64,000 nt of DNA from an uncultured Cytophagales bacterium (GTDB lineage: Bacteria; Bacteroidota; Bacteroidia; Cytophagales; Thermonemataceae), in NCBI GenBank assembly GCA_937911505.1, contig CALEMF010000047.1, forward strand, positions 1-64,000, written 5' to 3'. Positions within the stretch are counted from its first letter, which is position 1. Each line of letters starts with the position of its first letter. The translations under genes and the position numbers were made by a program. Below are positions 1-64,000 of this stretch, piece after piece. The notes below the pieces were generated by a model, which saw only the letters and a list, made by a program, of their open reading frames with translations, was not told the DNA's origin and made no database searches.

Positions 1-460
1 AAAGCCAATCAGTGGTTCCTGAAGATTGCGTTGTCCAGTTAGTGCCACCGTTAGTGGTTTTAAGAATCGTTCCATTCTCGCCCGTTATGTAGCCCGTATT
101 AGGATCAGTGAAATAAACAGCAGCGAGTACTTCAGTTGTACCAGAGGACTGTGCCATCCAAGTTGCGCCACCATTGTTGGTTTTAAGAATCGTTCCATTC
201 TCTCCTGTAACGTAGCCTGTATTGGCATCAGTAAAATAAACGGCGCGCAGCGTTTCTGTTGTCCCAGAGGACTGGGGCATCCAACTGGTCTCACCCTCCC
301 TCATACTTGAAACACGCTTGATATCTACCTTCGGAACGTAGGTAGATGGACGTGCGCCACTATACGAAGGAGCTTCCCATTGGGCTTGTACTTTGAAACT
401 AAAGCCAATACAAAATAAAATTAAGAGAAAAAACTGTATGGGGTAAAGGACGATTTTCAT
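1..460 (-). CDS. Ycf48/BNR-like repeat secreted protein (partial, N-terminal part)
   Basis: Only the first 153 codons are inside the window; the gene leaves through the left edge. It starts at the ATG read from 460 to 458. Residues 1-27 form a signal peptide with a hydrophobic core (LILFCIGF) ending at VQAQ. From residue 60 there are 41-residue repeats (60-100, 101-141, a third begun at 142), each with QSSGTT, VYFTD, NTGY, ENGTILKT and NGG motifs. This is the repeat of Ycf48/PSII_BNR-type beta-propellers, which Bacteroidota often secrete through the type IX system with a C-terminal sorting domain; that end is not visible. The repeats are similar at DNA level too (period 123 bp), so copy number may vary. 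Product is probably extracellular or outer-membrane bound; its job is unknown. Confidence 0.8.
   Translation of the reverse strand, partial: MKIVLYPIQFFLLILFCIGFSFKVQAQWEAPSYSGARPSTYVPKVDIKRVSSMREGETSWMPQSSGTTETLRAVYFTDANTGYVTGENGTILKTNNGGATWMAQSSGTTEVLAAVYFTDPNTGYITGENGTILKTTNGGTNWTTQSSGTTDWL
38..283 (-). repeat. Two tandem 123-bp coding repeats
   Basis: Positions 161-283 and 38-160 are two adjacent copies of a 123-bp unit, about 80% identical, encoding 41-residue Ycf48-type propeller blades; a third copy starts at 37 and runs out of the window. The best conserved stretch in both copies encodes ENGTILKT. Confidence 0.8.
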
Positions 461-494
461 AGAATGCTTTTTATTGGATAAATACAGTACTGCC

Positions 495-502
495 CAAAGC
501 TA
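495..502 (-). promoter_or_regulatory. Putative -7 promoter element for the Ycf48-like gene
   Basis: On the minus strand this reads TAGCTTTG, a perfect match to the Bacteroidota -7 consensus TAnnTTTG, 35 bases before the start codon at 460. No good TTG is found at the usual distance upstream, so the -33 part is weak. Confidence 0.35.
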
Positions 503-672
503 AGCAGCTACCATAAAAGAAAATACCCTGTTTTCCGTGAAAATTGTTGATTCTGTACTTGACTGAATAGATCAGTAGAGCGTTTAGTTCTGGCGACCTA
601 TTCAATAGAGAAGTGGTGTGCGCCCCATAACCATCCCAGCCACTTTCTAGTTAGTTGGGTAATTTAACCACC

Positions 673-1311
673 ATGCTTATGTTTAATTATAGAGTGATTC
701 TTTACATCACACTTCTTCTATTTTTTACGCAATGTAGACGCGCCTACCAAGACGAAAATACTACTACAAGAGGAGCCGATACTACTTCTAAGATTGAGAC
801 ACCTCAAGTGCCTCGCCCTTATTTTGAAGTAACCATTAAAGGTGGCACGCTAGACGGGAAAACTTTTCGTGCCAACCCACCAGCAGAAGTTACCGAGCAA
901 TTTACAGTGAGTGAAGTAATGCCTCCTGCCATTACCTTCACAGATTTTTCGTTAGAAGGAACTCCCTTAAAAGCTGACTTAACACTACTGCTCGAAGGAG
1001 ACATCGAAGAAGGAGAAAACGTACTGAGAAAAGATAGAAAAGGAAGGGTGGGAAAGCTACTTCTTTATCAAACAACAACCAATACTACCTACGATTTTGA
1101 GCAACTAGCTATCCATTTTGAAGAGGGCGTTACGCAAATCAATAAAGTGGGCAAGTGGCAAGAGGGGGTAGGGATAACAGAACGCTTTTTTACAGGAGAA
1201 GGGACGATCTCTAAGACAACTGTAGAAAGAAAACCAACGGAAAAAAATACATCTACAGGTACGCCAGTTACCTTACGGCTTCGTTACTATGCAAAGGCTG
1301 TTCGGTATTAA
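673..1311 (+). CDS. Putative lipoprotein of unknown function
   Basis: A 212-residue protein not recognised as any named family. The first in-frame start is a TTG at 655, but the ATG at 673 gives a clean lipoprotein signal: MLMFNYRV, then a hydrophobic stretch (ILYITLLLFF) and a lipobox ending in TQC near residue 21. The mature part is Thr/Glu/Lys-rich with alternating polar and hydrophobic residues (a motif YFEVTIKGGTLDGKTF near the start), typical of a small beta-sandwich exposed in the periplasm or on the outer membrane. It is divergent from the Ycf48-like gene and convergent with the HxlR regulator, so it is probably transcribed alone. Function cannot be inferred. Confidence 0.7.
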   Translation: MLMFNYRVILYITLLLFFTQCRRAYQDENTTTRGADTTSKIETPQVPRPYFEVTIKGGTLDGKTFRANPPAEVTEQFTVSEVMPPAITFTDFSLEGTPLKADLTLLLEGDIEEGENVLRKDRKGRVGKLLLYQTTTNTTYDFEQLAIHFEEGVTQINKVGKWQEGVGITERFFTGEGTISKTTVERKPTEKNTSTGTPVTLRLRYYAKAVRY

Positions 1312-1351
1312 TCTTACCTCATTATCACGGTGAGTAGCTCGCAGCTATTTA

Positions 1352-1813
1352 TCACTGACTAATTTTGGAGGTAAGTGACAGCTCCTGTACAGTAAATGGC
1401 TTATTATTTTTGTCTACTACCTTTAGGGCAACCTCCTCTCTTGTTTGTTTTGCTACTACCTGTACAGTAGTAGTACCCTCTAGGGTATAGTAAGTATTGC
1501 CCCACTCGATAAGTCCTATCAATACCTTATAAAGATCTTTTCCTTTTTGTGTAAGTTTATATTCGTCTCTTATCCGCTGTTTTTCGGTCTTGTAAGGATA
1601 CTTTTTTAGAATACCTTGCGCTAGAAGATACTTCAATTTCTTACTCAAGACTGACTTAGATATAGCTAAGTGGTCTTGAAAGTCTTCAAAGCGTTTGTAT
1701 CCAAAAAAACACTCTCTGATAATCATCAGAAGCCATTTGTCGCCTAAAACGGCAGCCGTTTTAATCAATGGGCAAAAGTCTCGGTGTATTTTTAGTATAT
1801 TTTCTTGAGTCAT
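1352..1813 (-). CDS. HxlR-family winged-helix transcriptional regulator
   Basis: A 153-residue DNA-binding protein. Residues 14-110 match the HxlR (MarR-like) fold: an N-terminal Cys in CPLIKTAAVLGDKW, the recognition part F-x-D-F-Q-D-H-L-A-I-S-K-S-V-L-S-K-K-L, then a wing region ending YKLTQKGKDLY. HxlR proteins bind as dimers to inverted repeats and often sense electrophiles or oxidants through the N-terminal Cys (here about residue 14). The last 40 residues are a loosely conserved tail. It is transcribed away from the alpha/beta hydrolase at 1893 with only 79 bases between the start codons, so it most likely controls that gene and itself; this is inference from layout. Confidence 0.85.
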   Translation of the reverse strand: MTQENILKIHRDFCPLIKTAAVLGDKWLLMIIRECFFGYKRFEDFQDHLAISKSVLSKKLKYLLAQGILKKYPYKTEKQRIRDEYKLTQKGKDLYKVLIGLIEWGNTYYTLEGTTTVQVVAKQTREEVALKVVDKNNKPFTVQELSLTSKISQ

Positions 1814-1835
1814 TTTTAAAAATAAAAAAACGAAC

Positions 1836-1890
1836 TGAGTTTTAAAATAATACCTAGGTTTTTATATTTGGGTTCTAAAAAAATACTCAG
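1836..1890. promoter_or_regulatory. HxlR/hydrolase divergent control region with -7 element
   Basis: The 79-base gap between the HxlR start (1813) and the hydrolase start (1893) carries TATATTTG at 1863-1870, matching TAnnTTTG, facing the hydrolase gene. It is flanked by the short inverted repeat CTGAG (1835-1839) and CTCAG (1886-1890), roughly symmetric around the -7 element, which could be the regulator's operator. The dyad is imperfect, so this is only a candidate. Confidence 0.35.
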
Positions 1891-1892
1891 AT

Positions 1893-2717
1893 ATGAAAAT
1901 CCTTAAATTACTGATCCAAATTATTCAACTCGTGTCTCCCACAGTAGCTGCTAAGAGGGTGTATACCTTGGTATCTCGCCCTAGAATGAGAAAGCCTAAA
2001 GCCCATGAAGAAGTAGTATTATCACAAGCCGAACAACAATTTGTAACGTATAAGCATTTTAAATTACGTCAGTACAGTTGGGGAGAAACGACTGACAAAA
2101 CTGCTTTACTCGTACACGGCTGGGAAGGAAGAACAGGTAACTTTGCAGCATTAATTCCGATCTTACTTCAAAAAGGGTATCAGGTCGTTGCCTTTGATGC
2201 GCCAAGTCACGGTAATAGTTCACAAGGAGAGACACACATGTTCGACTTTGCTGATTTTTTAGCGGAAGTACTTAGTCAATTTACGCCTCAAGTAATCATT
2301 AGTCATTCATTTGGTAGTGTAAATACTGCTACTGTATTGAGGAAATTACCATCACTGTCTATACGCAATTGGTTTCTGGTAACAACCCCTCATACCTTTT
2401 CAAGCTGGATCGAACAAGTATCAAGTTTGCTAAATCTATCGAAGCGCGCCCATAGGGCACTCACCGAGAAGTTTGAGCAAGTAATAGGAGAGAAGGTTAG
2501 CAACTTGGATATGGCTGCCTATTGTCGTACAATTCAAAACGTAGAGAAAGCAATCATCATCCATTCGAAAACCGACAAGGTTTTACCTATAGAAGGTGCA
2601 AGAAAAGTGCATAACGCTTTTAAGCAGAGCCAAATGATTGAGTTAGACCGTCTTGGACACTATGCAATTTTATGGTCAGAGGAGATGAAGAAAATAGTAG
2701 CAGAAAAATTGATTTAG
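1893..2717 (+). CDS. Alpha/beta hydrolase
   Basis: A 274-residue alpha/beta-hydrolase-fold enzyme. The fold's landmarks are visible: the oxyanion strand LLVHGWEGRTGNFAAL (about residues 71-86), FDAPSHGNS, the nucleophile elbow ISHSFGSV (Ser near 141, in S-H-S-F-G), an acidic residue in SKTDKVLP (about 230) and the catalytic His in LGHYAIL (about 256). The N-terminus (MKILKLLIQIIQLVSPTVAAKRVYTLVSRPRMRKPK) looks like a membrane-associated helix plus a basic linker, as in many Bacteroidota homologues, so the enzyme may sit on the inner membrane. Substrate unknown; esterase or lipase activity is the default guess. It is divergent from an HxlR regulator that probably controls it. Confidence 0.85.
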   Translation: MKILKLLIQIIQLVSPTVAAKRVYTLVSRPRMRKPKAHEEVVLSQAEQQFVTYKHFKLRQYSWGETTDKTALLVHGWEGRTGNFAALIPILLQKGYQVVAFDAPSHGNSSQGETHMFDFADFLAEVLSQFTPQVIISHSFGSVNTATVLRKLPSLSIRNWFLVTTPHTFSSWIEQVSSLLNLSKRAHRALTEKFEQVIGEKVSNLDMAAYCRTIQNVEKAIIIHSKTDKVLPIEGARKVHNAFKQSQMIELDRLGHYAILWSEEMKKIVAEKLI

Positions 2718-2809
2718 TCTATAAATTATTAAGATATTTATCCTGACTAACAACTTGAACGTTGAGAGTAAGTCATTAGAATAGATTTTATCTTTTTAAA
2801 CTAACCTGC

Positions 2810-4054
2810 GTGACACAAAACACCCCTCAAATACATATCATAGGTGCTGGAATAAGTGGCCTGATTGCTGCGCAAGTACTAGAGCAACAGGGCTACGCCC
2901 CCACCATCATAGAAGCTACAAATCGAGCAGGAGGACGCGTAAAAACAGACTCAGTAGAAGGCTATCAACTAGATCGTGGTTTTCAGGTATTACTTACTGC
3001 CTATCCTTACGCGAAAAAATACCTTGATTTTGAAGCACTATCCCTACAGCCATTTTTACCTGGTGCGGTTATTTTTCGTAATGGAAAACAGATTACCATC
3101 GGCGATCCATTGCGTAAGCTTTCACTGTTATTTCCCACGCTGTTTGCTAAAGTGGGTAACTTTTCAGACAAGTTGCGCATTTTACGATTGAACAACGCGC
3201 TGAAAACGAAATCCTTAGAGGAGATTTTTACCACACCAGAGACTACTACACAGCAATACTTAGAAGAAAAAGGCTTTTCAGCCCCCATGATTACTGATTT
3301 TTTCAAGCCCTTTTATAGTGGTATTTTCCTAGAGACCGCTTTGGCTACATCGAGTCGTATGTTTGAGTTTGTGTACAAAATGTTTGGGAGTGGCTATGCA
3401 GCCCTGCCCAAAGCAGGCATCGAGGCGATCAGCCAGCAGTTGGTGAGTCGCCTGCAAAAAACTACTTTTCTATTCAATACACGGGTAGAAAAAGTAGAAG
3501 AGGGGCGTATCATTTGTGAAGGGGATAAAATAATCGAAAGTGATTATACAGTCATTGCTACTGCACCCCACAAGCTGCTTCCACAAGCTACTTCAAAAAA
3601 AATTGCTTGGAAGCGCTGCGATGCACTGTACTTTGAGATCAATCAGCGAAATATTCAACCGCCTATCATTGGTTTAGTGGCTGATAAGGAGGCACTGATT
3701 AATAATGTCTTCTACCATACAAGCCTTGCTATGGCAACAAAGGGAGGGAAAGAATTACTATCCGTAACGGTAGTAAAGCCTCATACATTACCTCTAACCG
3801 ATCTCATTAAAAAAGTAGAAGAAGAACTGGCACACTATTGTAATATAAAAGGAGGGAGGTTCATCAAGCACTATGCAATCGAGCAAGCACTTCCACAGCT
3901 AGAGGGCTTACAAAATGCGCTTCAGCCAGGCGCTACCCAACAGACCGAAACGATCTTTCTAGCGGGCGACTACCTACTCAACGCTTCGCTAAACGCAGCC
4001 ATGGTGGCTGGAGAACAAGCGGCGTTGGATATAGTAGCTACATTAAAAAAATAG
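2810..4054 (+). CDS. FAD-dependent amine oxidase/desaturase-like oxidoreductase
   Basis: A 414-residue flavoprotein starting with GTG. The N-terminal Rossmann motif is clear (IIGAGISGLIAAQVLEQQGY, with GxGxxG at about 12-17), followed by the acidic end of strand 2 (IIEATNRAGGRVKT) that contacts the FAD ribose and pyrophosphate. The C-terminal FAD-closing motif is LAGDYLLNASLNAAMVAGEQAA. This is the architecture of the amine oxidase/protoporphyrinogen oxidase/phytoene desaturase superfamily; length and overall look fit the NAD(P)-binding oxidoreductases often annotated as protoporphyrinogen oxidase-like. No haem or carotenoid genes lie next to it, so the substrate is open. It is monocistronic as far as can be seen: 92 bases after the hydrolase and followed by a non-coding region. 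Confidence 0.8.
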   Translation: MTQNTPQIHIIGAGISGLIAAQVLEQQGYAPTIIEATNRAGGRVKTDSVEGYQLDRGFQVLLTAYPYAKKYLDFEALSLQPFLPGAVIFRNGKQITIGDPLRKLSLLFPTLFAKVGNFSDKLRILRLNNALKTKSLEEIFTTPETTTQQYLEEKGFSAPMITDFFKPFYSGIFLETALATSSRMFEFVYKMFGSGYAALPKAGIEAISQQLVSRLQKTTFLFNTRVEKVEEGRIICEGDKIIESDYTVIATAPHKLLPQATSKKIAWKRCDALYFEINQRNIQPPIIGLVADKEALINNVFYHTSLAMATKGGKELLSVTVVKPHTLPLTDLIKKVEEELAHYCNIKGGRFIKHYAIEQALPQLEGLQNALQPGATQQTETIFLAGDYLLNASLNAAMVAGEQAALDIVATLKK

Positions 4055-4090
4055 CTATAAAGAATATTCAAAGAAAGTGTATCATTGGCT

Positions 4091-4155
4091 CTCAAAGGAA
4101 TTACTACTTTTTAAGCCACTTTACAAAAAAGCTTGTAAATGTTAATAGATACTAA
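4091..4155 (+). repeat. Upstream repeat shared by the two lipoprotein paralogues, copy 1
   Basis: This stretch (containing AAGCTTGTAAATG and AGATACTAA) recurs with few changes at about 5177-5241 before the second paralogue. The duplication that made the two genes therefore included upstream control sequence. Copy 1 is cut off from its gene by the MITE starting at 4156. Confidence 0.75.
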
Positions 4156-4382
4156 GAGTATGTTTAAATTTCTTCCAACCGCTTTTTTCAAGATTGTTAT
4201 AAGTGTGTTGGCCTGAAAATCCAGCGAGGAGGCGGGCGGATTTGTGGGCAGAAGCTTTGGATTTTCTTGATTTTTTGGTTCGTTTTTCATCAAGGAAAAA
4301 TGAACAAAAGGTAAATCGAAGTATACGTGATGAAAATTTCGCAAAATATTAACTATGCAGAATTTAATTTTTAAACATTCTC
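4156..4382 (+). mobile_element. 227-bp MITE with 13-bp inverted ends and TAA target duplication
   Basis: The ends are inverted repeats: GAGTATGTTTAAA at 4156-4168 and its near-complement at 4370-4382 (12 of 13 match). The element is flanked by TAA at 4153-4155 and 4383-4385. The paralogous region upstream of 5255 is uninterrupted and has a single TAA at the matching place, so it acts as the empty site. There is no transposase gene. Inside lies an 11-bp stem-loop (4278-4305, loop ATCAAG, one G-T pair). Short ends of this type with a 2-4 base TA-rich target are typical of IS5-family elements, so such a transposase elsewhere in the genome probably moves it; that is inference. It sits between the conserved upstream block and the start codon at 4398. 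Confidence 0.75.
4278..4305 (+). other. Stem-loop inside the MITE
   Basis: GTTCGTTTTTC at 4278-4288 pairs with GAAAAATGAAC at 4295-4305 over 11 bp with one G-T wobble and a six-base loop. It may be a structural feature of the element or act as a weak terminator. Confidence 0.6.
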
Positions 4383-4397
4383 TAAACTATAATTACC

Positions 4398-4955
4398 ATG
4401 CAAATTATGTATTTTATTTTTCTAGTCTCTTTGCTATTCACGACTGCTTGTGGTGGTGGCGATGACAACGACAATGATGATAATAACAATACTAACCCTC
4501 AGTTTGATTATTTTATGCAATTCACCATAGGTGGTGTAGAATATACCTATGGCGACGCAAACTTCTTTCAAGTAAGTGATCGCAATGAAACGATCATCTT
4601 GGGAGCAGACGGAGAAAGCTTCATCGAAAATGAGGACTTAATGGTTGTAAACATTGGCTTGCCAGATCGCTCTCTTAACACCTACACAGAAGAGAGTCGA
4701 GGTGCTCGTATAGGACTAAGCGACGGCGAGGGGGGATTAGATTATGGATTGAGAACAATATTTACTGGAGGTAACAACGCAGAGAAATTCGGTAATTATA
4801 CGATTAACGTTACTGCGTATAATGAAGCAGCACGTACGATAGAAGGTACTTTCTCGGCTACATTATACAAAGGTGAAAATAGTAATAACCTCAGTGCACC
4901 TGATTCGATTATCGTTACAAATGGTCGCTTTGTAGCAGTTGAGTTAGACATATAA
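4398..4955 (+). CDS. Small lipoprotein, paralogue 1
   Basis: A 185-residue secreted lipoprotein. The signal is MQIMYFIFLVSLLF with lipobox TTAC, lipid-anchored Cys at about residue 18, followed by an acidic, Gly/Asn-rich linker (GGGDDNDNDDNNN) that probably acts as a surface-export tether. The body is a beta-rich domain: F-T-I-G-G-V-E-Y-T-Y near the start, L-P-D-R-S-L-N-T-Y in the middle, and a closing R-T-I-E-G-T-F-S-A-T-L-Y followed by I-V-T-N-G-R-F. That closing pattern is common in Bacteroidota lipoproteins annotated as DUF6252-like; I cannot confirm the family. It is a tandem duplicate of the gene at 5255, with identical last residues (NGRFVAVELDI). A strong terminator follows at 4996. 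Function unknown. Confidence 0.8.
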   Translation: MQIMYFIFLVSLLFTTACGGGDDNDNDDNNNTNPQFDYFMQFTIGGVEYTYGDANFFQVSDRNETIILGADGESFIENEDLMVVNIGLPDRSLNTYTEESRGARIGLSDGEGGLDYGLRTIFTGGNNAEKFGNYTINVTAYNEAARTIEGTFSATLYKGENSNNLSAPDSIIVTNGRFVAVELDI

Positions 4956-4995
4956 TTTCAGCTATTTTCTGTTTCGTTTGTTGGTAGCTTTTCCG

Positions 4996-5030
4996 AACCT
5001 TGCGGGTTTTTAAAACCTGTAAGGTTTTTT
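4996..5030 (+). terminator. Intrinsic terminator after lipoprotein paralogue 1
   Basis: AACCTTGCGGGTTTT (4996-5010) pairs with AAAACCTGTAAGGTT (5012-5026) over 15 bp, the two non-Watson-Crick positions being wobble pairs, followed by TTTT. A near-identical hairpin follows the second paralogue. Confidence 0.85.
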
Positions 5031-5176
5031 ATGCTATGGCTTCCTACCTACACCTATCTAAATAACTACTTTAAAGAGACCCCTGAAGGTTATATGTAGA
5101 TTATATAAACATCATATTCGTGCTGTAAAATTATCTTAATGCACAAGCGATGGAATATTGATACCTGAATTACTTT

Positions 5177-5241
5177 ATCAAAGAAATTATTACTTTTTGA
5201 GCCACCTTGTAAAAAAAGCTTGTAAATGATGGTAGATACTA
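5177..5241 (+). repeat. Upstream repeat shared by the two lipoprotein paralogues, copy 2 (empty MITE site)
   Basis: Closely matches 4091-4155. Here the block runs straight into ACTAAACTAT and the ATG at 5255 without the 227-bp insert, so it shows the arrangement before the MITE arrived in copy 1. Confidence 0.75.
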
Positions 5242-5254
5242 AACTATATTTATC

Positions 5255-5833
5255 ATGCGAATTACATACTTTATTTCTTTCATTTCATTGTTGTTTTTAG
5301 TTGCCTGTGGTGGCAACGACGATGATGGTGATAACAATCCTACCCCCATTCAGTCTAATAATTTTATACAGTTTACCGTAGATGGGGTAGAATATAACTA
5401 CAATAATGCGAGCTTCGTTCAGGCAAACCAGTCTGTAGATGATTTAATCTTAAACGCTAGCGGAGAGGGCGTTTTTAGTGAAGACCCCATCCGCGGGTCG
5501 ATTACCCTCTCGTTACCAGATCGCTCCTTAAATACCTATACACCAGAGACCTATCCTCGTGTTCTTGCTCTCGGCGTAGCGATAGACGATGAAGGTAATG
5601 GAGAAGACATACAATATGGACTTTTCACACAACTTAAAGGAGATGGTACAACAGAAACCTTTGGTGACTTTACCATCACAGTAACTGCTTACGACGAGGC
5701 GAGCCGCACGATTGAAGGTACTTTTTCGGCTACGCTTTATTCTCTGGAAAACATAAACAATCCAGATGCACCTTTGAGTGACCCGATTACGATTACCAAC
5801 GGTCGCTTTGTAGCAGTTGAGTTAGACATATAA
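5255..5833 (+). CDS. Small lipoprotein, paralogue 2
   Basis: A 192-residue lipoprotein homologous along its whole length to the product of 4398-4955. Signal MRITYFISFISLLFL with lipobox VAC, then an acidic linker (GGNDDDGDNN). The same blocks follow in order: F-T-V-D-G-V-E-Y, L-P-D-R-S-L-N-T-Y, F-G-D-F-T-I-T-V-T-A-Y, R-T-I-E-G-T-F-S-A-T-L-Y and an identical C-terminus NGRFVAVELDI. The middle loops differ most, so the two copies have diverged while keeping the fold. Flanking sequence on both sides is duplicated as well, so this was a segmental tandem duplication of about 0.8-0.9 kb. No neighbouring gene hints at function. Confidence 0.8.
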   Translation: MRITYFISFISLLFLVACGGNDDDGDNNPTPIQSNNFIQFTVDGVEYNYNNASFVQANQSVDDLILNASGEGVFSEDPIRGSITLSLPDRSLNTYTPETYPRVLALGVAIDDEGNGEDIQYGLFTQLKGDGTTETFGDFTITVTAYDEASRTIEGTFSATLYSLENINNPDAPLSDPITITNGRFVAVELDI

Positions 5834-5874
5834 TTTCAGCTATTTTCTGTTTTGTTTGTTGGTAGCTTTTTCCG

Positions 5875-5908
5875 AACCTTGTGGTTTTTAAAACCTGCAA
5901 GGTTTTTT
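5875..5908 (+). terminator. Intrinsic terminator after lipoprotein paralogue 2
   Basis: Hairpin formed by AACCTTGTGGTTTT and AAAACCTGCAAGGTT, followed by a T run; it is the duplicate of the terminator at 4996-5030. Confidence 0.8.
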
Positions 5909-5968
5909 CAATTGCTATTCTTCAAAAAGGTGTATCTTAAGCTCTGAATCTAAACATCACTCACTTGT

Positions 5969-7003
5969 ATGTACGTACGCTTTGTTGTATTATCGCTTCT
6001 GCTAGTTGGCCAGTCGCTTTTATCATTGGCACAGTCCAAATATCCTATCATTACAGGTAAGCCAACCGTTTACAGTCCGTCATTACTCAAATGGCCACGA
6101 GATTTTACTCCTAAAACGCCCGATTTATCAGAGCCTACCAGTAATCGTATTTACGACTTGCACGCGCAGGTGAATGATTGTAATGCCTTCGATCTGATTG
6201 TGTCTACAGGTGGCAATTACCATATGGCGCTCACCGACTTTTGGTACAACTATTTTTTAAAGGAAAACAAGGTGAATAACTGGTACTTCTCAACCAGTCC
6301 GCCTATTGCTCCTGAGCAAGCCACCAACAAAGCATTAAGTTTTGGTAATGTAGCGTTGATGTGTACCCCACACGTCGCCATAGGGCCTCAGAGCCTTATG
6401 GATGAACTAGCAGAAAATGACTTACTCTTGGGAACACCTACACCACTCTTTACCAACCGAGGAAATGTTTTACTCGTAAAAAAAGGAAATCCCAAACAAA
6501 TCAAAAGGATAGAGGATTTGGCGAGAGGTGACGTACGGCTTGCTACCCCTAATCCTTCGACTGAAAAAAGAAGCTTTAGCAATTACGCGCGTAGTATTTA
6601 TCGAATTGTACTTAAAGCCAAAGGTGAGACAGCAGCGAAGGTATTTTTTGATAAGGTCTTTAATGCTGAAACGAGTAAGTGGGTAGTAGGCGAGCGTATT
6701 CATCATCGAGAAGTACCCCATTTGCTCTTCGCCGACCAAGCCGATGTGGCATTGTTGTTCTACCATCTGGCCAAGTATGTGCAGCAAACTTTCCCAAATG
6801 AGTTTGAGATTGTACCACTAGGCGGTACAGTAGCCCAACCTGATCCGCTACCAGGCAATGTAATAGGTAAATTTTATGTAGCGAAGTTGGACGTATCACT
6901 AACACCACAACAGGAGCAAATCCGTACAGCTTTTCTCAAAGCTTTTCTTTCAGAAGCTTTTGACAAGTACCTCAAAAAACATTCTATAGACCCTGCTGAC
7001 TAG
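5969..7003 (+). CDS. Periplasmic substrate-binding protein (ModA/TupA-like)
   Basis: A 344-residue secreted protein with signal peptide MYVRFVVLSLLLVGQSLLSLAQ (cleavage after about residue 22). The mature part reads as a class II periplasmic binding fold: STGGNYHMALTDF near residue 72, N-K-A-L-S-F-G-N-V-A-L-M with L-L-L-G-T-P-T-P-L-F-T-N-R-G-N-V-L-L-V, a hinge region G-D-V-R-L-A-T-P-N-P-S-T-E, and F-A-D-Q-A-D-V-A-L-L-F-Y-H. Such a layout fits the molybdate/tungstate or general anion-binding (SBP_bac_11-like) proteins. There are no ABC permease or ATPase genes next to it, so it may work with a transporter encoded elsewhere or serve as a stand-alone binding protein. Ligand not determinable. Confidence 0.6.
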   Translation: MYVRFVVLSLLLVGQSLLSLAQSKYPIITGKPTVYSPSLLKWPRDFTPKTPDLSEPTSNRIYDLHAQVNDCNAFDLIVSTGGNYHMALTDFWYNYFLKENKVNNWYFSTSPPIAPEQATNKALSFGNVALMCTPHVAIGPQSLMDELAENDLLLGTPTPLFTNRGNVLLVKKGNPKQIKRIEDLARGDVRLATPNPSTEKRSFSNYARSIYRIVLKAKGETAAKVFFDKVFNAETSKWVVGERIHHREVPHLLFADQADVALLFYHLAKYVQQTFPNEFEIVPLGGTVAQPDPLPGNVIGKFYVAKLDVSLTPQQEQIRTAFLKAFLSEAFDKYLKKHSIDPAD

Positions 7004-7054
7004 CTGGCTTTTCTAAAAAATTATCAGTAATATACATTTAAAATATTTTATATT

Positions 7055-7654
7055 ATGTCTGACGAAAAAGTAGAAAAGGAAATAGAAGAAGTTTTCTGGG
7101 ATTGGTTCTTAGAAGAAGAGCAAGATTTTTATTATGATACCAACCGAGAAGAACTGTTCAGTACACTAAGTAGAAAGCTAAAGGCCATTCACCCTAGCCT
7201 AAGCTTCCAGTTTAGCCAAGTACAAGATGGTGGAAAGAAAGAGTTTATTATCACTGCCAATGGAGATATAGAGGCTTTTTCTTATGTAACTAACTTAGTA
7301 GAGCGTGCTCCAAATGCTTCAAGATGGCAATTCATTGCCTTTAAACCACGTGTATAAAGCGATAATCTTGTCATTGAGATGGAGGTAGTAAAAATAGGTT
7401 ATAACGATATCTACTTTACCTACAATGACAGAGGGCCATCTCTACAACTCACACTTCATATTCGTGCCTTTAAACATACCCAAATAGAAAAAAACGCATT
7501 GTATATCCTGCTAGATAGCTTACTTGGTGAATATGATGCCATTAACCAGATAGATCGTATTGACTGGCAAACTTTAGATGAAACCCAGACCACTACCTTA
7601 TTGCCCTTTGTACAGTTGAGGGATATTGTAGATCGTAGAAAAGATAAAAGATAG
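7055..7654 (+). pseudogene. Conserved hypothetical gene split by one in-frame TAA
   Basis: Two open frames, 7055-7354 (100 codons, ending F-K-P-R-V) and 7379-7651 (91 codons), lie in the same reading frame and are separated only by TAA at 7355-7357 and seven sense codons (S-D-N-L-V-I-E). Read through, they give one protein of about 199 residues: an acidic helical start (KEIEEVFWDWFLEEEQ), a middle E-F-I-I-T-A-N-G-D-I-E-A-F, then W-Q-F-I-A-F-K-P-R, and an end A-L-Y-I-L-L-D-S-L-L-G-E-Y-D-A. I recall full-length homologues of this design as single ORFs in Bacteroidota, so a nonsense mutation (for example from CAA, GAA or AAA) or a sequencing error is the simplest reading. Two separate small proteins remain possible. 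Confidence 0.6.
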
Positions 7655-7672
7655 CTATTTAATCCTTTTGCC

Positions 7673-7894
7673 TTACTTATGTGGAGGCTGATCTTCGTAA
7701 AAATAGCCTTCCTCAAATGTTTTGTTAGAGGCTTTCCCGTTGATAAGGATACTTAGTACCATCCAAATCAGTAAGAAAGGAGAAAGTACAAACATAAAAG
7801 CCGTCACTTGAAAAGAAATACCCAAGTAGGGGCTAATGATGTAAAGCGCTAAATAGAGAGAAGTAACTAATATAGCATTTCTGCAGCCTTTCAT
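7673..7894 (-). CDS. Small two-helix membrane protein
   Basis: A 73-residue protein with two predicted membrane helices: about residues 8-28 (ILVTSLYLALYIISPYLGI) and 31-52 (FMFVLSPFLLIWMVLSILI), followed by a charged tail (F-E-E-G-Y-F-Y-E-D-Q-P). Small inner-membrane proteins of this shape are widespread in Bacteroidota and have no known role. It converges with the split gene ending at 7654 and its upstream region contains an unusual nested inverted repeat at 7911-7970. Coding is supported by the hydrophobic pattern and the lack of a longer competing frame; no family name can be given. Confidence 0.6.
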   Translation of the reverse strand: MKGCRNAILVTSLYLALYIISPYLGISFQVTAFMFVLSPFLLIWMVLSILINGKASNKTFEEGYFYEDQPPHK

Positions 7895-8320
7895 ATTGAA
7901 ATAATCTAAGTTGAGTGAATTTTTTGTTTAACAGATCAACCAAAAAAGTTAAACAAATGTTTAGGCTCAACCCAAAAGAAGTTCATTGCCAGCTAAGTTG
8001 ATAGTGTAGTTCCCCTTTAAACGGGGTTGAAGAGATAGTGGCAGCGTTTATTGAGAAATAGCTACCACTCTATTTTTTGACTTGTACACACGTTTAGATC
8101 AAATAGAATACAAATACACAATATTCCCAAGTACTTTTTATTTAAGCTTGTCTTATGCCTTATACATAAGAATCCTGCTAATGATAGCATAAAATTCAAG
8201 GCAGCATTTTCACATTCCTCCAAAAAGTATTAAATTAAATATGAGACATTTATAAGCTTTTATCTGGTATAATAGGTTATGAGGGGTCTTTAAGTAAACT
8301 TTCAAAAAACGAGCACAATC
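7895..8320. other. Intergenic region without a gene
   Basis: No ORF with coding character was found here in six frames. The only structure noticed is a nested inverted repeat at 7911-7970 close to the start of the small membrane protein gene. No clear TAnnTTTG promoter is visible for the gene at 8321. Confidence 0.6.
7911..7970. repeat. Nested inverted repeat upstream of small membrane protein gene
   Basis: TTTGTTTAAC (7923-7932) and GTTAAACAAA (7948-7957) are perfect inverted repeats with a 15-base gap, enclosed by TTGAG (7911-7915) and CTCAA (7966-7970). The structure starts 17 bases before the start codon at 7894, so it is a candidate operator or 5' leader structure for that gene. Confidence 0.5.
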
Positions 8321-8797
8321 ATGAAAAAAATAATCATTGTATTGATCCTCATTGCTGGAATAACCATAGAAAATAAAGCACAGGTTTCTTTTAAGGATGA
8401 AAAAGGAAATACACAAGTTACAATGAATGAGAAAGGAGAAATCTTTTTTCAAGGTGAACTAGGAGCACGTGTTGAAGAGTACGGTAAAAATGGAAAGCAC
8501 GGACAAAATGTTCGCTTTTATGGGAAAGATGGTCAGCAAGTAGCCAACTACGTTGCCAAAAAGAAAACCCTGTTTGGGAAAGAAAAAGAAGTCCTTGCCA
8601 CTGTGACTGATACGGGCTTGAAAGACGAAGCCTCAGGTAAAACCATGCGATGGTCGGAGGAGGGCGTACTCATGACCGATGCCAAGAAGATGAACCTTTT
8701 TCTTGATCCTAACGACGAGCTAATCAAAGACCGTACTTTGATGATTGCTTACTTGATAGTAATGGGCGCTGAGATAACGCTACCATCAGGAAACTAA
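8321..8797 (+). CDS. Secreted protein of unknown function
   Basis: A 158-residue exported protein. Residues 1-20 are a signal peptide (MKKIIIVLILIAGITIENKA, cleaved before QVSF). The mature part begins with short, strongly repeated Lys/Gly turns (FKDEKGNTQVTMNEKGEIFF, then YGKNGKHG and YGKDGQ), which suggests a beta-hairpin or toast-rack-like repeat similar to MORN-type hairpins, followed by a more globular end. No catalytic motif is visible. The gene stands alone with more than 400 bases upstream and 190 bases downstream. Function cannot be given. Confidence 0.7.
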   Translation: MKKIIIVLILIAGITIENKAQVSFKDEKGNTQVTMNEKGEIFFQGELGARVEEYGKNGKHGQNVRFYGKDGQQVANYVAKKKTLFGKEKEVLATVTDTGLKDEASGKTMRWSEEGVLMTDAKKMNLFLDPNDELIKDRTLMIAYLIVMGAEITLPSGN

Positions 8798-8913
8798 GAG
8801 GTCGGCTTAAGTTAAGCATGGGCACTTTTAAAAAGATGTTGTAGCCTTACAAGGCAATAAAATCATAAATTTGTCGTGAACTAGACAAACTGGAATGAAG
8901 TTTTCTTTGTAGG

Positions 8914-8944
8914 TTGTGAGACGAAGCAACAAATTGTATCTTCG
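8914..8944 (+). promoter_or_regulatory. Promoter of the DUF2911 gene
   Basis: TTG at 8914-8916, a 20-base spacer and TATCTTCG at 8937-8944 fit the Bacteroidota sigma-A promoter (TTG-N19/20-TAnnTTTG, one mismatch at -7). Transcription would begin around 8950, giving a leader of about 38 bases before the ATG at 8988. Confidence 0.5.
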
Positions 8945-8987
8945 ATCGTTTATTACCATGTTCAACTAAAAATATATTGCATTGACG

Positions 8988-9530
8988 ATGAAAAAAAGTC
9001 TTTTTATAATTCTACTTATAAGCGTGTGGGGATGGGAAGCTACTGCACAGCGCGTGATTACCCCTAAGGAGAAAAAAAGTCCTTTGGCAATGGCTATCTT
9101 AAAGAAAAATAATAACTACCTGAAAGTAACTTATGGCCAACCTTACAAGCGAGATAGAGAGGTATTTGGGAAGCTCGTTCCCTATGATGAAGTGTGGAGA
9201 ACAGGCGCTAATGAAGCAACAGAGTTTACCACTATTAGAGATATCAAGTTTGGCGATAAAACGCTTAAAGCAGGTACATACACCATCTTTACCATTCCTT
9301 CTGAAGAAAAGTGGACCGTTATACTCAATGGTGAGTTAGGACAATGGGGCAACTACTCTTACGATAAAGTCAAAGAAAAAGATGTACTAAAAATAGAGGC
9401 TCCCGCTAGTGAAATTAAAGACGAATACGAGGCCTTTACCATTAAGTTTTTCGAGAAAGAAAATGGCGCCGATATGCAGCTTGTATGGGCACAAACCCAA
9501 GTAGATGTACCCATTACATTTATTAGATAA
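8988..9530 (+). CDS. DUF2911 domain secreted protein
   Basis: A 180-residue protein of the DUF2911 family. An in-frame TTG at 8982 exists, but the ATG at 8988 gives the better signal peptide (MKKSLFIILLISVWGWEATAQ, about 21 residues). The family hallmark blocks are present in order: V-T-Y-G-Q-P-Y-K-R-x-R-E-V-F-G-x-L-V-P-Y-x-E-V-W-R-T-G-A-N-E-A-T, then F-G-D-K-x-L-K-A-G-T-Y-T-I-F-T-I-P, W-T-V-I-L-N and W-G-N-Y-S-Y. DUF2911 proteins are common secreted proteins in Bacteroidota with no established activity; the fold is thought to be a beta-sandwich. Length is near-complete for the single-domain version. It is followed by a hairpin terminator at 9552. Confidence 0.9.
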   Translation: MKKSLFIILLISVWGWEATAQRVITPKEKKSPLAMAILKKNNNYLKVTYGQPYKRDREVFGKLVPYDEVWRTGANEATEFTTIRDIKFGDKTLKAGTYTIFTIPSEEKWTVILNGELGQWGNYSYDKVKEKDVLKIEAPASEIKDEYEAFTIKFFEKENGADMQLVWAQTQVDVPITFIR

Positions 9531-9551
9531 TTTGCTGTAAATCCTTTTTAT

Positions 9552-9586
9552 AAAGCCTCTTGAAGTACTTAACTGCGAGAGGCTTT
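9552..9586 (+). terminator. Intrinsic terminator after the DUF2911 gene
   Basis: AAAGCCTCT (9552-9560) and AGAGGCTTT (9578-9586) form a perfect 9-bp stem with a 17-base loop, 21 bases after the stop codon. The T run is short, so efficiency may be moderate. Confidence 0.65.
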
Positions 9587-9620
9587 GTTGTACAAGATAA
9601 TTCATTTTTTACCGCTCTTC

Positions 9621-11399
9621 ATGAAATCAATCCGACTACGTAGCTACCAGCTTAGTTGTATCTGCTTGCTGATCGTCAGTGGCCTGTCGCTGCACTTACA
9701 AGCCCAAAACAAAGAAAAGCTTTACACAAAGGGAATCCGGTACTTTGAGAAAGGGCGCTTCGAGAAGGGGCACACACAGATGCAGGCGCTTCTCCGTATC
9801 GATAAAACTCATCGTGATGCGCTCTATGCAGAAGCCTTTTATTACCTTGTAGCGGGAAAGTATAACCAAGCACTGGCTTCATTCAACACACTTCTGGGGC
9901 ATCACGCCCAAGACTACGCCGCCTATATAGGAAGAGCCAAAACTTGGATGCAACTCGACTCGCTGGCTGCAGCAGAAGAAGATTTGATAGATGCTTATCA
10001 GCTTGATAGTACCCAAGCAGAAATTTATACAGCCTTTGGGCAACTCTATACCTTGGCTAGCCTTCACAATGATGCCAATGTGTTTCTGGACAGAGCGCTT
10101 GCCATAGACCCACAAAACGCAGAAGCCTACCAGTGGCTTGCCTTCAATTATTGGCTACAAGAAGATGAAGAAGCGGCACTGGCTTATATCAATAAGAGCC
10201 TCGAGCAAGACCCTGATCAAGTGCAAGCACAGAAGATAAAAGCCTATTTAAAACTGGTAAAAGGCGATTACAAAGAAGTAGATCGGATTTATCAAAACAT
10301 CCTCGACCGTACCCCTGATGTACTTACTGAGCAAGACTTTTATACTTGGGGAACCGCCTATTATTTCCTAAAAGCGTACTCTAAAGCGCTTTATCTGCTT
10401 CGTACGCCAGAGGCAACCGAAAACCCAGCCATTGCGTACAGTTTAGCCCGCACCTATTTTGCAATTAAAGAATATCCCACTGCTTTTCATAAAATAGACA
10501 CCGCCATTGCCATTACTCGAGAATTAGCGCTACCTACTGCTACACTTTATTACGATAGAGCCGTGATGTATGCGAAGACAGGCCGCTACAAAAAGGCTAA
10601 AAAAGATTTCTTTGAAGCCATTACCCAAGCCCCCGAACTGATCGCACAAACAGATGAGAAAGGAAAAACCATCCCCCTGCTGGGAGATGCCACTTATTTA
10701 CTGAGAAAATACATTTCACCACAAGAAAAAGACAGTATTCAAACGGTGGGCTGGCAAGAGCGTGCGTACAACCTCGGTTTGGCAGACGAACTAAGCGCTG
10801 CGCAGGTGGCTATACAAAAAGCTTACTCGCTCGATTCCCTCAATGCGAGGACGGTGACTATTCAAGCCTTAATTGCAGCACTTGACGAAGACTATGAGCG
10901 CGCTTTAGTATTATTTGAAGAAGCAGAAGGGCTTCCCAATGCCCAAGATAAAGAGTTGATTTATTATCTACGTGCTATGACTTGGGTAGAGATGGAACAG
11001 TACAGCAAGGCACTCGCTTCTTTGGATAAAGCTCTTGTAGAAAACCCTAAAGAAGCTACCTATTATTATGAAAAAGCAAGTATTCAACATACTTTAGGGC
11101 AATTAGAAGAAGCTTTGACGCTCATTAATCAGGCTTTATTGTTGACTGCTGATCCAACCTACCAGCTAGAAAAAGCCTTTTATCTCTATGAGTTGGATCG
11201 GTATGCAGCGGCACTCAATATTTGTAATGCCCTTCTTGAAAAAGATGTAATGTATACAGAGGTCTATTACTATCGCGCCTTGATTTACCAAGCGCAAGAG
11301 GAGTACGAGAAAGCGCTACAGGATGTAGCGCATGCGTTGCGTTACTATCCAGACGACGAAGAACTACAAGCTTTACAAGAAGAGTTGGCAAGTAAATAA
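9621..11399 (+). CDS. Secreted TPR repeat protein
   Basis: A 592-residue protein built almost wholly of tetratricopeptide repeats. The longest frame opens at a TTG at 9585 inside the preceding terminator; the ATG at 9621 gives a proper signal peptide (MKSIRLRSYQLSCICLLIVSGLSLHLQAQ). At least a dozen 34-residue TPR units follow from about residue 32 to the end, with the usual G/A-Y-A-x-A pattern, for example KGIRYFEKGRFEKGHTQM, AYQWLAFNYWLQEDEEAALA and YYYRALIYQAQEEYEKALQD. There is a less regular stretch around residues 320-390. TPR proteins are scaffolds; exported ones in Bacteroidota take part in outer-membrane assembly and type IX secretion complexes. No enzyme domain is fused. It converges with htrA at 11424. 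Confidence 0.85.
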   Translation: MKSIRLRSYQLSCICLLIVSGLSLHLQAQNKEKLYTKGIRYFEKGRFEKGHTQMQALLRIDKTHRDALYAEAFYYLVAGKYNQALASFNTLLGHHAQDYAAYIGRAKTWMQLDSLAAAEEDLIDAYQLDSTQAEIYTAFGQLYTLASLHNDANVFLDRALAIDPQNAEAYQWLAFNYWLQEDEEAALAYINKSLEQDPDQVQAQKIKAYLKLVKGDYKEVDRIYQNILDRTPDVLTEQDFYTWGTAYYFLKAYSKALYLLRTPEATENPAIAYSLARTYFAIKEYPTAFHKIDTAIAITRELALPTATLYYDRAVMYAKTGRYKKAKKDFFEAITQAPELIAQTDEKGKTIPLLGDATYLLRKYISPQEKDSIQTVGWQERAYNLGLADELSAAQVAIQKAYSLDSLNARTVTIQALIAALDEDYERALVLFEEAEGLPNAQDKELIYYLRAMTWVEMEQYSKALASLDKALVENPKEATYYYEKASIQHTLGQLEEALTLINQALLLTADPTYQLEKAFYLYELDRYAAALNICNALLEKDVMYTEVYYYRALIYQAQEEYEKALQDVAHALRYYPDDEELQALQEELASK

Positions 11400-11423
11400 A
11401 TATCGTTAATGAAGCGTGTAAGG

Positions 11424-12869
11424 TTAGAAGTAGAAGGAGTAATACCCTTTTCTTCCGCTTGCCGAGATGCCTTCCATTACTACACGGCCACCTTGCTTTT
11501 CATACTGTTCTAGTGTGGTGACTACATCTTCTGGTTTTTCCATCATTTGTCCGTTGATTTTCGTGATGATAAATCCTTCGTTTACACCCATACGGCTAAA
11601 AAATCCTCTCCTTAATTTGGCAATGCGGATACCATTATTCAGATTGAGCTTATCTCTTTCTACTTTAGAAATGGCTTCTAGTTCTACCCCCAAACGGTTG
11701 GCTGAGAAAATCTTCCTTTTAATTACACCAGTAGTACCTTCTCGGTTGGTGAGCGTCGCTTGTTTCTCAAGTAGAGCACCTTTTTTTCTGTAAGCAATAT
11801 TTACCTTATCGCCTGGTTTCAGATAGCTAAGCTGCTCATCGTACTCAGCTCGTGCATTAATTTCTTCTTCGTTCACTTTTAGAATGACGTCTCCTTCTAC
11901 CAGACCGATTTTATCAGCAGCGCTTCCTTCTAGTACCCCTGTAATGACTACCCCATCTAGTTTAGCAAGGTTGTACTCTTCGGCTATATCGGTGTTAATA
12001 TCTTTTACCTCAGCCCCCAGAAAAGCTTTTTGTACTTCACCAAACTGGATCAGGTCGTTTACAATCTTCGCTACAATATCTACTGGTACAGCAAATCCAT
12101 AGCCTGTGTAAGTACCCGTACGAGATAAAATAGCTGTATTGATACCGATAAGTTCTCCTGATAAATTTACCAAAGCTCCCCCGCTATTGCCCGGATTGAT
12201 GGCTGCATCTGTCTGGATAAACGATTCTATTGGAAATTGTCCTCCTAGTAAATTGATGTTACGTCCTTTGGCACTTACGATGCCTGCTGTTACGGTAGAG
12301 GTGAGATTAAAAGGGTTTCCAACCGCCAATACCCACTCTCCTACTTGTACATTACGAGAGCGCCCTAGCTTAATATTAGGAAGGTTTTTCGCCTTTATTT
12401 TCAGAATAGCCAAGTCAGAAGAAGGGTCTGTTCCGATGATTTCTGCTTCAAAAGTTTGCTTATTATGGATCACTTCTACCTCCTCTGCATCTTCGATCAC
12501 GTGGTTGTTTGTAACGATGTAGCCATCACTGGTGAAGATTACACCAGAACCAGAACTCAATACTCTGTCAGAACGCCAGCCATCTCCAAAATAAAGATCG
12601 AATAAATCCATAGATTGCCGAGAGCGTGCCACTGTTTTGATGTATACAACACTTGGTGTACTGATGGCAGAAGCTTCCACAAAGTCTTCGTTTAGCAGGA
12701 CACGCGTACCGTGGCGCGCTAAATGGGTTTGGGAAGCGGTATTTTGTAGTTCTGCGGTGGGTTGCTCTTTGAAAGGAGCTTTAGTAAAATACAGTAAGAG
12801 GTACAAAATAGCGGCCCCTACAAAGCCCCCTGACATGCCAATGGTAAAGTATCGAAGAAGATTTTTCAT
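11424..12869 (-). CDS. degP: Do/HtrA-family periplasmic serine protease
   Basis: A 481-residue HtrA protease-chaperone of the periplasm. An N-terminal membrane anchor (residues about 10-28, IGMSGGFVGAAILYLLLYF) is followed by the trypsin-like domain with the catalytic triad in classic contexts: His123 in TNNHVIEDA, Asp152 in SSDLAILKI and Ser229 in NPGNSGGALVNLSGELIGIN. Two PDZ domains follow at about 280-370 and 395-480 (the second beginning RLGVELEAI). Length and two-PDZ layout match DegP/DegQ. The family degrades or refolds misfolded envelope proteins under heat and envelope stress. It stands alone, convergent with the TPR gene. All key residues are present, so it should be active. Confidence 0.95.
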   Translation of the reverse strand: MKNLLRYFTIGMSGGFVGAAILYLLLYFTKAPFKEQPTAELQNTASQTHLARHGTRVLLNEDFVEASAISTPSVVYIKTVARSRQSMDLFDLYFGDGWRSDRVLSSGSGVIFTSDGYIVTNNHVIEDAEEVEVIHNKQTFEAEIIGTDPSSDLAILKIKAKNLPNIKLGRSRNVQVGEWVLAVGNPFNLTSTVTAGIVSAKGRNINLLGGQFPIESFIQTDAAINPGNSGGALVNLSGELIGINTAILSRTGTYTGYGFAVPVDIVAKIVNDLIQFGEVQKAFLGAEVKDINTDIAEEYNLAKLDGVVITGVLEGSAADKIGLVEGDVILKVNEEEINARAEYDEQLSYLKPGDKVNIAYRKKGALLEKQATLTNREGTTGVIKRKIFSANRLGVELEAISKVERDKLNLNNGIRIAKLRRGFFSRMGVNEGFIITKINGQMMEKPEDVVTTLEQYEKQGGRVVMEGISASGRKGYYSFYF

Positions 12870-13162
12870 AGCGAGAAGTAAAAAATTTGTATAAGCATAT
12901 ACCCTGTTTCAATGGGAATTGTTCCTTGTCTACCTGAGATTTTCAAATGCTTACTAGTAGTACTTACTCGAAAATACCAAATAGCTAGACAATATACAAT
13001 TTCCTAAGGTGATGATACCTGTTGCTAGCGATAAGAAACTAGCGCTCAGAAGAGTAACACACTCGATGACTTTCTGGGAATAAACCAAGGTTTTTATGAA
13101 CAAAAACTACGCTTGCAGGTAGTATACACATAAACAGGTATTAAATGAATTAGGTGAGGGTT

Positions 13163-13576
13163 ATGTTAGAGCAAGAAAAGTTACAGGGGCGATTAAGCAG
13201 GCTGAAAAATGCTTCAGAAGGTCTATTTTACCCAAGCGATGTCGACGAGCCCTTCACTGTATTCAATTGGAAAGTAAGAGATGAACCTCCTTTGGAAAAA
13301 GAACGTGTCAGAGAAATTCTTCAGCTATCTGCGCACGATCCTATTCAAGTAAAAAAACTAGACGACCTCTTTGGCCGCCTTACTACACCTCAAGAGTGGC
13401 ATACAGACGAAGACTTGGATACCGTAGAGCAATTCCAAGAATTGACCCATATATTACGTAAGAACCTCAAGAAAATACAGGTGTTCTATGTTGGCACTAC
13501 TGAGAAGGTCATCTATTTGGTAGGAAAAACACCTGAAAAATACTGGGCGGGACTCAAAACAAGAATTGTTGATTGA
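13163..13576 (+). CDS. Nuclease A inhibitor (NuiA)-like protein
   Basis: A 137-residue protein matching the NuiA family. A GTG at 13154 is in frame but the ATG at 13163 is preferred. Family pattern: L-x-x-A-S-E-G-L-F-Y-P-S-D-V-D-E-P-F-T-V-F-x-W near residues 14-36, V-R-E-I-L in the middle, D-D-L-F-x-R-L with W-H at about 75-90, E-Q-F-Q-E-L with a following amphipathic helix, and the end V-F-Y-V-G-T-T-E-K-V-I-Y-L-V-G-K-T then G-L-K-T. In Anabaena NuiA is a tight protein inhibitor of the sugar-nonspecific nuclease NucA, folding as a three-layer alpha-beta-alpha sandwich. No nucA-like nuclease gene is in this window, so the target here is unknown. No signal peptide, so cytoplasmic. Confidence 0.8.
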   Translation: MLEQEKLQGRLSRLKNASEGLFYPSDVDEPFTVFNWKVRDEPPLEKERVREILQLSAHDPIQVKKLDDLFGRLTTPQEWHTDEDLDTVEQFQELTHILRKNLKKIQVFYVGTTEKVIYLVGKTPEKYWAGLKTRIVD

Positions 13577-13606
13577 AGACTTTTGGGGCAAGTATACCTA
13601 CTTCTT

Positions 13607-13894
13607 TTACCAAGGCCACATAATGTATAAGTGTAGTGAGGCTATTGGTAATCGTAAAAATAGGCAATACACTACTTCTAAGTAAATCGCCTTCTTTTTT
13701 ATCTTTTGAAAGATTCTGTAGACTATCAACATATATATATTATATAACAGTGAAAAAAAGATTGTTCCAAGTAAGAGGAAACCAATCCAATCGGCGTGTC
13801 TGTCAAAGAAAAATACTTTTAACAATCACAGTACAATCACTAAATTGATTACAGTGATGGCGGGTTTTCTAAATGTGCTACTAACAGTATTCAT
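13607..13894 (-). pseudogene. Small membrane protein gene interrupted by one in-frame TGA
   Basis: From the ATG read at 13894-13892 the frame encodes MNTVSSTFRKPAITVINLV and three more residues, meets TGA at 13828-13826, and then continues open for 72 codons to the TAA at 13607. The joined product is a 95-residue protein with three hydrophobic segments: about 13-28 (spanning the stop), 37-57 (WIGFLLLGTIFFSLLYNIYML) and 72-92. The break falls in the middle of the first membrane helix, in the context V-L-stop-L-L-K, where TGG (Trp) would fit well. Neither part alone makes a sensible protein. The likely history is a recent nonsense mutation (or base-call error) in a small Bacteroidota membrane protein of unknown role. 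TGA recoding is unlikely. Confidence 0.6.
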
Positions 13895-14089
13895 ATTATT
13901 AGGGGATAAACAAAGTAAATGCGCGCAGGAATCTTTCAATAAATTACTATCTCCAAGCGAATACTTATCTGCATTTTAAACGAACTTATCCTTTTTTTAG
14001 TCTACTTCGTCATTTTATACTTTTCTGCCTTTAAAAGATTCTACAACTTGGGTGTATTAAATAATTAAAACATAAAAAATAATGTGTGT

Positions 14090-15181
14090 ATGAAGACGAT
14101 GTGCTTTTTTGTGACAGTGGCTCTTTTGGTATTAGGTAGCCGAACAAAGGTAAGGCAAGACTTTGTCTACCCCTCTGAAATTATAAAAAACTTGAAGGGA
14201 CAGGAGGTGAAGGTGGAAGACTTGGAATCATTTTTAGAAGCTCAGATGAGGCTCTTGGAAGTACCAGGGGTATCACTCGCCATTATCAATGATGGAAAAG
14301 TGGTATACCATACAGTAAAGGGATACGCGGAAATAAAGAATAAAAAGGAAGTGACTAACAATACTATTTTTGAAGGCGCTTCCCTTTCTAAGCCTGTTTT
14401 CGCCTATTTGGTGATGAAACTCGTAGAAGAGGGCAAGTTAGCATTAGATAAGCCGTTGCATCTTTATTTGCCTTATGAAGACATCGCCTACGACGAACGA
14501 TATAAGAAAATTACCGCTAGAATGGTACTTTCTCATACTACGGGCTTTCCCAACTGGCGCCCCGATAATGGAAAAGGTAAATTAGTCATTCAGTTTGAAC
14601 CAGGTACTTCCTTTGGATATTCTGGTGAGGGATACCAATATTTGGCCAAAGTAGTGGCGCACCTATTGCACACCGATGATGCAGGGTTGGAGGCTTTCTA
14701 CCAAGAGGTAGTGGCAAAACCTTTACAGTTGAAGTATACCAAGTACCTACAGGACGAGCATAACAAAAAAAATAAGGCGGTAGGTTATGAAGGAACAATA
14801 CCACTCAAGGGAGAAGACGATCCTACCGTGTTTGGGGCGGCGTATTCGATCCATTCGGAGGCCCTCGATTTTTCCAAATGGATAATCGCTATTTTACGTC
14901 AAGAGGGATTAAGTAAGGAAAGTTACCTCGAGTTATTTCGATCGCAGGTCAAGATTCCTGAAGACTCACCAGAAGGACAGCTAGGTGTAACAGACTGGAC
15001 GTTGGGTTTTGCTAAAGCGCAACTTCCCTTTGGTACTGTGTATGCTCATGGAGGCAATAACGAAGGATACACAAGCCTTTTTGCGCTCAATAGGGAAAAG
15101 CAATGGGGGTTTGTTATTTTTACAAATGCTGACCAGTCATCGCTGCCTCTGGAGGTACTAGCTTATATAAACAAAGAATAG
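14090..15181 (+). CDS. Secreted serine hydrolase, class C beta-lactamase fold
   Basis: A 363-residue member of the beta-lactamase/D-alanyl-D-alanine carboxypeptidase-like family. Of the possible starts (GTG at 14084, ATG at 14090) the ATG is chosen. Residues 1-18 are a signal peptide (MCFFVTVALLVLGS). The three active-site motifs are there: S-L-S-K at 98-101 (nucleophile Ser98, Lys101), Y-S-G at 177-179 and H-G-G about residue 318, the last replacing K-T-G as is usual in class C-like esterases and peptidases. Also M-V-L-S-H-T-T-G-F-P at 145-154. Such enzymes act on peptidoglycan peptides, D-amino peptides or esters. It is the first gene of an operon with a two-component system (26-base gap to the kinase), so its expression or substrate may be linked to that signal. 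Confidence 0.9.
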   Translation: MKTMCFFVTVALLVLGSRTKVRQDFVYPSEIIKNLKGQEVKVEDLESFLEAQMRLLEVPGVSLAIINDGKVVYHTVKGYAEIKNKKEVTNNTIFEGASLSKPVFAYLVMKLVEEGKLALDKPLHLYLPYEDIAYDERYKKITARMVLSHTTGFPNWRPDNGKGKLVIQFEPGTSFGYSGEGYQYLAKVVAHLLHTDDAGLEAFYQEVVAKPLQLKYTKYLQDEHNKKNKAVGYEGTIPLKGEDDPTVFGAAYSIHSEALDFSKWIIAILRQEGLSKESYLELFRSQVKIPEDSPEGQLGVTDWTLGFAKAQLPFGTVYAHGGNNEGYTSLFALNREKQWGFVIFTNADQSSLPLEVLAYINKE

Positions 15182-15207
15182 ACAACTTCTTTATCTAAAA
15201 AAATTAA

Positions 15208-16221
15208 TTGAAGAGAATAAGCCTAAATAAATCTGATTATAAACTTATCGGTGTTTATCTGTTAATCGTCACTACTTGGTTGATTTACCGATTTACGGTA
15301 GAGGCCTATACCCGGCTTGAGTTTATGATCGATATCCCCGTAGCGTTGTTGCAGGTAGTTGTATTACTCTCAGTTTTAAAAGGGTTAGTAGAATACTATT
15401 TCCTTAATAACGGTCACGTTGTTGTATTCATACTACTGGGTTTTGTTAGTCTTTGGGTGGTAGGCTTCATTACTATGCTCTCTGGTGATTTCACACTTTA
15501 TCGAAGCATTCCTTGGGAGCGATATACGCCCATTGGTAATCTTATCATCAATAATGTAAGTAATTCAATCTATAATATCGCGATCCCAGTATTATTACTT
15601 TCTGGTAAAAAGTATCACGAATATCGGCTTAATGAAGTCAAGCTAATCAACGCTCAAAAAGAACTTGAAGTGAAGCTATTGCGTGCTCAGTACGATCCTC
15701 ATTTCCTCTACAATAGTTTAAATACCATTGACGCCCTGATTGACTATTCATCAAAGGAAAAAGTAAAGACTTATATCGCTCACTTATCAGCGCTTTATAG
15801 ATACCTGATTCATACAATAGATGAAGAAGTAGTTTCTTTGGAAAAAGAGCTTCAGCTAGCTAACAACTATATTTACCTTATCGATACCCAGTTTGAAAAC
15901 GATTATGAATTCAAGATTATAGGCGAAGCAACCAAAGACAACTATTTACCTAACGGAACGCTTCTGGCAGTACTCGAAAATGTAGTGAAACATAATAAAG
16001 CTATCCAAGGGAAAGCAATCATTACTGAAGTTCATGTCAATGAACATTCGGTTGTAGTAACCAATACAAAAATGGAGAGCACTACCAAAAGCGATAGACA
16101 AGGCACTGGCCTGCAGAATTTAGATAAACGCTATCGTCTGGTGAGCGATTCGAAAATTAAAATAGAGGAGACTGTAGGTAGATTCACCATTCACCTACCG
16201 TTGCTAAAAGTGATAAAATAA
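15208..16221 (+). CDS. LytS/YehU-type sensor histidine kinase
   Basis: A 337-residue membrane kinase starting at TTG (15208); no closer ATG fits. Four membrane helices lie at about 12-30, 41-60, 70-92 and 118-132, with no large external sensor domain. The His_kinase (PF06580) motif is at 158-180: L-R-A-Q-Y-D-P-H-F-L-Y-N-S-L-N with phospho-acceptor His165. The HATPase part is compact: an N-box variant E-N-V-V-K-H-N at about 260 and a G-T-G-L-Q-N-L-D-K-R-Y box near 302. Its partner is the LytTR regulator that begins 10 bases downstream, and a secreted serine hydrolase precedes it. In this family the kinase senses membrane or cell-wall signals; the trigger here is unknown. Confidence 0.9.
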   Translation: MKRISLNKSDYKLIGVYLLIVTTWLIYRFTVEAYTRLEFMIDIPVALLQVVVLLSVLKGLVEYYFLNNGHVVVFILLGFVSLWVVGFITMLSGDFTLYRSIPWERYTPIGNLIINNVSNSIYNIAIPVLLLSGKKYHEYRLNEVKLINAQKELEVKLLRAQYDPHFLYNSLNTIDALIDYSSKEKVKTYIAHLSALYRYLIHTIDEEVVSLEKELQLANNYIYLIDTQFENDYEFKIIGEATKDNYLPNGTLLAVLENVVKHNKAIQGKAIITEVHVNEHSVVVTNTKMESTTKSDRQGTGLQNLDKRYRLVSDSKIKIEETVGRFTIHLPLLKVIK

Positions 16222-16231
16222 ATTGAATCCC

Positions 16232-16987
16232 ATGCGTATCTTAATTCTAGAAGATGAAGCACCCGCAAAAAGAAAACTAATAGGCTACTTGTCTGATTTT
16301 CTTGAAGTGCCCTTCACACAAGACAGTGCTAGAACAGTTGTGAAAGGGATAGAACTACTACACGATGATCGTTATGACTTGATACTGGCAGATATTAAAT
16401 TATTGGATGGAACCTCTTTTGAGATTTTTCAAAAAGTGGAGACAACCACGCCCATTATCTTCTGTACAGCTTATGAAGAACACTTGCTAGAAGCCTTTCA
16501 AACCAATGGTATTGCTTACGTGATCAAACCTTATTCAAGAAATGATCTTGAGAGTGCCTTAAAAAAGTTTCAAGGGCTTTTTGAGAATATTACACTTAAC
16601 AAAGAGGTGTTAATACAGCTCCAACTTGCACTTGATATGAAGAACGAAACGTATAAAAAACGTTTTGTAATTAGAAAAAGAGAAGGAATAAAGCTCTTAA
16701 ATACTTCCGAAATTTCCTTGATACAAGCCAGTGGAGACTTCTGTAAAATAGTTGATAGGAAAGGACATCTTCACATGATTTCCAAAAGTATTGGGATGTT
16801 GGAGCAGCAACTAAATCCGAAAGACTTTTTTAGAATAAATCGTAGCCAATTGGTGGGTATTGAAAGCATTCAAAAAATAGAACCCTACACAAAAAACAGA
16901 TTGGTGCTAAAAATAGAAGGAGTAGTAGAACCCGTCAAAACGAGCTCCTCTGCAACCAAAGCATTCAGAATATGGCTAGAGAGCTAA
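16232..16987 (+). CDS. LytTR-family response regulator
   Basis: A 251-residue DNA-binding response regulator. The frame is open from TTG 16223; the ATG at 16232 gives the standard receiver start (MRILILEDEAPAKRKL). Receiver domain at 1-120: acidic pocket E7/D8, phospho-acceptor Asp54 in LILADIKLLDG, Thr in I-F-C-T-A-Y, Lys in Y-V-I-K-P-Y. The LytTR domain spans about 150-251 (F-V-I-R-K-R-E-G-I-K-L-L, I-S-L-I-Q-A-S-G-D-F, F-F-R-I-N-R-S-Q-L-V). LytTR proteins bind pairs of direct repeats upstream of targets. It is the cognate partner of the kinase just upstream; targets may include the operon's own serine hydrolase. Confidence 0.93.
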   Translation: MRILILEDEAPAKRKLIGYLSDFLEVPFTQDSARTVVKGIELLHDDRYDLILADIKLLDGTSFEIFQKVETTTPIIFCTAYEEHLLEAFQTNGIAYVIKPYSRNDLESALKKFQGLFENITLNKEVLIQLQLALDMKNETYKKRFVIRKREGIKLLNTSEISLIQASGDFCKIVDRKGHLHMISKSIGMLEQQLNPKDFFRINRSQLVGIESIQKIEPYTKNRLVLKIEGVVEPVKTSSSATKAFRIWLES

Positions 16988-17041
16988 GAGGCTAAGAAGA
17001 CTATTATTGAGGCAAGAATATTTTTACGGTGATTCTCGCTA

Positions 17042-17575
17042 TTAGTTTACCTTGAAAGAAGTAAGAATTTGCTCGCTCACCGCGCTGTAACTTTTAACTT
17101 CTGTCTGCTCTGCAGTGAAAGTGAGCACATAAGCAGCTCCATTTTTTACTCTACTGTGTTGCTCCCAATGTAATAAAAATTTACCAAACTTTCCCTCAAA
17201 ATGCATTACCTGATAGGCATCTATGCCTTTTCCTACGGTTTCTGATGACAGTATGGTACAATCTACTATGGTAGCCTTTAAGCTCTCTTCTGCAGAGGCT
17301 ACGAAAGCTTCCAGCGTTGCGTCATCAGGAACGGCTTGTACCATGAGATTAATGTTTTCACTAAAGGCATCGGAAGAAGAGTTAAGCGGCGAAAACAAAA
17401 GTAAGGAAGTGTTCATGTTTCCTGACTGGTCGACTCTCCAATTACTAGGATAATCGATCGAAAAGTTTTCTTGCTTAAGAGATTGCCAAGTAATGGTACT
17501 ATCTTGAGCCCATACGTAAGCAGGAAGGCTGACAAATGAAAATACATACAAGCACTTTACTAGAAAATGTTTCAT
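17042..17575 (-). CDS. Secreted PsbP/DcrB-like protein
   Basis: A 177-residue exported protein. Signal peptide at 1-23 (LYVFSFVSLPAYVWAQ). The mature protein begins with F-S-I-D-Y-P-S-N-W-R-V-D, the typical opening of PsbP/DcrB-fold proteins, and continues L-L-F-S-P-L, N-I-N-L-M-V-Q, then the middle helix T-L-E-A-F-V-A-S-A-E-E-S-L and G-I-D-A-Y-Q-V-M-H-F-E-G with a closing A-Y-V-L-T-F-T-A-E near the end. These are small alpha-beta sandwich proteins found in many envelopes; roles outside photosystem II are poorly known. It sits downstream of the S41 protease gene on the same strand but is separated by a very strong hairpin terminator, so it is likely transcribed separately. Confidence 0.7.
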   Translation of the reverse strand: MKHFLVKCLYVFSFVSLPAYVWAQDSTITWQSLKQENFSIDYPSNWRVDQSGNMNTSLLLFSPLNSSSDAFSENINLMVQAVPDDATLEAFVASAEESLKATIVDCTILSSETVGKGIDAYQVMHFEGKFGKFLLHWEQHSRVKNGAAYVLTFTAEQTEVKSYSAVSEQILTSFKVN

Positions 17576-17592
17576 AAATAATTTTTACATAG

Positions 17593-17646
17593 TGAAGTCG
17601 TGTAGCTTTTTCCAGTTCCTGAAAATAAAAAAGCTACACGACTTCA
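17593..17646 (-). terminator. Strong 19-bp hairpin terminator after the S41 protease gene
   Basis: A perfect 19-bp inverted repeat (17593-17611 with 17628-17646) whose stem starts GAAGTCGTGTAGC, with a T-rich arm end on each strand and a 16-base loop. It begins 9 bases past the protease stop codon and lies upstream of the PsbP-like gene. Confidence 0.85.
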
Positions 17647-17654
17647 GTTATTAG

Positions 17655-19295
17655 TTATTTCAATAATTGCTCTGCCTCCTCAAACATGCGGCTCGCTTGG
17701 CGATATACCTTATCATCTTGATACCAAATTTTATAGAACCCTTCATTCCCCCAAATAGTCTTGGCCATGTAGGCTTTGACGTGCCCTTTAAGCATTTGCT
17801 CAGAACGTTTGAAAGCCTCCTTGTCATAGGCAATGTCATTGGCCTCACCTAGCTGGATAATCTGCGCGATCATAGCCTCATCTACCTTGAAAGTACTAAT
17901 GAACTCGCTGAGCTCCATAGCATCCAAGGATTTCTTATGTGTATTGTAGTAATCAATGGCAAACTCCCTAGGAATATTCTTTTCGTGCAGCTTATTGGCA
18001 TAGGTCGTGTTGGCGTTGGTATCGAGTGGTACAAAATAGTCGGGCATAATCCCGCCACCCCCATAGACAGTTCTCCCTTTTTCAGTTTTATAAGCCAGAG
18101 AGTCATTAAACTGAATACTATCCGCATGGAACATTTCTCCGTGTTCAAAACGCTTAAGGAGGTCAGTAGCGTAGTCTTCGTTACTTTTGTAGCCCTTTTG
18201 TATAGAGCGGCCACTAGGGGTGTAATAACGCGAAATAGTAAGCCTTAATTCCGAACCATCCGAAAGCTGTATAGGCATCTGTACTAATCCTTTTCCATAA
18301 GAGCGTCGTCCCACGATTAAAGCGCGGTCGTTGTCTTGTAAAGCGCCCGAGAGAATCTCAGAAGCAGAGGCGCTCCCTTCATTGATGAGTACTACAATAG
18401 GGCCTTTTTCAAATAGCCCTCTTTTATCTGCACGCTCCTCTGAATCAAAGAGATTGCCTTTGCCGTCAGTATAAACGATCATTGCATCACCCGCAATCAA
18501 CTCGTCGGCAATTTTAACAGCATCATCCATATAGCCGCCTGGATTATCCCGTAAGTCAATCATAAGCTGCTTTGCGCCTCGTTGCTTCATATCCTTCAAG
18601 GCTACAATAAACTCCTCGTAGGTATTGCGTGCAAAACGCGTGATCTTAATAAAACCTGTTTTTTCGTTTAGCATATAACTATACACAGAGATGCTAGGGA
18701 TTTCATCGCGGGTGACAGTATACGTAAGTACTTCATTGCTATGTTGTCTTACAATGCCCAACTGTACCTTAGAGCCCTTTTCACCACGCAAGCGTTTGAA
18801 TACCCCTGCGTTGTCTATTTTTATAGTAGCTACATCTTCATCATTAATGCTGATAATCTTATCGCCTGCCCGAAGACCAGCCGTTTCTGAGGGACCATTC
18901 GGAATAGGAGCCACCACGTAAATGGTATCTTTATAGATATTGAACTCAATCCCAATACCTTCATAGTTGCCTTCTAAGTGTGTATTGGCCAAGCTTACCT
19001 CTTCAGTAGGGATATAAGTTGTATGCGGATCAAGCTTTTCTAGCATTTTGCTAATGGAAAAGTCTACCAATTCATCTATGTTGACGGTGTCCACATACTT
19101 TTGATCAATATGTGTGAGCACTTCGCGGTACTTGTTGTAATTCAGAAATATCTCTTTCATACCGCTGTTGGAGCCAAACATGGTAGCACCCAGCAGTATG
19201 CCCAATGTAAAGGAGACACCTATAAAAATAGGAAGGCGTACGTACAATTGACGGTAACGCTGTTTAGGTTCTTGTTTTTCGTTCGATTCATTCAT
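17655..19295 (-). CDS. S41 C-terminal processing protease (CtpA/Prc type)
   Basis: A 546-residue tail-specific protease. The longer frame to 19325 needs a TTG; the ATG at 19295 gives a standard start with a cytoplasmic charged stretch (MNESNEKQEPKQRYRQ) and one membrane helix at about 20-40. The PDZ domain is at about 105-195 (G-I-G-I-E-F-N, P-S-E-T-A-G-L-R-A-G-D-K-I-I-S-I-N). The S41 core follows with G-F-I-K-I-T-R-F, L-M-I-D-L-R-D-N-P-G-G and the active site N-E-G-S-A-S-A-S-E-I (Ser about 308-312) with Lys335 in S-Y-G-K-G-L-V-Q. CtpA-type enzymes trim C-termini of periplasmic proteins and control cell-wall hydrolases. The C-terminal 130 residues are helical, as in Bacteroidota homologues. 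Confidence 0.95.
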   Translation of the reverse strand: MNESNEKQEPKQRYRQLYVRLPIFIGVSFTLGILLGATMFGSNSGMKEIFLNYNKYREVLTHIDQKYVDTVNIDELVDFSISKMLEKLDPHTTYIPTEEVSLANTHLEGNYEGIGIEFNIYKDTIYVVAPIPNGPSETAGLRAGDKIISINDEDVATIKIDNAGVFKRLRGEKGSKVQLGIVRQHSNEVLTYTVTRDEIPSISVYSYMLNEKTGFIKITRFARNTYEEFIVALKDMKQRGAKQLMIDLRDNPGGYMDDAVKIADELIAGDAMIVYTDGKGNLFDSEERADKRGLFEKGPIVVLINEGSASASEILSGALQDNDRALIVGRRSYGKGLVQMPIQLSDGSELRLTISRYYTPSGRSIQKGYKSNEDYATDLLKRFEHGEMFHADSIQFNDSLAYKTEKGRTVYGGGGIMPDYFVPLDTNANTTYANKLHEKNIPREFAIDYYNTHKKSLDAMELSEFISTFKVDEAMIAQIIQLGEANDIAYDKEAFKRSEQMLKGHVKAYMAKTIWGNEGFYKIWYQDDKVYRQASRMFEEAEQLLK

Positions 19296-19428
19296 GTTAA
19301 AAATAGCATTTAAGCAGCCAAACAAGTTAATAAAGTTTCTTAAATGATACTATCTCTAGTATAAGGTTTTTACACCTATTTATACTATAAACCTGCTAAT
19401 TATCATTTCTTTTTGTGAAACATTTTTC

Positions 19429-19436
19429 TATATTTG
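19429..19436 (+). promoter_or_regulatory. Putative -7 element for the hemerythrin-like gene
   Basis: TATATTTG matches TAnnTTTG and lies 32 bases before the ATG at 19468; at the -33 position there is TTT rather than TTG. Confidence 0.35.
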
Positions 19437-19467
19437 TTATTTAACATCATGATGATCTGACGAGTTT

Positions 19468-20223
19468 ATGAATCACCTAGAAAGTATACCCATTAAGCAT
19501 TTAGTGACTGAGCATTTAGACTACGCCGCTGTATTACATCGGTTGGGTATCCCTTTCTATCACTATGAAGAATACACACTAGGTGAGGTTTGTAAAGAGC
19601 AAGGCTTAAATGTAGGGTATATTGTGAGAAGCTTACAGCAAACAGAAAAAATGGTATCTATACAGGATAAAAAGCTCCTGAAAGAATGCCCCGTCGATAT
19701 GATTATCGCTTACCTGAAGTACGCACACCAGCGTTATATCAAGCAGCAACTACCTTACTTTGCCGCACTCATTAAAAACTTAAGTCCTAAAAAAATACGA
19801 CGAAAAAATCTGATAGAAGATTTACAGTGGGTATTTCCTCTTTTTGTCGAAGATTTCATTCACCACATTCACGAAGAAGAAGATACCTTTTTCCATTACA
19901 CTCTTCTCTTACAACACACACTACATAAAGCGATTCCTAATACTGAAATCTATCGTCATATGGAGCGTTTTTCTATACAGGCTTTCGCCCTCGATCACGA
20001 TACACACGACGATGAGATGGAAGGGATTCGCCAGATTACCAACAATTATGATCTAGGTGATAACCCTAGCCTACATTTGCAAGTACTCTTCACCGAGTTG
20101 AAAACCTTCGAAAAAGATCTTAGCTTACACGCACAAATAGAAAACGAAGTGCTCTTTCCTAAAGCATTGGCCATAGAAGAAAAAGTAAAAGTAAAGCTGA
20201 AAGGGCTAGCACGCTGGAACTAG
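19468..20223 (+). CDS. ScdA/RIC-like di-iron hemerythrin-domain protein
   Basis: A 251-residue protein resembling iron-sulfur cluster repair proteins (ScdA/YtfE/DnrN). Residues 1-60 align with the ScdA N-terminal domain, but the usual C-C-G-G motif is missing; the equivalent place reads F-Y-H-Y-E-E-Y-T-L-G-E-V-C. The hemerythrin-like four-helix part (80-240) keeps candidate iron ligands His87, His132/His133/His135 with Glu136-138, His177/His180 with Glu184, His203, His221 in L-H-A-Q-I-E-N-E and Glu225. The family repairs Fe-S centres after nitric oxide or peroxide damage. The loss of the N-terminal cysteines suggests a changed mechanism or a pure oxygen/NO-sensing role. It is a single gene between S41 protease and a secreted protein. 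Confidence 0.75.
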   Translation: MNHLESIPIKHLVTEHLDYAAVLHRLGIPFYHYEEYTLGEVCKEQGLNVGYIVRSLQQTEKMVSIQDKKLLKECPVDMIIAYLKYAHQRYIKQQLPYFAALIKNLSPKKIRRKNLIEDLQWVFPLFVEDFIHHIHEEEDTFFHYTLLLQHTLHKAIPNTEIYRHMERFSIQAFALDHDTHDDEMEGIRQITNNYDLGDNPSLHLQVLFTELKTFEKDLSLHAQIENEVLFPKALAIEEKVKVKLKGLARWN

Positions 20224-20335
20224 GGCGGCTTTATTCCTAGAGGGCACGTACAAATGGTACGGTAAATACCTAATGCCGAGTACAACGTGAGCATACGCAG
20301 TAATGAACTACTTTACGAACATCCTTTAGATACTT

Positions 20336-21826
20336 ATGTGCCAATTTACTACGCTTCTTCCTAAGTTGCTTTTACCATTATGTCTGTTGCTTACACAGTC
20401 GAGCTTTGCCCAAGTCGAGCAGGGTTTTCCTCCTCAAAATCCCTTTTTGGCAGATTCTCCTTGGGCTACTTATCACAAAGATAGTTACAGACAAGCAGCT
20501 ACCCCCTTAAAAGGCCCTACCGCTACCGACCAGATCAAAGTTAAAACGATTGAAGGAATTCAAGGCGGTACTTCTCCTTGGACGTACCTCTCTGAAAAGT
20601 ACCCCAATGGGCAAAGGATATTGTTACAGTCCAATGCCACTCACGTGTATAAAATTGCGGATGACGACAAGGGCTTTAGGATAGTCGCAAAACGTAAAAT
20701 AGATAGCGATTGGCTCAAGTCCTTTGGGTGGAATTTCCTGCAAACGAAAGACCATATTTGGTATACGTATGATCCCAAATATAATCCTAAAAAGAAGGAG
20801 TACACACGTTTATTTAAGTTAACAGATGCCGTCAAAGGTGATCCGTATGCTGACATTAAGTTAGTAAATACTTTTAATTTTGGAGACTATGGCATTCATA
20901 AGGTACAGCACTTTGGTATCAACTATGCGGGGCAAATTGTCTTTGCCAGTGATAATGACAAAGGGGCGTCAGACTGTATCGTAGGAGTAATCTCTAGTGA
21001 TTTCCAACTACTCGATACCCTAAGAATCAAGACAAAACCCAATGAAATTTTTGGGCATAATGCCTTCCCGATAGATGAAAACAATCGTTTCTATTTGGTA
21101 ACTACCCAACGCCTTATTGCCGTACAATGGGAGGATAATAAACTACAAGTAGCCTTTGAGGCAGCTTACGACTTTGTTGGGGATGGCCCTACAGGACGCT
21201 ACGCCGAAGGAAGCGGTACAACCCCTACACTAATGGGCTTTGGAGAAGGGAATGACCAGCTTATTATTGTAGCCGATGGGCACGAGAAAAACAATTTAGT
21301 AGCCTTTTGGCGGGTAATTCCCGAAGGGTGGCAAGGTAAGCAGGGATACGATAAACGAGTAGCAGGGGTAATGCAGCTTCCAGCCGCAGAGCGTTTCAGT
21401 AATCTTTTCCAATCTATTGAAAACTCTCCCACCGTTTTTGGTTATGAGGTGGCGGTGGCACAATTCAACGGCTTTTTGGGTCAAGGCAATAAACCCCGAA
21501 AAGGCGTACAAAAGCTCCGCTGGAATACCCAAAAAGATCAGTTTGAGCTAGTTTGGGTCAACAGAGAGGTCAATATCAATGGTGTTTTGACCTACAGTAA
21601 AGGGAGTAACTTGGTATATGGTAGTGGGCGTGAAGACGATTGTAAGTACTACTACTATGGCCTCGATTGGGAGACAGGAAAAGTAGCCTTCAAGCAATTT
21701 TTAGGAAAATCCTGCAAAAAACTTAAAAACCCCTACGATGATGGTGGATGCAACAACATCATTGATGAAGAGGGAAACATATACTTTGCTGGAGGTGCCT
21801 CGCTCGTGAAACTAGAAAAGCAGTAG
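20336..21826 (+). CDS. Secreted beta-propeller-like protein
   Basis: A 496-residue exported protein. Signal peptide at 1-25 (LLLPLCLLLTQSSFAQ). The body consists of repeated four-strand stretches typical of a propeller, with turns such as G-T-S-P-W-T, D-E-N-N-R-F-Y-L-V, G-S-G-T-T-P-T-L-M-G-F, S-I-E-N-S-P-T-V and D-E-E-G-N-I-Y-F-A-G-G-A-S-L-V. The overall style is that of PQQ-like or NHL-like propellers that read out G-N-I-Y type blades. It opens with A-D-S-P-W-A-T-Y-H-K-D-S-Y-R-Q, seen in outer proteins annotated only as hypothetical. Two Cys near the end (D-D-C-K and S-C-K-K) could form a disulfide. No enzyme motif can be assigned. Transcribed alone. Confidence 0.65.
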   Translation: MCQFTTLLPKLLLPLCLLLTQSSFAQVEQGFPPQNPFLADSPWATYHKDSYRQAATPLKGPTATDQIKVKTIEGIQGGTSPWTYLSEKYPNGQRILLQSNATHVYKIADDDKGFRIVAKRKIDSDWLKSFGWNFLQTKDHIWYTYDPKYNPKKKEYTRLFKLTDAVKGDPYADIKLVNTFNFGDYGIHKVQHFGINYAGQIVFASDNDKGASDCIVGVISSDFQLLDTLRIKTKPNEIFGHNAFPIDENNRFYLVTTQRLIAVQWEDNKLQVAFEAAYDFVGDGPTGRYAEGSGTTPTLMGFGEGNDQLIIVADGHEKNNLVAFWRVIPEGWQGKQGYDKRVAGVMQLPAAERFSNLFQSIENSPTVFGYEVAVAQFNGFLGQGNKPRKGVQKLRWNTQKDQFELVWVNREVNINGVLTYSKGSNLVYGSGREDDCKYYYYGLDWETGKVAFKQFLGKSCKKLKNPYDDGGCNNIIDEEGNIYFAGGASLVKLEKQ

Positions 21827-21932
21827 GTTACAGCCTTGCCTATTAAAGACTATTTGTAGCCAATTGTAGTACATATTTCCCAACCTTAAAATTACTTTTA
21901 TCACCTAGTCTGGAAGATAGTAAAGTCTTTTA

Positions 21933-23348
<1,416 letters not shown>

Positions 23349-23398
23349 TTACGAATTGTTTTTAAAGTAGTATGCAAATACTTTGAGCGTAGATTTTG

Positions 23399-24415
23399 AT
23401 GGAGAACATAGATCAATTAAAACAATTCCTCAATAGCCCGAAGAAAATCGTCATTACGACACACTGCAAACCAGACGCTGACGCACTCGGTTCTTCTTTA
23501 GCTTGGGCAGGCTACCTAAAGAAATATCATCACCAAGTAACGGTCATTACCCCAACAGATTACCCTAGGTTTCTGCATTGGATGGAAGGAAACGAAGAAG
23601 TGTTGATTTACAGCCACAAAACACGTACACGTGTACAGCAACACTTTGACGAGGCTGACCTTGTGTGTTGTTTGGACTTCTCTGCTTGTGGCCGTGTAGA
23701 AGATATGGAAGACATTTTAAAAGCCTCAGAGAAGCCTACCTTACTGGTAGATCACCACATAGACCCTTCTATTACCCCTACTTATAATTATTGGGATGTA
23801 GAGGCAGCCGCTACTGCACAGTTGATTTTTAAACTGATTGTGGCACTTGGCGACAAAGCACTTATAGACGTAGGTATGGGAGAAGCTATTTACGCAGGTA
23901 TTCTTACAGATACAGGCTCCTTTAAGCATCCTTCTACAAGCAAAGAGGTACATCAAATTGCAGGTGAACTGATAGAAATTGGGGTCGACACCTCTAAAAC
24001 ACACCACTTGATCTATGATAATAATACAGAAGAGCGCTTACGCTTTCTAGGTTATTTACTCAGCGAAAAGCTGACTGTATTACCAGAACAGCACACTGCT
24101 TACTTTGTGGTAACAAAAGAAGAGTTGAGACGCTTTCACTCGCAAACAGGCGATACAGAAGGGGTAGTCAATTATGCCCTTTCCGTAGAAGGAGTTGTGT
24201 TTGCCGCTATCATTATTGATCGGGGAGAAAAAGTAAAGTTATCTTTCCGTTCTGTGGGAGACTTCTCTGTCAATGAGTTTGCCAACCAGTACTTTGAGGG
24301 AGGAGGCCACAAGAATGCTGCTGGAGGTGTTTCTTACCTTAATTTAAATCAAACTGTTGAAAAGTTTTTACAGGCTTTGTCTGAACATAAACAACAATTA
24401 ACCCTAGTTCACTAA
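23399..24415 (+). CDS. nrnA: DHH/DHHA1 phosphoesterase, NrnA-type oligoribonuclease/pAp phosphatase
   Basis: A 338-residue cytoplasmic phosphoesterase; the ATG at 23399 is used (a TTG precedes it directly). Motifs of the DHH family: T-H-C-K-P-D-A-D-A-L-G-S-S (residues 21-33; Asp26, Asp28), C-C-L-D-F-S-A near 85, V-D-H-H-I-D at about 118-123, and T-D-T-G-S-F-K-H near 171. The DHHA1 domain ends with G-G-G-H-K-N-A-A-G-G near 303. NrnA degrades very short RNAs (nanoRNA) and dephosphorylates 3'-phosphoadenosine 5'-phosphate, recycling sulfate-assimilation by-product. It heads a run of six same-strand genes with tiny gaps (6 bases to the first FKBP gene), so it is probably operonic with the FKBP lipoproteins, rdgB, udk and the KtrA-like gene. 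Confidence 0.93.
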   Translation: MENIDQLKQFLNSPKKIVITTHCKPDADALGSSLAWAGYLKKYHHQVTVITPTDYPRFLHWMEGNEEVLIYSHKTRTRVQQHFDEADLVCCLDFSACGRVEDMEDILKASEKPTLLVDHHIDPSITPTYNYWDVEAAATAQLIFKLIVALGDKALIDVGMGEAIYAGILTDTGSFKHPSTSKEVHQIAGELIEIGVDTSKTHHLIYDNNTEERLRFLGYLLSEKLTVLPEQHTAYFVVTKEELRRFHSQTGDTEGVVNYALSVEGVVFAAIIIDRGEKVKLSFRSVGDFSVNEFANQYFEGGGHKNAAGGVSYLNLNQTVEKFLQALSEHKQQLTLVH

Positions 24416-24421
24416 ACAATC

Positions 24422-25309
24422 ATGAGAAAAAAATACCTCCTATGGATAGTCGGTCTATGTACTATACTCGCAGGCTGTGATGGGCAGCAAGAAGGAAAGG
24501 GAAAAATTCAATCTACAGAGAGTGGTATCAAATACCAGTTTTATAAGGAAAACCCAAAGAATAAAAAAATAGAAGTAGGCGACTTCGTATCTTACAACTT
24601 TATGGTGAAGAACCACAAAGACTCCGTGCTTACCAGTACCTATGATATGGGTAGTCCTATTCCAGATCAACAAGTACAAGGGGCTACTGCAGGTACGCTC
24701 GAAGAAGCGATCCTACTCATGCACGAAGGAGATAGCCTCAGCGTATGGGTCAGTGTCGACTCGCTCCAAAAACAAAAAGGCGGGCAGCTTCCTCCTTTCT
24801 TAGAGCTAGGAACAGACTTACATTACATATTTAAGATAGAAAAAGTAAGAACAGCCGCCCAAATGGAAGAAGAGAGGGAGCGTACACAGAAAGAGATGCT
24901 AGAGGCTGCAGAAAAGCAATTTGAAGAAGATGGTAAGCAAATAGAGGCCTACTTAAAAGAAAATAATATAGCTACAGAAAAAACAGAGTCCAATTTATAT
25001 TACAATATAACCGAGACCACCGACAATGAAAAGCCACAAGCGGGTGATAGCGTAGTAGTACATTATGTAGGAAAACTACTTAATGGAAAAGTATTTGATA
25101 GCTCCTACAGTAGAGGAGAACCCTATGAATTTGTATTAGGAAAAGGAATGGTGATTAAAGGATGGGACATCGGCATCGGTCTGCTCAGAAAAGGAGAAAA
25201 AGCTACCCTCTATATTCCTTCTCCTCTAGGGTATGGCCCTATGGCACAGGGTGATCTAATTCCTGCCAACGCCATTTTAGTATTTGATGTAGAACTTGTA
25301 GACTTTTGA
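24422..25309 (+). CDS. FKBP-type peptidyl-prolyl isomerase lipoprotein (GldI-like)
   Basis: A 295-residue lipoprotein with lipobox L-A-G-C (Cys about residue 19). The N-terminal half (40-145) has the size and strand pattern of an FKBP domain but lacks the active-site pattern. A charged, Glu/Lys-rich helix (145-185) follows, then a canonical FKBP domain (205-295): V-V-V-H-Y-V-G-K-L-L-N-G-K-V-F-D-S-S, V-I-K-G-W-D-I-G-I, K-A-T-L-Y-I-P-S-P-L-G-Y-G and an ending I-P-A-N-A-I-L-V-F-D-V-E-L. It should isomerise proline bonds in the periplasm and help outer-membrane proteins fold. In flavobacteria the FKBP lipoprotein GldI, needed for gliding and type IX secretion, is also encoded near a DHH phosphoesterase; that makes this a GldI-like candidate, not a proven one. 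Confidence 0.88.
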   Translation: MRKKYLLWIVGLCTILAGCDGQQEGKGKIQSTESGIKYQFYKENPKNKKIEVGDFVSYNFMVKNHKDSVLTSTYDMGSPIPDQQVQGATAGTLEEAILLMHEGDSLSVWVSVDSLQKQKGGQLPPFLELGTDLHYIFKIEKVRTAAQMEEERERTQKEMLEAAEKQFEEDGKQIEAYLKENNIATEKTESNLYYNITETTDNEKPQAGDSVVVHYVGKLLNGKVFDSSYSRGEPYEFVLGKGMVIKGWDIGIGLLRKGEKATLYIPSPLGYGPMAQGDLIPANAILVFDVELVDF

Positions 25310-25311
25310 GA

Positions 25312-26241
25312 ATGACGCGTAAAAGATTATTGATACTTAGCCCAATATACCTGCTACTTGTTTGCTTAGGCTTGCTATCTTGTGAAGAAGAGGATGCAGA
25401 CGCCATTTTTTTACAAGAGCGATTAATCGAAAATGAAAACATCATCAATGCGTATATTGCGGAGAATAACTTGTCTATGCAAACGGATGAATCTGGCCTA
25501 CGATTTAGCATAAGAGAACCTGCAGGTGGCGCGGGGGCAAGGCCAGATACTACCTTTCGGCAAATGAGCATCCAGTATGAAGTACGCCTGCTTCCCTCTG
25601 AAACAATCATAGATACAGTCTATCAATTGTCAAGAACGCGTATCTTTGAATTTCCGCTAGGCGCGGACCTCATGTTGACAGGTGTTGAACAAGCCTTGCT
25701 TGAAATGGGCGAGGGCGCGGAAGCCACCCTATTGCTCCCTTATACATTGGCCTATGGGGCAACAGGTAATCCTTTCTTACCTCCCTTCTCACCCGTACGA
25801 GTAGATGTTCGCTTAATCGATGCGCAGTCAGACGAAGAACTAATAGAAGAATACCTCGAAGAGAATGAACTGGAGCGGACAAGCATTAATGAGGGCGTCT
25901 ACTTTATAAGCCAAGAAGAAGGTAATCTCACACGGCCTGTTGTAGATAGCGCTACAGTCACCGTCAAATACGTAGGTAGATTCCTAGATGGAAAAGTATT
26001 TGATAGTTCCAATAGCTTTGAGATTCTCCCAGCAGGTAGTACTACCAGCTCTCAATCTCTTATTGACTTCGAAGATGTCATTCAAGGCTGGCAAATTGGG
26101 CTGCCACTCTTAAATGAAGGCGGGAAAGCGATATTAGGCGTTCCTTCAAGACTTGCTTATGGTCTACAGGGGCAGGGAACAATCCCACCTTATGAACCCC
26201 TTATTTTTGAAATAGAGGTAATAAGCGTAGAAAATGACTGA
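25312..26241 (+). CDS. Second FKBP-type peptidyl-prolyl isomerase lipoprotein
   Basis: A 309-residue paralogue of the preceding gene, separated by two bases. The TTG at 25306 overlaps the previous stop; ATG 25312 starts MTRKRLLIL with a signal and lipobox L-L-S-C (Cys about 25). The same two-lobe plan is present: an N-terminal FKBP-like lobe (about 55-165), which here is better preserved (L-T-G-V-E-Q-A-L-L-E-M-G-E-G, A-T-L-L-L-P-Y-T-L-A-Y-G), then a second lobe (195-305) with V-T-V-K-Y-V-G-R-F-L-D-G-K-V-F-D-S-S, V-I-Q-G-W-Q-I-G-L and G-V-P-S-R-L-A-Y-G. The final I-P-P-Y-E-P-L-I-F-E-I-E-V is typical. Likely periplasmic folding helper working beside its neighbour. The stop overlaps the rdgB start by one base. 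Confidence 0.88.
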   Translation: MTRKRLLILSPIYLLLVCLGLLSCEEEDADAIFLQERLIENENIINAYIAENNLSMQTDESGLRFSIREPAGGAGARPDTTFRQMSIQYEVRLLPSETIIDTVYQLSRTRIFEFPLGADLMLTGVEQALLEMGEGAEATLLLPYTLAYGATGNPFLPPFSPVRVDVRLIDAQSDEELIEEYLEENELERTSINEGVYFISQEEGNLTRPVVDSATVTVKYVGRFLDGKVFDSSNSFEILPAGSTTSSQSLIDFEDVIQGWQIGLPLLNEGGKAILGVPSRLAYGLQGQGTIPPYEPLIFEIEVISVEND

Positions 26242-26819
26242 TGAAAATCTGTTTTGCCACTAATAATACGTACAAAATCAAAGAGATACAAAGCTTACTA
26301 GGTGATAGCTTTGAGATTAGGAGCCTAGCCGAGATCGGTTGTGAAGAGACACTGCCAGAGACACAACCCACAATCGGGGGAAACTCCTTACAAAAAGCAC
26401 AGTACGTATGGGAGCACTACCAGGTAGATTGCTTTGCTGATGATACAGGGTTAGAAGTAGAAGCCCTTAACCAAGCACCAGGTGTCTATTCTGGACGCTA
26501 CGCGGGTGAGCCACGTAGTGATGAGCGAAACCTTCAGCTACTTTTGAAAAACCTCTCTACTGCTACGCATCGAAAAGCAAGATTTATCACTTGGATTACA
26601 CTCATAATAGCAGGGCAGGTACACCAATTTGAAGGGGTTGTAAATGGTGAAATTACTCAATCCCCTAAGGGAGAAGAGGGCTTTGGGTATGATCCTGTTT
26701 TTCAACCTTTAGGTTTCGATAAGACCTTCGGAGAAATGACCCTACAGGAAAAGAACAAGGTAAGTCATCGTGCCCGCGCTTTTCAAAAACTGATCGAATT
26801 TCTGCGTAAATCAATGTAA
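26241..26819 (+). CDS. rdgB: Non-canonical purine NTP pyrophosphatase, RdgB/HAM1 family
   Basis: A 192-residue house-cleaning enzyme that hydrolyses ITP, dITP and XTP to monophosphates, keeping deaminated purines out of DNA and RNA. Family motifs: C-F-A-T-N-N-T-Y-K-I-K-E-I (substrate and phosphate binding, residues 3-15), G-N-S-L-Q-K-A, the metal site A-D-D-T-G-L-E-V-E-A-L near 67-77, G-V-Y-S-G-R-Y-A-G, G-F-G-Y-D-P-V-F-Q-P and the end S-H-R-A-R-A-F. Length is normal. Its ATG overlaps the stop of the preceding FKBP gene (TGATG), indicating translational coupling inside the nrnA operon. Confidence 0.96.
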   Translation: MKICFATNNTYKIKEIQSLLGDSFEIRSLAEIGCEETLPETQPTIGGNSLQKAQYVWEHYQVDCFADDTGLEVEALNQAPGVYSGRYAGEPRSDERNLQLLLKNLSTATHRKARFITWITLIIAGQVHQFEGVVNGEITQSPKGEEGFGYDPVFQPLGFDKTFGEMTLQEKNKVSHRARAFQKLIEFLRKSM

Positions 26820-26841
26820 AATCCCTATTTTTGGTTCCGTG

Positions 26842-27471
26842 ATGGATAAGCCTTACATCGTTGGTATTACAGGAGGAAGTGCCTCTGGGAAGACTTCTTT
26901 TCTAAAAAAGCTTCTTGCCTCCTTCCAAGAAAGTGAAGTGTGTTTGGTATCGCAAGACAATTACTATAAGCCTCGTCATCAACAGCCCATCGATGAGAAT
27001 GGTATAGAAAATTTTGATACCCCTGCTTCCATCGACTTTCAAAAGTACGCTACTGACCTCAATAGACTTAAGCAAGGTGAAACCATCCTCCTACCAGAGT
27101 ATACTTATAATAATCCACAGGCCGTCGCCAAGACACTGGCCTTTAAGCCAGCTCCTATTATTGTAGTAGAAGGTATCTTTGTATTCTATTATACAGAAAT
27201 TGCGCAGCAGCTTGATCTCAAAATCTTTATCGATGCCAAAGAGCATATCAAATTAAAACGAAGGATCATTAGAGACAAAGAGGAGCGAGGGTATGATTTA
27301 GAAGATGTACTGTACCGTTATGAGCGCCACGTAGCTCCTACTTACGAAAAATACATTGAACCCTTTAAGCACAATGCTGACTTAATTGTACCCAATAACG
27401 TAGGCTTTGAAAAATCATTAGACATAATAGTACACTATCTACGTAATAAAATTCTTTCTCCAAATCGGTAA
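26842..27471 (+). CDS. udk: Uridine kinase
   Basis: A 209-residue P-loop kinase that phosphorylates uridine and cytidine in pyrimidine salvage. Walker A G-G-S-A-S-G-K-T is at residues 11-18, followed by S-Q-D-N-Y-Y-K (uridine-binding), N-F-D-T-P-A-S-I-D, Y-T-Y-N-N-P, V-V-E-G-I-F-V-F and a lid R-R-I-I-R-D-K-E-E-R-G. A GTG lies one codon upstream of the chosen ATG (26842). It lies 22 bases after rdgB and 3 bases before the KtrA-like gene, in the same operon. No missing residues. Confidence 0.95.
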   Translation: MDKPYIVGITGGSASGKTSFLKKLLASFQESEVCLVSQDNYYKPRHQQPIDENGIENFDTPASIDFQKYATDLNRLKQGETILLPEYTYNNPQAVAKTLAFKPAPIIVVEGIFVFYYTEIAQQLDLKIFIDAKEHIKLKRRIIRDKEERGYDLEDVLYRYERHVAPTYEKYIEPFKHNADLIVPNNVGFEKSLDIIVHYLRNKILSPNR

Positions 27472-27474
27472 TAT

Positions 27475-28167
27475 ATGATTAGTAAATTTGCAGTAATTGG
27501 CCTAGGGCAATTTGGTACTTCTATTGCGCGCACGCTCGCCAAGAGAGGAGCAGAGGTGTTAGCCATCGACAATCATCCAGAAAATGTAGAGAATATAAAG
27601 GATGAGGTGGCTTTTGCGGTAACCCTGGATGCCACCGATGCCAAAGCCCTAAAAGCACAAAATATAGAAGACATGGACGCTGTCGTAGTAGCCATTGGAG
27701 AGGACTTCGAAGCGTTGCTCCTTAGCACGGTAATGCTCCTAGAGCTACGTGTAAAGCGTATTATTGCGCGAGCAGCCAATACCCAACAGCGCAAAATTTT
27801 AGAAAAAGTAGGCGTAGAAGAGATTCTATCACCCGAAGATGAAGTAGCCAAAACGGTGGCAGAGACGCTGCTCAATCCTAACGTACATTCTTACTTACCC
27901 TTACCAGACAATTACGAGATTGTAGAAGTATACACACCTCGTAAGGTAGCTAACCGCACCATTGGCGAGATTCAGCTTCGTGAAAAATACAATCTTAATC
28001 TTATTACTGTCAAGAGAGAATACGAGGAAGAGATCAACGGTGAAGTAAAGAAAGTGGAGCATATTGTAGGCGTGCCCCGTCCTGATACGATCCTATACGA
28101 AAATGATGTAGTCATTTTAATGGGTAAGGTACAAGATGTAGAGAAGTTTATACAAATCAATAACTAA
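27475..28167 (+). CDS. ktrA: TrkA/KtrA-type potassium uptake regulatory subunit
   Basis: A 230-residue cytoplasmic gating protein. The RCK_N domain (1-135) has the nucleotide motif V-I-G-L-G-Q-F-G-T-S-I-A (residues 8-19), Asp in A-I-D-N-H-P-E and V-A-I-G-E-D-F-E-A. The RCK_C domain (about 140-225) contains Y-E-I-V-E-V-Y-T-P, G-E-I-Q-L-R-E-K-Y-N-L-N and D-V-V-I-L-M-G-K-V-Q-D-V-E-K-F. Single RCK_N plus RCK_C length fits KtrA rather than the double-length TrkA. Such rings bind ATP/ADP or c-di-AMP and gate a KtrB/TrkH channel; no channel gene is adjacent, so the partner must be elsewhere. The NrnA phosphatase in the same operon belongs to a family linked to nucleotide second messengers, which may or may not be meaningful. 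Confidence 0.93.
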   Translation: MISKFAVIGLGQFGTSIARTLAKRGAEVLAIDNHPENVENIKDEVAFAVTLDATDAKALKAQNIEDMDAVVVAIGEDFEALLLSTVMLLELRVKRIIARAANTQQRKILEKVGVEEILSPEDEVAKTVAETLLNPNVHSYLPLPDNYEIVEVYTPRKVANRTIGEIQLREKYNLNLITVKREYEEEINGEVKKVEHIVGVPRPDTILYENDVVILMGKVQDVEKFIQINN

Positions 28168-28179
28168 AGGATTTCTACA

Positions 28180-28212
28180 AGATAAAACTTGATATTCAAT
28201 AGGGTTTTATCT
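28180..28212 (+). terminator. Hairpin after the ktrA-like gene, overlapping the next promoter
   Basis: AGATAAAAC (28180-28188) pairs with GTTTTATCT (28204-28212), a perfect 9-bp stem with a 15-base loop, 13 bases after the stop codon and followed by AATTTT. The same bases carry the -33 and the start of the -7 element of the following gene. Confidence 0.5.
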
Positions 28213-28219
28213 AATTTTG
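28189..28219 (+). promoter_or_regulatory. Promoter of the small gene at 28245
   Basis: TTG at 28189-28191, exactly 20 bases, then TAATTTTG at 28212-28219: a full match to the Bacteroidota promoter. Transcription should begin near 28226, 19 bases before the GTG start. It may also serve secDF. Confidence 0.65.
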
Positions 28220-28244
28220 CCCTCCTGAATCAATACACATAAAC

Positions 28245-28616
28245 GTGTCAAAGAAAGCTGTATATCATTCTTTACTCCTTACCCTCCTATCATTGTTCTG
28301 TTTGGCCAATGTGGGGAGTCCTTATTGGCGTAAAGCAACAGCTACAGAGGAAAAGTCTACACAGCAAACGACTGGAAAAGAAAAAAAAGACACACAAAAA
28401 AAAGAAAAACAACCTCAAGAAACTACCTTAGAACCCTTGAGTTTTCAGGCAGTTATTCCTGTCATAGATGATGCTGCCTTTGAAAATACGTATGGTATCT
28501 TTGAAGTAGATTTACCTCTTTTGACCACCTTGCTAGCGAGGAACTATCACTTCATTCCTCCCTGTATTTATCAGCAGGTACATCTAGCCCACTGTATTGT
28601 TATTAATGCGCCCTGA
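28245..28616 (+). CDS. Small exported protein of unknown function
   Basis: A 123-residue protein starting at GTG (28245), placed right behind a well-formed promoter. An N-terminal hydrophobic segment (LLLTLLSLFCLANVG, about 9-24) is followed by a Lys/Gln/Glu/Thr-rich linker of about 35 residues (K-E-K-K-D-T-Q-K-K-E-K) and a short globular end with I-P-V-I-D-D-A-A-F-E, V-D-L-P-L-L-T-T-L-L-A-R and two Cys (C-I-Y-Q, H-C-I-V). It may be a periplasmic protein tethered to the inner membrane. The neighbour downstream is secDF, 103 bases away, but no functional link can be shown. Not recognised as any named family. Confidence 0.6.
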   Translation: MSKKAVYHSLLLTLLSLFCLANVGSPYWRKATATEEKSTQQTTGKEKKDTQKKEKQPQETTLEPLSFQAVIPVIDDAAFENTYGIFEVDLPLLTTLLARNYHFIPPCIYQQVHLAHCIVINAP

Positions 28617-28719
28617 CCGTAGCCAATACAATCGCTAACCTGTGCCTACTTTCAGGTACACCTTATCTAATTTATATTCATTACACAAAAGTTATTTAGT
28701 CAATAAAACCCATATTCTC

Positions 28720-31700
28720 ATGAAAGGAAAAAGTGGTATCATTACACTCACCGCCATTATCTCGGTGTTATGTCTATACTATTTGTCCTTTACCTTTGTG
28801 GCAAGAAATGTACAAAGTGAAGCGGCTACCTTTGCTACCGATAGCAAGGGCAATGTAGACTTTGCCAAGAAGCAAAAATACTTAGATTCTATGTGGACAG
28901 AGCCAGTGTATAACCTAGGCTTTGCTACTTATACCTACGAAGACGTAAAAAAGAATGAACTTGCCCTTGGGCTAGACCTTCAAGGTGGTATGCACGTTGT
29001 GTTGGAAGTTTCTCCAGGAGAAATTGTCAAAGCGATGGCAGGTAGTAAGTCCAAAAATCCACAGTTTCAAAAAGCCGTAGAGCTAGCCAAAGAAAAACAA
29101 AAAAATAGCCAAGCTTCTTTTGCTGAGCTGTTTGCGGAAGCTTTTGAAGAGCTTAACCCACAAGTAAAACTGGCGCAATTCTTTGCTAATATTAATTACA
29201 AAGAACTGAATAGTAACTCTTCTAACGACGAGGTAGTAGCCACCATAGAACAAGAGATGGCAGGCGCAGTAGATCGGTCTTTCCAAGTATTAAGAGCAAG
29301 GATTGATAAGTTCGGAGTAGCCAATCCTAATATTCAAAAGCTCCCTACTTCTGGACGTATTCAAGTAGAGCTTCCCGGTGTAGACAATCCTGAACGTGCT
29401 AGAAAACTCCTTTCTGGTGCAGCTAAGTTGGAGTTTTTCCAAGTGTACGAGCTAGATGAGCTTACCAATAGTCTAATCCAGTTGAAAACCTTCGTAGATA
29501 GTACAGAAGCCAAGGCAAGTACCAAAAAGGAAAACACGGACCTCTTTAAGCAAAACGATGGAGTAAAAGATACAGAGGAAGCACAACCCTTCCAAACGGA
29601 GGATGATACTGCTCAATCAGAAGAAGCGCAGCCCTTCCAAACGGAGAATGATACCGCTCAGCCAGAAGAGGCGCAACCTTTCCAAACAGAAACGGATACC
29701 ACGCCAGAAGTAACACAGCCTTTCCAAAATACAGATACTACACAAGCCAATACAACAGATTCAGCAACAACTTTGAACCAAGATACTGCTGAAAAAGCGA
29801 CCATTCCAGTAGACTCTGTCCAAAGTGATAGCGCCAATAACTTGTTACAAGGCTCGGCTTTTCAAGAAATATTTTTAGTAGCAGGAAGAAGTTTCAATAT
29901 CCGTATAAAGGATACTGCACGCGTCAATCGTATTTTAGCTAAAGAAGAAGTACAGGCAATGTTTCCACAAAATGTAGCCATTATGTGGGCAGTGAAGCCT
30001 TTTCAAGATAAAAAATCTGAGACTAATCCGCTTAACGGTACGTTAGAGCTGTATTTTATTAAAAAATCTGGGAGAGAAGGTAAGCCTTTACTCGAAGGAA
30101 GTGTAATTAGCAGTGCACGGGCGAGCCGTGACGAGAAGGGGCAGCCTGCCGTATCGATGACGATGAACATTGCAGGAGCTAAAAAGTGGGCGAAGATTAC
30201 AGAAGAAAACAAAGATAAGCGTATTGCGATTGTGCTTGACGATGTAGTATACTCAGCGCCTAACGTAATGGGTAAGATATCAGGAGGACAATCAAGCATC
30301 ACAGGAGACTTCACAGTGGAAGAATCTCAGGATTTAGCCAATATCTTAAAATCAGGAAAACTTCCTGCACCGCTTAGAATTGTAGAAGAAGCCATTGTAG
30401 GACCCTCTCTGGGTGAAGAGTCTATTTCACAAGGGCTTTGGTCAATTGTGGTGGGTATTGGTTTAGTGATCGTCTTTATGGGCTTCTACTATAGCTCCAG
30501 TGGATTGGTAGCTAACCTAGCACTTATACTCAATGTATTCTTTATTTTTGGGGTGCTTGTGCCGCTCGGAGCCGTGTTGACTTTACCCGGTATTGCGGGG
30601 ATCGTACTGACCATTGGTATGGCTGTAGATGCCAACGTACTTATTTTTGAACGAATACGGGAAGAGCTCCGCAATGGTTTGCAACTCAAACAGGCCATTA
30701 GCTTGGGGTATGGGAAAGCGCTCAGTTCTATTATAGATGCCAACGTAACCACCTTCTTAACCGGTTTGATTCTCTTCGTCTTTGGTTCTGGTGCTGTAAA
30801 AGGCTTTGCTACCGTATTGATGGTAGGGATTGCCTGCTCCCTTTTCTCCGCGGTGGTTAACTCGCGTATCGTTGTTGAAACGCTGGCCAAAGATGTGAAC
30901 AAGCCTAAAGTAAGTTTTAAGTCTGCTTTAACAAAAGCAGTGAGAGGCTTCTTTGAAGAAAATAACTTCCAGTTTATCAAGCATAGAAAGAAAGCCTATG
31001 TTTTCTCTGCCTTGATGATTGCCTTAGGTATTACCAGTATCGTTTTGCAAGGTGGAATGAACTTGGGAGTAGACTTTAGTGGTGGACGTTCCTACGTAGT
31101 GGAATTCAATAGTCCTATGGCAGCCAATGAGGTGAGAAATACCCTAGAAAGCAGCTTTGAGAACAAGGGGACAGAAGTAAAAACCTTTGGCGCTAACAAC
31201 AAGCTGAAAATCACAACGAGTTATTTGATCAACGAGGAATCACAAGAAGCTGATGAGCAAGTGAGAAAAGCACTTTCAACTGGGTTGGAAAAATACAGTA
31301 AAGAAGAACCTGAGGTCTTAAGTTCTACGAAAGTAGGGGCTACCGTAGCTGACGACATCCGTAACTCTTCCTTATTAGCGGGTATCTTCTCTGTGATTGT
31401 GATTTTCATTTATATTCTAGTGAGGTTTAGACAGTGGCAATATGGCTTGGGTGCGATTGCCGCTTTGGTACACGACATACTAATGGTGCTTTCGCTCTAT
31501 TCTATTGCTAACTTACTGGGTCTCTCCTTAGAAGTAGACCAAGTATTTGTAGCAGCCGTGCTTACCATTATTGGTTACTCTATCAACGATACAGTGGTAG
31601 TTTTTGACCGTATTCGGGAGTTTTCAGGGCGCTTTTCTAAGCAAGACTTAAGTATTACACTCAACAACGCCTTGAACCAAACCTTGAGTAGAACCATCAT

Positions 31701-31935
31701 CACTGCCGTGACAACCTTCATTGTAGTAGTCGTATTACTACTCGCGGGTGGAGAGGTATTGAGAGGCTTCTCGTTTGCCTTGTTCATTGGGGTGATCTTT
31801 GGTACTTACTCTTCCCTCTTTGTCGCTTCTCCTATTGTATTAGATTTAGCTAAAAAGCAATTAGAGAAAGCACAAAAAGGTGCGGCACAAAAAGCGAAAG
31901 CTTCTGAGAAGAAGATAGAATTAGAAAAGTCATAG
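28720..31935 (+). CDS. secDF: SecDF fused protein translocase subunit
   Basis: A 1071-residue fusion of SecD and SecF, the proton-driven accessory of the SecYEG export channel. The frame opens at 28642, but ATG 28720 (M-K-G-K-S-G-I-I-T-L) gives the normal cytoplasmic start before the first membrane helix. SecD half: L-G-L-D-L-Q-G-G-M-H near 88, the periplasmic P1 head, P-A-V-S-M-T-M, and A-N-V-L-I-F-E-R-I-R in the five-helix bundle. SecF half: M-N-L-G-V-D-F-S-G-G-R, then T-I-I-G-Y-S-I-N-D-T-V-V-V-F-D-R-I-R. Residues 286-345 are a low-complexity insert made of 15-residue repeats (unit E-E-A-Q-P-F-Q-T-E) in P1. Fusion of SecD and SecF is common in Bacteroidota; the repeat insert is not. Confidence 0.97.
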   Translation: MKGKSGIITLTAIISVLCLYYLSFTFVARNVQSEAATFATDSKGNVDFAKKQKYLDSMWTEPVYNLGFATYTYEDVKKNELALGLDLQGGMHVVLEVSPGEIVKAMAGSKSKNPQFQKAVELAKEKQKNSQASFAELFAEAFEELNPQVKLAQFFANINYKELNSNSSNDEVVATIEQEMAGAVDRSFQVLRARIDKFGVANPNIQKLPTSGRIQVELPGVDNPERARKLLSGAAKLEFFQVYELDELTNSLIQLKTFVDSTEAKASTKKENTDLFKQNDGVKDTEEAQPFQTEDDTAQSEEAQPFQTENDTAQPEEAQPFQTETDTTPEVTQPFQNTDTTQANTTDSATTLNQDTAEKATIPVDSVQSDSANNLLQGSAFQEIFLVAGRSFNIRIKDTARVNRILAKEEVQAMFPQNVAIMWAVKPFQDKKSETNPLNGTLELYFIKKSGREGKPLLEGSVISSARASRDEKGQPAVSMTMNIAGAKKWAKITEENKDKRIAIVLDDVVYSAPNVMGKISGGQSSITGDFTVEESQDLANILKSGKLPAPLRIVEEAIVGPSLGEESISQGLWSIVVGIGLVIVFMGFYYSSSGLVANLALILNVFFIFGVLVPLGAVLTLPGIAGIVLTIGMAVDANVLIFERIREELRNGLQLKQAISLGYGKALSSIIDANVTTFLTGLILFVFGSGAVKGFATVLMVGIACSLFSAVVNSRIVVETLAKDVNKPKVSFKSALTKAVRGFFEENNFQFIKHRKKAYVFSALMIALGITSIVLQGGMNLGVDFSGGRSYVVEFNSPMAANEVRNTLESSFENKGTEVKTFGANNKLKITTSYLINEESQEADEQVRKALSTGLEKYSKEEPEVLSSTKVGATVADDIRNSSLLAGIFSVIVIFIYILVRFRQWQYGLGAIAALVHDILMVLSLYSIANLLGLSLEVDQVFVAAVLTIIGYSINDTVVVFDRIREFSGRFSKQDLSITLNNALNQTLSRTIITAVTTFIVVVVLLLAGGEVLRGFSFALFIGVIFGTYSSLFVASPIVLDLAKKQLEKAQKGAAQKAKASEKKIELEKS
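29575..29745 (+). repeat. 45-bp tandem repeat inside secDF
   Basis: Three adjacent 45-bp units (29575-29619, 29620-29664, 29665-29709) and a degenerate fourth (29710-29745) encode acidic 15-residue repeats with the core QPFQTE. They lie in the part of SecD that forms the periplasmic P1 domain. Confidence 0.85.
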
Positions 31936-31960
31936 AGAAGTTGTAAGACTTTCAGCTATT

Positions 31961-31996
31961 TAAAAGCCCTGTTGGTAGCTACCAACAGGGCTTTTA
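31961..31996. terminator. 36-base perfect palindrome between secDF and aceB
   Basis: An 18-bp inverted repeat with no intervening bases (arm: TAAAAGCCCTGTTGGTAG), flanked by A and T runs. It lies between two convergent genes and can terminate transcription from both sides. Confidence 0.88.
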
Positions 31997-32028
31997 TTAG
32001 ATAAATCTACAGTGAAAATACAAAAAGA

Positions 32029-33624
32029 TTACGAAAGGTGCTCGTAAGCAGGAAGCGTAAGGAACTCCTCAAAGGCTTCATCGTTGACCAATTGATTGAA
32101 AAGCTGAGCAGCTTTTTCCAAGTTACCCGTCTGTACACGTTCTGTACCTAGTAGCGCCCTGATTTTTGCGAGTTCTTCTTCAAGAAGTTGGTTGTACAAG
32201 GTAGCGTCTAAAGTGCGACCATCTGCCAAGGTTACCCCTTTTTTGAGCCACTGCCATACTTGTGCGCGAGAAATTTCTGCGGTAGCGGCATCCTCCATCA
32301 AATTGTACAGCGCAGCAGCACCCACTCCGTGTAGCCAAGATTCGATGTACAAAATACCTACGTTAATATTCATCCTTACACCCGCTTCCGTGATTTCCCC
32401 GCCTTCTATTTGGAAGTTACGAAGGTCTTCAGCCGTTACGGTAAGGTCTTCACGCATCACTTCTTTCTGATGTACTTTCCCTTGTAGTACGTCATTGAAA
32501 GCTTCCATCGCCACAGGAACCAAATCGGGATGGGCTACCCAAGTACCATCGTAGCCTGTACGTGCTTCCAGCTCTTTATCAGCTTTTACTTTGGCAAAAG
32601 CATTTTTATTTACTTCTTCATCCTTTCTACTTGGAATGAAAGCAGACATACCGCCAATGGCGTGTGCACCTCTTCTGTGGCAAACCTTTACCAGCATTTG
32701 CGCATAAGCACGCATAAAAGGAACGGTCATCGTTACTTGTCCTCGGTCAGGAAATACCACTTCGTGGTTTCTAAACTTCTTAATAGCGCTGAAAATATAA
32801 TCCCATCTACCTGCATTGAGGCCAGCGAGGTGTTCTTTAAGCTCATAAATGATCTCTTCCATCTCATAAGCCCCTAAGATCGTTTCTATCAAGACCGTTA
32901 CTTTGATAGTACCCACAGGTATGCCTAGCTTTTGCTGAGCCTCTTTAAAAACATCGTTCCAGAGGCGTGCTTCCTGATGGCTTTCTAGTTTAGGAAGGTA
33001 AAAATAAGGGCCAGAACCTTTTTCTATTAAGGTCTTGGCGTTGTGAAAAAAGTAGAGCCCAAAGTCGAAGAGGGAAGCAGAGATAGGAGCACCATCTACC
33101 AGCATATGTTTTTCTACCAAGTGCCAACCACGAGGGCGTACTTTTAGGACAGCCGTTTGTGCTTTGAGGGCATATTGCTTCCCATTATCAGCGGTAAAGT
33201 CAACTTGTCGGCGTATGGCATCTCTTAGATTGATCTGCCCTTCTACGCAGTTTTCCCAAGTAGGCGCGTTCGCATCTTCAAAGTCGGCCATAAATACTTT
33301 TGCGCCAGAGTTAAGGGCATTGATCACCATTTTTCGGTCTACAGGCCCTGTAATTTCCGCGCGACGGTCTTGTAAATCTTCAGGGATAGGATTTACTTGC
33401 CAATCGCCTTCTCTTACAGAGGCCATTTCGGGTAGGAAAGTAGGCATCTCTCCTTGATTAATACGTTGGAAACGTGCTGTTCTTTCTTCTAATAGCGAGA
33501 GACGTGTAGGATTAAATTTCCTGTGTAGGTCAGCGACAAACTGTAGCGCCTCAGGGGTGAGAATTTCTTCGTAAGCAGGTGTAAGCGTACCCTTTATATT
33601 GATACCGTTGGTTATAGAACTCAT
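32029..33624 (-). CDS. aceB: Malate synthase A
   Basis: A 531-residue enzyme condensing glyoxylate with acetyl-CoA to malate, the second step of the glyoxylate shunt used for growth on acetate and fatty acids. Family blocks: [12 protein letters not shown] near residue 36, [13 protein letters not shown] (metal/glyoxylate region, about 112-124), [62 protein letters not shown] and E-S-W-L-H-G-V-G. Length and motifs fit isoform A. The partner isocitrate lyase is not next to it. Its promoter overlaps a 14-bp palindrome shared with the divergent ScfR-type regulator. Confidence 0.97.
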
Positions 33625-33715
33625 GAAGGTTTAATTTTGAAAGTTTATGAATGATTGAATCGTCAATAAATTGATAATAGCGTTAATGGCCACAGGGTTT
33701 TGTTTTCTGTATAAT

Positions 33716-33746
33716 CAAATTTATTGTGGCGAAAAGGATATATCAA
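33716..33746 (-). promoter_or_regulatory. Promoter of aceB
   Basis: On the minus strand: TTG at 33746-33744, a 20-base spacer, TAAATTTG at 33723-33716. This is a full match to the Bacteroidota consensus and lies 92 bases before the aceB ATG. The -33 TTG overlaps the first bases of the palindrome at 33746-33759. Confidence 0.65.
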
Positions 33747-33759
33747 GCGAAATTTCGCT
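33746..33759. promoter_or_regulatory. 14-bp palindromic operator candidate between aceB and its regulator
   Basis: AGCGAAATTTCGCT is a perfect palindrome touching the -33 of aceB on one strand and the first base of a -7-like TAAATTTG (33759-33766) of the regulator gene on the other. Its half-site resembles the A-rich/TTTGC sites bound by RamB-type regulators of acetate metabolism. A repressor bound here could control both genes. Confidence 0.55.
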
Positions 33760-33845
33760 AAATTTGTATTTGGGGGTAAAAATCTTAGCTAAGTACAAGG
33801 AAAAGATTGTAATATCCAACTTACTCATTTTTTAATTGCTCATGG

Positions 33846-35306
33846 ATGGCTATACACAAAGAGAACATTAAGCTTACCTTCGGTTTAAAAGTAAAGCAAC
33901 TTCGTTTGGATCAGCGGCTTTCCCTGTCAGAATTGGCGCATAAATCGGGCATTTCTATCTCTTATCTTAACGAAATAGAGAAAGGAAAAAAATACCCTCA
34001 AACGGAGAAGATTATGCGACTGGCCGAAGCGCTGCAAGTAAGCTACGACTGGCTGGTATCTTTGAAGCTACACAGAAAACTAGCCCCCTTGGCAGATGTA
34101 CTCAAATCTAATCTTTTACAAGACCTGCCGCTAGAAGTATTTGGCGTAGAGCCAGCCCAATTGCTTCACTTGCTTTCTAATGCTCCGACCAAACTGAGCG
34201 CGTTTATCAGTACGCTCATAGAGATTAGTCGTAATTACGATATGAGTGTCGAGCAGTTCTATTTTTCCGTGCTTCGCTCTTATCAAGAGCTACACGACAA
34301 CTACTTTGAAGAACTAGAAGAAGAGGTACAGCGTTTTAGGCAAACTTTCCAAGCGCCTGAAGAGATTACTGCTGTATGGCTTACGCAGCAGCTAGAAGAA
34401 ACCTATCAGTATACCATTCGTGCGAATAGTTTTGTGCCAGCTTTGGCTAATTTACGCTCTGCTTTGATAGACAAGGAACTGCTGATCAACGAACACTTAA
34501 ATGAGATTCAAAAACGTTTTGTATTGGCAAGGGAATTAGGCTATCAGTTTATGCAATTACAGGAAAGGGCGTACACCTTTTCTTGGGTAGAGATTAACTC
34601 TTTTGAAGAGGTATTGAACAACTTCAAAGCTTCTTATTTTGCCAGCGCCTTATTGATGGATAAAGAGGCTTTTAAAGCAGACTTAACAACCTTCCTTTCC
34701 TTCGATACTTGGCAGCCAATATTTCTTAATCAACTGCTGGTAAAATACCAAGTAACACCAGAGATGTTACTGCACAGAATGACCAACCTACTTCCGAAGT
34801 TTTTTCAACTTCCGCAGCTCTTTTTCTTACGCTTTAGCCATCAAGCAGGACGCTTTGCACTCACAAAAGAGATGCATCTCGCGGGCCTGCACAACCCACA
34901 TGGTTCTGCCTTAGGAGAGCATTACTGTCGGCGTTGGGTATCGCTTACCCTTTTACAAGAGCTAGAAGAGGCTATCGAAAAGCAGCATTATGAAGCCCCA
35001 CTGGTAGACGCTCAAATTTCTAATTATTATGATTCAGCCAATGAGTACTTGGTGTTTTCCATTGCACGCCCCATGACGCCTACACCCTCTCTCAGTAATA
35101 GCGTTTCCATTGGAATTTTACTGACACAAGAGGTAAAAGAACGCATTGGTTTCTTAGAGAGCTTACCCGTCCGTAAAGTGGGAGAAACCTGTGAGCGCTG
35201 TAGTGCAACAGACTGTGAGGTGCGTATGGCTCATCCTGTTGTACTACATAAACAAGCCGAAGCCTCGGCGAGAAAGGAGGCACTCACGGCACTCTTCAAA
35301 CAATAG
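33846..35306 (+). CDS. XRE-type regulator of the ScfR/RamB family (DUF2083)
   Basis: A 486-residue regulator divergent from aceB. Residues 10-70 are a helix-turn-helix XRE domain (L-R-L-D-Q-R-L-S-L-S-E-L-A-H-K-S-G-I-S-I-S-Y-L-N-E-I-E-K-G-K-K-Y-P). The middle has the IrrE/ImmA-like region with R-F-V-L-A-R-E-L-G-Y-Q-F, and the end is the short-chain-fatty-acyl regulator domain with the Cys cluster E-T-C-E-R-C-S-A-T-D-C-E-V-R. RamB, ClgR-like and PrpC activators of this type sense acyl-CoA or acetate metabolism, and RamB of Corynebacterium controls aceA/aceB. The pairing with aceB here therefore strongly suggests control of the glyoxylate shunt. The 222-base gap holds the palindrome and both promoters. 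Confidence 0.9.
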   Translation: MAIHKENIKLTFGLKVKQLRLDQRLSLSELAHKSGISISYLNEIEKGKKYPQTEKIMRLAEALQVSYDWLVSLKLHRKLAPLADVLKSNLLQDLPLEVFGVEPAQLLHLLSNAPTKLSAFISTLIEISRNYDMSVEQFYFSVLRSYQELHDNYFEELEEEVQRFRQTFQAPEEITAVWLTQQLEETYQYTIRANSFVPALANLRSALIDKELLINEHLNEIQKRFVLARELGYQFMQLQERAYTFSWVEINSFEEVLNNFKASYFASALLMDKEAFKADLTTFLSFDTWQPIFLNQLLVKYQVTPEMLLHRMTNLLPKFFQLPQLFFLRFSHQAGRFALTKEMHLAGLHNPHGSALGEHYCRRWVSLTLLQELEEAIEKQHYEAPLVDAQISNYYDSANEYLVFSIARPMTPTPSLSNSVSIGILLTQEVKERIGFLESLPVRKVGETCERCSATDCEVRMAHPVVLHKQAEASARKEALTALFKQ

Positions 35307-35369
35307 AGATTTAGTGTATTATTGCTTAGTGGTAAATGTGTTTTAATGAGAGTAAACATAGTAGCCCAA

Positions 35370-36773
35370 CTAAGCAGTTTCTACAGGTAAGTTGTCTACT
35401 ACTTTTACTTTTACCACGCTTCCTTCTTGGCTTACTACCACGATAGGCATTTGTGCTTCTATAAAGCTGTGTATAGAAGTAGCATCATAAATTTTATCCT
35501 CTATGAGTACTTTTCCGCTGGGACGAAGTACGGTGTACGCTGTACCTGTTTTACCGATCAGTAGTATGTCATTTTCTCCTACAGAAGAGTACCCATCTTT
35601 GGTATCTAAGGTATTTTGTAACGTGAGTCGCCGAAAAGCTTTACTTTTGATAAGCCTCGGGGCAAAGATAAAGAGCAACGCTCCACCACCAAACAAGCCA
35701 GCCGTGGTAACGAATAGAGAAGTATATAACTTACTGGTAGGAATGCCTTCAAAGTTAAAACCTTCATTGCCGAGCATCATTAAACCCAAGGAACCAAAAA
35801 TGGCAACGAGCCCACCAACACCTGCTACCCCGAAGCCAGGTATTACAAAGATTTCTGCGGCGAGTAGTCCTATTCCAATAAAAAATACGATCAACTCCCA
35901 ATTTTCCGCTAGCCCAGAAAGATAATAGGGGACGAAATAGAGCACTAAGGCAGTGATAGCCGCAGCGAGCGGAAAACCTACGCCTGGCGTTTGCAACTCG
36001 AAGTAAATACCACCTATAATTACTAAAATTAATAGGCTACTAATAAAAGGATTCAGAAACCAACTGATGACTTGATCTATCGTAGAAGGCGTATACTTAA
36101 TGAGTGCATAGTCTTGTGCTTCGTAATGGGAGAGAATCGCTTCTACAGATTCAAATTTACCTTCACAGTAGTCAATCGCGATGGCTTCTTCAGTGGTTAG
36201 GGTTAGGATTTTCCCTTCGGGCTTTAAACTATCCAAATCAACGCGTTCATCTACCATTGCTTCTGCAATGCGTGGCTCTCGGCCATTTTGTGAAGCAGTA
36301 GAGCGCATAATGGAGCGCATATATGATTGGTACTTATCGGTAGCAGGCGTGCCCTGTTGGTCTACTACAGTAGCTGCCCCCATACTAGCCCCACCCGCCA
36401 TGTAAATACTATCGCAGGCAATAGAGATGAGTGCCCCTGCCGAAGCAGCATTTTTATTAATAAAAGCCCAGACAGGTTTCGGATGATTCAAGATGGCTTG
36501 TCGGATTTCGTCAGCATCATCTAATAAGCCGCCAAAGGTGTTGATTTCAAAAATGATTAAAGAAGCTTCCTCATCTGTTGCGCGACGAAGTACACTTTTT
36601 ACGGTGCGCGTCATAGAAGGATTAACTTCATCTTGTAACTGTGCTACATATATCTTATATTTTTTTTCTGCAGGTGTATCTTGCGAGAAAGCTGCCGTAA
36701 CACTTGCAAAAAAAAGAAGTAGGAAGATAGAACTGACTACTAAACTATTGCCACTGTAATGAACCCGTTGCAT
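35370..36773 (-). CDS. NfeD-family membrane serine protease
   Basis: A 467-residue full-length NfeD (NfeD1b type). Signal/anchor at 10-30, then a ClpP-like protease domain (about 38-230) with I-N-T-F-G-G-L-L-D-D-A, the nucleophile Ser111 in N-K-N-A-A-S-A-G-A-L-I and a Lys147 region typical of the Ser-Lys dyad. Four to five membrane helices follow (245-400: L-L-I-L-V-I-I-G-G-I-Y-F-E, L-L-A-A-E-I-F-V-I-P-G-F-G), then the soluble OB-fold NfeD C-terminal domain (405-465: L-I-G-K-T-G-T-A, L-R-P-S-G-K-V). NfeD proteases partner with stomatin/SPFH proteins in membrane protein quality control; no SPFH gene is adjacent. Start is only 4 bases from the divergent gene's first ATG. Confidence 0.93.
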   Translation of the reverse strand: MQRVHYSGNSLVVSSIFLLLFFASVTAAFSQDTPAEKKYKIYVAQLQDEVNPSMTRTVKSVLRRATDEEASLIIFEINTFGGLLDDADEIRQAILNHPKPVWAFINKNAASAGALISIACDSIYMAGGASMGAATVVDQQGTPATDKYQSYMRSIMRSTASQNGREPRIAEAMVDERVDLDSLKPEGKILTLTTEEAIAIDYCEGKFESVEAILSHYEAQDYALIKYTPSTIDQVISWFLNPFISSLLILVIIGGIYFELQTPGVGFPLAAAITALVLYFVPYYLSGLAENWELIVFFIGIGLLAAEIFVIPGFGVAGVGGLVAIFGSLGLMMLGNEGFNFEGIPTSKLYTSLFVTTAGLFGGGALLFIFAPRLIKSKAFRRLTLQNTLDTKDGYSSVGENDILLIGKTGTAYTVLRPSGKVLIEDKIYDATSIHSFIEAQMPIVVVSQEGSVVKVKVVDNLPVETA

Positions 36774-36777
36774 TTTT

Positions 36778-37638
36778 ATGAGGTTTAAAGGAGGCTTACC
36801 TTATATTCTGATAAGCATTACTAAAATACGAACAAAACCCTTGTATCAAAAATTTCCCATACACTTTGTCTTTCATACTACCCAGCCTATTTGGCGTGTA
36901 TGGCTCGATGAAAAGACGGAACACTGGGTAATTGAGCACCGCAATGCCACACAGAAAACTTCACTCTTTTCTGTAGGACAAGTACAAAATAAAAAAGTAC
37001 TTGTGCAGGAAGAAAGTTTAGGGTTAGACTGGTGGGCTAGCATCGCTGCCGTATGGGATAACCATCTAATTTGGACCTTATACCAAGACCATCATAATCC
37101 TTTACAGCAAGGTTTTATGGTGTACAACACCACTCAAGAGCAAATTATCTGGGAAAAAGGAGGGCATACTTTTTACCAACTTTACAGGCAACCTACTCAG
37201 GTGGTAGGGTATTCGAATCGGTTGGAACCTATCCAATTGATACACTGGGACCTAGTGACAGGTCTAGAACAACCTGCTGCAAAAGAAGAGGACTTTAAAA
37301 CCCAGCAGCTTTTCCCGGCCAGGTATAGTGCTAAGCAACCCCACTTTGACACAGTAGCTACTTATGTAAAACAAGCTGTAGGGGAAGACGTACATCAACA
37401 GATTGACTACTTGGAAATACCCCATTGTATATTGATAGGCTACTATGATGCTGCACTTTTCTATAAGCTTTTGGCGATAGACTTATCTGGCAAAATACTT
37501 GCGAAAGAGTCGGTATACCAAGCGACCAATGGGATAGCTATTGGGAATTTCTTCGTATTTAAAAATTTGATATTTATTGTAAAAAATAAAATAGAATTAG
37601 TAACTTACAGCCTAAATGAGCTTTTAGGAGGTGTTTAA
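36778..37638 (+). CDS. DUF4905-like protein
   Basis: A protein of up to 286 residues. The ATG at 36778 lies 4 bases from the divergent nfeD start and its first 21 residues look uncoded; a TTG at 36841 gives the shorter and more natural start M-Y-Q-K-F-P-I-H-F-V-F (265 residues). The body has the look of DUF4905 proteins of Cytophagales: Q-P-I-W-R-V-W-L-D-E, W-V-I-E-H-R, S-L-G-L-D-W-W-A-S-I-A-A-V, L-I-W-T-L-Y-Q-D-H-H-N-P-x-Q-Q-G and a C-terminal Y-Y-D-A-A-L-F-Y-K-L-L-A-I-D. Repeated short strand pairs suggest a propeller-like fold. No signal peptide, so probably cytoplasmic. Possibly cotranscribed with the LysM gene 47 bases on. Function unknown. Confidence 0.7.
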   Translation: MRFKGGLPYILISITKIRTKPLYQKFPIHFVFHTTQPIWRVWLDEKTEHWVIEHRNATQKTSLFSVGQVQNKKVLVQEESLGLDWWASIAAVWDNHLIWTLYQDHHNPLQQGFMVYNTTQEQIIWEKGGHTFYQLYRQPTQVVGYSNRLEPIQLIHWDLVTGLEQPAAKEEDFKTQQLFPARYSAKQPHFDTVATYVKQAVGEDVHQQIDYLEIPHCILIGYYDAALFYKLLAIDLSGKILAKESVYQATNGIAIGNFFVFKNLIFIVKNKIELVTYSLNELLGGV

Positions 37639-37685
37639 GCTATTTTTTGTTAAAATTTAACCATTCAATTCAATCTTATTAGAAT

Positions 37686-38729
37686 ATGCTTTTTAGATAC
37701 TTTATAGGGGTGTGTTTACTATCTTTGCTCTCTTTTGGGGCACATTCAGCCAAAGCTGAAATTCAAGACTCTATTCGTCTAGAAATCTCTGAAGATGGTA
37801 AAAAAGCTTGGATTATCCACAAGGTAGAGCCTAAAGAAACCCTATTTGGACTAGCAAAGCGTTATAAGATTACACAAGAAGAGATCATTGCTGAAAACCC
37901 TAAGGCAAAAGAGCTGAAAATTAACGATATTTTGCGTATCCCTTATAAGGATTATCAACAACATAATGTTTATACAGCACCTAAAAATGGAAAGACGCAC
38001 GTCGTAGAAGCGGGTGAAAACCTGTATCGTATTTCCTTAAAGTACAAAGTGAGTGTAAAAGATCTTCAACAATGGAACAATATGGGTGAAGATACGGACG
38101 TAAAGGTGGGACAGAAGCTTTACGTAGTCGATCCAGCCGCCGCCGATAGAAATGTACAAACCTCTAGGAATACAGCAGGTAAGAAGATCATACATACAGT
38201 AGAAGAAGATGAATATCTTTACGTAATTGCTAAAAAATACGACGTTAAGATTGCAGAGATTATGAAGTGGAACAACCTCTCTTCTGATAAGCTTTCTATT
38301 GGACAAGAGCTAGCAATTTACCCTGCGGGTTATACACAAGAGAATACCACCACTACTACTACGAATAATACAACTACCAATACTACCACTCAGGATAATA
38401 ATAACGTAGAGCCAGACAACAACGGAGAAGAAAGTACAAAAACAGTGAATATTAGTGGTTACCAAAAGGTAGTACAGAAAGGTTTTGGTGAAATGATAGA
38501 AGACGAAAACACGCCTAATTATGTAGGGTTGCATAAAGATGCGCCTGTAGGAACAATCGTTTCCGTGAGAAATGAAAGTAACGGTGAAAGTGTTTTTGTA
38601 CGTATCATTGGAAAGTTACCAAGCATTGGTGCCAACGATAAGATTCTCATAAAAGTATCCAAGAACGTGTACAAGGCGCTTAACGCCAAGGGTATGCGCT
38701 TCCCTGTGGAAGTATCTTATATTCCTTAG
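37686..38729 (+). CDS. LysM-repeat peptidoglycan-binding secreted protein
   Basis: A 347-residue exported protein. Signal peptide 1-24 (F-G-A-H-S-A-K-A). Three LysM domains bind N-acetylglucosamine chains of peptidoglycan: about 44-87 (H-K-V-E-P-K-E-T-L-F-G-L-A-K-R-Y), 105-148 (H-V-V-E-A-G-E-N-L-Y-R-I-S-L-K-Y) and 169-213 (H-T-V-E-E-D-E-Y-L-Y-V-I-A-K-K-Y). A Thr/Asn low-complexity linker (218-238) joins them to a C-terminal domain (about 260-347) with G-F-G-E-M-I-E, Y-V-G-L-H-K-D-A-P-V-G-T and S-V-F-V-R-I-I-G-K-L-P, which looks like a double-psi beta-barrel of the RlpA type. The protein is probably a cell-wall-binding factor or weak wall enzyme. The Thr/Asn linker is encoded by an ACT/AAT-rich microsatellite-like stretch (38345-38403). 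Confidence 0.88.
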   Translation: MLFRYFIGVCLLSLLSFGAHSAKAEIQDSIRLEISEDGKKAWIIHKVEPKETLFGLAKRYKITQEEIIAENPKAKELKINDILRIPYKDYQQHNVYTAPKNGKTHVVEAGENLYRISLKYKVSVKDLQQWNNMGEDTDVKVGQKLYVVDPAAADRNVQTSRNTAGKKIIHTVEEDEYLYVIAKKYDVKIAEIMKWNNLSSDKLSIGQELAIYPAGYTQENTTTTTTNNTTTNTTTQDNNNVEPDNNGEESTKTVNISGYQKVVQKGFGEMIEDENTPNYVGLHKDAPVGTIVSVRNESNGESVFVRIIGKLPSIGANDKILIKVSKNVYKALNAKGMRFPVEVSYIP

Positions 38730-38814
38730 TGATATAACTCAAGAGAAGGTAGCAACGAAAGTATACAGCCTTCTGATTCATATTCCATTTACGTTTTAAC
38801 TTATTAAGTAAAGA

Positions 38815-39321
38815 ATGCCACTCAGTATATCGAACCAAAAAGCATTCTACATCTACCTTGCTTTACGTTTCGTACTACTGGTGGCAGTCACTACATTTGT
38901 TCTTTACTTTCTCTTGCATCGCTGGCTAAATCTACAAGTTGGGAATTGGCTTCCACTTACTGGACAATGGCTGTTTCCTATACTAGTATTAGATATTATC
39001 TTTACACCCACTTACTTTGCTATTGATCAAGAAGATAAAATCATTAAGGTGACCTACTCCCTGCGACCTTACTCTCATTTGCTACTTTGGTGGGCTAGAA
39101 AAAAACCTACTGTTGTGCTTTCAATTCCGTTTGAAGAATTCAATGGTTATGAAATTGGCTTTAAGCTGAAAGGGCTAAAAAAATACCTTATTTTATACAA
39201 GAATACAGAAGGTGTCATCTTAAAAAGCGCTTCTATCCCGTTGCCTTTACTTTCTATAAAAAGCTATACCCATCTCATTATACAGTTGGATAAACTGACG
39301 CACCAGATTAAGATTATGTAA
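38815..39321 (+). CDS. Membrane protein with two helices and a PH-like tail
   Basis: A 168-residue inner-membrane protein. Helices at about 10-32 (Y-L-A-L-R-F-V-L-L-V-A-V-T-T-F-V-L-Y-F) and 48-68 (L-T-G-Q-W-L-F-P-I-L-V-L-D-I-I-F). A cytoplasmic tail of about 100 residues has strand-rich segments (K-I-I-K-V-T-Y-S-L-R-P, V-V-L-S-I-P-F-E-E-F-N-G-Y-E-I-G) as in bacterial PH-domain membrane proteins; this is a resemblance only. Its stop codon is followed directly by the ATG of the TIGR02757 gene with no gap, so the two are surely cotranscribed. Function unknown. Confidence 0.7.
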   Translation: MPLSISNQKAFYIYLALRFVLLVAVTTFVLYFLLHRWLNLQVGNWLPLTGQWLFPILVLDIIFTPTYFAIDQEDKIIKVTYSLRPYSHLLLWWARKKPTVVLSIPFEEFNGYEIGFKLKGLKKYLILYKNTEGVILKSASIPLPLLSIKSYTHLIIQLDKLTHQIKIM

Positions 39322-40107
39322 ATGAAAACTTCTGTTTATCAACTAAAAACTTTTTTGGACGAAAAAGTCATCCAGTTCAATCAACCCACATTCATTACCA
39401 ACGATCCCATTTGCATTCCTCATCAGTTTACCAAGCTCCAGGATGTTGAGATTGCTGGTTTTTTTGCGGCTATTTTCGCTTGGGGGCAGCGCACCACTAT
39501 TATCAAGAAATGCAAGACCTTACTACAACTTATGGATAACACACCACATGATTTTATCTGTAATCACCAAGAGCAAGATTTAAAACGCTTTCTAGGCTTT
39601 AAGCATCGCACTTTTAATGATACTGACACATTATACTTCATCCATTTTCTTCAGCACTACTATCAACAACACACATCTCTAGAAGATGCCTTTGCCCGGT
39701 ATCTCTCACCAACAGACGAAACAACAGAAAAGGCACTGGTAGGTTTTCATCAACTATTCTTCAGCTTGGAAGAGGCTCCGCAAAGAACACAGAAACATAT
39801 TGCTACACCTGCGCGTAAATCAGCCTGCAAGCGAATCAACATGTTTTTACGCTGGATGGTCAGAAAGGACGATAAAGGAGTAGATTTGGGGTGTTGGTCG
39901 GCTATCCAACCTAAGCAACTCGTCTGTCCTTGTGATGTACACGTAAGCAGAGTAGCCAGAAATTTAGGATTAATTACCCGCCCACAAACCGACTGGCAAA
40001 CAGCTTTAGCACTGACCAATAACTTGAGGCAGCTTGATCCAAATGATCCTGTGAAGTATGATTTTGCGCTCTTTGGGTTAGGAGTAGAAGAAAAATTTGC
40101 CCAATAA
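39322..40107 (+). CDS. TIGR02757 family protein
   Basis: A 261-residue cytoplasmic protein of the TIGR02757 family, common in Bacteroidota and some other phyla and without a known activity. Characteristic stretches: F-I-T-N-D-P-I-C-I-P-H-Q-F near residue 24, D-V-E-I-A-G-F-F-A-A-I-F-A-W-G-Q-R-x-T-I-I-K-K (about 40-62), L-L-Q-L-M-D, A-C-K-R-I-N-M-F-L-R-W-M-V-R-K-D-D-K-G-V-D-L-G-C-W, then C-P-C-D-V-H-V-S-R-V-A-R-x-L-G-L and D-P-V-K-Y-D-F-A-L-F-G-L-G-V. The last two motifs recall helix-hairpin-helix DNA glycosylases (endonuclease III-like), so a nucleic-acid role is possible. Length is typical. Confidence 0.88.
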   Translation: MKTSVYQLKTFLDEKVIQFNQPTFITNDPICIPHQFTKLQDVEIAGFFAAIFAWGQRTTIIKKCKTLLQLMDNTPHDFICNHQEQDLKRFLGFKHRTFNDTDTLYFIHFLQHYYQQHTSLEDAFARYLSPTDETTEKALVGFHQLFFSLEEAPQRTQKHIATPARKSACKRINMFLRWMVRKDDKGVDLGCWSAIQPKQLVCPCDVHVSRVARNLGLITRPQTDWQTALALTNNLRQLDPNDPVKYDFALFGLGVEEKFAQ

Positions 40108-40152
40108 AAAGTATTACTACAACAAGAAACACAATTATAGGCTGTCTCTGTT

Positions 40153-40629
40153 CTATGGAATAGGCAATACAGGCGACTTCTTAAAGGTAGAAAGTACTAC
40201 CATCGACTGCATATTTTCTATTTCTTCTATTTCACTAACCTGCTCTAGCATAAGCTTTTGGTAAGAGGTAATGTCTTCTGCAGTAATTTTGATCAGAAAG
40301 TCTGCCGCACCCGTCATATGATAACATTCAATCACATTGTCAATTTTATTAATCTTTTCTACAAAAGAGTCAATTACTGCCTTTTTGTGGCTAGTGAGCG
40401 AGACCTGCACAAAGGTATTGACACCCAAGCCTGCCTTCTCTGTATCAAGCACCGCATGGTAACTTTTAATGAGTCCTGCATTTTCTAGTTTTTTTACACG
40501 CTCTAGTGTAGGGGCAGGAGAGAGGCCTATCTCTTTTGAAAGCTGTGCATTGGTTATTTTAGCATTTTGCTGTAGAATTTGTAAGATTTTACGATCTATT
40601 TTGTCTAATTTTGGTTTCTTTTCTAGCAT
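40153..40629 (-). CDS. Lrp/AsnC-family transcriptional regulator
   Basis: A 158-residue regulator. The open frame reaches 40680, but the ATG at 40629 gives the normal start (M-L-E-K-K-P-K-L-D-K-I-D-R-K-I-L-Q-I-L-Q). The helix-turn-helix is at about 10-60 (A-K-I-T-N-A-Q-L-S-K-E-I-G-L-S-P-A-P-T-L-E-R-V-K-K-L-E) and the RAM/AsnC ligand domain at 75-150 (V-Q-V-S-L-T-S-H-K-K-A-V-I, E-C-Y-H-M-T-G-A-A-D-F-L-I-K-I). Such proteins form octamers, wrap DNA and respond to amino acids. It is divergent from the amidase gene; two 14-bp direct repeats between them are candidate binding sites and point to autoregulation. Confidence 0.93.
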   Translation of the reverse strand: MLEKKPKLDKIDRKILQILQQNAKITNAQLSKEIGLSPAPTLERVKKLENAGLIKSYHAVLDTEKAGLGVNTFVQVSLTSHKKAVIDSFVEKINKIDNVIECYHMTGAADFLIKITAEDITSYQKLMLEQVSEIEEIENMQSMVVLSTFKKSPVLPIP

Positions 40630-40653
40630 ACGATAGGTAATTTTTAAAACGAA

Positions 40654-40698
40654 TTTCTGTAAAAATAAAGTTTTCCCCAATATCTTTCTGTAAAAATA
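40654..40698. promoter_or_regulatory. Two direct repeats between lrp-like gene and amidase
   Basis: TTTCTGTAAAAATA occurs at 40654-40667 and again at 40685-40698, 31 bases apart, close to three helical turns. Regularly phased sites on one face of the helix are how Lrp/AsnC octamers bind, so this is a likely autoregulatory region. Confidence 0.5.
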
Positions 40699-40734
40699 TT
40701 TTTTTATAAATAATCGCCACAGCTTTCTTCTACA

Positions 40735-41988
40735 ATGAAAATAAAGAGATACTTGCTTTTAATCATACTAGCCTTATGGAATCTTATTTCTGTAAAAGCG
40801 CAAAATCCCATAGCGGCTCATTTTAAAGATAAACTGGAAAAGTACTTAGTAAAGCATCCTCAAGTAAGAGATCATATCGTCGTTAATGATCGTGGGGTAT
40901 ATATGTTTGCTTCCTTACAAGAAAAACGTGCCAACAAGCCAGAGTATGTTTTTAGCTGGCAACAAGTAACACTATTTAAACAATTATGTAGTCGTGCTCC
41001 TCAAGTAGCGCGTCAATTATACCTGAAAAACGTACCCTTTAATCTACCAGACTCACTCAAAAAAACTGTAAGATCGCATCCTACACCGCTGGATACATTA
41101 CCGCTGCGAGGTGTACGTATTGCCATTGATCCTGGGCATTTTGCTGGTGACGAGAAAACAGCCCGTATGGAAGGGAGGTACATTGACATAACCTTGGCAA
41201 ATGGTACACGGGTGCTATTTTATGAATCAGTACTCGCTTGGGGGACGGCAAAGGTATTGGAGAAGAAGCTAGAGGCTGCGGGCGCCAAGGTACTGATTAC
41301 GCGTCAAAAAGCGAACCTAACCGCCCTTGATATGACTTTTCAGCAATGGTATGCGCGCTACGTACGCGCCCAAACAAGCAGAGGAAAGCGCTATCTTTCT
41401 CCCAAGCAAGCCTTCCGACAAGTATTGAGAGCACAGGATTTTAAAGCACGCGTGCTGAAAATCAATGCTTTTCAGCCTGATCTGACCCTGATTATCCATT
41501 ATAATGTAGATGCCACTAACAGCCCTTGGCAACAACCTACCAATAAAAATTTTGCGATGGCTTTTGTAGGGGGCGCTTTTTACCAAGAGGAGTTAAATAC
41601 ACCAGAGAAGCGTTTTCAGTTGCTACGTCTGCTGATTACAGAGGATGTAGAAAAAAGTGTTCGGCTGAGTGGGCACATCTTACAGGAGCATCGACGTGTT
41701 TTACAAGTACCTACTATTGAAGAACCCAATCAACAGTCTTATCTGGACAAATACTGCCTCTATACAGGTACAAAGGGCGTTTATACACGTAACTTATCAC
41801 TATCACGAGAAATATTTGGGGCACTTTGCTACGGAGAAAGCCTCCTACAAGATAATATACAAGAAATACAACAACTCAATCAGAAATCTTTTGTCATAGA
41901 CAAATGGTATTTTCCGGCGCGTGTCAATCAAGTAGCGGAAGCGTACTATAGAGGTATCAAAAACTATTGGTTGTCTACAAATAGATAA
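40735..41988 (+). CDS. N-acetylmuramoyl-L-alanine amidase-like secreted protein
   Basis: A 417-residue exported protein. Signal peptide 1-22 (L-L-L-I-I-L-A-L-W-N-L-I-S-V-K-A). After an N-terminal region of about 110 residues comes an Amidase_3-like domain: I-A-I-D-P-G-H-F-A-G-D near 128-138 (zinc His), Y-E-S-V-L-A-W-G-T-A-K-V-L (Glu as second ligand), G-A-K-V-L-I-T-R, and L-T-L-I-I-H-Y-N-V-D-A (in place of S-I-H-x-N-A, third His). A long insert of about 80 residues lies between, and the tail has R-N-L-S-L-S-R. Such enzymes cut the amide between muramic acid and the stem peptide. The variations from the classic motif suggest a divergent subgroup. Promoter area is shared with the Lrp-like regulator. 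Confidence 0.8.
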   Translation: MKIKRYLLLIILALWNLISVKAQNPIAAHFKDKLEKYLVKHPQVRDHIVVNDRGVYMFASLQEKRANKPEYVFSWQQVTLFKQLCSRAPQVARQLYLKNVPFNLPDSLKKTVRSHPTPLDTLPLRGVRIAIDPGHFAGDEKTARMEGRYIDITLANGTRVLFYESVLAWGTAKVLEKKLEAAGAKVLITRQKANLTALDMTFQQWYARYVRAQTSRGKRYLSPKQAFRQVLRAQDFKARVLKINAFQPDLTLIIHYNVDATNSPWQQPTNKNFAMAFVGGAFYQEELNTPEKRFQLLRLLITEDVEKSVRLSGHILQEHRRVLQVPTIEEPNQQSYLDKYCLYTGTKGVYTRNLSLSREIFGALCYGESLLQDNIQEIQQLNQKSFVIDKWYFPARVNQVAEAYYRGIKNYWLSTNR

Positions 41989-41993
41989 ACTAC

Positions 41994-42012
41994 TTTGACT
42001 AGTAAAGTCAAA
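41994..42012. terminator. Small hairpin between convergent amidase and permease genes
   Basis: TTTGACT (41994-42000) and AGTCAAA (42006-42012) form a 7-bp stem with a 5-base loop between two converging stop codons; weak but well placed. Confidence 0.4.
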
Positions 42013-42034
42013 TAAAAAGCTATTTACTATGCTC

Positions 42035-44392
42035 TTACTCATATCTCAAGTAAACCACTGGGTCGATACGAATGGTACGCCAGAGTTGTTGGGCTATGAC
42101 CATCAAGGCTACTATAAGTGTAATGCCTGTTTCTAGAGGGATAATCCAAAACAAATTCGTCAAATTAAGTGCGTAGATAAACCCACTTGTCCAATAATCA
42201 CCTAGAAAATAAATGAGCGGAATAGCCAGTAGATTGCCAAGGAGAACCCATATGAAAACTCTACAAGTAAGTAGCCAGAGGAGATGTACCAATTCTGCGC
42301 CCAGTACCTTTCGAATGGCCACTTCTTTCACTCTTGCCTGAATCGTAAAGCTAGTAAGTGCTAAGAGACCCAACAGCGAGATAATAAAAGCTACAAAGGT
42401 AGCATAAGTAATAATCTTTTCGGTTCTGAGCTCAGCCTTGTAGAGATAGTTAAATTGCTGATCTAAAAAATAATAGTCTAAGGTATAGAGCGGATCAATC
42501 TGTTGAAGCGTTTGCGCTATGTATTGTAAGGTTTCTTCTGCTTCGGCTGTATTGAGCTTTATGGCCAATACTAACTCATAAGGGGTTTCGATATTAATGA
42601 CCAGTGGTTCCACCTGAGAGTGCATAGAGGTGAAATGGAAATCTTTGACAACGCCTACAACTTCTCCTTTTCTATCGCCCATCTCCAAAACGGCACCAAT
42701 CGGGTCTTCTTCTTTTTCAAATAGCTTTCGATAAGCTGTTTCATTGAGCACAAAAGCAGTTTTACCTTCTGCTAAAAGACGAGAAGGATCAGCCCCAAAT
42801 CCATCCCCTTTTACCAATTGTAAACCGAAAGTATTTAAGTAACCATCTATTGCTCTAATGTGATTAATGGAAATACTATTTTCTATCGGATCACCTAATT
42901 TTCTGATAGACTGCCCGCTGACACCACCACCAGGCTCTCCCTGCGCACCTGCTACTGTTTGTATGGTAGGATGTGCTAGTAAAGTATTTTTGAGTGTAGC
43001 GTATACTTGAATAAAATCCTCTCCCAGACTACGAATAACGACCACTTGTGCATCATTAAACCCTTTGGGTTGTTCTTGGATGAGTCGCATCTGGGCCTGA
43101 ATAAGAAAGACGGCAGAGAGCAAACAGGCAGTAACAAAGAACTGACCTACAACTAAACCAATAGTAGCCTTACCAAGCTTGAGGCCTTTCAATGAGCTTT
43201 GATGCGAATAGCCGATTTTAAAAAGCTGTAAAGCAGGCGCTAAACCTGCCAGCGCTCCCAGCGCAAGTAAGAAGCTAATATAGATACACCAATACAGCAA
43301 TGGCCAATCCGTAAGTGAGAGAAGTGCAACGCCAAAGAGCTGTTTGCCTTCTATTTTATAAAAAAGTATCACAAGCACAAGTGCTAGCACGCCCGAAATA
43401 ACTACCTGTAGCATAGAAGTAAGAAGGCTTTGGTAAATCAAATCTTTTTTACGTGCACCCATTATTCTGCGAATGCGTATTTCAGTCTGTCTAGTGTGGT
43501 CACTAGCAATCTGCAGGTTAAAGTAGTTGATAAGCGCCAGTAGTAGAATAATAACAGCAATGGCTGTGACCAGCCATAAAAGTGGCTTACTCCCATTGCC
43601 CATGCGGTTATGAACTTCGTGGAAATAAACTTCCTTGAGTGGTATCCAATAGCTACTGGATTGATACTCATTAAATGCACGTTCTACTAACTGATCGTAG
43701 TAGTTAGCCAATACCTTGAGAGAAGCATTGTTATTTTGTGATGCTGCCAATACAGCAAATACCTCAAACTCAAAACCACCTTGTATTAATTCTTCCCCAT
43801 CAGCAAGCGCTTCTAATGGAAGGAGTATATCAAATTGAAAGCGTGTAGAAGGAGAGACATCAATGATTTCCACTACCTCAAATTTTTTATCTTGGTAGGT
43901 GAGCGTTTGTCCCAGTGGATTAATACCAGGGAATATACGCATGGCAGCTTGCCTACTAAGTACGACCTGATGTGGTGCTTTAAACTGCCCTCTATACCCT
44001 TCAAAATCAAATATATCTAAGAAAAAATAGTCTACATAAGCTGCTTCAAATTGCTTAAAGCGTTGCTGTTTTACCTCTATGTTTACCTCTCCCAACGTAT
44101 AGAGTAAACTACTTTTCTCTACAAAAGGGTACTGCTGCGGTAATTGCTCAGCGATACTGCCTAAAGAGATACCAAAGCTTTCTACCTCTCCTTGGTGGCT
44201 AGTAAGGCGACTAATGAGCTTGTAGGTTCTATCTGCTTGTTTGTGGTGATGATCGTAGCGAAAGGCGATCAATACATATGAGATAAGTATAATAAAAACA
44301 GCCAGACCAATAGTAAGTCCAGTAAGGTTAGTGAGGGTGAAGAATTTATTCGATAAAAATCTTCTTACAATGTATTTGATAGAAGTAAACAT
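42035..44392 (-). CDS. FtsX/MacB-type ABC transporter permease
   Basis: A 785-residue inner-membrane protein; ATG 44392 (M-F-T-S-I-K-Y-I-V-R-R-F) is preferred to a TTG 30 bases upstream. It has two copies of the MacB/FtsX module, each an N-terminal helix, a large periplasmic domain and three membrane helices: helix 1 near 15-40 (F-F-T-L-T-N-L-T-G-L-T-I-G-L), first trio at about 270-410, second helix about 415-435, last trio about 660-780 with R-V-K-E-V-A-I-R-K-V-L-G-A. The E-I-R-I-R-R-I-M-G-A-R motif marks the ATPase contact of module 1. These permeases move lipoproteins, peptides or drugs by mechanotransmission. An unlinked ATPase gene (57591) of matching type lies 13 kb away and might be the partner. 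Confidence 0.92.
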   Translation of the reverse strand: MFTSIKYIVRRFLSNKFFTLTNLTGLTIGLAVFIILISYVLIAFRYDHHHKQADRTYKLISRLTSHQGEVESFGISLGSIAEQLPQQYPFVEKSSLLYTLGEVNIEVKQQRFKQFEAAYVDYFFLDIFDFEGYRGQFKAPHQVVLSRQAAMRIFPGINPLGQTLTYQDKKFEVVEIIDVSPSTRFQFDILLPLEALADGEELIQGGFEFEVFAVLAASQNNNASLKVLANYYDQLVERAFNEYQSSSYWIPLKEVYFHEVHNRMGNGSKPLLWLVTAIAVIILLLALINYFNLQIASDHTRQTEIRIRRIMGARKKDLIYQSLLTSMLQVVISGVLALVLVILFYKIEGKQLFGVALLSLTDWPLLYWCIYISFLLALGALAGLAPALQLFKIGYSHQSSLKGLKLGKATIGLVVGQFFVTACLLSAVFLIQAQMRLIQEQPKGFNDAQVVVIRSLGEDFIQVYATLKNTLLAHPTIQTVAGAQGEPGGGVSGQSIRKLGDPIENSISINHIRAIDGYLNTFGLQLVKGDGFGADPSRLLAEGKTAFVLNETAYRKLFEKEEDPIGAVLEMGDRKGEVVGVVKDFHFTSMHSQVEPLVINIETPYELVLAIKLNTAEAEETLQYIAQTLQQIDPLYTLDYYFLDQQFNYLYKAELRTEKIITYATFVAFIISLLGLLALTSFTIQARVKEVAIRKVLGAELVHLLWLLTCRVFIWVLLGNLLAIPLIYFLGDYWTSGFIYALNLTNLFWIIPLETGITLIVALMVIAQQLWRTIRIDPVVYLRYE

Positions 44393-44536
44393 GTGCAACA
44401 GGAAAATAAGTGGTAAAAACAAACAACCAAAAGCCCTGCCTTTGTGTCAAGCGTTTGATTTACAGTATACTAGAAAGAAAACTTAGAAAGTGGCTGTACG
44501 TGTTCGAGCAATAAGTGTTTCAAGATGAAAAGCTTC

Positions 44537-45625
44537 CTAAAAAGCTTCACGGTAGGTAAAGTACAAGCCTGTTTGCCCATCACTTCCAAAGCCAAAATCG
44601 CCTCTTACATTTACTTTTTGTGAAGGGAGTACTTGTAGCCTCAGTCCTACCCCAAAAGCATATTTTAAGTCATTTTCGCCAAAACGATCCCAGTCAGGGA
44701 AAACCTTCCCTACACCTGCAAAAGCAACTGCCCCAAATCGCCAGAAAAGATCCCGTCTATATTCGGTCTGTAAATAGGCAGCTTGGCGATCAATATATCT
44801 GTTCTCAAAAATACCTCTTAAAGCACGCTGCCCGCCAATACGTGGAAGTCTGTAGAAAGGAATATCTTCGTTGCTGGTAAGGTCAAGAAAAAGCTGCGTA
44901 CCGATGATGTTTTTTTCGCTACCAATAGAGAAAAACTGCCTAAGATCGAGGCTGTAGTTGATGTATTGATAATCACCATTATAAAACAGCACTTCTAGGG
45001 CATATAAACCTCCTCGAGAAGGGTAAACTGCATGGTTACGATTATCAAAGCGAAGAGATGGCCCAATGCCCCACAGCCAACCTCCTTCCTGTCCTAAGGG
45101 GTTTTGTTGTAATAATAAACCCTCTTCTTCAAAGTCAGAGAGTTGTGCATTTTCTACGTCGAATACTACCCCGTAGAAAAAACGTTGGTCGTAGGTTTTA
45201 GAGAGCCGTCCATTCACTCTAAACAGTTGCCTTGTAAATGTCTCCTGATCTTCTCCTTCTGTGTTAGACCCTAAGCCAAAGTAAAACTCTGGATAGATGT
45301 AGTAGCGAAAAAAGGAATAGAGATTCCAGCCTTTTTTAAAGAAGAACTCAGACTCAGTACCAAAGAGCAACTGATTATTAAGGGTGTACAATATAAACGG
45401 GTTGATGGTAGAAGGTCGCTGAAAGCCACTGCTATCTGTAAGGGTACTATTGAAGCCAATAGAGCCTAAACCACCCAACTGCAAGCTTGTTTCTGGAGAG
45501 AAGCCTACTGCTGGAAACACACTTATAGCTACTTTCTTCTCTTTGGTAGCAGTAGTGTCTTGTGCCCAGACTGTACCAATACACAGGTTGAACAATGCAA
45601 CGATGATAGTAAAGAATAACTTCAT
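44537..45625 (-). CDS. Omp85/BamA-like outer-membrane barrel without POTRA domains
   Basis: A 362-residue outer-membrane protein. Signal peptide 1-22 (L-F-N-L-C-I-G-T-V-W-A-Q). There are no POTRA domains; the protein goes straight into a barrel of short aromatic-girdled strands: F-G-T-E-S-E-F-F-F-K-K-G-W-N-L-Y-S-F, L-F-R-V-N-G-R-L-S, L-R-F-D-N-R-N-H-A-V-Y-P-S-R-G-G-L-Y, the lid-loop R-I-G-G-Q-R-A-L-R-G (the (V/I)RG(F/Y)-like motif of Omp85 barrels) and a final F-T-Y-R-E-A-F ending in Phe for BAM recognition. This is the bacterial surface antigen (D15) fold. Short POTRA-less versions have unknown cargo. It precedes the permease gene on the same strand by 144 bases; a functional link is possible. 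Confidence 0.85.
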   Translation of the reverse strand: MKLFFTIIVALFNLCIGTVWAQDTTATKEKKVAISVFPAVGFSPETSLQLGGLGSIGFNSTLTDSSGFQRPSTINPFILYTLNNQLLFGTESEFFFKKGWNLYSFFRYYIYPEFYFGLGSNTEGEDQETFTRQLFRVNGRLSKTYDQRFFYGVVFDVENAQLSDFEEEGLLLQQNPLGQEGGWLWGIGPSLRFDNRNHAVYPSRGGLYALEVLFYNGDYQYINYSLDLRQFFSIGSEKNIIGTQLFLDLTSNEDIPFYRLPRIGGQRALRGIFENRYIDRQAAYLQTEYRRDLFWRFGAVAFAGVGKVFPDWDRFGENDLKYAFGVGLRLQVLPSQKVNVRGDFGFGSDGQTGLYFTYREAF

Positions 45626-45711
45626 AAGTACCTGATAGATTAAGTAGTAATTGTCAAGATTTACATAAGCTCCGAAAAAAAATAAGCCTATTCAAGATTT
45701 ACGCATAAAAA

Positions 45712-45735
45712 AACTCATCCTAAAGAGGATGAGTT
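45712..45735 (-). terminator. Rho-independent terminator after the gene at 45774
   Basis: AACTCATCCT and AGGATGAGTT form a perfect 10-bp stem with a four-base loop; on the minus strand it is followed by seven T residues. It belongs to the gene ending at 45774. Confidence 0.85.
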
Positions 45736-45773
45736 GAAGTACATAATTGTATTGAATAGTCAGCAGTGGTAGC

Positions 45774-46331
45774 CTAAGAAGCTTGTAAGTACTTGGTTTC
45801 TTTGACAAGGCGTATGCTCAACCCTACATTGACGCTGGGATGAATACCCAAAAAAGTAGCTAAGTAGTTTTGATTACGTAGCGCCTCCAGAAGCTGCTCT
45901 GGATCGAGCCGCTTGCCAATAACGGCGTTAGACTGCTCTCTAGGAAAGTCAGCATTTTTTGCTCTGTAGACTTCTATTGCTTTTCCTTCTTCAATCGCTA
46001 CCCTACACAAACCTCTTATGTAAAGTTTATTGAACTCGCCGTCTGCTAGTAGCTCACAAGCATTTTTTGGTACTTTTACTTCTATGAAAGCGCCACTTCT
46101 ATGGCGGCGTTTTTCTTTTCTTTTCATGAGACCCGTTTGTGCAAGCTCTCTAGCCAGTGTCTTTTCATCGCCCGATTCGCAAGCTTGGCGAAGTAAGAGT
46201 AAATACTTGTTAATACCTAAGTTAGTAAGACGTGCGCTGTAGTACACTTTTGCATTCATCATGTCATACACCAGCTCTTCTAACATATACTTTCTAGTCG
46301 TTTTGTCGAGATGAAATAATTGCAAAGCCAT
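45774..46331 (-). CDS. Conserved hypothetical protein, basic, 185 residues
   Basis: A soluble protein without signal peptide. The N-terminal part is helical (M-A-L-Q-L-F-H-L-D-K-T-T-R-K-Y-M-L-E-E-L, then D-M-M-N-A-K-V-Y-Y-S-A-R-L), followed by a very basic loop (L-M-K-R-K-E-K-R-R-H-R-S-G) and a domain with F-I-E-V-K-V-P, D-G-E-F-N-K-L-Y-I-R-G-L-C, V-Y-R-A-K-N-A-D-F-P-R-E-Q-S-N-A-V-I-G-K-R-L-D-P-E-Q-L-L, and a tail L-G-I-H-P-S-V-N-V-G-L-S-I-R-L. I have an impression of similar proteins of about this length with RPES-type and GPNSGLS-type ends in other bacteria and phages, but cannot name a family. It has its own terminator, and the divergent neighbour is a PLP decarboxylase. The basic loop suggests nucleic-acid or acidic-partner contact. 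Confidence 0.7.
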   Translation of the reverse strand: MALQLFHLDKTTRKYMLEELVYDMMNAKVYYSARLTNLGINKYLLLLRQACESGDEKTLARELAQTGLMKRKEKRRHRSGAFIEVKVPKNACELLADGEFNKLYIRGLCRVAIEEGKAIEVYRAKNADFPREQSNAVIGKRLDPEQLLEALRNQNYLATFLGIHPSVNVGLSIRLVKETKYLQAS

Positions 46332-46445
46332 AGTTATTATTTACTTTAGTATTTGAGTTATATCTTATTCAAAGATCGTAAGTTAGTGCGTAAAATAAAT
46401 GAGCAGCAGAATTTGATTTTTAAAATCTGATTATCAGTAACTTAT

Positions 46446-47864
46446 ATGGATTTAGAGACCTTCAGAGTGCAGGCACACAAGTTGGTAGATTGGATGGCAG
46501 ACTACCTAGAAAAAGTGGAAGAATATCCTGTAAAATCACAGGTACAACCCAAAGAAATCTACAGGCAAATTCCCACACAGGCTCCTAAACTGGGAGAGCC
46601 TATGGAGGCGATTTGGGAGGATTTTCAAAAGATTATTTTAAAGGGTATTACGCATTGGCAAAGTCCTAACTTTTATGCCTATTTCCCCGCCAATAATAGC
46701 TATCCTTCTATACTAGCAGAAATGCTGATGGCTACCATGGGCGCGCAATGTATGGTGTGGGAAACTTCGCCTGCCGCTGCAGAACTGGAGGAAAGAATGA
46801 TGGAGTGGCTCAGTGATGCACTAGGACTCCCCCAACACTGGCAAGGGGTGATTCAGGATACTGCCTCTACTGCTACGCTTTGTGCGTTACTTTCTGCTAG
46901 AGAGCAGTTTACCGATTATCAAGTGAATGAGCAGGGCGCACAGCACGCGCCTACACTACGTATATACGCCTCTTCTCAAACCCACTCTTCTATTGAAAAA
47001 GCTGTAAAAATAGCAGGCCTAGGCAGGCAAAACTTAGTATACATTGCCACAGACGAACAGTTTGCCTTACAACCAACAGCGCTACAAGAAGCCATCGAGG
47101 CCGACTTGGCGGCGGGTTATCAACCTATGTGTGTAGTAGCCACCATAGGTACTACCAGTTCGACAGCCATTGACCCTTTACCAGCTATGGCTTCCATTTG
47201 TGAGCAATACGGGCTTTGGCTACATGTAGACGCTGCCTATGCGGGTACAGCTACTATTTTACCAGCTTACAGATGGATGATTGAAGGGCTGGAAAAAGCA
47301 GATAGCTATGTTTTTAATCCACATAAATGGATGTTTGTGAACTTTGACTGTACAGCCTACTTCGTAAAAGATACTGAAAAGCTGGTGCGTACTTTTGAGA
47401 TTCTTCCAGAGTACTTAAAAACTGCTGCTGACGAGCAAGTCAATAATTACCGTGACTGGGGAATTCCCTTGGGGAGGCGTTTCAGAGCACTGAAGCTCTG
47501 GTTTGTGTTGAGAAGTTTTGGTATAGAAGGCATTCAAGAGAAAGTCAGTAAACACATCGCTTTGGCAGAGTGGTTAGGAGAGCAAGTAGTACAGCATCCT
47601 CAATTTGAGCTACTAGCACCTGTACAGCTAGGACTAGTATGTTTTAGGTATAAGCCGAAGAACCTTTCAGCTACGCAAATCAACCAGTTGAATGAACAAT
47701 TACTTAGGGAAATTAATGCTAGCGGAAAAATCTACTTAACGCATACTAAATTAAATGATCAATATACACTAAGAATGGTGACTGCACAGACGCAAGTGAC
47801 TGAAATACACGTAAAAGCAGCTTGGCAGTTGATTGTCTCAGTGGCCGAGAAGTTACTTTCGTAA
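46446..47864 (+). CDS. Group II pyridoxal-phosphate decarboxylase (aromatic amino acid type)
   Basis: A 472-residue PLP enzyme of the DDC/TyrDC family. Typical features: the N-terminal three-helix arm (M-D-L-E-T-F-R-V-Q-A-H-K-L-V-D-W-M-A-D-Y-L), H-W-Q-S-P-N-F-Y-A-Y-F-P-A near 75, E-L-E-E-R-M-M-E-W-L, Q-D-T-A-S-T-A-T-L-C-A-L-L, T-H-S-S-I-E-K-A (His stacking on PLP), G-T-T-S-S-T-A-I-D, L-H-V-D-A-A-Y-A-G (Asp to PLP nitrogen, about 270) and the Schiff-base Lys in F-N-P-H-K-W-M near 297. The family makes aromatic amines such as tyramine, tryptamine or phenethylamine; exact substrate not determinable. Full length. It is transcribed with the small gene at 47931 at most. Confidence 0.92.
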   Translation: MDLETFRVQAHKLVDWMADYLEKVEEYPVKSQVQPKEIYRQIPTQAPKLGEPMEAIWEDFQKIILKGITHWQSPNFYAYFPANNSYPSILAEMLMATMGAQCMVWETSPAAAELEERMMEWLSDALGLPQHWQGVIQDTASTATLCALLSAREQFTDYQVNEQGAQHAPTLRIYASSQTHSSIEKAVKIAGLGRQNLVYIATDEQFALQPTALQEAIEADLAAGYQPMCVVATIGTTSSTAIDPLPAMASICEQYGLWLHVDAAYAGTATILPAYRWMIEGLEKADSYVFNPHKWMFVNFDCTAYFVKDTEKLVRTFEILPEYLKTAADEQVNNYRDWGIPLGRRFRALKLWFVLRSFGIEGIQEKVSKHIALAEWLGEQVVQHPQFELLAPVQLGLVCFRYKPKNLSATQINQLNEQLLREINASGKIYLTHTKLNDQYTLRMVTAQTQVTEIHVKAAWQLIVSVAEKLLS

Positions 47865-47930
47865 AGCGAAACGAGGCTTCTATAAAGTCACAGCAGGAGT
47901 GAGGGTGATTTTTTTGTATCTTCCCGTCTT

Positions 47931-48233
47931 ATGAGTATCACTCAATTATTGTCTATAAGTATTTTATGTGTAGCATTTCAGAATAACTCTCCAGTGATTT
48001 TGCCTGTGGTAGAGCATAAAATATCGTTTACACTGATTAATAATACGCCTCAAGAGCAAAGCATCTATACAGGAAGGAGTGTGGTTGTGATGGCCAAAGG
48101 CGCTGCTTATAGATTCGAGAAAAAACTAGGTACAAAAATGTACATGCAAAAGGAGGGTACAATTTATAGATTCCTTTTTCAAGTGAATACGCAAATGCAC
48201 GATAAGAAAATCTACCTAAGAGATTATCTTTAA
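47931..48233 (+). CDS. Small secreted protein of unknown function
   Basis: A 100-residue protein with an N-terminal hydrophobic signal (L-L-S-I-S-I-L-C-V-A-F) and a beta-rich body: I-S-F-T-L-I-N-N-T, Q-S-I-Y-T-G-R-S-V-V-V-M-A-K-G-A, a Y-R-F-E-K-K-L-G turn and Y-R-F-L-F-Q-V-N. A similar arrangement is seen in small exported Bacteroidota proteins with no name. It lies 66 bases after the decarboxylase. Coding is likely because of the signal and the strand pattern, but function is unknown. Confidence 0.55.
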   Translation: MSITQLLSISILCVAFQNNSPVILPVVEHKISFTLINNTPQEQSIYTGRSVVVMAKGAAYRFEKKLGTKMYMQKEGTIYRFLFQVNTQMHDKKIYLRDYL

Positions 48234-48451
48234 ATTTCTTCCTTGTTTCCTTTACTTTCTATACAAAGTTCTCTTTCTTAATGCGTGTAAGAAGCCTCTA
48301 ATTAAGACGTTTCTTAAAAATTTACTGAGATTAAATGAAGGCTTTCTTTATTATTAAATAATTCTTATAAAAATTATGAATATTCTAAGTGAATTCCGAT
48401 ATTTAAGCCTTTCAATAAACCTATTTTTTACAACTTAAATAGCCAACCTCT

Positions 48452-49876
48452 ATGATCAATCATGAAGAAGAAGGCAAGAAATTTCTCGACACAGTGATGT
48501 ATTATTACGAGAAAGCTGCCAAACACACTGGCCTACCCGAAGGTATGCTGGAGCAAATCAAAATTTGCAATAGTGTATACAAGGTGAGCTTTCCAGTGGA
48601 AATAGATGGAGAGGTAAAAACTTTCGAGGGAATTCGTGTACAACACAGCCATCACAAAATGCCCACTAAGGGGGGTATTCGTTACAGCGTTTATGTGTCT
48701 GAAGACGAGGTAAAAGCCCTCGCCACACTGATGACTTTTAAGTGTGCCGTGGTGAATGTTCCTTTCGGTGGAGCAAAAGGGGGAATGAAAATCAGTCCCA
48801 GAAACTCTTCTCCCAAACTACTTGAGAAGGTAACGCGTCGTTTTGCTACCGAGCTTATCAAGAAAAACTTAATCGGCCCTTCGCTCGATGTACCTGCGCC
48901 AGATTATGGTACAGGCGCCAAAGAGATGGCTTGGATCGCCGATACTTACATGACCTTCAACTATGGTAACACTGATGCACAAGGTTGTGTGACGGGAAAA
49001 CCAGTTGGCTTGGGAGGTATTAGAGGCCGTACTGAAGCGACAGGTTTGGGTACTTACTTCGGCATTCGCGAATGTGTATCTTTTAAGGAAGATATGACAA
49101 AAATAGGCTTAGAAGCAGGTGTTGCGGGAAAAAAAGTGATTATACAGGGATTTGGAAATGTAGGCTATCATAGTGCTAAGTTTTTAGAAGAAGATGGGGC
49201 TATTATTATAGGAGTAGCCGAATATGAGGGAGGTACTTATAATGAGAACGGGCTTAATGTAGAAGAACTACTCAAGTACAGAACTGAAAATAGAACTGTG
49301 TTAGATTTTCCAGGTGGTCAAAATGTAGAAGACTCTATCTCTATGCTCGAAATGCCCTGCGATATTCTTGTTCCTGCTGCCCTAGAAAATCAGATTCAAG
49401 AGCATAATGCCGATAAAATTCAGGCTAAAATTATTGCAGAAGCAGCCAATGGCCCTATCACACAGAAAGCAGAAGAGATTCTTCTCAAAAAGAACAAACT
49501 CATCATCCCAGACTTATACCTTAACGCAGGTGGGGTAACTGTTTCTTACTTTGAGTGGCTCAAAAACTTATCAAATGTACGTTTTGGACGTATGGGTAAA
49601 AGAGCCGAAGAAAAGAGTTACAACCGTATTGTCGATTTTGTAGAAAGAATTACAGAAAAGAAGCTGGATACAAGAGAGCGGACTATTATTACACAAGGTG
49701 CTGACGAAGAAGATATTGTGCGCTCTGGATTGGAAGATACTATGATTTTAGCTTACCGAGAGATCAGAGAAGCCATGATGCAAAATCCTGATATTACCGA
49801 TCTCAGAACAGCCGCCTTTTACGTGGCGATTCGTAAAATTGCTTTGAGCTACGAAATGATGGGTATATTCCCTTAG
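48452..49876 (+). CDS. gdhA: Glu/Leu/Phe/Val dehydrogenase (glutamate dehydrogenase type)
   Basis: A 474-residue amino-acid dehydrogenase that links 2-oxoglutarate and ammonia to glutamate. Substrate domain: G-I-R-V-Q-H-S-H-H-K-M-P-T-K-G-G-I-R-Y (about 62-80), L-A-T-L-M-T-F-K-C-A-V-V-N-V-P-F-G-G-A-K-G-G near 93-115 (catalytic Lys in F-K-C and G-A-K-G), D-V-P-A-P-D-Y-G-T-G. Cofactor domain: V-I-I-Q-G-F-G-N-V-G-Y-H-S-A near 230-243, C-D-I-L-V-P-A-A-L-E-N-Q-I and A-E-A-A-N-G-P-I-T. A strong terminator follows at 49901. Length and motifs are normal. Which cofactor it prefers cannot be told by eye. Confidence 0.95.
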   Translation: MINHEEEGKKFLDTVMYYYEKAAKHTGLPEGMLEQIKICNSVYKVSFPVEIDGEVKTFEGIRVQHSHHKMPTKGGIRYSVYVSEDEVKALATLMTFKCAVVNVPFGGAKGGMKISPRNSSPKLLEKVTRRFATELIKKNLIGPSLDVPAPDYGTGAKEMAWIADTYMTFNYGNTDAQGCVTGKPVGLGGIRGRTEATGLGTYFGIRECVSFKEDMTKIGLEAGVAGKKVIIQGFGNVGYHSAKFLEEDGAIIIGVAEYEGGTYNENGLNVEELLKYRTENRTVLDFPGGQNVEDSISMLEMPCDILVPAALENQIQEHNADKIQAKIIAEAANGPITQKAEEILLKKNKLIIPDLYLNAGGVTVSYFEWLKNLSNVRFGRMGKRAEEKSYNRIVDFVERITEKKLDTRERTIITQGADEEDIVRSGLEDTMILAYREIREAMMQNPDITDLRTAAFYVAIRKIALSYEMMGIFP

Positions 49877-49900
49877 AAGAGACGCTAAAGCACTCATATG

Positions 49901-49939
49901 ACCTTGTGGTAGAAAATAATGACTATCACAAGGTTTTTT
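49901..49939 (+). terminator. Intrinsic terminator after the glutamate dehydrogenase gene
   Basis: ACCTTGTGGTAG (49901-49912) pairs with CTATCACAAGGT (49923-49934) over 12 bp with one wobble pair and is followed by TTTTT. Confidence 0.88.
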
Positions 49940-50002
49940 ATGGCCCATAGGTAAGTAAATCATTGTTTATGATAGCCGAAAAAATACTTGCTGAGAAATC
50001 GG

Positions 50003-50033
50003 TTGCTGTCGAAAATTCATATCAATAGTTTTA
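50003..50033 (+). promoter_or_regulatory. Promoter of the PEP mutase-like/ada pair
   Basis: TTG at 50003-50005, a 20-base spacer and TAGTTTTA at 50026-50033 (one mismatch to TAnnTTTG), 17 bases before the ATG at 50050. Confidence 0.45.
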
Positions 50034-50049
50034 CTAAAAAAATATTAAT

Positions 50050-50811
50050 ATGAATTTCAAAGAACAGCATTACCAAAAAACGCCACTCCTCATCGCCAAT
50101 GTATGGAATGTAGAAAGTGCTAAAATAGCCCAAGAGTTCGCTTTTGAGGCAATTGGAACTTCAAGCAGTGCAATCGCCTCTATGCTGGGTTATAACGATG
50201 GAGAGGAAATGAGCTTTCAGGAGTTGATTTACTTAGTTAAAAGGATAACAGAGTCGGTTAGTTTGCCCTTAACTGTAGATATAGAAGCAGGGCATGACCG
50301 TAATCCCATAAAAATTATAGAAAACATAAAGGAGCTATCAGATTATGGAGTAGTAGGCATAAACATTGAAGATAGTCTGGTAAATGGCGTGAGACAAATT
50401 ACTGACGTGGATACTTTCAGTAAAATGCTCGAAACTATTTGCTCTACTTTGGTTCAAGACAAACAAGATATCTTCATCAATGTACGAACAGACACCTTCT
50501 TACTGAATGTTCCAAATAAAATTGAAGCAACTATCAAAAGAGCTACACGATATCGTGATGCAGGCGGACAAGGCTTATTTGTACCCTGTATTGAAGAAGT
50601 AAAAGATATTAGATCGGTAATACAAAATATAGACTTACCACTGAATGTAATGTGTATGCCCAACTTACCTGATTTTACTACATTGAGAAAATTAGGTGTA
50701 AAGAGAATCTCTATGGGAAACTTTCTATATAAGAGGGTGTACGGAGCGCTAAGTAATTTACTAAGAGATGTGATTAAAGATGATTCATTTTCAAACTTAG
50801 TTAATTTATGA
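50050..50811 (+). CDS. Isocitrate lyase/PEP mutase-family protein
   Basis: A 253-residue TIM-barrel enzyme. Landmarks: L-I-A-N-V-W-N-V-E-S-A-K, A-I-G-T-S-S-S-A-I-A (31-45), T-V-D-I-E-A-G-H (Asp/Glu metal ligands about 78-85), G-V-V-G-I-N-I-E-D-S and F-I-N-V-R-T-D-T-F-L near 138-147, then G-Q-G-L-F-V-P-C. It lacks the K-K-C-G-H catalytic motif of isocitrate lyase and is shorter, so it is not the shunt enzyme; carboxyphosphonoenolpyruvate mutase-like or oxaloacetate hydrolase-like C-C or P-C bond cleavage is more likely. Its stop overlaps the ada start by 4 bases, implying coupling. Both genes are AT-richer in wording than their neighbours. Confidence 0.8.
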   Translation: MNFKEQHYQKTPLLIANVWNVESAKIAQEFAFEAIGTSSSAIASMLGYNDGEEMSFQELIYLVKRITESVSLPLTVDIEAGHDRNPIKIIENIKELSDYGVVGINIEDSLVNGVRQITDVDTFSKMLETICSTLVQDKQDIFINVRTDTFLLNVPNKIEATIKRATRYRDAGGQGLFVPCIEEVKDIRSVIQNIDLPLNVMCMPNLPDFTTLRKLGVKRISMGNFLYKRVYGALSNLLRDVIKDDSFSNLVNL

Positions 50812-51857
50812 AGATTGATAACCTAGCAGAAATTGAAGAGTATTACCAAGCACTACTAAATAGAGATCCTAATTACATAGGGATTTTTTATGTAGCTGTA
50901 AAAACTACTTCCGTATTTTGTATTTCAACTTGTAGAGCAAGAAAACCCAAAAAAGAAAATGTGGTTTTCTATAAAACCTACTCAGAAGCATTAACACAGG
51001 GCTTCAGGCCTTGTAAAATATGTTGCCCAACAGAAAATTCACATCAAATACCCAAGCAAATTAAAGCAGCTATAAAAATTGTTAAAGAAAACGCCAAAAA
51101 ACGCATATCAGATGCGCAACTAAGAGATAACCAAATCAGCCCTGATCTAGTAAGACGCTGGTTTAAGAAGAATTATGGCATTACCTTTCATACCTTCCAA
51201 CGTATGTATAGAATCAACAATGCTTACAAGGAATTGAGGGATGGAAAAACTGCCACTGAAGTAGCTTTTGAGATGGGATATGAGTCTTTAAGTGGTTTTG
51301 GATACACGTACAAGAAAATACTCGGTAACTCACCTTCTAATGTTAACTACAAGGAAACCATTTTAATCAATAGGCTGGCTACCCCAATAGGGCCTATGTT
51401 TGTTTGCGCAACAAAGAAAGGGATATGCCTACTAGAGTTTACAAACCGAAAGAAGCTTGAAGCAGAATTCGCAGCGCTACAAAAAGTACTTAACGCAAAA
51501 ATTATAGTTGGTGAAAACAAACATATTATTCAGTTGAGAAAAGAGATAGAAGAGTATTTCCAAAAGAAAAGAGTAACGTTTGAAGTACCTTTGCACACAC
51601 CGGGAACAAGTTTTCAAAACGAAGTTTGGAATGCTGTAAAGAATATATCTTTTGGTACTACAGTTACTTATCAATCAGTTGCCCAGAAAATAAATAGCCC
51701 CAAGGCAGTAAGAGCGGTAGCAAATGCCAACGGACATAATAGAATCGCAATAGTGATCCCCTGTCATCGTATTATCAGAAAAAGTGGAAACCTAGGAGGT
51801 TATGGAGGTGGGTTGAAAAGAAAACAATGGCTCATTGCATTTGAGAAAGCACAATAA
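50808..51857 (+). CDS. ada: Bifunctional Ada: methylphosphotriester sensor, AraC-type activator and O6-alkylguanine transferase
   Basis: A 349-residue Ada protein with all three parts. Residues 1-80: zinc domain with Cys38, Cys42, Cys69 and Cys72 (the same numbers as in E. coli), Cys38 accepting methyl groups from DNA phosphotriesters. Residues 84-180: AraC-type helix-turn-helix (R-W-F-K-K-N-Y-G-I-T-F-H-T-F-Q-R, then G-Y-E-S-L-S-G-F-G-Y). Residues 185-349: methyltransferase with V-I-P-C-H-R-I-I, acceptor Cys319, and G-G-Y-G-G-G-L-K-R-K. It removes alkyl groups from O6-guanine and switches on the adaptive response. The start overlaps the stop of the PEP mutase-like gene (ATGA), so that enzyme is likely part of an alkylation-linked operon here. 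Confidence 0.95.
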   Translation: MKIDNLAEIEEYYQALLNRDPNYIGIFYVAVKTTSVFCISTCRARKPKKENVVFYKTYSEALTQGFRPCKICCPTENSHQIPKQIKAAIKIVKENAKKRISDAQLRDNQISPDLVRRWFKKNYGITFHTFQRMYRINNAYKELRDGKTATEVAFEMGYESLSGFGYTYKKILGNSPSNVNYKETILINRLATPIGPMFVCATKKGICLLEFTNRKKLEAEFAALQKVLNAKIIVGENKHIIQLRKEIEEYFQKKRVTFEVPLHTPGTSFQNEVWNAVKNISFGTTVTYQSVAQKINSPKAVRAVANANGHNRIAIVIPCHRIIRKSGNLGGYGGGLKRKQWLIAFEKAQ

Positions 51858-51903
51858 CGCTCTTTTCGATAAATACTAATTGATATTGCTCATCAAAGGA
51901 GCA

Positions 51904-52572
51904 TCAAGCACGCTGTGTAGTTTCTAATTGTTTAAGTGTTTGAATAGTAGCCATTGGATCCTCTGAGCGAAAAATAAAACTACCCGCTACAAGTATATCA
52001 GCACCTTGCCTGAGTAATTCGGGGGCATTTTCACTATTAACGCCTCCATCTATTTCTATCAAGGTAGGTGCTTGCTTGGCAGTTATGAGCTGGCGGAGCT
52101 TCCTTATCTTTTCAAATGTTTGTGCAATGAATTTTTGCCCACCGAAGCCCGGATTGACAGACATCATACATACCACTTCTATTTCTTGAATAACATCTTC
52201 TAGCACCTGTACAGGCGTATGTGGGTTTATCGCCACGCCTGCCTTACAGCCTAGCGCCTTTATTTTTTGTAGCGTGCTGTGCAGATGAGGACAAGCCTCA
52301 TAATGTACTGAAATAACAGAAGCACCTACCTTTTGAAAAGCTTCTAGATAGTGTTCAGGTTGCGTAATCATCAAGTGCACGTCTAAAGGTTTTGTAGCGT
52401 GCCGTTGAATGGCTTGACAGACGGGTAAACCAAAAGAAATATTAGGAACAAAAACACCATCCATAATATCAATATGAAGCCAGTCAGCAGCACTTTCGTT
52501 AAGCATTTTTACATCTCTTTCTAGATTAGCAAAGTCGGCAGCCAGTAAAGATGGGGCAATGATAGGCGTCAT
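51904..52572 (-). CDS. rpe: Ribulose-phosphate 3-epimerase
   Basis: A 222-residue TIM-barrel enzyme of the pentose phosphate pathway, interconverting ribulose 5-phosphate and xylulose 5-phosphate. Motifs: P-S-L-L-A-A-D-F-A-N-L near 7-17 (Asp proton shuttle), L-H-I-D-I-M-D-G-V-F-V-P-N-I-S-F-G near 32-48 (metal His/Asp), D-V-H-L-M-I (72-77), H-Y-E-A near 95, M-S-V-N-P-G-F-G-G-Q-K-F (138-149) and E-I-D-G-G-V-N near 172. Complete. It converges with ada and is divergent from tonB. Confidence 0.97.
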   Translation of the reverse strand: MTPIIAPSLLAADFANLERDVKMLNESAADWLHIDIMDGVFVPNISFGLPVCQAIQRHATKPLDVHLMITQPEHYLEAFQKVGASVISVHYEACPHLHSTLQKIKALGCKAGVAINPHTPVQVLEDVIQEIEVVCMMSVNPGFGGQKFIAQTFEKIRKLRQLITAKQAPTLIEIDGGVNSENAPELLRQGADILVAGSFIFRSEDPMATIQTLKQLETTQRA

Positions 52573-52605
52573 ATCTCGTCAGAAAAATTATATAGGTTAG
52601 CATAA

Positions 52606-52613
52606 CAAAGGTA
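52606..52613 (-). promoter_or_regulatory. Putative -7 element for rpe
   Basis: Minus strand reads TACCTTTG, matching TAnnTTTG, 33 bases before the rpe ATG at 52572. The -33 region lacks a clean TTG. Confidence 0.4.
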
Positions 52614-52691
52614 CAACTAATCTCTCTTTTCTGGAAAAAAGACATTTTATTTTAAAAAATGATACGTTTACAGTTAATGACTGCACTATTA

Positions 52692-52723
52692 TTGAGAAAA
52701 TAATATATAAAAAAATAGTTTAG
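52692..52723 (+). promoter_or_regulatory. Putative promoter of tonB
   Basis: TTG at 52692-52694, 21-base spacer, TAGTTTAG at 52716-52723 (one mismatch to TAnnTTTG), 24 bases before the ATG at 52748. Confidence 0.4.
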
Positions 52724-52747
52724 GTATAAATAACAAAATTTTATTCT

Positions 52748-53458
52748 ATGACGTGTAAGAAAAATCCACAATTGGATACCTTCAGAAAAACCCATCTTTT
52801 CTTCTTGGTAGGACTTATCTTATCACTGAGCTTAGTAATTACGGCTTTTGAATGGCGTACACTACTAGTAACCCCTATTGTGATAGAGTCTGTAGAAGAC
52901 AATACGATATTTGAAGAAGTAACCCCCGTACAGTACCGTACTGAACAGCCAGAAGTGCAAGCACCTGCCCCTCGGCAAGAGACTGACCGCTGGATTGTAA
53001 AAGAAGACTACGAGCCACCCCGAGAGAAAGAACGAAAAGAAACGCAACAGCCTACTGCAGACGAGCCTTCACCTCATCCCTTAACAGAAATAAATGCCAC
53101 AAAACCCTCTCACAAACCCATAGAGATGGTAAAAGAACCAGTAGTGTTAGTACCTGATGTACAAGCAAAGCCTGAAGGAGGTTATGAGGCTTTTTATCAA
53201 TACATTCGAAAAAATGTAGAATATCCTAACGAAGATAAACGAATAGGTCGTTCAGGAACTGTGTACCTGACTTTTGTGGTAGAAACAGACGGTACTTTGA
53301 CAGATATAGAGATAGTAAGAGGGGTGAGTAATAGCATAGATGCCGCTGCTTTAGAGACCCTAAAGAAATGTCCTATTAAATGGCAGCCGGGCGTGTATCG
53401 TCATCAGCCGGTAAGAGTAAGGATGACCATCCCGATTAGGTTCGCCCTACAACGATAA
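52748..53458 (+). CDS. tonB: TonB-family energy transducer
   Basis: A 236-residue protein carrying energy from the inner membrane to outer-membrane receptors. One membrane helix at about 16-36 (L-F-F-L-V-G-L-I-L-S-L-S-L-V-I-T-A), a Pro/Glu/Lys-rich periplasmic spacer (45-145) and a TonB_C domain (about 155-236): F-Y-Q-Y-I-R-K-N-V-E-Y-P, G-R-S-G-T-V-Y-L-T-F-V-V-E-T-D-G-T-L-T-D-I-E-I-V-R-G, A-A-L-E-T-L-K-K-C-P-I-K-W-Q-P-G. This layout is standard for Bacteroidota TonB. No exbB/exbD next to it. A hairpin terminator follows at 53485. Confidence 0.93.
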   Translation: MTCKKNPQLDTFRKTHLFFLVGLILSLSLVITAFEWRTLLVTPIVIESVEDNTIFEEVTPVQYRTEQPEVQAPAPRQETDRWIVKEDYEPPREKERKETQQPTADEPSPHPLTEINATKPSHKPIEMVKEPVVLVPDVQAKPEGGYEAFYQYIRKNVEYPNEDKRIGRSGTVYLTFVVETDGTLTDIEIVRGVSNSIDAAALETLKKCPIKWQPGVYRHQPVRVRMTIPIRFALQR

Positions 53459-53484
53459 AGAAACATAACTTGGTAATTATTGTT

Positions 53485-53516
53485 AAAAGTTCAGTTATCT
53501 TTATGGCTGAACTTTT
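53485..53516 (+). terminator. Hairpin terminator after tonB
   Basis: AAAAGTTCAG (53485-53494) and CTGAACTTTT (53507-53516) form a perfect 10-bp stem with a 12-base loop, 27 bases after the tonB stop and before the next gene's ATG. Confidence 0.75.
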
Positions 53517-53542
53517 ATTGTGTCATTGTTCTCTACTGCTAT

Positions 53543-54799
53543 ATGAATATGCGTAGTATCATAGGTATTATCTTCTTTTATTGCTTGGTAGGTACACTAC
53601 AAGCACAAGACATGCAGCGTGTCAAGCGTGTGCTCGATACGCTCTGCTCTCCTGAAATGGCCGGCAGAGGATACCTTGAAGCAGGAGATAAGAAAGCTGC
53701 CAGCTACATTGCGCAGCAATTTAAAGAAATTGGCTTGCAATCATTCAATGAAGATTACTTCCAGTTTTTTCAGCTTTCCGTCAATACTTTTCCTAAAAAA
53801 ATACGCCTGCGCCTCGATCGAAAAAAGCTTACTTTAGGTGACGATTATATTGTCAACGCTGTTTCTTCCACTGCAAGAGGAGGAGGGCGTATCTATTATC
53901 TCGATACATTGATTTTTACAGACCAAACTGCCAGAGAGACTTTTCTAAATACAGACGTAGATAACAAAGTACTCGTCTATCACCGCAAAGATTATGAGCG
54001 ACTGGCTGAACTACCAGTTAATGTCGTAAAGAAAGTCTATGAAGCCAAAGCAGTTATCGAGTTGCAAGACAAACTGACTGCTGCTGTTTCTACCAAGGCT
54101 ATAGAGACGGCTATTTTTGAGGTAGACAGTAGTTTATTTGCGGAACGTCCCACCAGAGCTAGGTTCAGAATAACTAACGAGTTTATAGAAAAATATACCT
54201 CACAAAATGTAATAGGGTACGTAGAAGGCACTACCTATCCTAGTAAATTTTTGGTTATTACAGCCCATTACGATCACCTTGGGAAGATGGACAATATTTA
54301 TTTCCCTGGGGCCAACGATAACGCTAGCGGTATTTCTATGTTGTTAGAATTGGCGAGGCATTATAAAAAAAATAGACCTGCTTACTCTATAGTATTTATG
54401 GCTTTTGGTGCAGAAGAGGTAGGCTTGATCGGTTCTCAGTACTACACAGAGCACCCCTTGTTTCCACTCGACCAAATACGCTTTCTCATCAATATAGATT
54501 TGGTAGGTACCGGCGATGATGGGATTACAGTGGTCAACGGAAGTGTGTTTGAGAGAGGTTTTAAGCTATTACAGGAGATTAATGAGCAAAACCAATACAT
54601 AAAGCGTATTAACAAACGAGGTGCTGCCCCCAATTCTGACCACTATTTCTTTTATAGAAAGAAAGTACCTAGTTTTTTCATTTATACCTTAGGTGGTATT
54701 AAGGCGTACCACGATGTAAATGATAAAGCTGCTACGCTGCCCCTTACCAGCTATAAAGAAGTATTTGCTTTGCTTACTGAATTTTTTGATCAAATATAG
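53543..54799 (+). CDS. M28-family secreted zinc peptidase
   Basis: A 418-residue exported aminopeptidase-like protein. The frame opens at 53480 inside the preceding terminator; ATG 53543 gives a clean signal peptide (M-N-M-R-S-I-I-G-I-I-F-F-Y-C-L-V-G-T-L-Q-A). An N-terminal domain of 200 residues (P-E-M-A-G-R-G near 39, protease-associated-like) is followed by the di-zinc catalytic domain: I-T-A-H-Y-D-H-L-G (His ligand), G-A-N-D-N-A-S-G-I (bridging Asp), F-G-A-E-E-V-G-L-I-G-S (catalytic Glu pair), N-I-D-L-V-G (Asp) and P-N-S-D-H-Y-F-F (His). It removes N-terminal residues from peptides outside the cytoplasm. First gene of an operon with lpxH (2-base gap) and a propeller-like gene. Confidence 0.93.
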   Translation: MNMRSIIGIIFFYCLVGTLQAQDMQRVKRVLDTLCSPEMAGRGYLEAGDKKAASYIAQQFKEIGLQSFNEDYFQFFQLSVNTFPKKIRLRLDRKKLTLGDDYIVNAVSSTARGGGRIYYLDTLIFTDQTARETFLNTDVDNKVLVYHRKDYERLAELPVNVVKKVYEAKAVIELQDKLTAAVSTKAIETAIFEVDSSLFAERPTRARFRITNEFIEKYTSQNVIGYVEGTTYPSKFLVITAHYDHLGKMDNIYFPGANDNASGISMLLELARHYKKNRPAYSIVFMAFGAEEVGLIGSQYYTEHPLFPLDQIRFLINIDLVGTGDDGITVVNGSVFERGFKLLQEINEQNQYIKRINKRGAAPNSDHYFFYRKKVPSFFIYTLGGIKAYHDVNDKAATLPLTSYKEVFALLTEFFDQI

Positions 54800-54801
54800 C
54801 T

Positions 54802-55581
54802 ATGAACGCTACTCAAGAGCCTATTTCGATCAAATTACCTCTAGGTAAGCAAGTTTTTTTTGCTTCTGACTTCCACTTGGGTGTACCTAACGAAGCGGCT
54901 AGCCGCGCACGAGAACGAAAAATAGTACATTGGCTCGATACAATTGCCCCACAAGCACATACCATTTTTTTACTTGGCGATCTCTTCGATTTCTGGTTCG
55001 AGTATAAGCATGTCATTCCTAAAGGTTTTATTCGTTTTCAAGGAAAGCTCGCCGAACTGGTAGACGCAGGCATCCATATTATATTTTTTACAGGCAATCA
55101 CGACTTGTGGCTATTCGATTATTTCCCCAAAGAGTTGGGTATACCTGTTTATCGCTCTCCTCATACTGTACTTATCAATGATTTTCGCCTTTATGTAGGC
55201 CATGGAGATGGTTTAGGCAAAGGCGATAAGACGTACAAAGTGTTGAAAAAGCTATTTCAAAGTCGGTTTCTACAGTGGCTCTTTACACAGGTTCATCCAG
55301 ATCGAGGAATTGGATTTGCCAACTGGTGGTCACGTAAAAGTCGTGCAGCGAATGTACAAAAAGACGAAGAGTTTTTGGGAGAAGAAGAGTGGCTTTGGGC
55401 TTACAGTAAAGAAGTAGAGAAGCGCCACCACCATGATGGATATGTTTTTGGACACAGACACCTTCCCTTGAATCTAGAAGTAGGTGAGGCAAGCAGGTAC
55501 ATTAATCTAGGAGAATGGTTTAAATGTTGTACTTATGCGCGTTGTGATGGACAAACAATTGAATTACTAAAATTTACATGA
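54802..55581 (+). CDS. lpxH: UDP-2,3-diacylglucosamine diphosphatase
   Basis: A 259-residue peripheral inner-membrane enzyme that cuts UDP-2,3-diacylglucosamine to lipid X in lipid A synthesis. It has the calcineurin-like metal motifs in order: F-A-S-D-F-H-L-G (D-x-H, 20-27), L-L-G-D-L-F-D-F-W-F-E near 58, T-G-N-H-D-L-W near 93, V-G-H-G-D-G-L and the final V-F-G-H-R-H (about 216-221). Length is close to other Bacteroidota LpxH. The product is needed for outer membrane assembly, so this gene is probably essential. It starts two bases after the peptidase stop and overlaps the next gene by 4 bases (ATGA). Confidence 0.93.
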   Translation: MNATQEPISIKLPLGKQVFFASDFHLGVPNEAASRARERKIVHWLDTIAPQAHTIFLLGDLFDFWFEYKHVIPKGFIRFQGKLAELVDAGIHIIFFTGNHDLWLFDYFPKELGIPVYRSPHTVLINDFRLYVGHGDGLGKGDKTYKVLKKLFQSRFLQWLFTQVHPDRGIGFANWWSRKSRAANVQKDEEFLGEEEWLWAYSKEVEKRHHHDGYVFGHRHLPLNLEVGEASRYINLGEWFKCCTYARCDGQTIELLKFT

Positions 55582-56384
55582 AAGTAAGTCTCTACATCTG
55601 GTGGTTAGGTATGTTATGGATGCAGCAAGTTACTGCCCAATCGTTCACGTTTCAACGAACAGTAAGGATTCCACTCGCGCAGCAAGTCTCCGTGGATCGC
55701 TATAAAAATATCTATCTTGCTGACCAAAAAGGGAATGTCATCCAGTACAATGTACAAGGAGATAGCCTGCGTACTTTCTCTCCACAAAAGTTAGGAGATA
55801 TCTCTTGGCTAGAAGCATGGCCTACAGTACGTATCTTTGTATTCTACAAAGATTTTCAAGAGTACCTATACCTTAACCGCTTCTTAACCCCTAGCGAACG
55901 CATAGCTATCGACGAGCGTTATGTGGGCTTTGCGCGTGTAGCTACTTTATCGCCAGACAATGGTATTTGGGCCTTTGATGATACAGACTTCAGCCTAAAG
56001 AAGTACAATCCTCAGCTACAAACGCTACAAGTAAATACTCCTTGCGATCTCTTACTCAATGCACAAGATTATAACTTGCAGTTTATCAAGGAGTACCAAA
56101 ATCAAGTGTTCTTATGCGATCAAAATTCAGGTATCTTGATATTTGATAACTTAGGAAATTTTAAGAAAAAATTGTATCTTCGACCTTCTACAAATATAGG
56201 TTTTTGGAATGATTGGATCTATTTTGTAGATGAGCAAAAGAAATTATCTTTACAACATATATACAGTACTGAATTAAAACAAATCGACTTGCCTATTGAG
56301 CAATCTTACAACCAAGTGATATTTATGGGAGATACAGTGGTACTTTTGGATAAATCCAAAATGCACCTTTATCATATGAAATAA
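55578..56384 (+). CDS. Secreted propeller-like protein downstream of lpxH
   Basis: A 268-residue exported protein of unknown function. Signal peptide 1-20 (L-Y-I-W-W-L-G-M-L-W-M-Q-Q-V-T-A). The mature part shows propeller-like repeats: V-D-R-Y-K-N-I-Y-L-A-D-Q-K-G-N-V-I-Q-Y-N, L-S-P-D-N-G-I-W-A-F-D-D-T-D-F-S-L-K-K-Y-N and Q-V-F-L-C-D-Q-N-S-G-I-L-I-F-D-N-L-G, like NHL-type blades. Homologues next to lpxH are not something I can name. The overlap of start and stop codons with lpxH means translation is coupled, which suggests a role near the outer membrane, but this is inference from the operon only. Confidence 0.75.
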   Translation: MKVSLYIWWLGMLWMQQVTAQSFTFQRTVRIPLAQQVSVDRYKNIYLADQKGNVIQYNVQGDSLRTFSPQKLGDISWLEAWPTVRIFVFYKDFQEYLYLNRFLTPSERIAIDERYVGFARVATLSPDNGIWAFDDTDFSLKKYNPQLQTLQVNTPCDLLLNAQDYNLQFIKEYQNQVFLCDQNSGILIFDNLGNFKKKLYLRPSTNIGFWNDWIYFVDEQKKLSLQHIYSTELKQIDLPIEQSYNQVIFMGDTVVLLDKSKMHLYHMK

Positions 56385-56451
56385 TTATCAAAAAAGTGGA
56401 TGCTTTGGCAAGGTTTTAGAATAGGCAAACGGAAGAAAGGAAAAGACGTCT

Positions 56452-56826
56452 ATGAAGAAAACCCATACACACAAAAAACTTCTATTGAGTATTGTAGCCG
56501 TGCTAGCTCTTTGGATAAGTACTCCTACAACTATACAAGCACAAATGAGGAGTGAGAATAACGCACAGATACAGGGAGGCAATATAGATTTTGAAGTGAA
56601 GCCCTCTGGTAATAGAAGGTTTACAATCTACTTTAATAACAGTAATAATACTTTGGTGCAGGTAAGGATATACGATGTTATTGGTAATATGGTGAAAGAG
56701 GAAGTAGTAAGCGCCAAAGGGAAGTTTAGTAAAGAGTATGATATGTCTCAAAATAAATCTGAGGTATTCATCGTAGAAGTAGGCAACACAAAATACAGTA
56801 CAACCAAACGGGTATTTTTACAATAA
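56452..56826 (+). CDS. Free-standing type IX sorting-domain-like mini-protein
   Basis: A 124-residue secreted protein: signal peptide at 1-30 (L-L-L-S-I-V-A-V-L-A-L-W-I-S-T-P) and then one domain of about 85 residues. That domain reads like the C-terminal sorting domain of type IX-secreted proteins: F-E-V-K-P-S-G-N-R-R-F-T-I-Y-F-N, V-Q-V-R-I-Y-D-V-I-G-N-M-V-K-E-E, a G-K-F-S-K-E-Y-D-M-S turn, V-F-I-V-E-V-G-N-T-K-Y-S-T-T-K-R-V-F-L-Q at the very end. Usually this domain is the tail of a big cargo protein; here it is almost the whole mature protein. It is closed by a terminator at 56853. It may be a stand-alone Por-secretion-type domain or a small beta-sandwich that only looks similar. Confidence 0.65.
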   Translation: MKKTHTHKKLLLSIVAVLALWISTPTTIQAQMRSENNAQIQGGNIDFEVKPSGNRRFTIYFNNSNNTLVQVRIYDVIGNMVKEEVVSAKGKFSKEYDMSQNKSEVFIVEVGNTKYSTTKRVFLQ

Positions 56827-56852
56827 TAATATTTGCATTCGTTAGCATAAGG

Positions 56853-56884
56853 AGCTACCTTTTTAGTAAAGGGTAGCTTTTTTG
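56853..56884 (+). terminator. Intrinsic terminator after the mini-protein gene
   Basis: AGCTACC (56853-56859) pairs with GGTAGCT (56872-56878) and is followed by TTTTTT, 26 bases after the stop codon; the next gene starts at once behind it. Confidence 0.75.
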
Positions 56885-56887
56885 TAT

Positions 56888-57502
56888 ATGATATACCAGA
56901 AAATCATAAAGCCTACAGCAGATAGAGTAGTAGCCATTATTCTGTTATTGGTCTGTAGTCCCATATTGATCATTCTAATTATGATACAAGCCCTCGCCTA
57001 TAGAGGTAATATCTTTTATCGACAAGCGCGCGTAGGATACCATCAGCAGCCTTTCCTTATATTTAAGTTTACTACCATGCGACCCGCTCACCCTCAATCT
57101 GGCGTGAGGCTCACGGACAAAGCGCGTATTACAAAACTAGGAGAAGTTTTAAGGAAAACACACTTAGATGAATTACCACAACTCTATAATATCCTGAGGG
57201 GAGAAATGAGCTTTGTTGGCCCACGTCCACTACTGCCTGCTTACTTAGCGCATTACACTTTTACAGAACAACAAAGGCATGATGTAACCGCTGGTCTTAC
57301 AGGCCTAGCACAAATTAATGGAGGGCAATCACTAGCCTGGTCTAAAAAAATGGCTTGGGATGTTTGGTATGTACGGCATCAAAGCTTTCGGTTAGATATG
57401 TATATTTTATGGAAAACAGCACAGAAGCTCCTACGGCCTGATCCTCAGGAAGTGTTTCATCATGAAACAAATTATACGTTCAAATCGAAACAATTAAAAT
57501 AA
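56888..57502 (+). CDS. Polyprenyl-phosphate sugar-1-phosphate transferase (WcaJ/WbaP type)
   Basis: A 204-residue membrane enzyme that transfers a sugar-phosphate to undecaprenyl phosphate, the first step of a polysaccharide repeat unit. TTG 56882 is in the terminator's T run; ATG 56888 is preferred. One membrane helix (12-37, A-I-I-L-L-L-V-C-S-P-I-L-I-I-L-I) precedes the catalytic part: F-Y-R-Q-A-R-V-G, F-L-I-F-K-F-T-T-M-R-P near 55-65 (usual form K-F-R-S-M), L-R-K-T-H-L-D-E-L-P-Q-L-Y-N-I-L-R-G-E-M-S-F-V-G-P-R-P and G-L-T-G-L-A-Q-I-N-G. It is the short, single-domain type. No other polysaccharide genes are nearby. Confidence 0.93.
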   Translation: MIYQKIIKPTADRVVAIILLLVCSPILIILIMIQALAYRGNIFYRQARVGYHQQPFLIFKFTTMRPAHPQSGVRLTDKARITKLGEVLRKTHLDELPQLYNILRGEMSFVGPRPLLPAYLAHYTFTEQQRHDVTAGLTGLAQINGGQSLAWSKKMAWDVWYVRHQSFRLDMYILWKTAQKLLRPDPQEVFHHETNYTFKSKQLK

Positions 57503-57590
57503 GGGCTTGTTGTTAAGTAATTGACCATCAGTAATTTGTGAAAAAGGAACGATTTTGGGCAATGAATTAATAAATACTAACCAATAGGAT

Positions 57591-58298
57591 ATGATACGGC
57601 TCGAACACATTGAAAAATTCTACAAAAACGGCACACAAAAAGTGTACGTGCTACGAGACATTAACTTACAGATAGACGAAGGAGCGTTCGTCACCTTTAT
57701 GGGACCTAGCGGTGTAGGTAAGTCCACCTTACTTAACATCATTGGTGGGCTAGAGGCACCCAATAACGGTACTTATCATTTTTACGATGAAGCAGTACAC
57801 ACACTCAATGAACGTAAAAGAACGACACTACATCAAAAATACATGGGTTTTGTATTTCAAGCCTATCATCTTATAGATGAAATGACAGTCTATGAAAATA
57901 TAGAAATGCCCTTGCTGTATAGAAACGTAAAAGAAAAAGAACGTAAAAGCATTGTAGCAGAAATTTTAGATCGCTTCCAGATAGTTGCGAAGAAAAACCT
58001 CTTTCCAGAGCAGCTATCAGGCGGACAGCAACAACTTGTAGGCGTTGCGAGAGCCATTGTGGGAAAACCTAAATTACTCTTAGCCGACGAGCCTACAGGG
58101 AATTTACATTCAAAGCAAAGTGAAGAAATTATGCAGCTTTTTGTAGAGCTCAATAAAGAGGGAACAACCATCATTCAAGTGACCCACGCAGCGCAAAATG
58201 CCGCCTACGGTAATCGTATCATTACGCTAGAAGATGGCTGGATTAAATCAGATGAGAAAAATACCTCAGCCACAAGTCGTCAAGTAGCAGGAAGTTAG
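57591..58298 (+). CDS. ABC transporter ATP-binding protein (LolD/MacB type)
   Basis: A 235-residue ATPase for an FtsX-like permease. Walker A G-P-S-G-V-G-K-S-T at 39-47, Q-loop F-Q-A-Y near 90, signature L-S-G-G-Q-Q-Q at 143-149, Walker B L-L-L-A-D-E-P-T-G-N-L at 164-174, H-loop in V-T-H-A. The sequence style fits the LolD/MacB/FtsE group, which drives lipoprotein release, peptide or drug export, or cell-wall hydrolase control. No permease lies beside it; the two-module permease at 42035-44392 is the nearest possible partner. Its stop overlaps by 4 bases with the stop region of the convergent gene at 58295. Confidence 0.92.
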   Translation: MIRLEHIEKFYKNGTQKVYVLRDINLQIDEGAFVTFMGPSGVGKSTLLNIIGGLEAPNNGTYHFYDEAVHTLNERKRTTLHQKYMGFVFQAYHLIDEMTVYENIEMPLLYRNVKEKERKSIVAEILDRFQIVAKKNLFPEQLSGGQQQLVGVARAIVGKPKLLLADEPTGNLHSKQSEEIMQLFVELNKEGTTIIQVTHAAQNAAYGNRIITLEDGWIKSDEKNTSATSRQVAGS

Positions 58299-58870
58299 TC
58301 AAATTCGTATTCGTAGAAGGTAATCTCTAGAATAGCCAAAGCCAAAAGCCACTTTTCCTCTGCAGGAGTTGGTGTATCTTTCATCATAAGGAGCGGTACA
58401 CTTAAATCGCTTTTACCTCTGTAAAACTCACTATCTGCATAGTCTTGTGCGATCCAACTATCGGCTAAGTGTCTTTGATGTAGTGTGATCGGATAGTAAT
58501 AGATGCCAGTAGCATATTCGAATTTATTTCCTCTGTCTGTGGGTCGGTCTATTCGACCAACGACTCTACCTTGCGCATCCACCAAACTGTTATCACTTGC
58601 TACAGTTCCCAAGCGCTGACCATCGAATTGGATGGTAAAAGTACGCTCTTTTATTTCATAAAATAAGTCGAAGTCAGTAGAAGAGGCAAATATATAACCC
58701 TCATTACGCCAGGCGCTTTCTACTCTATTAAAAGCAATAATAGACGCACCCGCAGGCGAATTAATAGTTCCTCTCAACCTACGAGAAGCCCCCGCCCAAT
58801 ATTTATAAGAGAGATCGGCGGTGATATCTTCATAAGTATGGCTTTTCCAAGTAGCCAGCTTTAATTTCAT
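58295..58870 (-). CDS. Hypothetical protein, tubby/LURP-like strand pattern
   Basis: A 191-residue protein not clearly assignable. It lacks a signal peptide and has a long series of alternating strands: L-R-G-T-I-N-S-P-A-G-A-S-I-I-A-F, E-G-Y-I-F-A-S-S-T-D-F-D-L-F-Y-E-I, T-F-T-I-Q-F-D-G-Q-R-L-G-T-V, V-D-A-Q-G-R-V-V-G-R-I and Y-Y-Y-P-I-T-L-H. The feel is that of LURP-one/phospholipid-scramblase (tubby-like) beta-barrels, but no hallmark motif was found, so this is only a hint. The C-terminal helix L-L-A-L-A-I-L-E-I-T-F is amphipathic to hydrophobic. It follows the 45-residue membrane gene and precedes the ABC ATPase convergently. Confidence 0.65.
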   Translation of the reverse strand: MKLKLATWKSHTYEDITADLSYKYWAGASRRLRGTINSPAGASIIAFNRVESAWRNEGYIFASSTDFDLFYEIKERTFTIQFDGQRLGTVASDNSLVDAQGRVVGRIDRPTDRGNKFEYATGIYYYPITLHQRHLADSWIAQDYADSEFYRGKSDLSVPLLMMKDTPTPAEEKWLLALAILEITFYEYEFD

Positions 58871-58894
58871 TTCAGCTACCTCGTTGGCTGCTTT

Positions 58895-59032
58895 TTATTG
58901 TTCTTCTTGTATTTGAGCTGCACTTTTGGATTGCGTTCCCTTTCCAACAACGCGGACAATCAGAATAACAGTGCCTGCTATAAAAGCAAAAGCCAATAAA
59001 GCGAACAAAGCAAAGAGTAGATATAACGACAT
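58895..59032 (-). CDS. 45-residue single-helix membrane protein
   Basis: A very short gene on the minus strand: ATG read at 59032-59030, TAA at 58897-58895. The product starts M-S-L-Y-L-L-F-A-L-F, has one strong membrane helix (residues 3-28, L-A-F-A-F-I-A-G-T-V-I-L-I-V), then a basic and Gln/Glu-rich tail (V-G-K-G-T-Q-S-K, ending I-Q-E-E-Q). The hydrophobic helix, positive-inside charge and an ATG in a 264-base gap between real same-strand genes support coding. It overlaps no other good frame. Function unknown; small single-helix proteins often regulate membrane enzymes. Confidence 0.55.
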   Translation of the reverse strand: MSLYLLFALFALLAFAFIAGTVILIVRVVGKGTQSKSAAQIQEEQ

Positions 59033-59134
59033 AGAATAGAAAGTATAGTTGTATAATCAATAGATAAGCTTTACCTGAATCACTTTTAAAGCTTACAAGT
59101 TACATCGGTAATGTATTGTAGAAGCAAGCCTAGC

Positions 59135-59698
59135 CTACTTCACCCGTTCCATGTATTCTCCTGTTTGTGTATTCACCCGAATCATTTCGCCTATATCTAC
59201 AAAAAGAGGAATACTGACTTCAGCGCCAGTCTCTAGTGTAGCAGGCTTAAGGGTTTTAGTGGCAGTATCTCCTTTTACGCCAGGTTCTGTATAGGTAACT
59301 TCCAGCTCTACAGACATAGGAAGTTCTGCCATAATAGGTGTGTTGTCCTCATCAAAGCTAATGGTTACATTAAAACCTTCTTTTAAAAATTTAAGCCCTT
59401 CCCCAAAAAGTGTTTCATCAATATAAATCTGCTCGAAAGTTTCATTGTCCATGCAGACCAAGTTACTACCATCTCTGTAGGAATACATCAAGTCGCGTGT
59501 TTCTACTCGAATGAGTTCGATGGACTCTCCAGAACGGAAACGATTTTCAGCAAGCTTACCTGTATTGACGTTACGCATTTTTACCTGATAAAAAGCACGT
59601 AAATTACCTGGGGTACGATGTTCGTATTCTAATACTTGCATCAGTTCTCCATTGTAGCGTATAAAAGCGCCTCTTGATAAGTCAGACGTCGTAGCCAT
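59135..59698 (-). CDS. efp: Translation elongation factor P
   Basis: A 187-residue EF-P, which binds between the P and E sites and helps stalled ribosomes make bonds at consecutive prolines. The frame goes on to 59755, but ATG 59698 is the family start (M-A-T-T-S-D-L-S-R-G-A-F-I-R-Y-N-G-E). Domain I (1-63) carries the tip loop E-H-R-T-P-G-N-L-R-A-F: the residue matching E. coli Lys34 is Asn32, so there is no target for lysylation and no Arg for rhamnosylation at the tip. Domains II and III follow (L-P-M-S-V-E-L-E-V-T-Y, G-D-T-A-T-K-T-L-K-P-A-T-L-E-T-G-A-E-V, V-N-T-Q-T-G-E-Y). This loop is usual for many Bacteroidota. It lies downstream of the glycosyltransferase gene. Confidence 0.96.
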   Translation of the reverse strand: MATTSDLSRGAFIRYNGELMQVLEYEHRTPGNLRAFYQVKMRNVNTGKLAENRFRSGESIELIRVETRDLMYSYRDGSNLVCMDNETFEQIYIDETLFGEGLKFLKEGFNVTISFDEDNTPIMAELPMSVELEVTYTEPGVKGDTATKTLKPATLETGAEVSIPLFVDIGEMIRVNTQTGEYMERVK

Positions 59699-59764
59699 AG
59701 CTATGATTGTATTTAAAGTTTTTGTAAATCTAGTAAAATGCCCTAAAAGAAGCAAAAAGCCCTT

Positions 59765-60499
59765 TTATTCAGGTTGGTACGATTTGAACAAACTGCTAAT
59801 CTTGATTTGGATAACGCCCCAAAAGGCTTCTTTAAAAATCTTAAAAGACATCTTAGATTTTCCTTTGGTGCGGTCTGTGAAAATAATGGGTACTTCTTTA
59901 AGCTTAAATCCGTACTTCCAAGCTTGAAACTTCATCTCTATTTGAAAAGCATAGCCAATAAAGCGAATACGATCGAGTGGAATAGTTTCGAGTACCTTGC
60001 GACGGTAACACTTAAAACCTGCCGTAGCATCAGAGATGGGCATACCTGTGACAAAGCGTACGTAATAACTAGCAAAGAAAGACATCAAAACCCGACGCAT
60101 AGGCCAATTGACAACATTTACACCTGTCACGTAACGAGAGCCAATCGCTACATCAAAACCCTCCAAAGCACAAGCCTCATAGAGTTTTACAAGGTCGTCA
60201 GGATTGTGCGAAAAGTCTGCGTCCATCTCAAACATATAATCATATGTTTTTGCAATACCCCAATGAAAGCCATGAATATAGGCAGTACCTAAGCCTAGCT
60301 TTCCTGCTCTTTTCTCTATAAAAAGCCGGTCGGGAAATTGTTCTTGTAATGTTTCCACTACTTCCGCGGTGCCATCGGGCGAGTTATCATCTACAATAAG
60401 TAAATCAAAGGCCTTAGGGAGCGACAAGACCCGCTTTACGATAGAAGCTATATTTTCTATCTCATTATAGGTAGGAATAATGACTAATGCGTCTTTCAA
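59765..60499 (-). CDS. Polyprenol-phosphate mannosyltransferase-like glycosyltransferase (Dpm1 type)
   Basis: A 244-residue GT2 enzyme making polyprenyl-phosphate-linked mannose or glucose. TTG 60499 (M-K-D-A-L-V-I-I-P-T-Y-N-E) is chosen over TTG 60532 because a -7 element lies at 60522-60529. Motifs: I-P-T-Y-N-E-I-E-N near 7-15, L-I-V-D-D-N-S-P-D-G-T (30s), D-A-D-F-S-H near 95, G-S-R-Y-V-T-G, R-R-V-L-M-S-F-F-A and S-D-A-T-A-G-F-K-C-Y. The end F-K-E-A-F-W-G-V-I-Q-I-K fits peripheral membrane binding. It may supply sugar for protein O-mannosylation, which Bacteroidota use on exported proteins. Confidence 0.93.
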   Translation of the reverse strand: MKDALVIIPTYNEIENIASIVKRVLSLPKAFDLLIVDDNSPDGTAEVVETLQEQFPDRLFIEKRAGKLGLGTAYIHGFHWGIAKTYDYMFEMDADFSHNPDDLVKLYEACALEGFDVAIGSRYVTGVNVVNWPMRRVLMSFFASYYVRFVTGMPISDATAGFKCYRRKVLETIPLDRIRFIGYAFQIEMKFQAWKYGFKLKEVPIIFTDRTKGKSKMSFKIFKEAFWGVIQIKISSLFKSYQPE

Positions 60500-60521
60500 G
60501 ATTAAGAATTGTTTAGGGCTA

Positions 60522-60529
60522 CAAAAATA
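60522..60529 (-). promoter_or_regulatory. Putative -7 element for the Dpm1-type gene
   Basis: Minus strand reads TATTTTTG, matching TAnnTTTG. Transcription would begin near 60515, which supports translation from the TTG at 60499 and not from 60532. Confidence 0.45.
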
Positions 60530-60643
60530 CAAAAAAAAAAAAGCTCACCTAACGGTCAGTCAGATTTAACGCTTTTTAAGAAAGGCCATTGTGCCCCAAT
60601 AATTTTATAATTATATTAACCAAAAACAGTACAACCTAAACCA

Positions 60644-61198
60644 ATGCCTGTCAACGCCCGTCATGTAGAAAACTCTAAAATAACTTTGACCGAACTGATG
60701 ATTCCTAGCTACGCCAACTTTGGTGGTAAAATTCATGGAGGTATCTTACTATCGCTTATGGATAAAGTAGCGTACGCTTGTGCCTCTAAGCACTCAGGAA
60801 ATTATTGCGTAACAGTAAATATTGATAATGTAGACTTCCTGAATCCTGTAGAAGTAGGAGATTTAGTATCTTTGAAGGCTTCTGTCAATTATGTAGGAAA
60901 AACCTCGTTAGTGGTAGGAATTAGGGTAACGGCAGAGAATGTAAAAACAGGAGAGGTACGACATACCAACACTTCCTACTTTACAATGGTGGCAAAAGAT
61001 GAAGCTAATAACCCTACGATAGTACCCGAACTGGTTTTGGAAAAAAAAGTAGAAGTAAGGCGTTTCTTAGAAGCGCTTAAGAGAAGAGAACTCAAGAAAG
61101 AGTACGAAGCAGGTTTTTCAAATCTAAAGAAACATACTAATCCAGAAAAAGAATTATCTCAATTAGAAAATGAAAGATGCCAATTGGCTTTAGCATAA
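60644..61198 (+). CDS. Hotdog-fold acyl-CoA thioesterase (YciA/BACH type)
   Basis: A 184-residue enzyme hydrolysing acyl-CoA. Hotdog motif: N-F-G-G-K-I-H-G-G-I-L-L-S-L-M-D near residues 26-41 (typical G-G-x-L-L...D), A-C-A-S-K-H, then V-T-V-N-I-D-N-V-D-F-L-N-P-V-E-V-G-D and V-R-V-T-A-E-N-V-K-T-G-E-V-R-H. An extra tail of about 50 residues (A-L-K-R-R-E-L-K-K-E-Y) is charged and helical, longer than in YciA. It acts in the cytoplasm, perhaps recycling CoA. First gene of an operon with ltaE (19-base gap) and tdk. Confidence 0.9.
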   Translation: MPVNARHVENSKITLTELMIPSYANFGGKIHGGILLSLMDKVAYACASKHSGNYCVTVNIDNVDFLNPVEVGDLVSLKASVNYVGKTSLVVGIRVTAENVKTGEVRHTNTSYFTMVAKDEANNPTIVPELVLEKKVEVRRFLEALKRRELKKEYEAGFSNLKKHTNPEKELSQLENERCQLALA

Positions 61199-61217
61199 GA
61201 ATTAAATTATACAACGC

Positions 61218-62252
61218 ATGACCATAGATTTACGTAGCGATACCATTACCAAGCCTACCCCTGAGATGCTAACAGCGATGTGTGAAGCTGAAGTAGGCGA
61301 TGACGTATGGGGCGACGATCCAACTGTAAAGGCCCTAGAAGCCAAAGCAGCCGAACAGTTTGGGGTAGAAGCTGCCTTATTTTGTGCTTCTGGTACGATG
61401 ACCAACCAAATTGCGATTAGAGCACTTACCCAACCCAACGACCAAGTAATTTGTGACCAACTAGCACATATCTATAATTACGAAGGGGGAGGAATCGCCT
61501 CCAATGCGCTGCTTTCGGTAAGGCTTGTTACAGGCGAGCGTGGTAAAATAGCGCCTCAACAAGTAGTAGAAAATATTAATCCCGATGATATTCATTTTCC
61601 TGTGACACGCTTGGTAGCTTTAGAGAACACTGTTAACAAGGGTGGTGGAAATTATTATACCATCAAGGAAATTGAAGCCATTTGGGAGGTATGCCAGCAG
61701 CATCAACTCAAGCTACATCTCGATGGCGCAAGGCTATTCAACGCTTTGGTAGAAACAGGTGATAGTCCCAAAGATTACGGAAAGTACTTCGATACTATTT
61801 CTCTTTGCTTGTCCAAAGGGCTAGGTTGCCCTGTAGGTTCTGTATTATTGGGTACTGATGAGACCATCAAAAAGGCCAGACGCATTCGGAAAGTAATGGG
61901 CGGTGGTTGGCGACAAGCAGGATTTCTAGCGGCAGCAGGAATCTATGCCTTAGATCATCACGTTACACGCCTTAAAGAAGATCACCAAAGAGCAAAAGAA
62001 GTGGGGAAGCTTTTACAAGCTACTAGTTTCATAAAAAAGGTCTTTCCAGTAGATACTAACATTGTAGTGGGTGAGGTAGTAGAGGATTTACAGATACCTG
62101 AGGTAGTAGCCACGCTAGCTGCGCAAGATATTAAAGTCTCTACCTTCGGGAGGCGCTATATCCGACTGGTTACCCACTTACACTTCGACGATGAGGCATT
62201 GACTACACTCGCTACACGACTTAAAAAGCTTACCTTACCAGTTGCTTCCTGA
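61218..62252 (+). CDS. ltaE: Low-specificity L-threonine aldolase
   Basis: A 344-residue PLP enzyme splitting threonine or allo-threonine to glycine and acetaldehyde. Motifs: I-D-L-R-S-D-T-I-T-K-P-T-P-E-M (residues 3-17), G-D-D-V-W-G-D-D-P-T-V, F-C-A-S-G-T-M-T-N-Q-I-A-I, Q-L-A-H-I-Y-N-Y-E-G-G-G, L-E-N-T-V-N-K-G-G-G, L-H-L-D-G-A-R-L-F-N-A near 170 (Asp for PLP) and the Schiff-base Lys in S-L-C-L-S-K-G-L-G-C-P-V-G-S near 197. All are intact. Provides glycine when serine hydroxymethyltransferase is limiting. Between thioesterase and tdk. Confidence 0.96.
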   Translation: MTIDLRSDTITKPTPEMLTAMCEAEVGDDVWGDDPTVKALEAKAAEQFGVEAALFCASGTMTNQIAIRALTQPNDQVICDQLAHIYNYEGGGIASNALLSVRLVTGERGKIAPQQVVENINPDDIHFPVTRLVALENTVNKGGGNYYTIKEIEAIWEVCQQHQLKLHLDGARLFNALVETGDSPKDYGKYFDTISLCLSKGLGCPVGSVLLGTDETIKKARRIRKVMGGGWRQAGFLAAAGIYALDHHVTRLKEDHQRAKEVGKLLQATSFIKKVFPVDTNIVVGEVVEDLQIPEVVATLAAQDIKVSTFGRRYIRLVTHLHFDDEALTTLATRLKKLTLPVAS

Positions 62253-62276
62253 GAGGCTGCTAGTGATTGAAAAGTT

Positions 62277-62870
62277 ATGTTTATAGAACCCCATTTTAAT
62301 CAGTCTAGAGGTGGCTGGATAGAGATTATCTGCGGCTGCATGTTTTCTGGGAAAACAGAAGAGCTGATACGTAGGCTCAATAGAGCTACTATTGCCCGCC
62401 AAAAAGTAGAAATATTCAAACCCGCTGTAGACCAACGCTATCACGAAGAGGATGTAGTTTCGCACAATGCTACTTCCATTCGCTCTACACCCGTACATAA
62501 TGCAGAAGAAATTTTATTACTATCTGCGGACAGCAATATTATTGGTATCGATGAAGCACAGTTTTTTGATGAAAGCATTGTAGAGGTCTGTAACACTTTG
62601 GCTAATCAAGGAAAGCGGGTGGTAATTGCAGGGTTAGATATGGATTACCAAGAAAATCCTTTTGGGGTAATGCCTAAGTTATTAGCCATTGCTGAGTTCA
62701 TTACGAAAGTACATGCCATTTGTATGGTTTGCGGGAGTGTTGCTTCCTACTCTTATCGACTTGTAGCTTCAGAAGAGAAGGTATTACTAGGCGAGGCTGA
62801 TGAGTATGAAGCACGCTGTAGAAAATGCTTTCAAGAGGGCTTAGAGGTGCAAGACAAGGCTACTCGTTAA
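62277..62870 (+). CDS. tdk: Thymidine kinase
   Basis: A 197-residue type II thymidine kinase of salvage. Walker [14 protein letters not shown] near residues 19-31, I-G-I-D-E-A-Q-F-F (Walker B, about 93-101), [10 protein letters not shown] (lasso start) and the zinc site C-M-V-C-G ... C-R-K-C. The N-terminal 12 residues ([12 protein letters not shown]) are a small extension usual in Bacteroidota. Last gene of the thioesterase-ltaE-tdk run (24-base gap), ending two bases before the convergent gene at 62872. Confidence 0.96.
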
Positions 62871-62871
62871 A

Positions 62872-63567
62872 TTAGAAAAGATTCTTAGCTTCTTCTTGAT
62901 AAAAGGCTGTAGCTACGGCTGCGTAGCTGAACTGTAGCTTACGACTTTGGCTTCCCCAAGGAAAAGCTTTTACAGATTGCCAGTACTCTATGGTCTTTTT
63001 TTCAGCAAAACCTCTATTATAAAGTGCTGCCAAAAATCCGACAGAAGGCTGAGGAAGCTTGTACATAATTTTAGCTACCTCATAAAAAGCTGCTAAGTAC
63101 GCTAGCTGCCATTGTAAGTTACTAAGTCGTTCGATACGCTCCTTACGGATCAAGGAAGGAGTTGTACTGGAAAAAACGATAAGCTGCTGAAAAGAAGATA
63201 GTTGATATTGTTGTATAAGCTGCTCTAACTGTTCTACCCAAGAAGGCTTCATCTGGCAATACCCAATTGAAAAATCAGCGTAAGTGGCGCCATAAGTAAC
63301 GTACAAGCGTTCTAGGGCGTTTGTCTCTGCATAATCACGCCAAATACTATAGCGGGCAACTTCAGGAAAAACTACACTCACTAAGCGGGCGGCATTTTTC
63401 CCAAGTTTTTTTTTGAGAAGCGCCTGCTGTGCTTTGACCCAAGAAAGCCCTGAAGCATAATCTTTTGGATAAACCTGCTGAAAGCTTAATGCTGCTTGGG
63501 CTACGCTCGAAAAAGATGTAGCAGCGAAAGAAAAAAATAATATAAGGGTGGTAAGGTAGATTTTCAT
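62872..63567 (-). CDS. Secreted protein with lytic-transglycosylase-like motif
   Basis: A 231-residue exported protein. ATG 63567 (M-K-I-Y-L-T-T-L-I-L-F-F-S-F-A-A-T) gives a signal peptide of about 25 residues; the frame opens 27 bases earlier. The core has V-V-F-P-E-V-A-R-Y-S-I-W-R-D-Y-A-E-T, where the F-P-E Glu could be the catalytic acid, and D-F-S-I-G-Y-C-Q-M-K-P-S, similar to the G-L-G-Q-I-M-P loop of SLT lysozyme-like enzymes, then L-A-A-L-Y-N-R-G-F, similar to the Y-N-x-G motif. I read it as a distant goose-lysozyme/SLT relative with unclear activity. Converges with tdk; the following terminator (63581) belongs to the upstream PAS gene. Confidence 0.6.
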   Translation of the reverse strand: MKIYLTTLILFFSFAATSFSSVAQAALSFQQVYPKDYASGLSWVKAQQALLKKKLGKNAARLVSVVFPEVARYSIWRDYAETNALERLYVTYGATYADFSIGYCQMKPSWVEQLEQLIQQYQLSSFQQLIVFSSTTPSLIRKERIERLSNLQWQLAYLAAFYEVAKIMYKLPQPSVGFLAALYNRGFAEKKTIEYWQSVKAFPWGSQSRKLQFSYAAVATAFYQEEAKNLF

Positions 63568-63580
63568 CCTAAGTACACAT

Positions 63581-63615
63581 AAAAAATCCCACAACCTTGC
63601 TTGATCGTGGGATTT
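63581..63615 (-). terminator. Intrinsic terminator after the PAS-domain gene
   Basis: AAATCCCAC (63584-63592) and GTGGGATTT (63607-63615) form a perfect 9-bp stem with a 14-base loop; on the minus strand the stem is followed by a T run. Confidence 0.85.
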
Positions 63616-63635
63616 ACCAAATATATTATAGAAGA

Positions 63636-64000
63636 CTAAGCCAACGTAAATAAGTCGCCACCCTCTTGTTGTTTGTTACCGGGTACATTTTGATGACGTA
63701 CTTCGTTAAATAGGAAGACGTAGACGATCTTTGTATCGATTTCTAACTTACCCGACATCATTTCTACAGGGTATACATGTTCGGTTTGGTCAATTACCTT
63801 ACCGTTCACATTTTGCGTAAAGGATTTATAACTCAATTGGAACTTACGTTCTTTCAAGTCGATAATATTTGCATAGTCTGTCTCAATGAAAACATCTACC
63901 ATCTTACCTTCTAGTTCTTCACGATCATAACCGAAACGCTCTAGAATATGGTTATTGACTTTCGTAATGATAAACTTCTCGTTGGTAAGGATAATTCCTT
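63636..64000 (-). CDS. PAS-domain protein (partial, C-terminal end)
   Basis: The gene enters from the right edge; only the last 121 codons are seen, ending at TAA 63636. Reading the same frame past the internal ATG at 63902 gives G-I-I-L-T-N-E-K-F-I-I-T-K-V-N-N-H-I-L-E-R-F-G-Y-D-R-E-E-L-E-G-K and then M-V-D-V-F-I-E: the core of a PAS domain (I-x-x-V-N, F-G-Y-x-x-E-E-L-x-G-K). It goes on to K-F-Q-L-S-Y-K-S-F and V-Y-V-F-L-F-N-E-V-R and ends shortly after. So the last PAS lies at the very C-terminus of its protein, probably a sensor protein whose main part is outside the window. No output domain can be seen. Confidence 0.75.
   Translation of the reverse strand, partial: GIILTNEKFIITKVNNHILERFGYDREELEGKMVDVFIETDYANIIDLKERKFQLSYKSFTQNVNGKVIDQTEHVYPVEMMSGKLEIDTKIVYVFLFNEVRHQNVPGNKQQEGGDLFTLA

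Follow-up and report, generated by a model that had tools for sequence, protein, structure and literature searches.

A conserved palindrome at glyoxylate-shunt promoters of Bacteroidota as candidate operator of a divergent ScfR/IsaR-type regulator

In an uncultured Cytophagales bacterium, the gene for malate synthase A (aceB) is divergent from a gene for a helix-turn-helix regulator, and a perfect palindrome lies in the gap between the two. Is this palindrome an operator and, if so, which protein would bind it and which genes would it serve? A first-pass annotation had proposed that the regulator is of the RamB/ScfR class, that a RamB-like logic of glyoxylate control extends to Bacteroidota, and that one operator acts on both genes. 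Here we follow these proposals from the locus to the genome, to relatives across the phylum and to the predicted structure of the regulator.

The palindrome at the aceB and aceA promoters

The window (the whole 64 kb stretch of DNA analysed) contains three perfect palindromes of at least 14 bp. Among them is AGCGAAATTTCGCT, an exact 14-bp palindrome lying exactly where the first-pass annotation had placed it (Table 1). As that annotation had also claimed, the palindrome touches the TTG of a consensus-like aceB promoter: its last T on the aceB strand is the first T of the TTG, and 20 nt further on lies TAAATTTG. The consensus described for the Bacteroidota housekeeping sigma factor is TTTG near −33 and TAnnTTTG near −7 (PMC7366714), and the predicted aceB promoter follows this sigma-ABfr pattern, though with CTTG in place of TTTG; TTG, spacer and box together make a good putative promoter of this type. 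Read along the aceB strand, the order is AGCGAAATTTCGCTTG, a spacer with an additional TTTTCGC, and then TAAATTTG. Elsewhere in the window, a perfect 36-bp palindrome, TAAAAGCCCTGTTGGTAGCTACCAACAGGGCTTTTA (31961–31996), lies between the convergent ends of a secDF-like gene and aceB, and looks like a two-way terminator.

Table 1 Features of the aceB–regulator locus, in window coordinates
Feature	Position	Strand	Remarks
aceB, malate synthase A	32029..33624	-	TIGR01344, 801 bits vs cutoff 594.5
TAAATTTG, putative -7 element of aceB	33716..33723	-	TAnnTTTG conserved at comparable distance in relatives
Outer half-site TTCGC	33729..33733	-	inside the aceB -33/-7 spacer, 18 bp from inner TTCGC
TTG, putative -33 element of aceB	33744..33746	-	G at third base in 66% of 67 sites
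Inner palindrome AGCGAAATTTCGCT	33746..33759	.	candidate core operator, half-sites GCGAA / TTCGC
TAAATTTG, regulator side	33759..33766	+	overlaps palindrome; not conserved on that side
Divergent ScfR/IsaR-type regulator, 486 aa	33846..35306	+	HTH_3, IrrE-like/GAF-like core, C361 + C449-x2-C452-x4-C457

Within the 5.0 Mb genome, the exact palindrome occurs twice, where 0.02 copies would be expected from the base composition of the window. One copy is that in the aceB/regulator gap; the second is found some 105 bp upstream of the isocitrate lyase gene, aceA (NF011645, 759.6 bits), where the layout seen at aceB is repeated, including the spacer half-site and TATATTTG. Both outer half-sites are present at aceA, whereas aceB has just the downstream one. 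When a single mismatch to the motif AGCGAANNTTCGCT was admitted, six places were found genome-wide, all six of them within open reading frames. A scan in front of aceA, acs and prp genes had been suggested at the outset: it recovered the exact palindrome upstream of aceA, while across the whole genome no exact copy precedes acs or prp genes, the aceB and aceA copies being the only two.

Conservation across Bacteroidota and the ownership of the site

We compared the locus in three sets of sequences: 59 genomes comprising the window's own and its relatives, in which AGCGAANNTTCGCT was defined; 198 genomes of the class, three of which (G000, G019 and G036) are aceB- and regulator-bearing genomes shared with the first sample; and 80 named regulator loci of Bacteroidota, of which 34 have and 45 lack a divergent aceB (79 of 80, L178 having been dropped because the regulator start lies off the contig). 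Among the 59 genomes, a full-length regulator was found in 24 (37 if short HTH matches are counted too), aceB in 22 and aceA in 23. Nineteen genomes combine the regulator with a shunt gene, five have the regulator only, four a shunt gene only, and 31 lack both (Fisher p 2e-7, uncorrected for relatedness; since the sampled genomes are related, such p-values overstate independence). By the family labels of the genome samples, the positive set covers about 21 families.

The site follows the same division. When the 500 bp upstream of aceB were searched for AGCGAANNTTCGCT, the closest match had 0–1 mismatch in all 18 regulator genomes of the 59-genome set, and four or five mismatches in all four aceB genomes that lack the regulator; one of these four (G001) belongs to the same family as the window organism. 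The site also accompanies stand-alone aceA genes (G000, G003, G005, G006 and G007, in the last of which the palindrome lies 90 nt upstream), and is absent from aceA genes downstream of aceB. Genome-wide, AGCGAANNTTCGCTTG has 17 matches in 16 of the 59 genomes, every one a regulator carrier, and the reversed control has none. Not every match belongs to a shunt gene: no target gene was identified beside the one in G017. In G025, which has the regulator and no aceA or aceB match, AGCGAAAATTCGCTTG precedes a gltB-like gene for the large subunit of glutamate synthase (L081:1500-1700), possibly a switched target.

In the class sample, the regulator was found in 36 genomes, aceB in 46 and both in 34, and a site with at most one mismatch precedes aceB in 33 of these 34. 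The exception, G146, has an aceB match of merely 31% identity, with five mismatches at aceB and four at the regulator; a second aceB match in G143, on contig C35, is likewise without a site (4 mismatches). Twelve genomes have aceB without the regulator; of the 11 compared (G239, with a broken aceB fragment, was left out), none has the site, the nearest being G208 with two mismatches. Combining both samples, AGCGAANNTTCGCT with at most one mismatch precedes aceB in 48/49 genomes with the regulator vs 0/15 without it, so the comparison with related genomes proposed by the first-pass annotation came out in favour of conservation. Among the named loci, GCGAANNTTCGC is present in the gap in 34/34 cases with a divergent aceB within 700 bp, at a density of 38 copies over 10,053 bp of gap sequence vs one in 357,761 bp of surroundings, this lone copy lying before pckA. 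Palindromes of 14 bp are not rare, as the three in the window illustrate, and the site might have been a chance or non-regulatory element, for instance a structural one; set against its genome-wide specificity and its conservation in distant relatives, where a match with at most one mismatch has a chance of about 0.1% per 500 bp, this explanation has a negligible probability. The palindrome is almost certainly a functional operator.

Alignment of 67 non-redundant sites (from 86), with shuffles as background, was then used to define its anatomy. GCGAA-NN-TTCGC is near-invariant. A TAnnTTTG box starts 15–25 nt after the palindrome in 48/67 sites (shuffle mean 0.7, max 4), most commonly at 22 nt (29/67). 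Outside the palindrome, a GCRAA lies 17–18 bp before the inner GCGAA in 28/67 sites (shuffle mean 0.08) and a TTYGC 17–18 bp after the inner TTCGC in 41/67 (shuffle mean 0.2), at mirror positions about the inner palindrome; both are present in 20 sites and neither in 18. Such a symmetric array of four half-sites, about 47 bp long, would suit a tetramer or a pair of dimers.

On the regulator side, the arrangement is looser. Over 53 sites, anything from 2 to 422 nt separates the palindrome from the regulator start, whereas its spacing towards the aceB promoter hardly varies; a TAnnTTTG no more than 25 nt away on the side facing the regulator is found in 4/53 sites, which is background (shuffle mean 1.4, max 5). 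In the 59-genome set, 14 regulators lie apart from aceB and 11 of them lack the palindrome in the 400 bp upstream, as 34/45 regulators without divergent aceB in the named set lack a site of at most one mismatch over the same distance. Because the regulator-side distance varies, the regulator-side box is at background and most detached regulators have no site, the palindrome is primarily an element of aceB and aceA promoters.

These observations bear on the proposal that aceB and the regulator gene are repressed from a single operator. In its favour, the window palindrome overlaps the TAAATTTG before the regulator, and in some lineages (G059, G196) it is found at the regulator promoter without aceB; against it stand the unconserved spacing and promoter box on the regulator side and the detached regulators without a site. 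As a general rule the shared operator is therefore doubtful, and we rejected it as such on geometry. The first-pass annotation located the regulator-side TAAATTTG correctly, but its reading as a regulator promoter did not hold up: −33 and −7 elements are spaced 17–23 nt apart, no TTG lies at that distance upstream on the + strand, and the box is not conserved there. This TAAATTTG is probably an operator flank. Control of the regulator's own gene through a shared operator is possible in the window species, and autoregulation is likely in certain lineages only, such as the Saprospiraceae-type loci, where the palindrome lies 2–25 nt before the regulator start and twice 10 nt before a TAnnTTTG.

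Could the site belong to another transcription factor, the neighbouring regulator being a bystander? That most detached regulators have no site upstream of themselves would fit this. The presence of the regulator, however, predicts the site (48/49 vs 0/15), and the site is still found beside the regulator where the neighbour is pckA (L027, L165) or an unrelated gene (L166, L168, L173, L175, L180); GCRAA also recurs inside the TTTGC(A/G)AA sites described for the related PrpR and RamB (PMC6765138). Conversely, aceB keeps the palindrome in nine genomes in which the regulator lies elsewhere (G003, G005, G006, G010, G021, G030, G037, G040 and G099). By these comparisons the site tracks the presence of the regulator, not its position, and a foreign owner is improbable.

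Some regulators fall outside this pattern. Many, including loci of Runella, Dyadobacter and Emticicia (within L101–L180), have neither a neighbouring shunt gene nor an upstream palindrome and, because so many lack an adjoining aceB or a nearby site, part of the family may have other targets. In L022 (with its palindrome at 3139) and L171 (upstream of the regulator at 4998), a full aceB-style promoter, palindrome included, stands before the regulator but is followed by no ORF; in L022 a terminator-like hairpin lies about 150 nt further on. These elements, and similar ones in L012/L101, may be relict aceB promoters or mark an unannotated small RNA. As for pckA, the palindrome is present without mismatch in 3/30 upstream regions (G036, G050, G051; 30 loci of the 42 genomes with a pckA match) and is absent before pckA in the window genome, so that pckA was rejected as a regular target. 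Since the palindrome precedes pckA in the named loci L027, L165 and L110, in two of which pckA is divergent from the regulator, gluconeogenesis may nevertheless join the regulon in some lineages.

The regulator and its known relatives

The regulator opens with a Cro/C1-type HTH (PF01381, 53.7 bits, cutoff 23), and Cys361, Cys449, Cys452 and Cys457 are invariant in 19/19 regulator sequences. When its AlphaFold2 model (pLDDT 75.7) was searched with Foldseek, Mycobacterium tuberculosis PrpR was the best match (E 8.8e-10). Compared with the PrpR structure 6cyj, the model superimposes over 293 residues with a Z of 23.3, an rmsd of 3.8 and 16% identity (structural alignment to PrpR gives 16–18%), and the next family reaches a Z of 14.5. 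A full-length regulator profile searched against PDB sequences gave matches confined to the HTH part. To place the CoA-stacking Phe240 and His319 of PrpR on the regulator, a profile alignment to 6d2s was used; it was weak (E 0.19), and no correspondence of these residues is claimed.

The Pfam model of the ScfR C-terminal domain, PF09856, gives the window regulator 12.9 bits, below its gathering score of 24 (a threshold of the model, not a functional feature); among the 19 relatives, 13 match at E ≤1, the best at E 0.00099. Because the score falls under the gathering threshold, we label the regulator divergent ScfR-type; by cysteine motif and predicted fold, it is a divergent member of the ScfR/IsaR type. 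The class proposed by the first-pass annotation is therefore retained for the ScfR kind, on fold and cysteine motif, and not for RamB itself: the NCBIfam RamB equivalog model NF038139 scores 48.1 bits against a curated cutoff of 700, and RamB orthology was rejected.

Three characterised proteins offer a comparison. M. tuberculosis PrpR (MccR/IsaR; PDB 6CYJ/6CYY/6CZ6/6D2S), by far the closest in predicted fold, coordinates a [4Fe4S] cluster through Cys363, Cys447, Cys450 and Cys455, and its CoA is locked in a tetramer (PMC6765138). The C-X2-C-X4-C spacing and single upstream cysteine are those of the window regulator, and GC(A/G)AA half-sites occur within the PrpR site (PMC6765138). PrpR differs in being an activator of the methylcitrate cycle, in its low identity, and in half-sites that overlap as TTTGCAAA, whereas those of Bacteroidota face each other as GCGAA-NN-TTCGC. 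RamB of Corynebacterium glutamicum (ScfR class 1), also an HTH regulator of acetate metabolism, represses aceA and aceB through a 13-bp operator, AA/GAACTTTGCAAA (PMC4448153); the RamB model detects the window regulator weakly, far under its cutoff. Allowing up to three mismatches, the window shows no enrichment of this operator, with 80 matches against 83.7 expected, and the matches in the aceB–regulator intergenic region, at 33635 and 33780, have three mismatches each, a background level at which we rejected a C. glutamicum RamB site at the locus. RamB of Paracoccus denitrificans (ScfR class 2) resembles the window regulator in gene arrangement. As described in PMC10370305, it is divergent from the malate synthase–isocitrate lyase genes (ms-icl), which it activates in control of the glyoxylate cycle, and it has a predicted PrpR-like fold, an Fe-S cluster, CoA-ester binding and a two-part site. 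It comes, however, from an Alphaproteobacterium, and its site, compared by description, consists of two near-identical boxes, set 18 bp apart and located 82 bp upstream of ms, while the Bacteroidota site is an inner inverted repeat with symmetric outer half-sites on a Bacteroidota promoter.

A proposed switch for the glyoxylate shunt

Taken together, the sequence comparisons and the structural model make it highly probable that the palindrome is the core operator of the divergent ScfR/IsaR-type regulator, controlling the glyoxylate shunt (aceB and, in trans, aceA) here and in much of Bacteroidota, probably by repression as a tetramer or dimer of dimers that acyl-CoA would relieve. What is observed is the site, its near-exclusive location at aceB and aceA, its co-occurrence with the regulator, its fixed placement relative to the promoter of aceB, and outer half-sites in a symmetric arrangement. 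Of the RamB-like logic first proposed for Bacteroidota, the association of the palindrome with shunt genes and with genomes that carry the regulator was upheld, and the control itself is predicted. A regulator bound as a tetramer or dimer of dimers to the inner palindrome and outer half-sites would cover the −33 region and spacer and thereby deny RNA polymerase access to aceB and aceA. The signal would be an acyl-CoA, either acetyl-CoA or one of its derivatives, sensed in a PrpR-like pocket beside a [4Fe4S] cluster; its build-up during growth on acetate or fatty acids would cause the regulator to leave or rearrange.

Repression is suggested by geometry. Occlusion is favoured because half-sites sit in the −33/−7 spacer (41/67 sites), because in G006 and G037 a TAnnTTTG-like box of aceB adjoins the palindrome directly or almost so, and because the palindrome lies 2–25 nt before the start codon at several regulator genes. 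Since Paracoccus RamB activates its shunt operon (PMC10370305), the sign of control could be reversed, and the main rival to a repressor is the same regulator on the same operator acting as an activator that, from just upstream of −33, recruits RNA polymerase when acyl-CoA is present. The Paracoccus protein activates ms-icl from a divergent position (PMC10370305), and the inner palindrome occupies a place used by activators. The outer half-site within the spacer speaks against this, however, as do the abutting arrangements in G006 and G037 and the position of the Saprospiraceae-type palindrome within the regulator promoter region; we regard activation as unlikely, if still to be reckoned with, and retain repression as the preferred reading.

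A literature search that covered few subscription journals, with the original ScfR classification outside its coverage, found no description of glyoxylate-shunt control in Bacteroidota, nor, within the same journals, of the Bacteroidota regulator branch, its operator sequence or the symmetric four-half-site layout. The kind of regulator is already known; the Bacteroidota branch, its operator and the layout appear to be new. In its widest form, which we put forward tentatively and hold to be somewhat short of an even chance, the proposal is that much of Bacteroidota has an uncharacterised branch of Fe-S acyl-CoA regulators, binding as a tetramer to GCRAA, about 12 bp, AGCGAA-NN-TTCGCT, about 12 bp, TTYGC over a sigma-ABfr promoter, which would place the glyoxylate shunt and, in certain lineages, pckA under the joint control of acyl-CoA and iron status. 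If this is true, neither the operator nor the mode of repression has a described counterpart in RamB or PrpR. The findings extend the range of Fe-S/acyl-CoA regulators, known from Actinobacteria and Alphaproteobacteria, by a candidate branch in a further phylum, one that has a promoter type of its own. They supply a candidate regulator, a precisely delimited operator and a forecast of the genomes that rely on it, which puts the question within reach of simple binding assays, and the symmetric outer half-sites may offer a way to test how tetrameric regulators read DNA.
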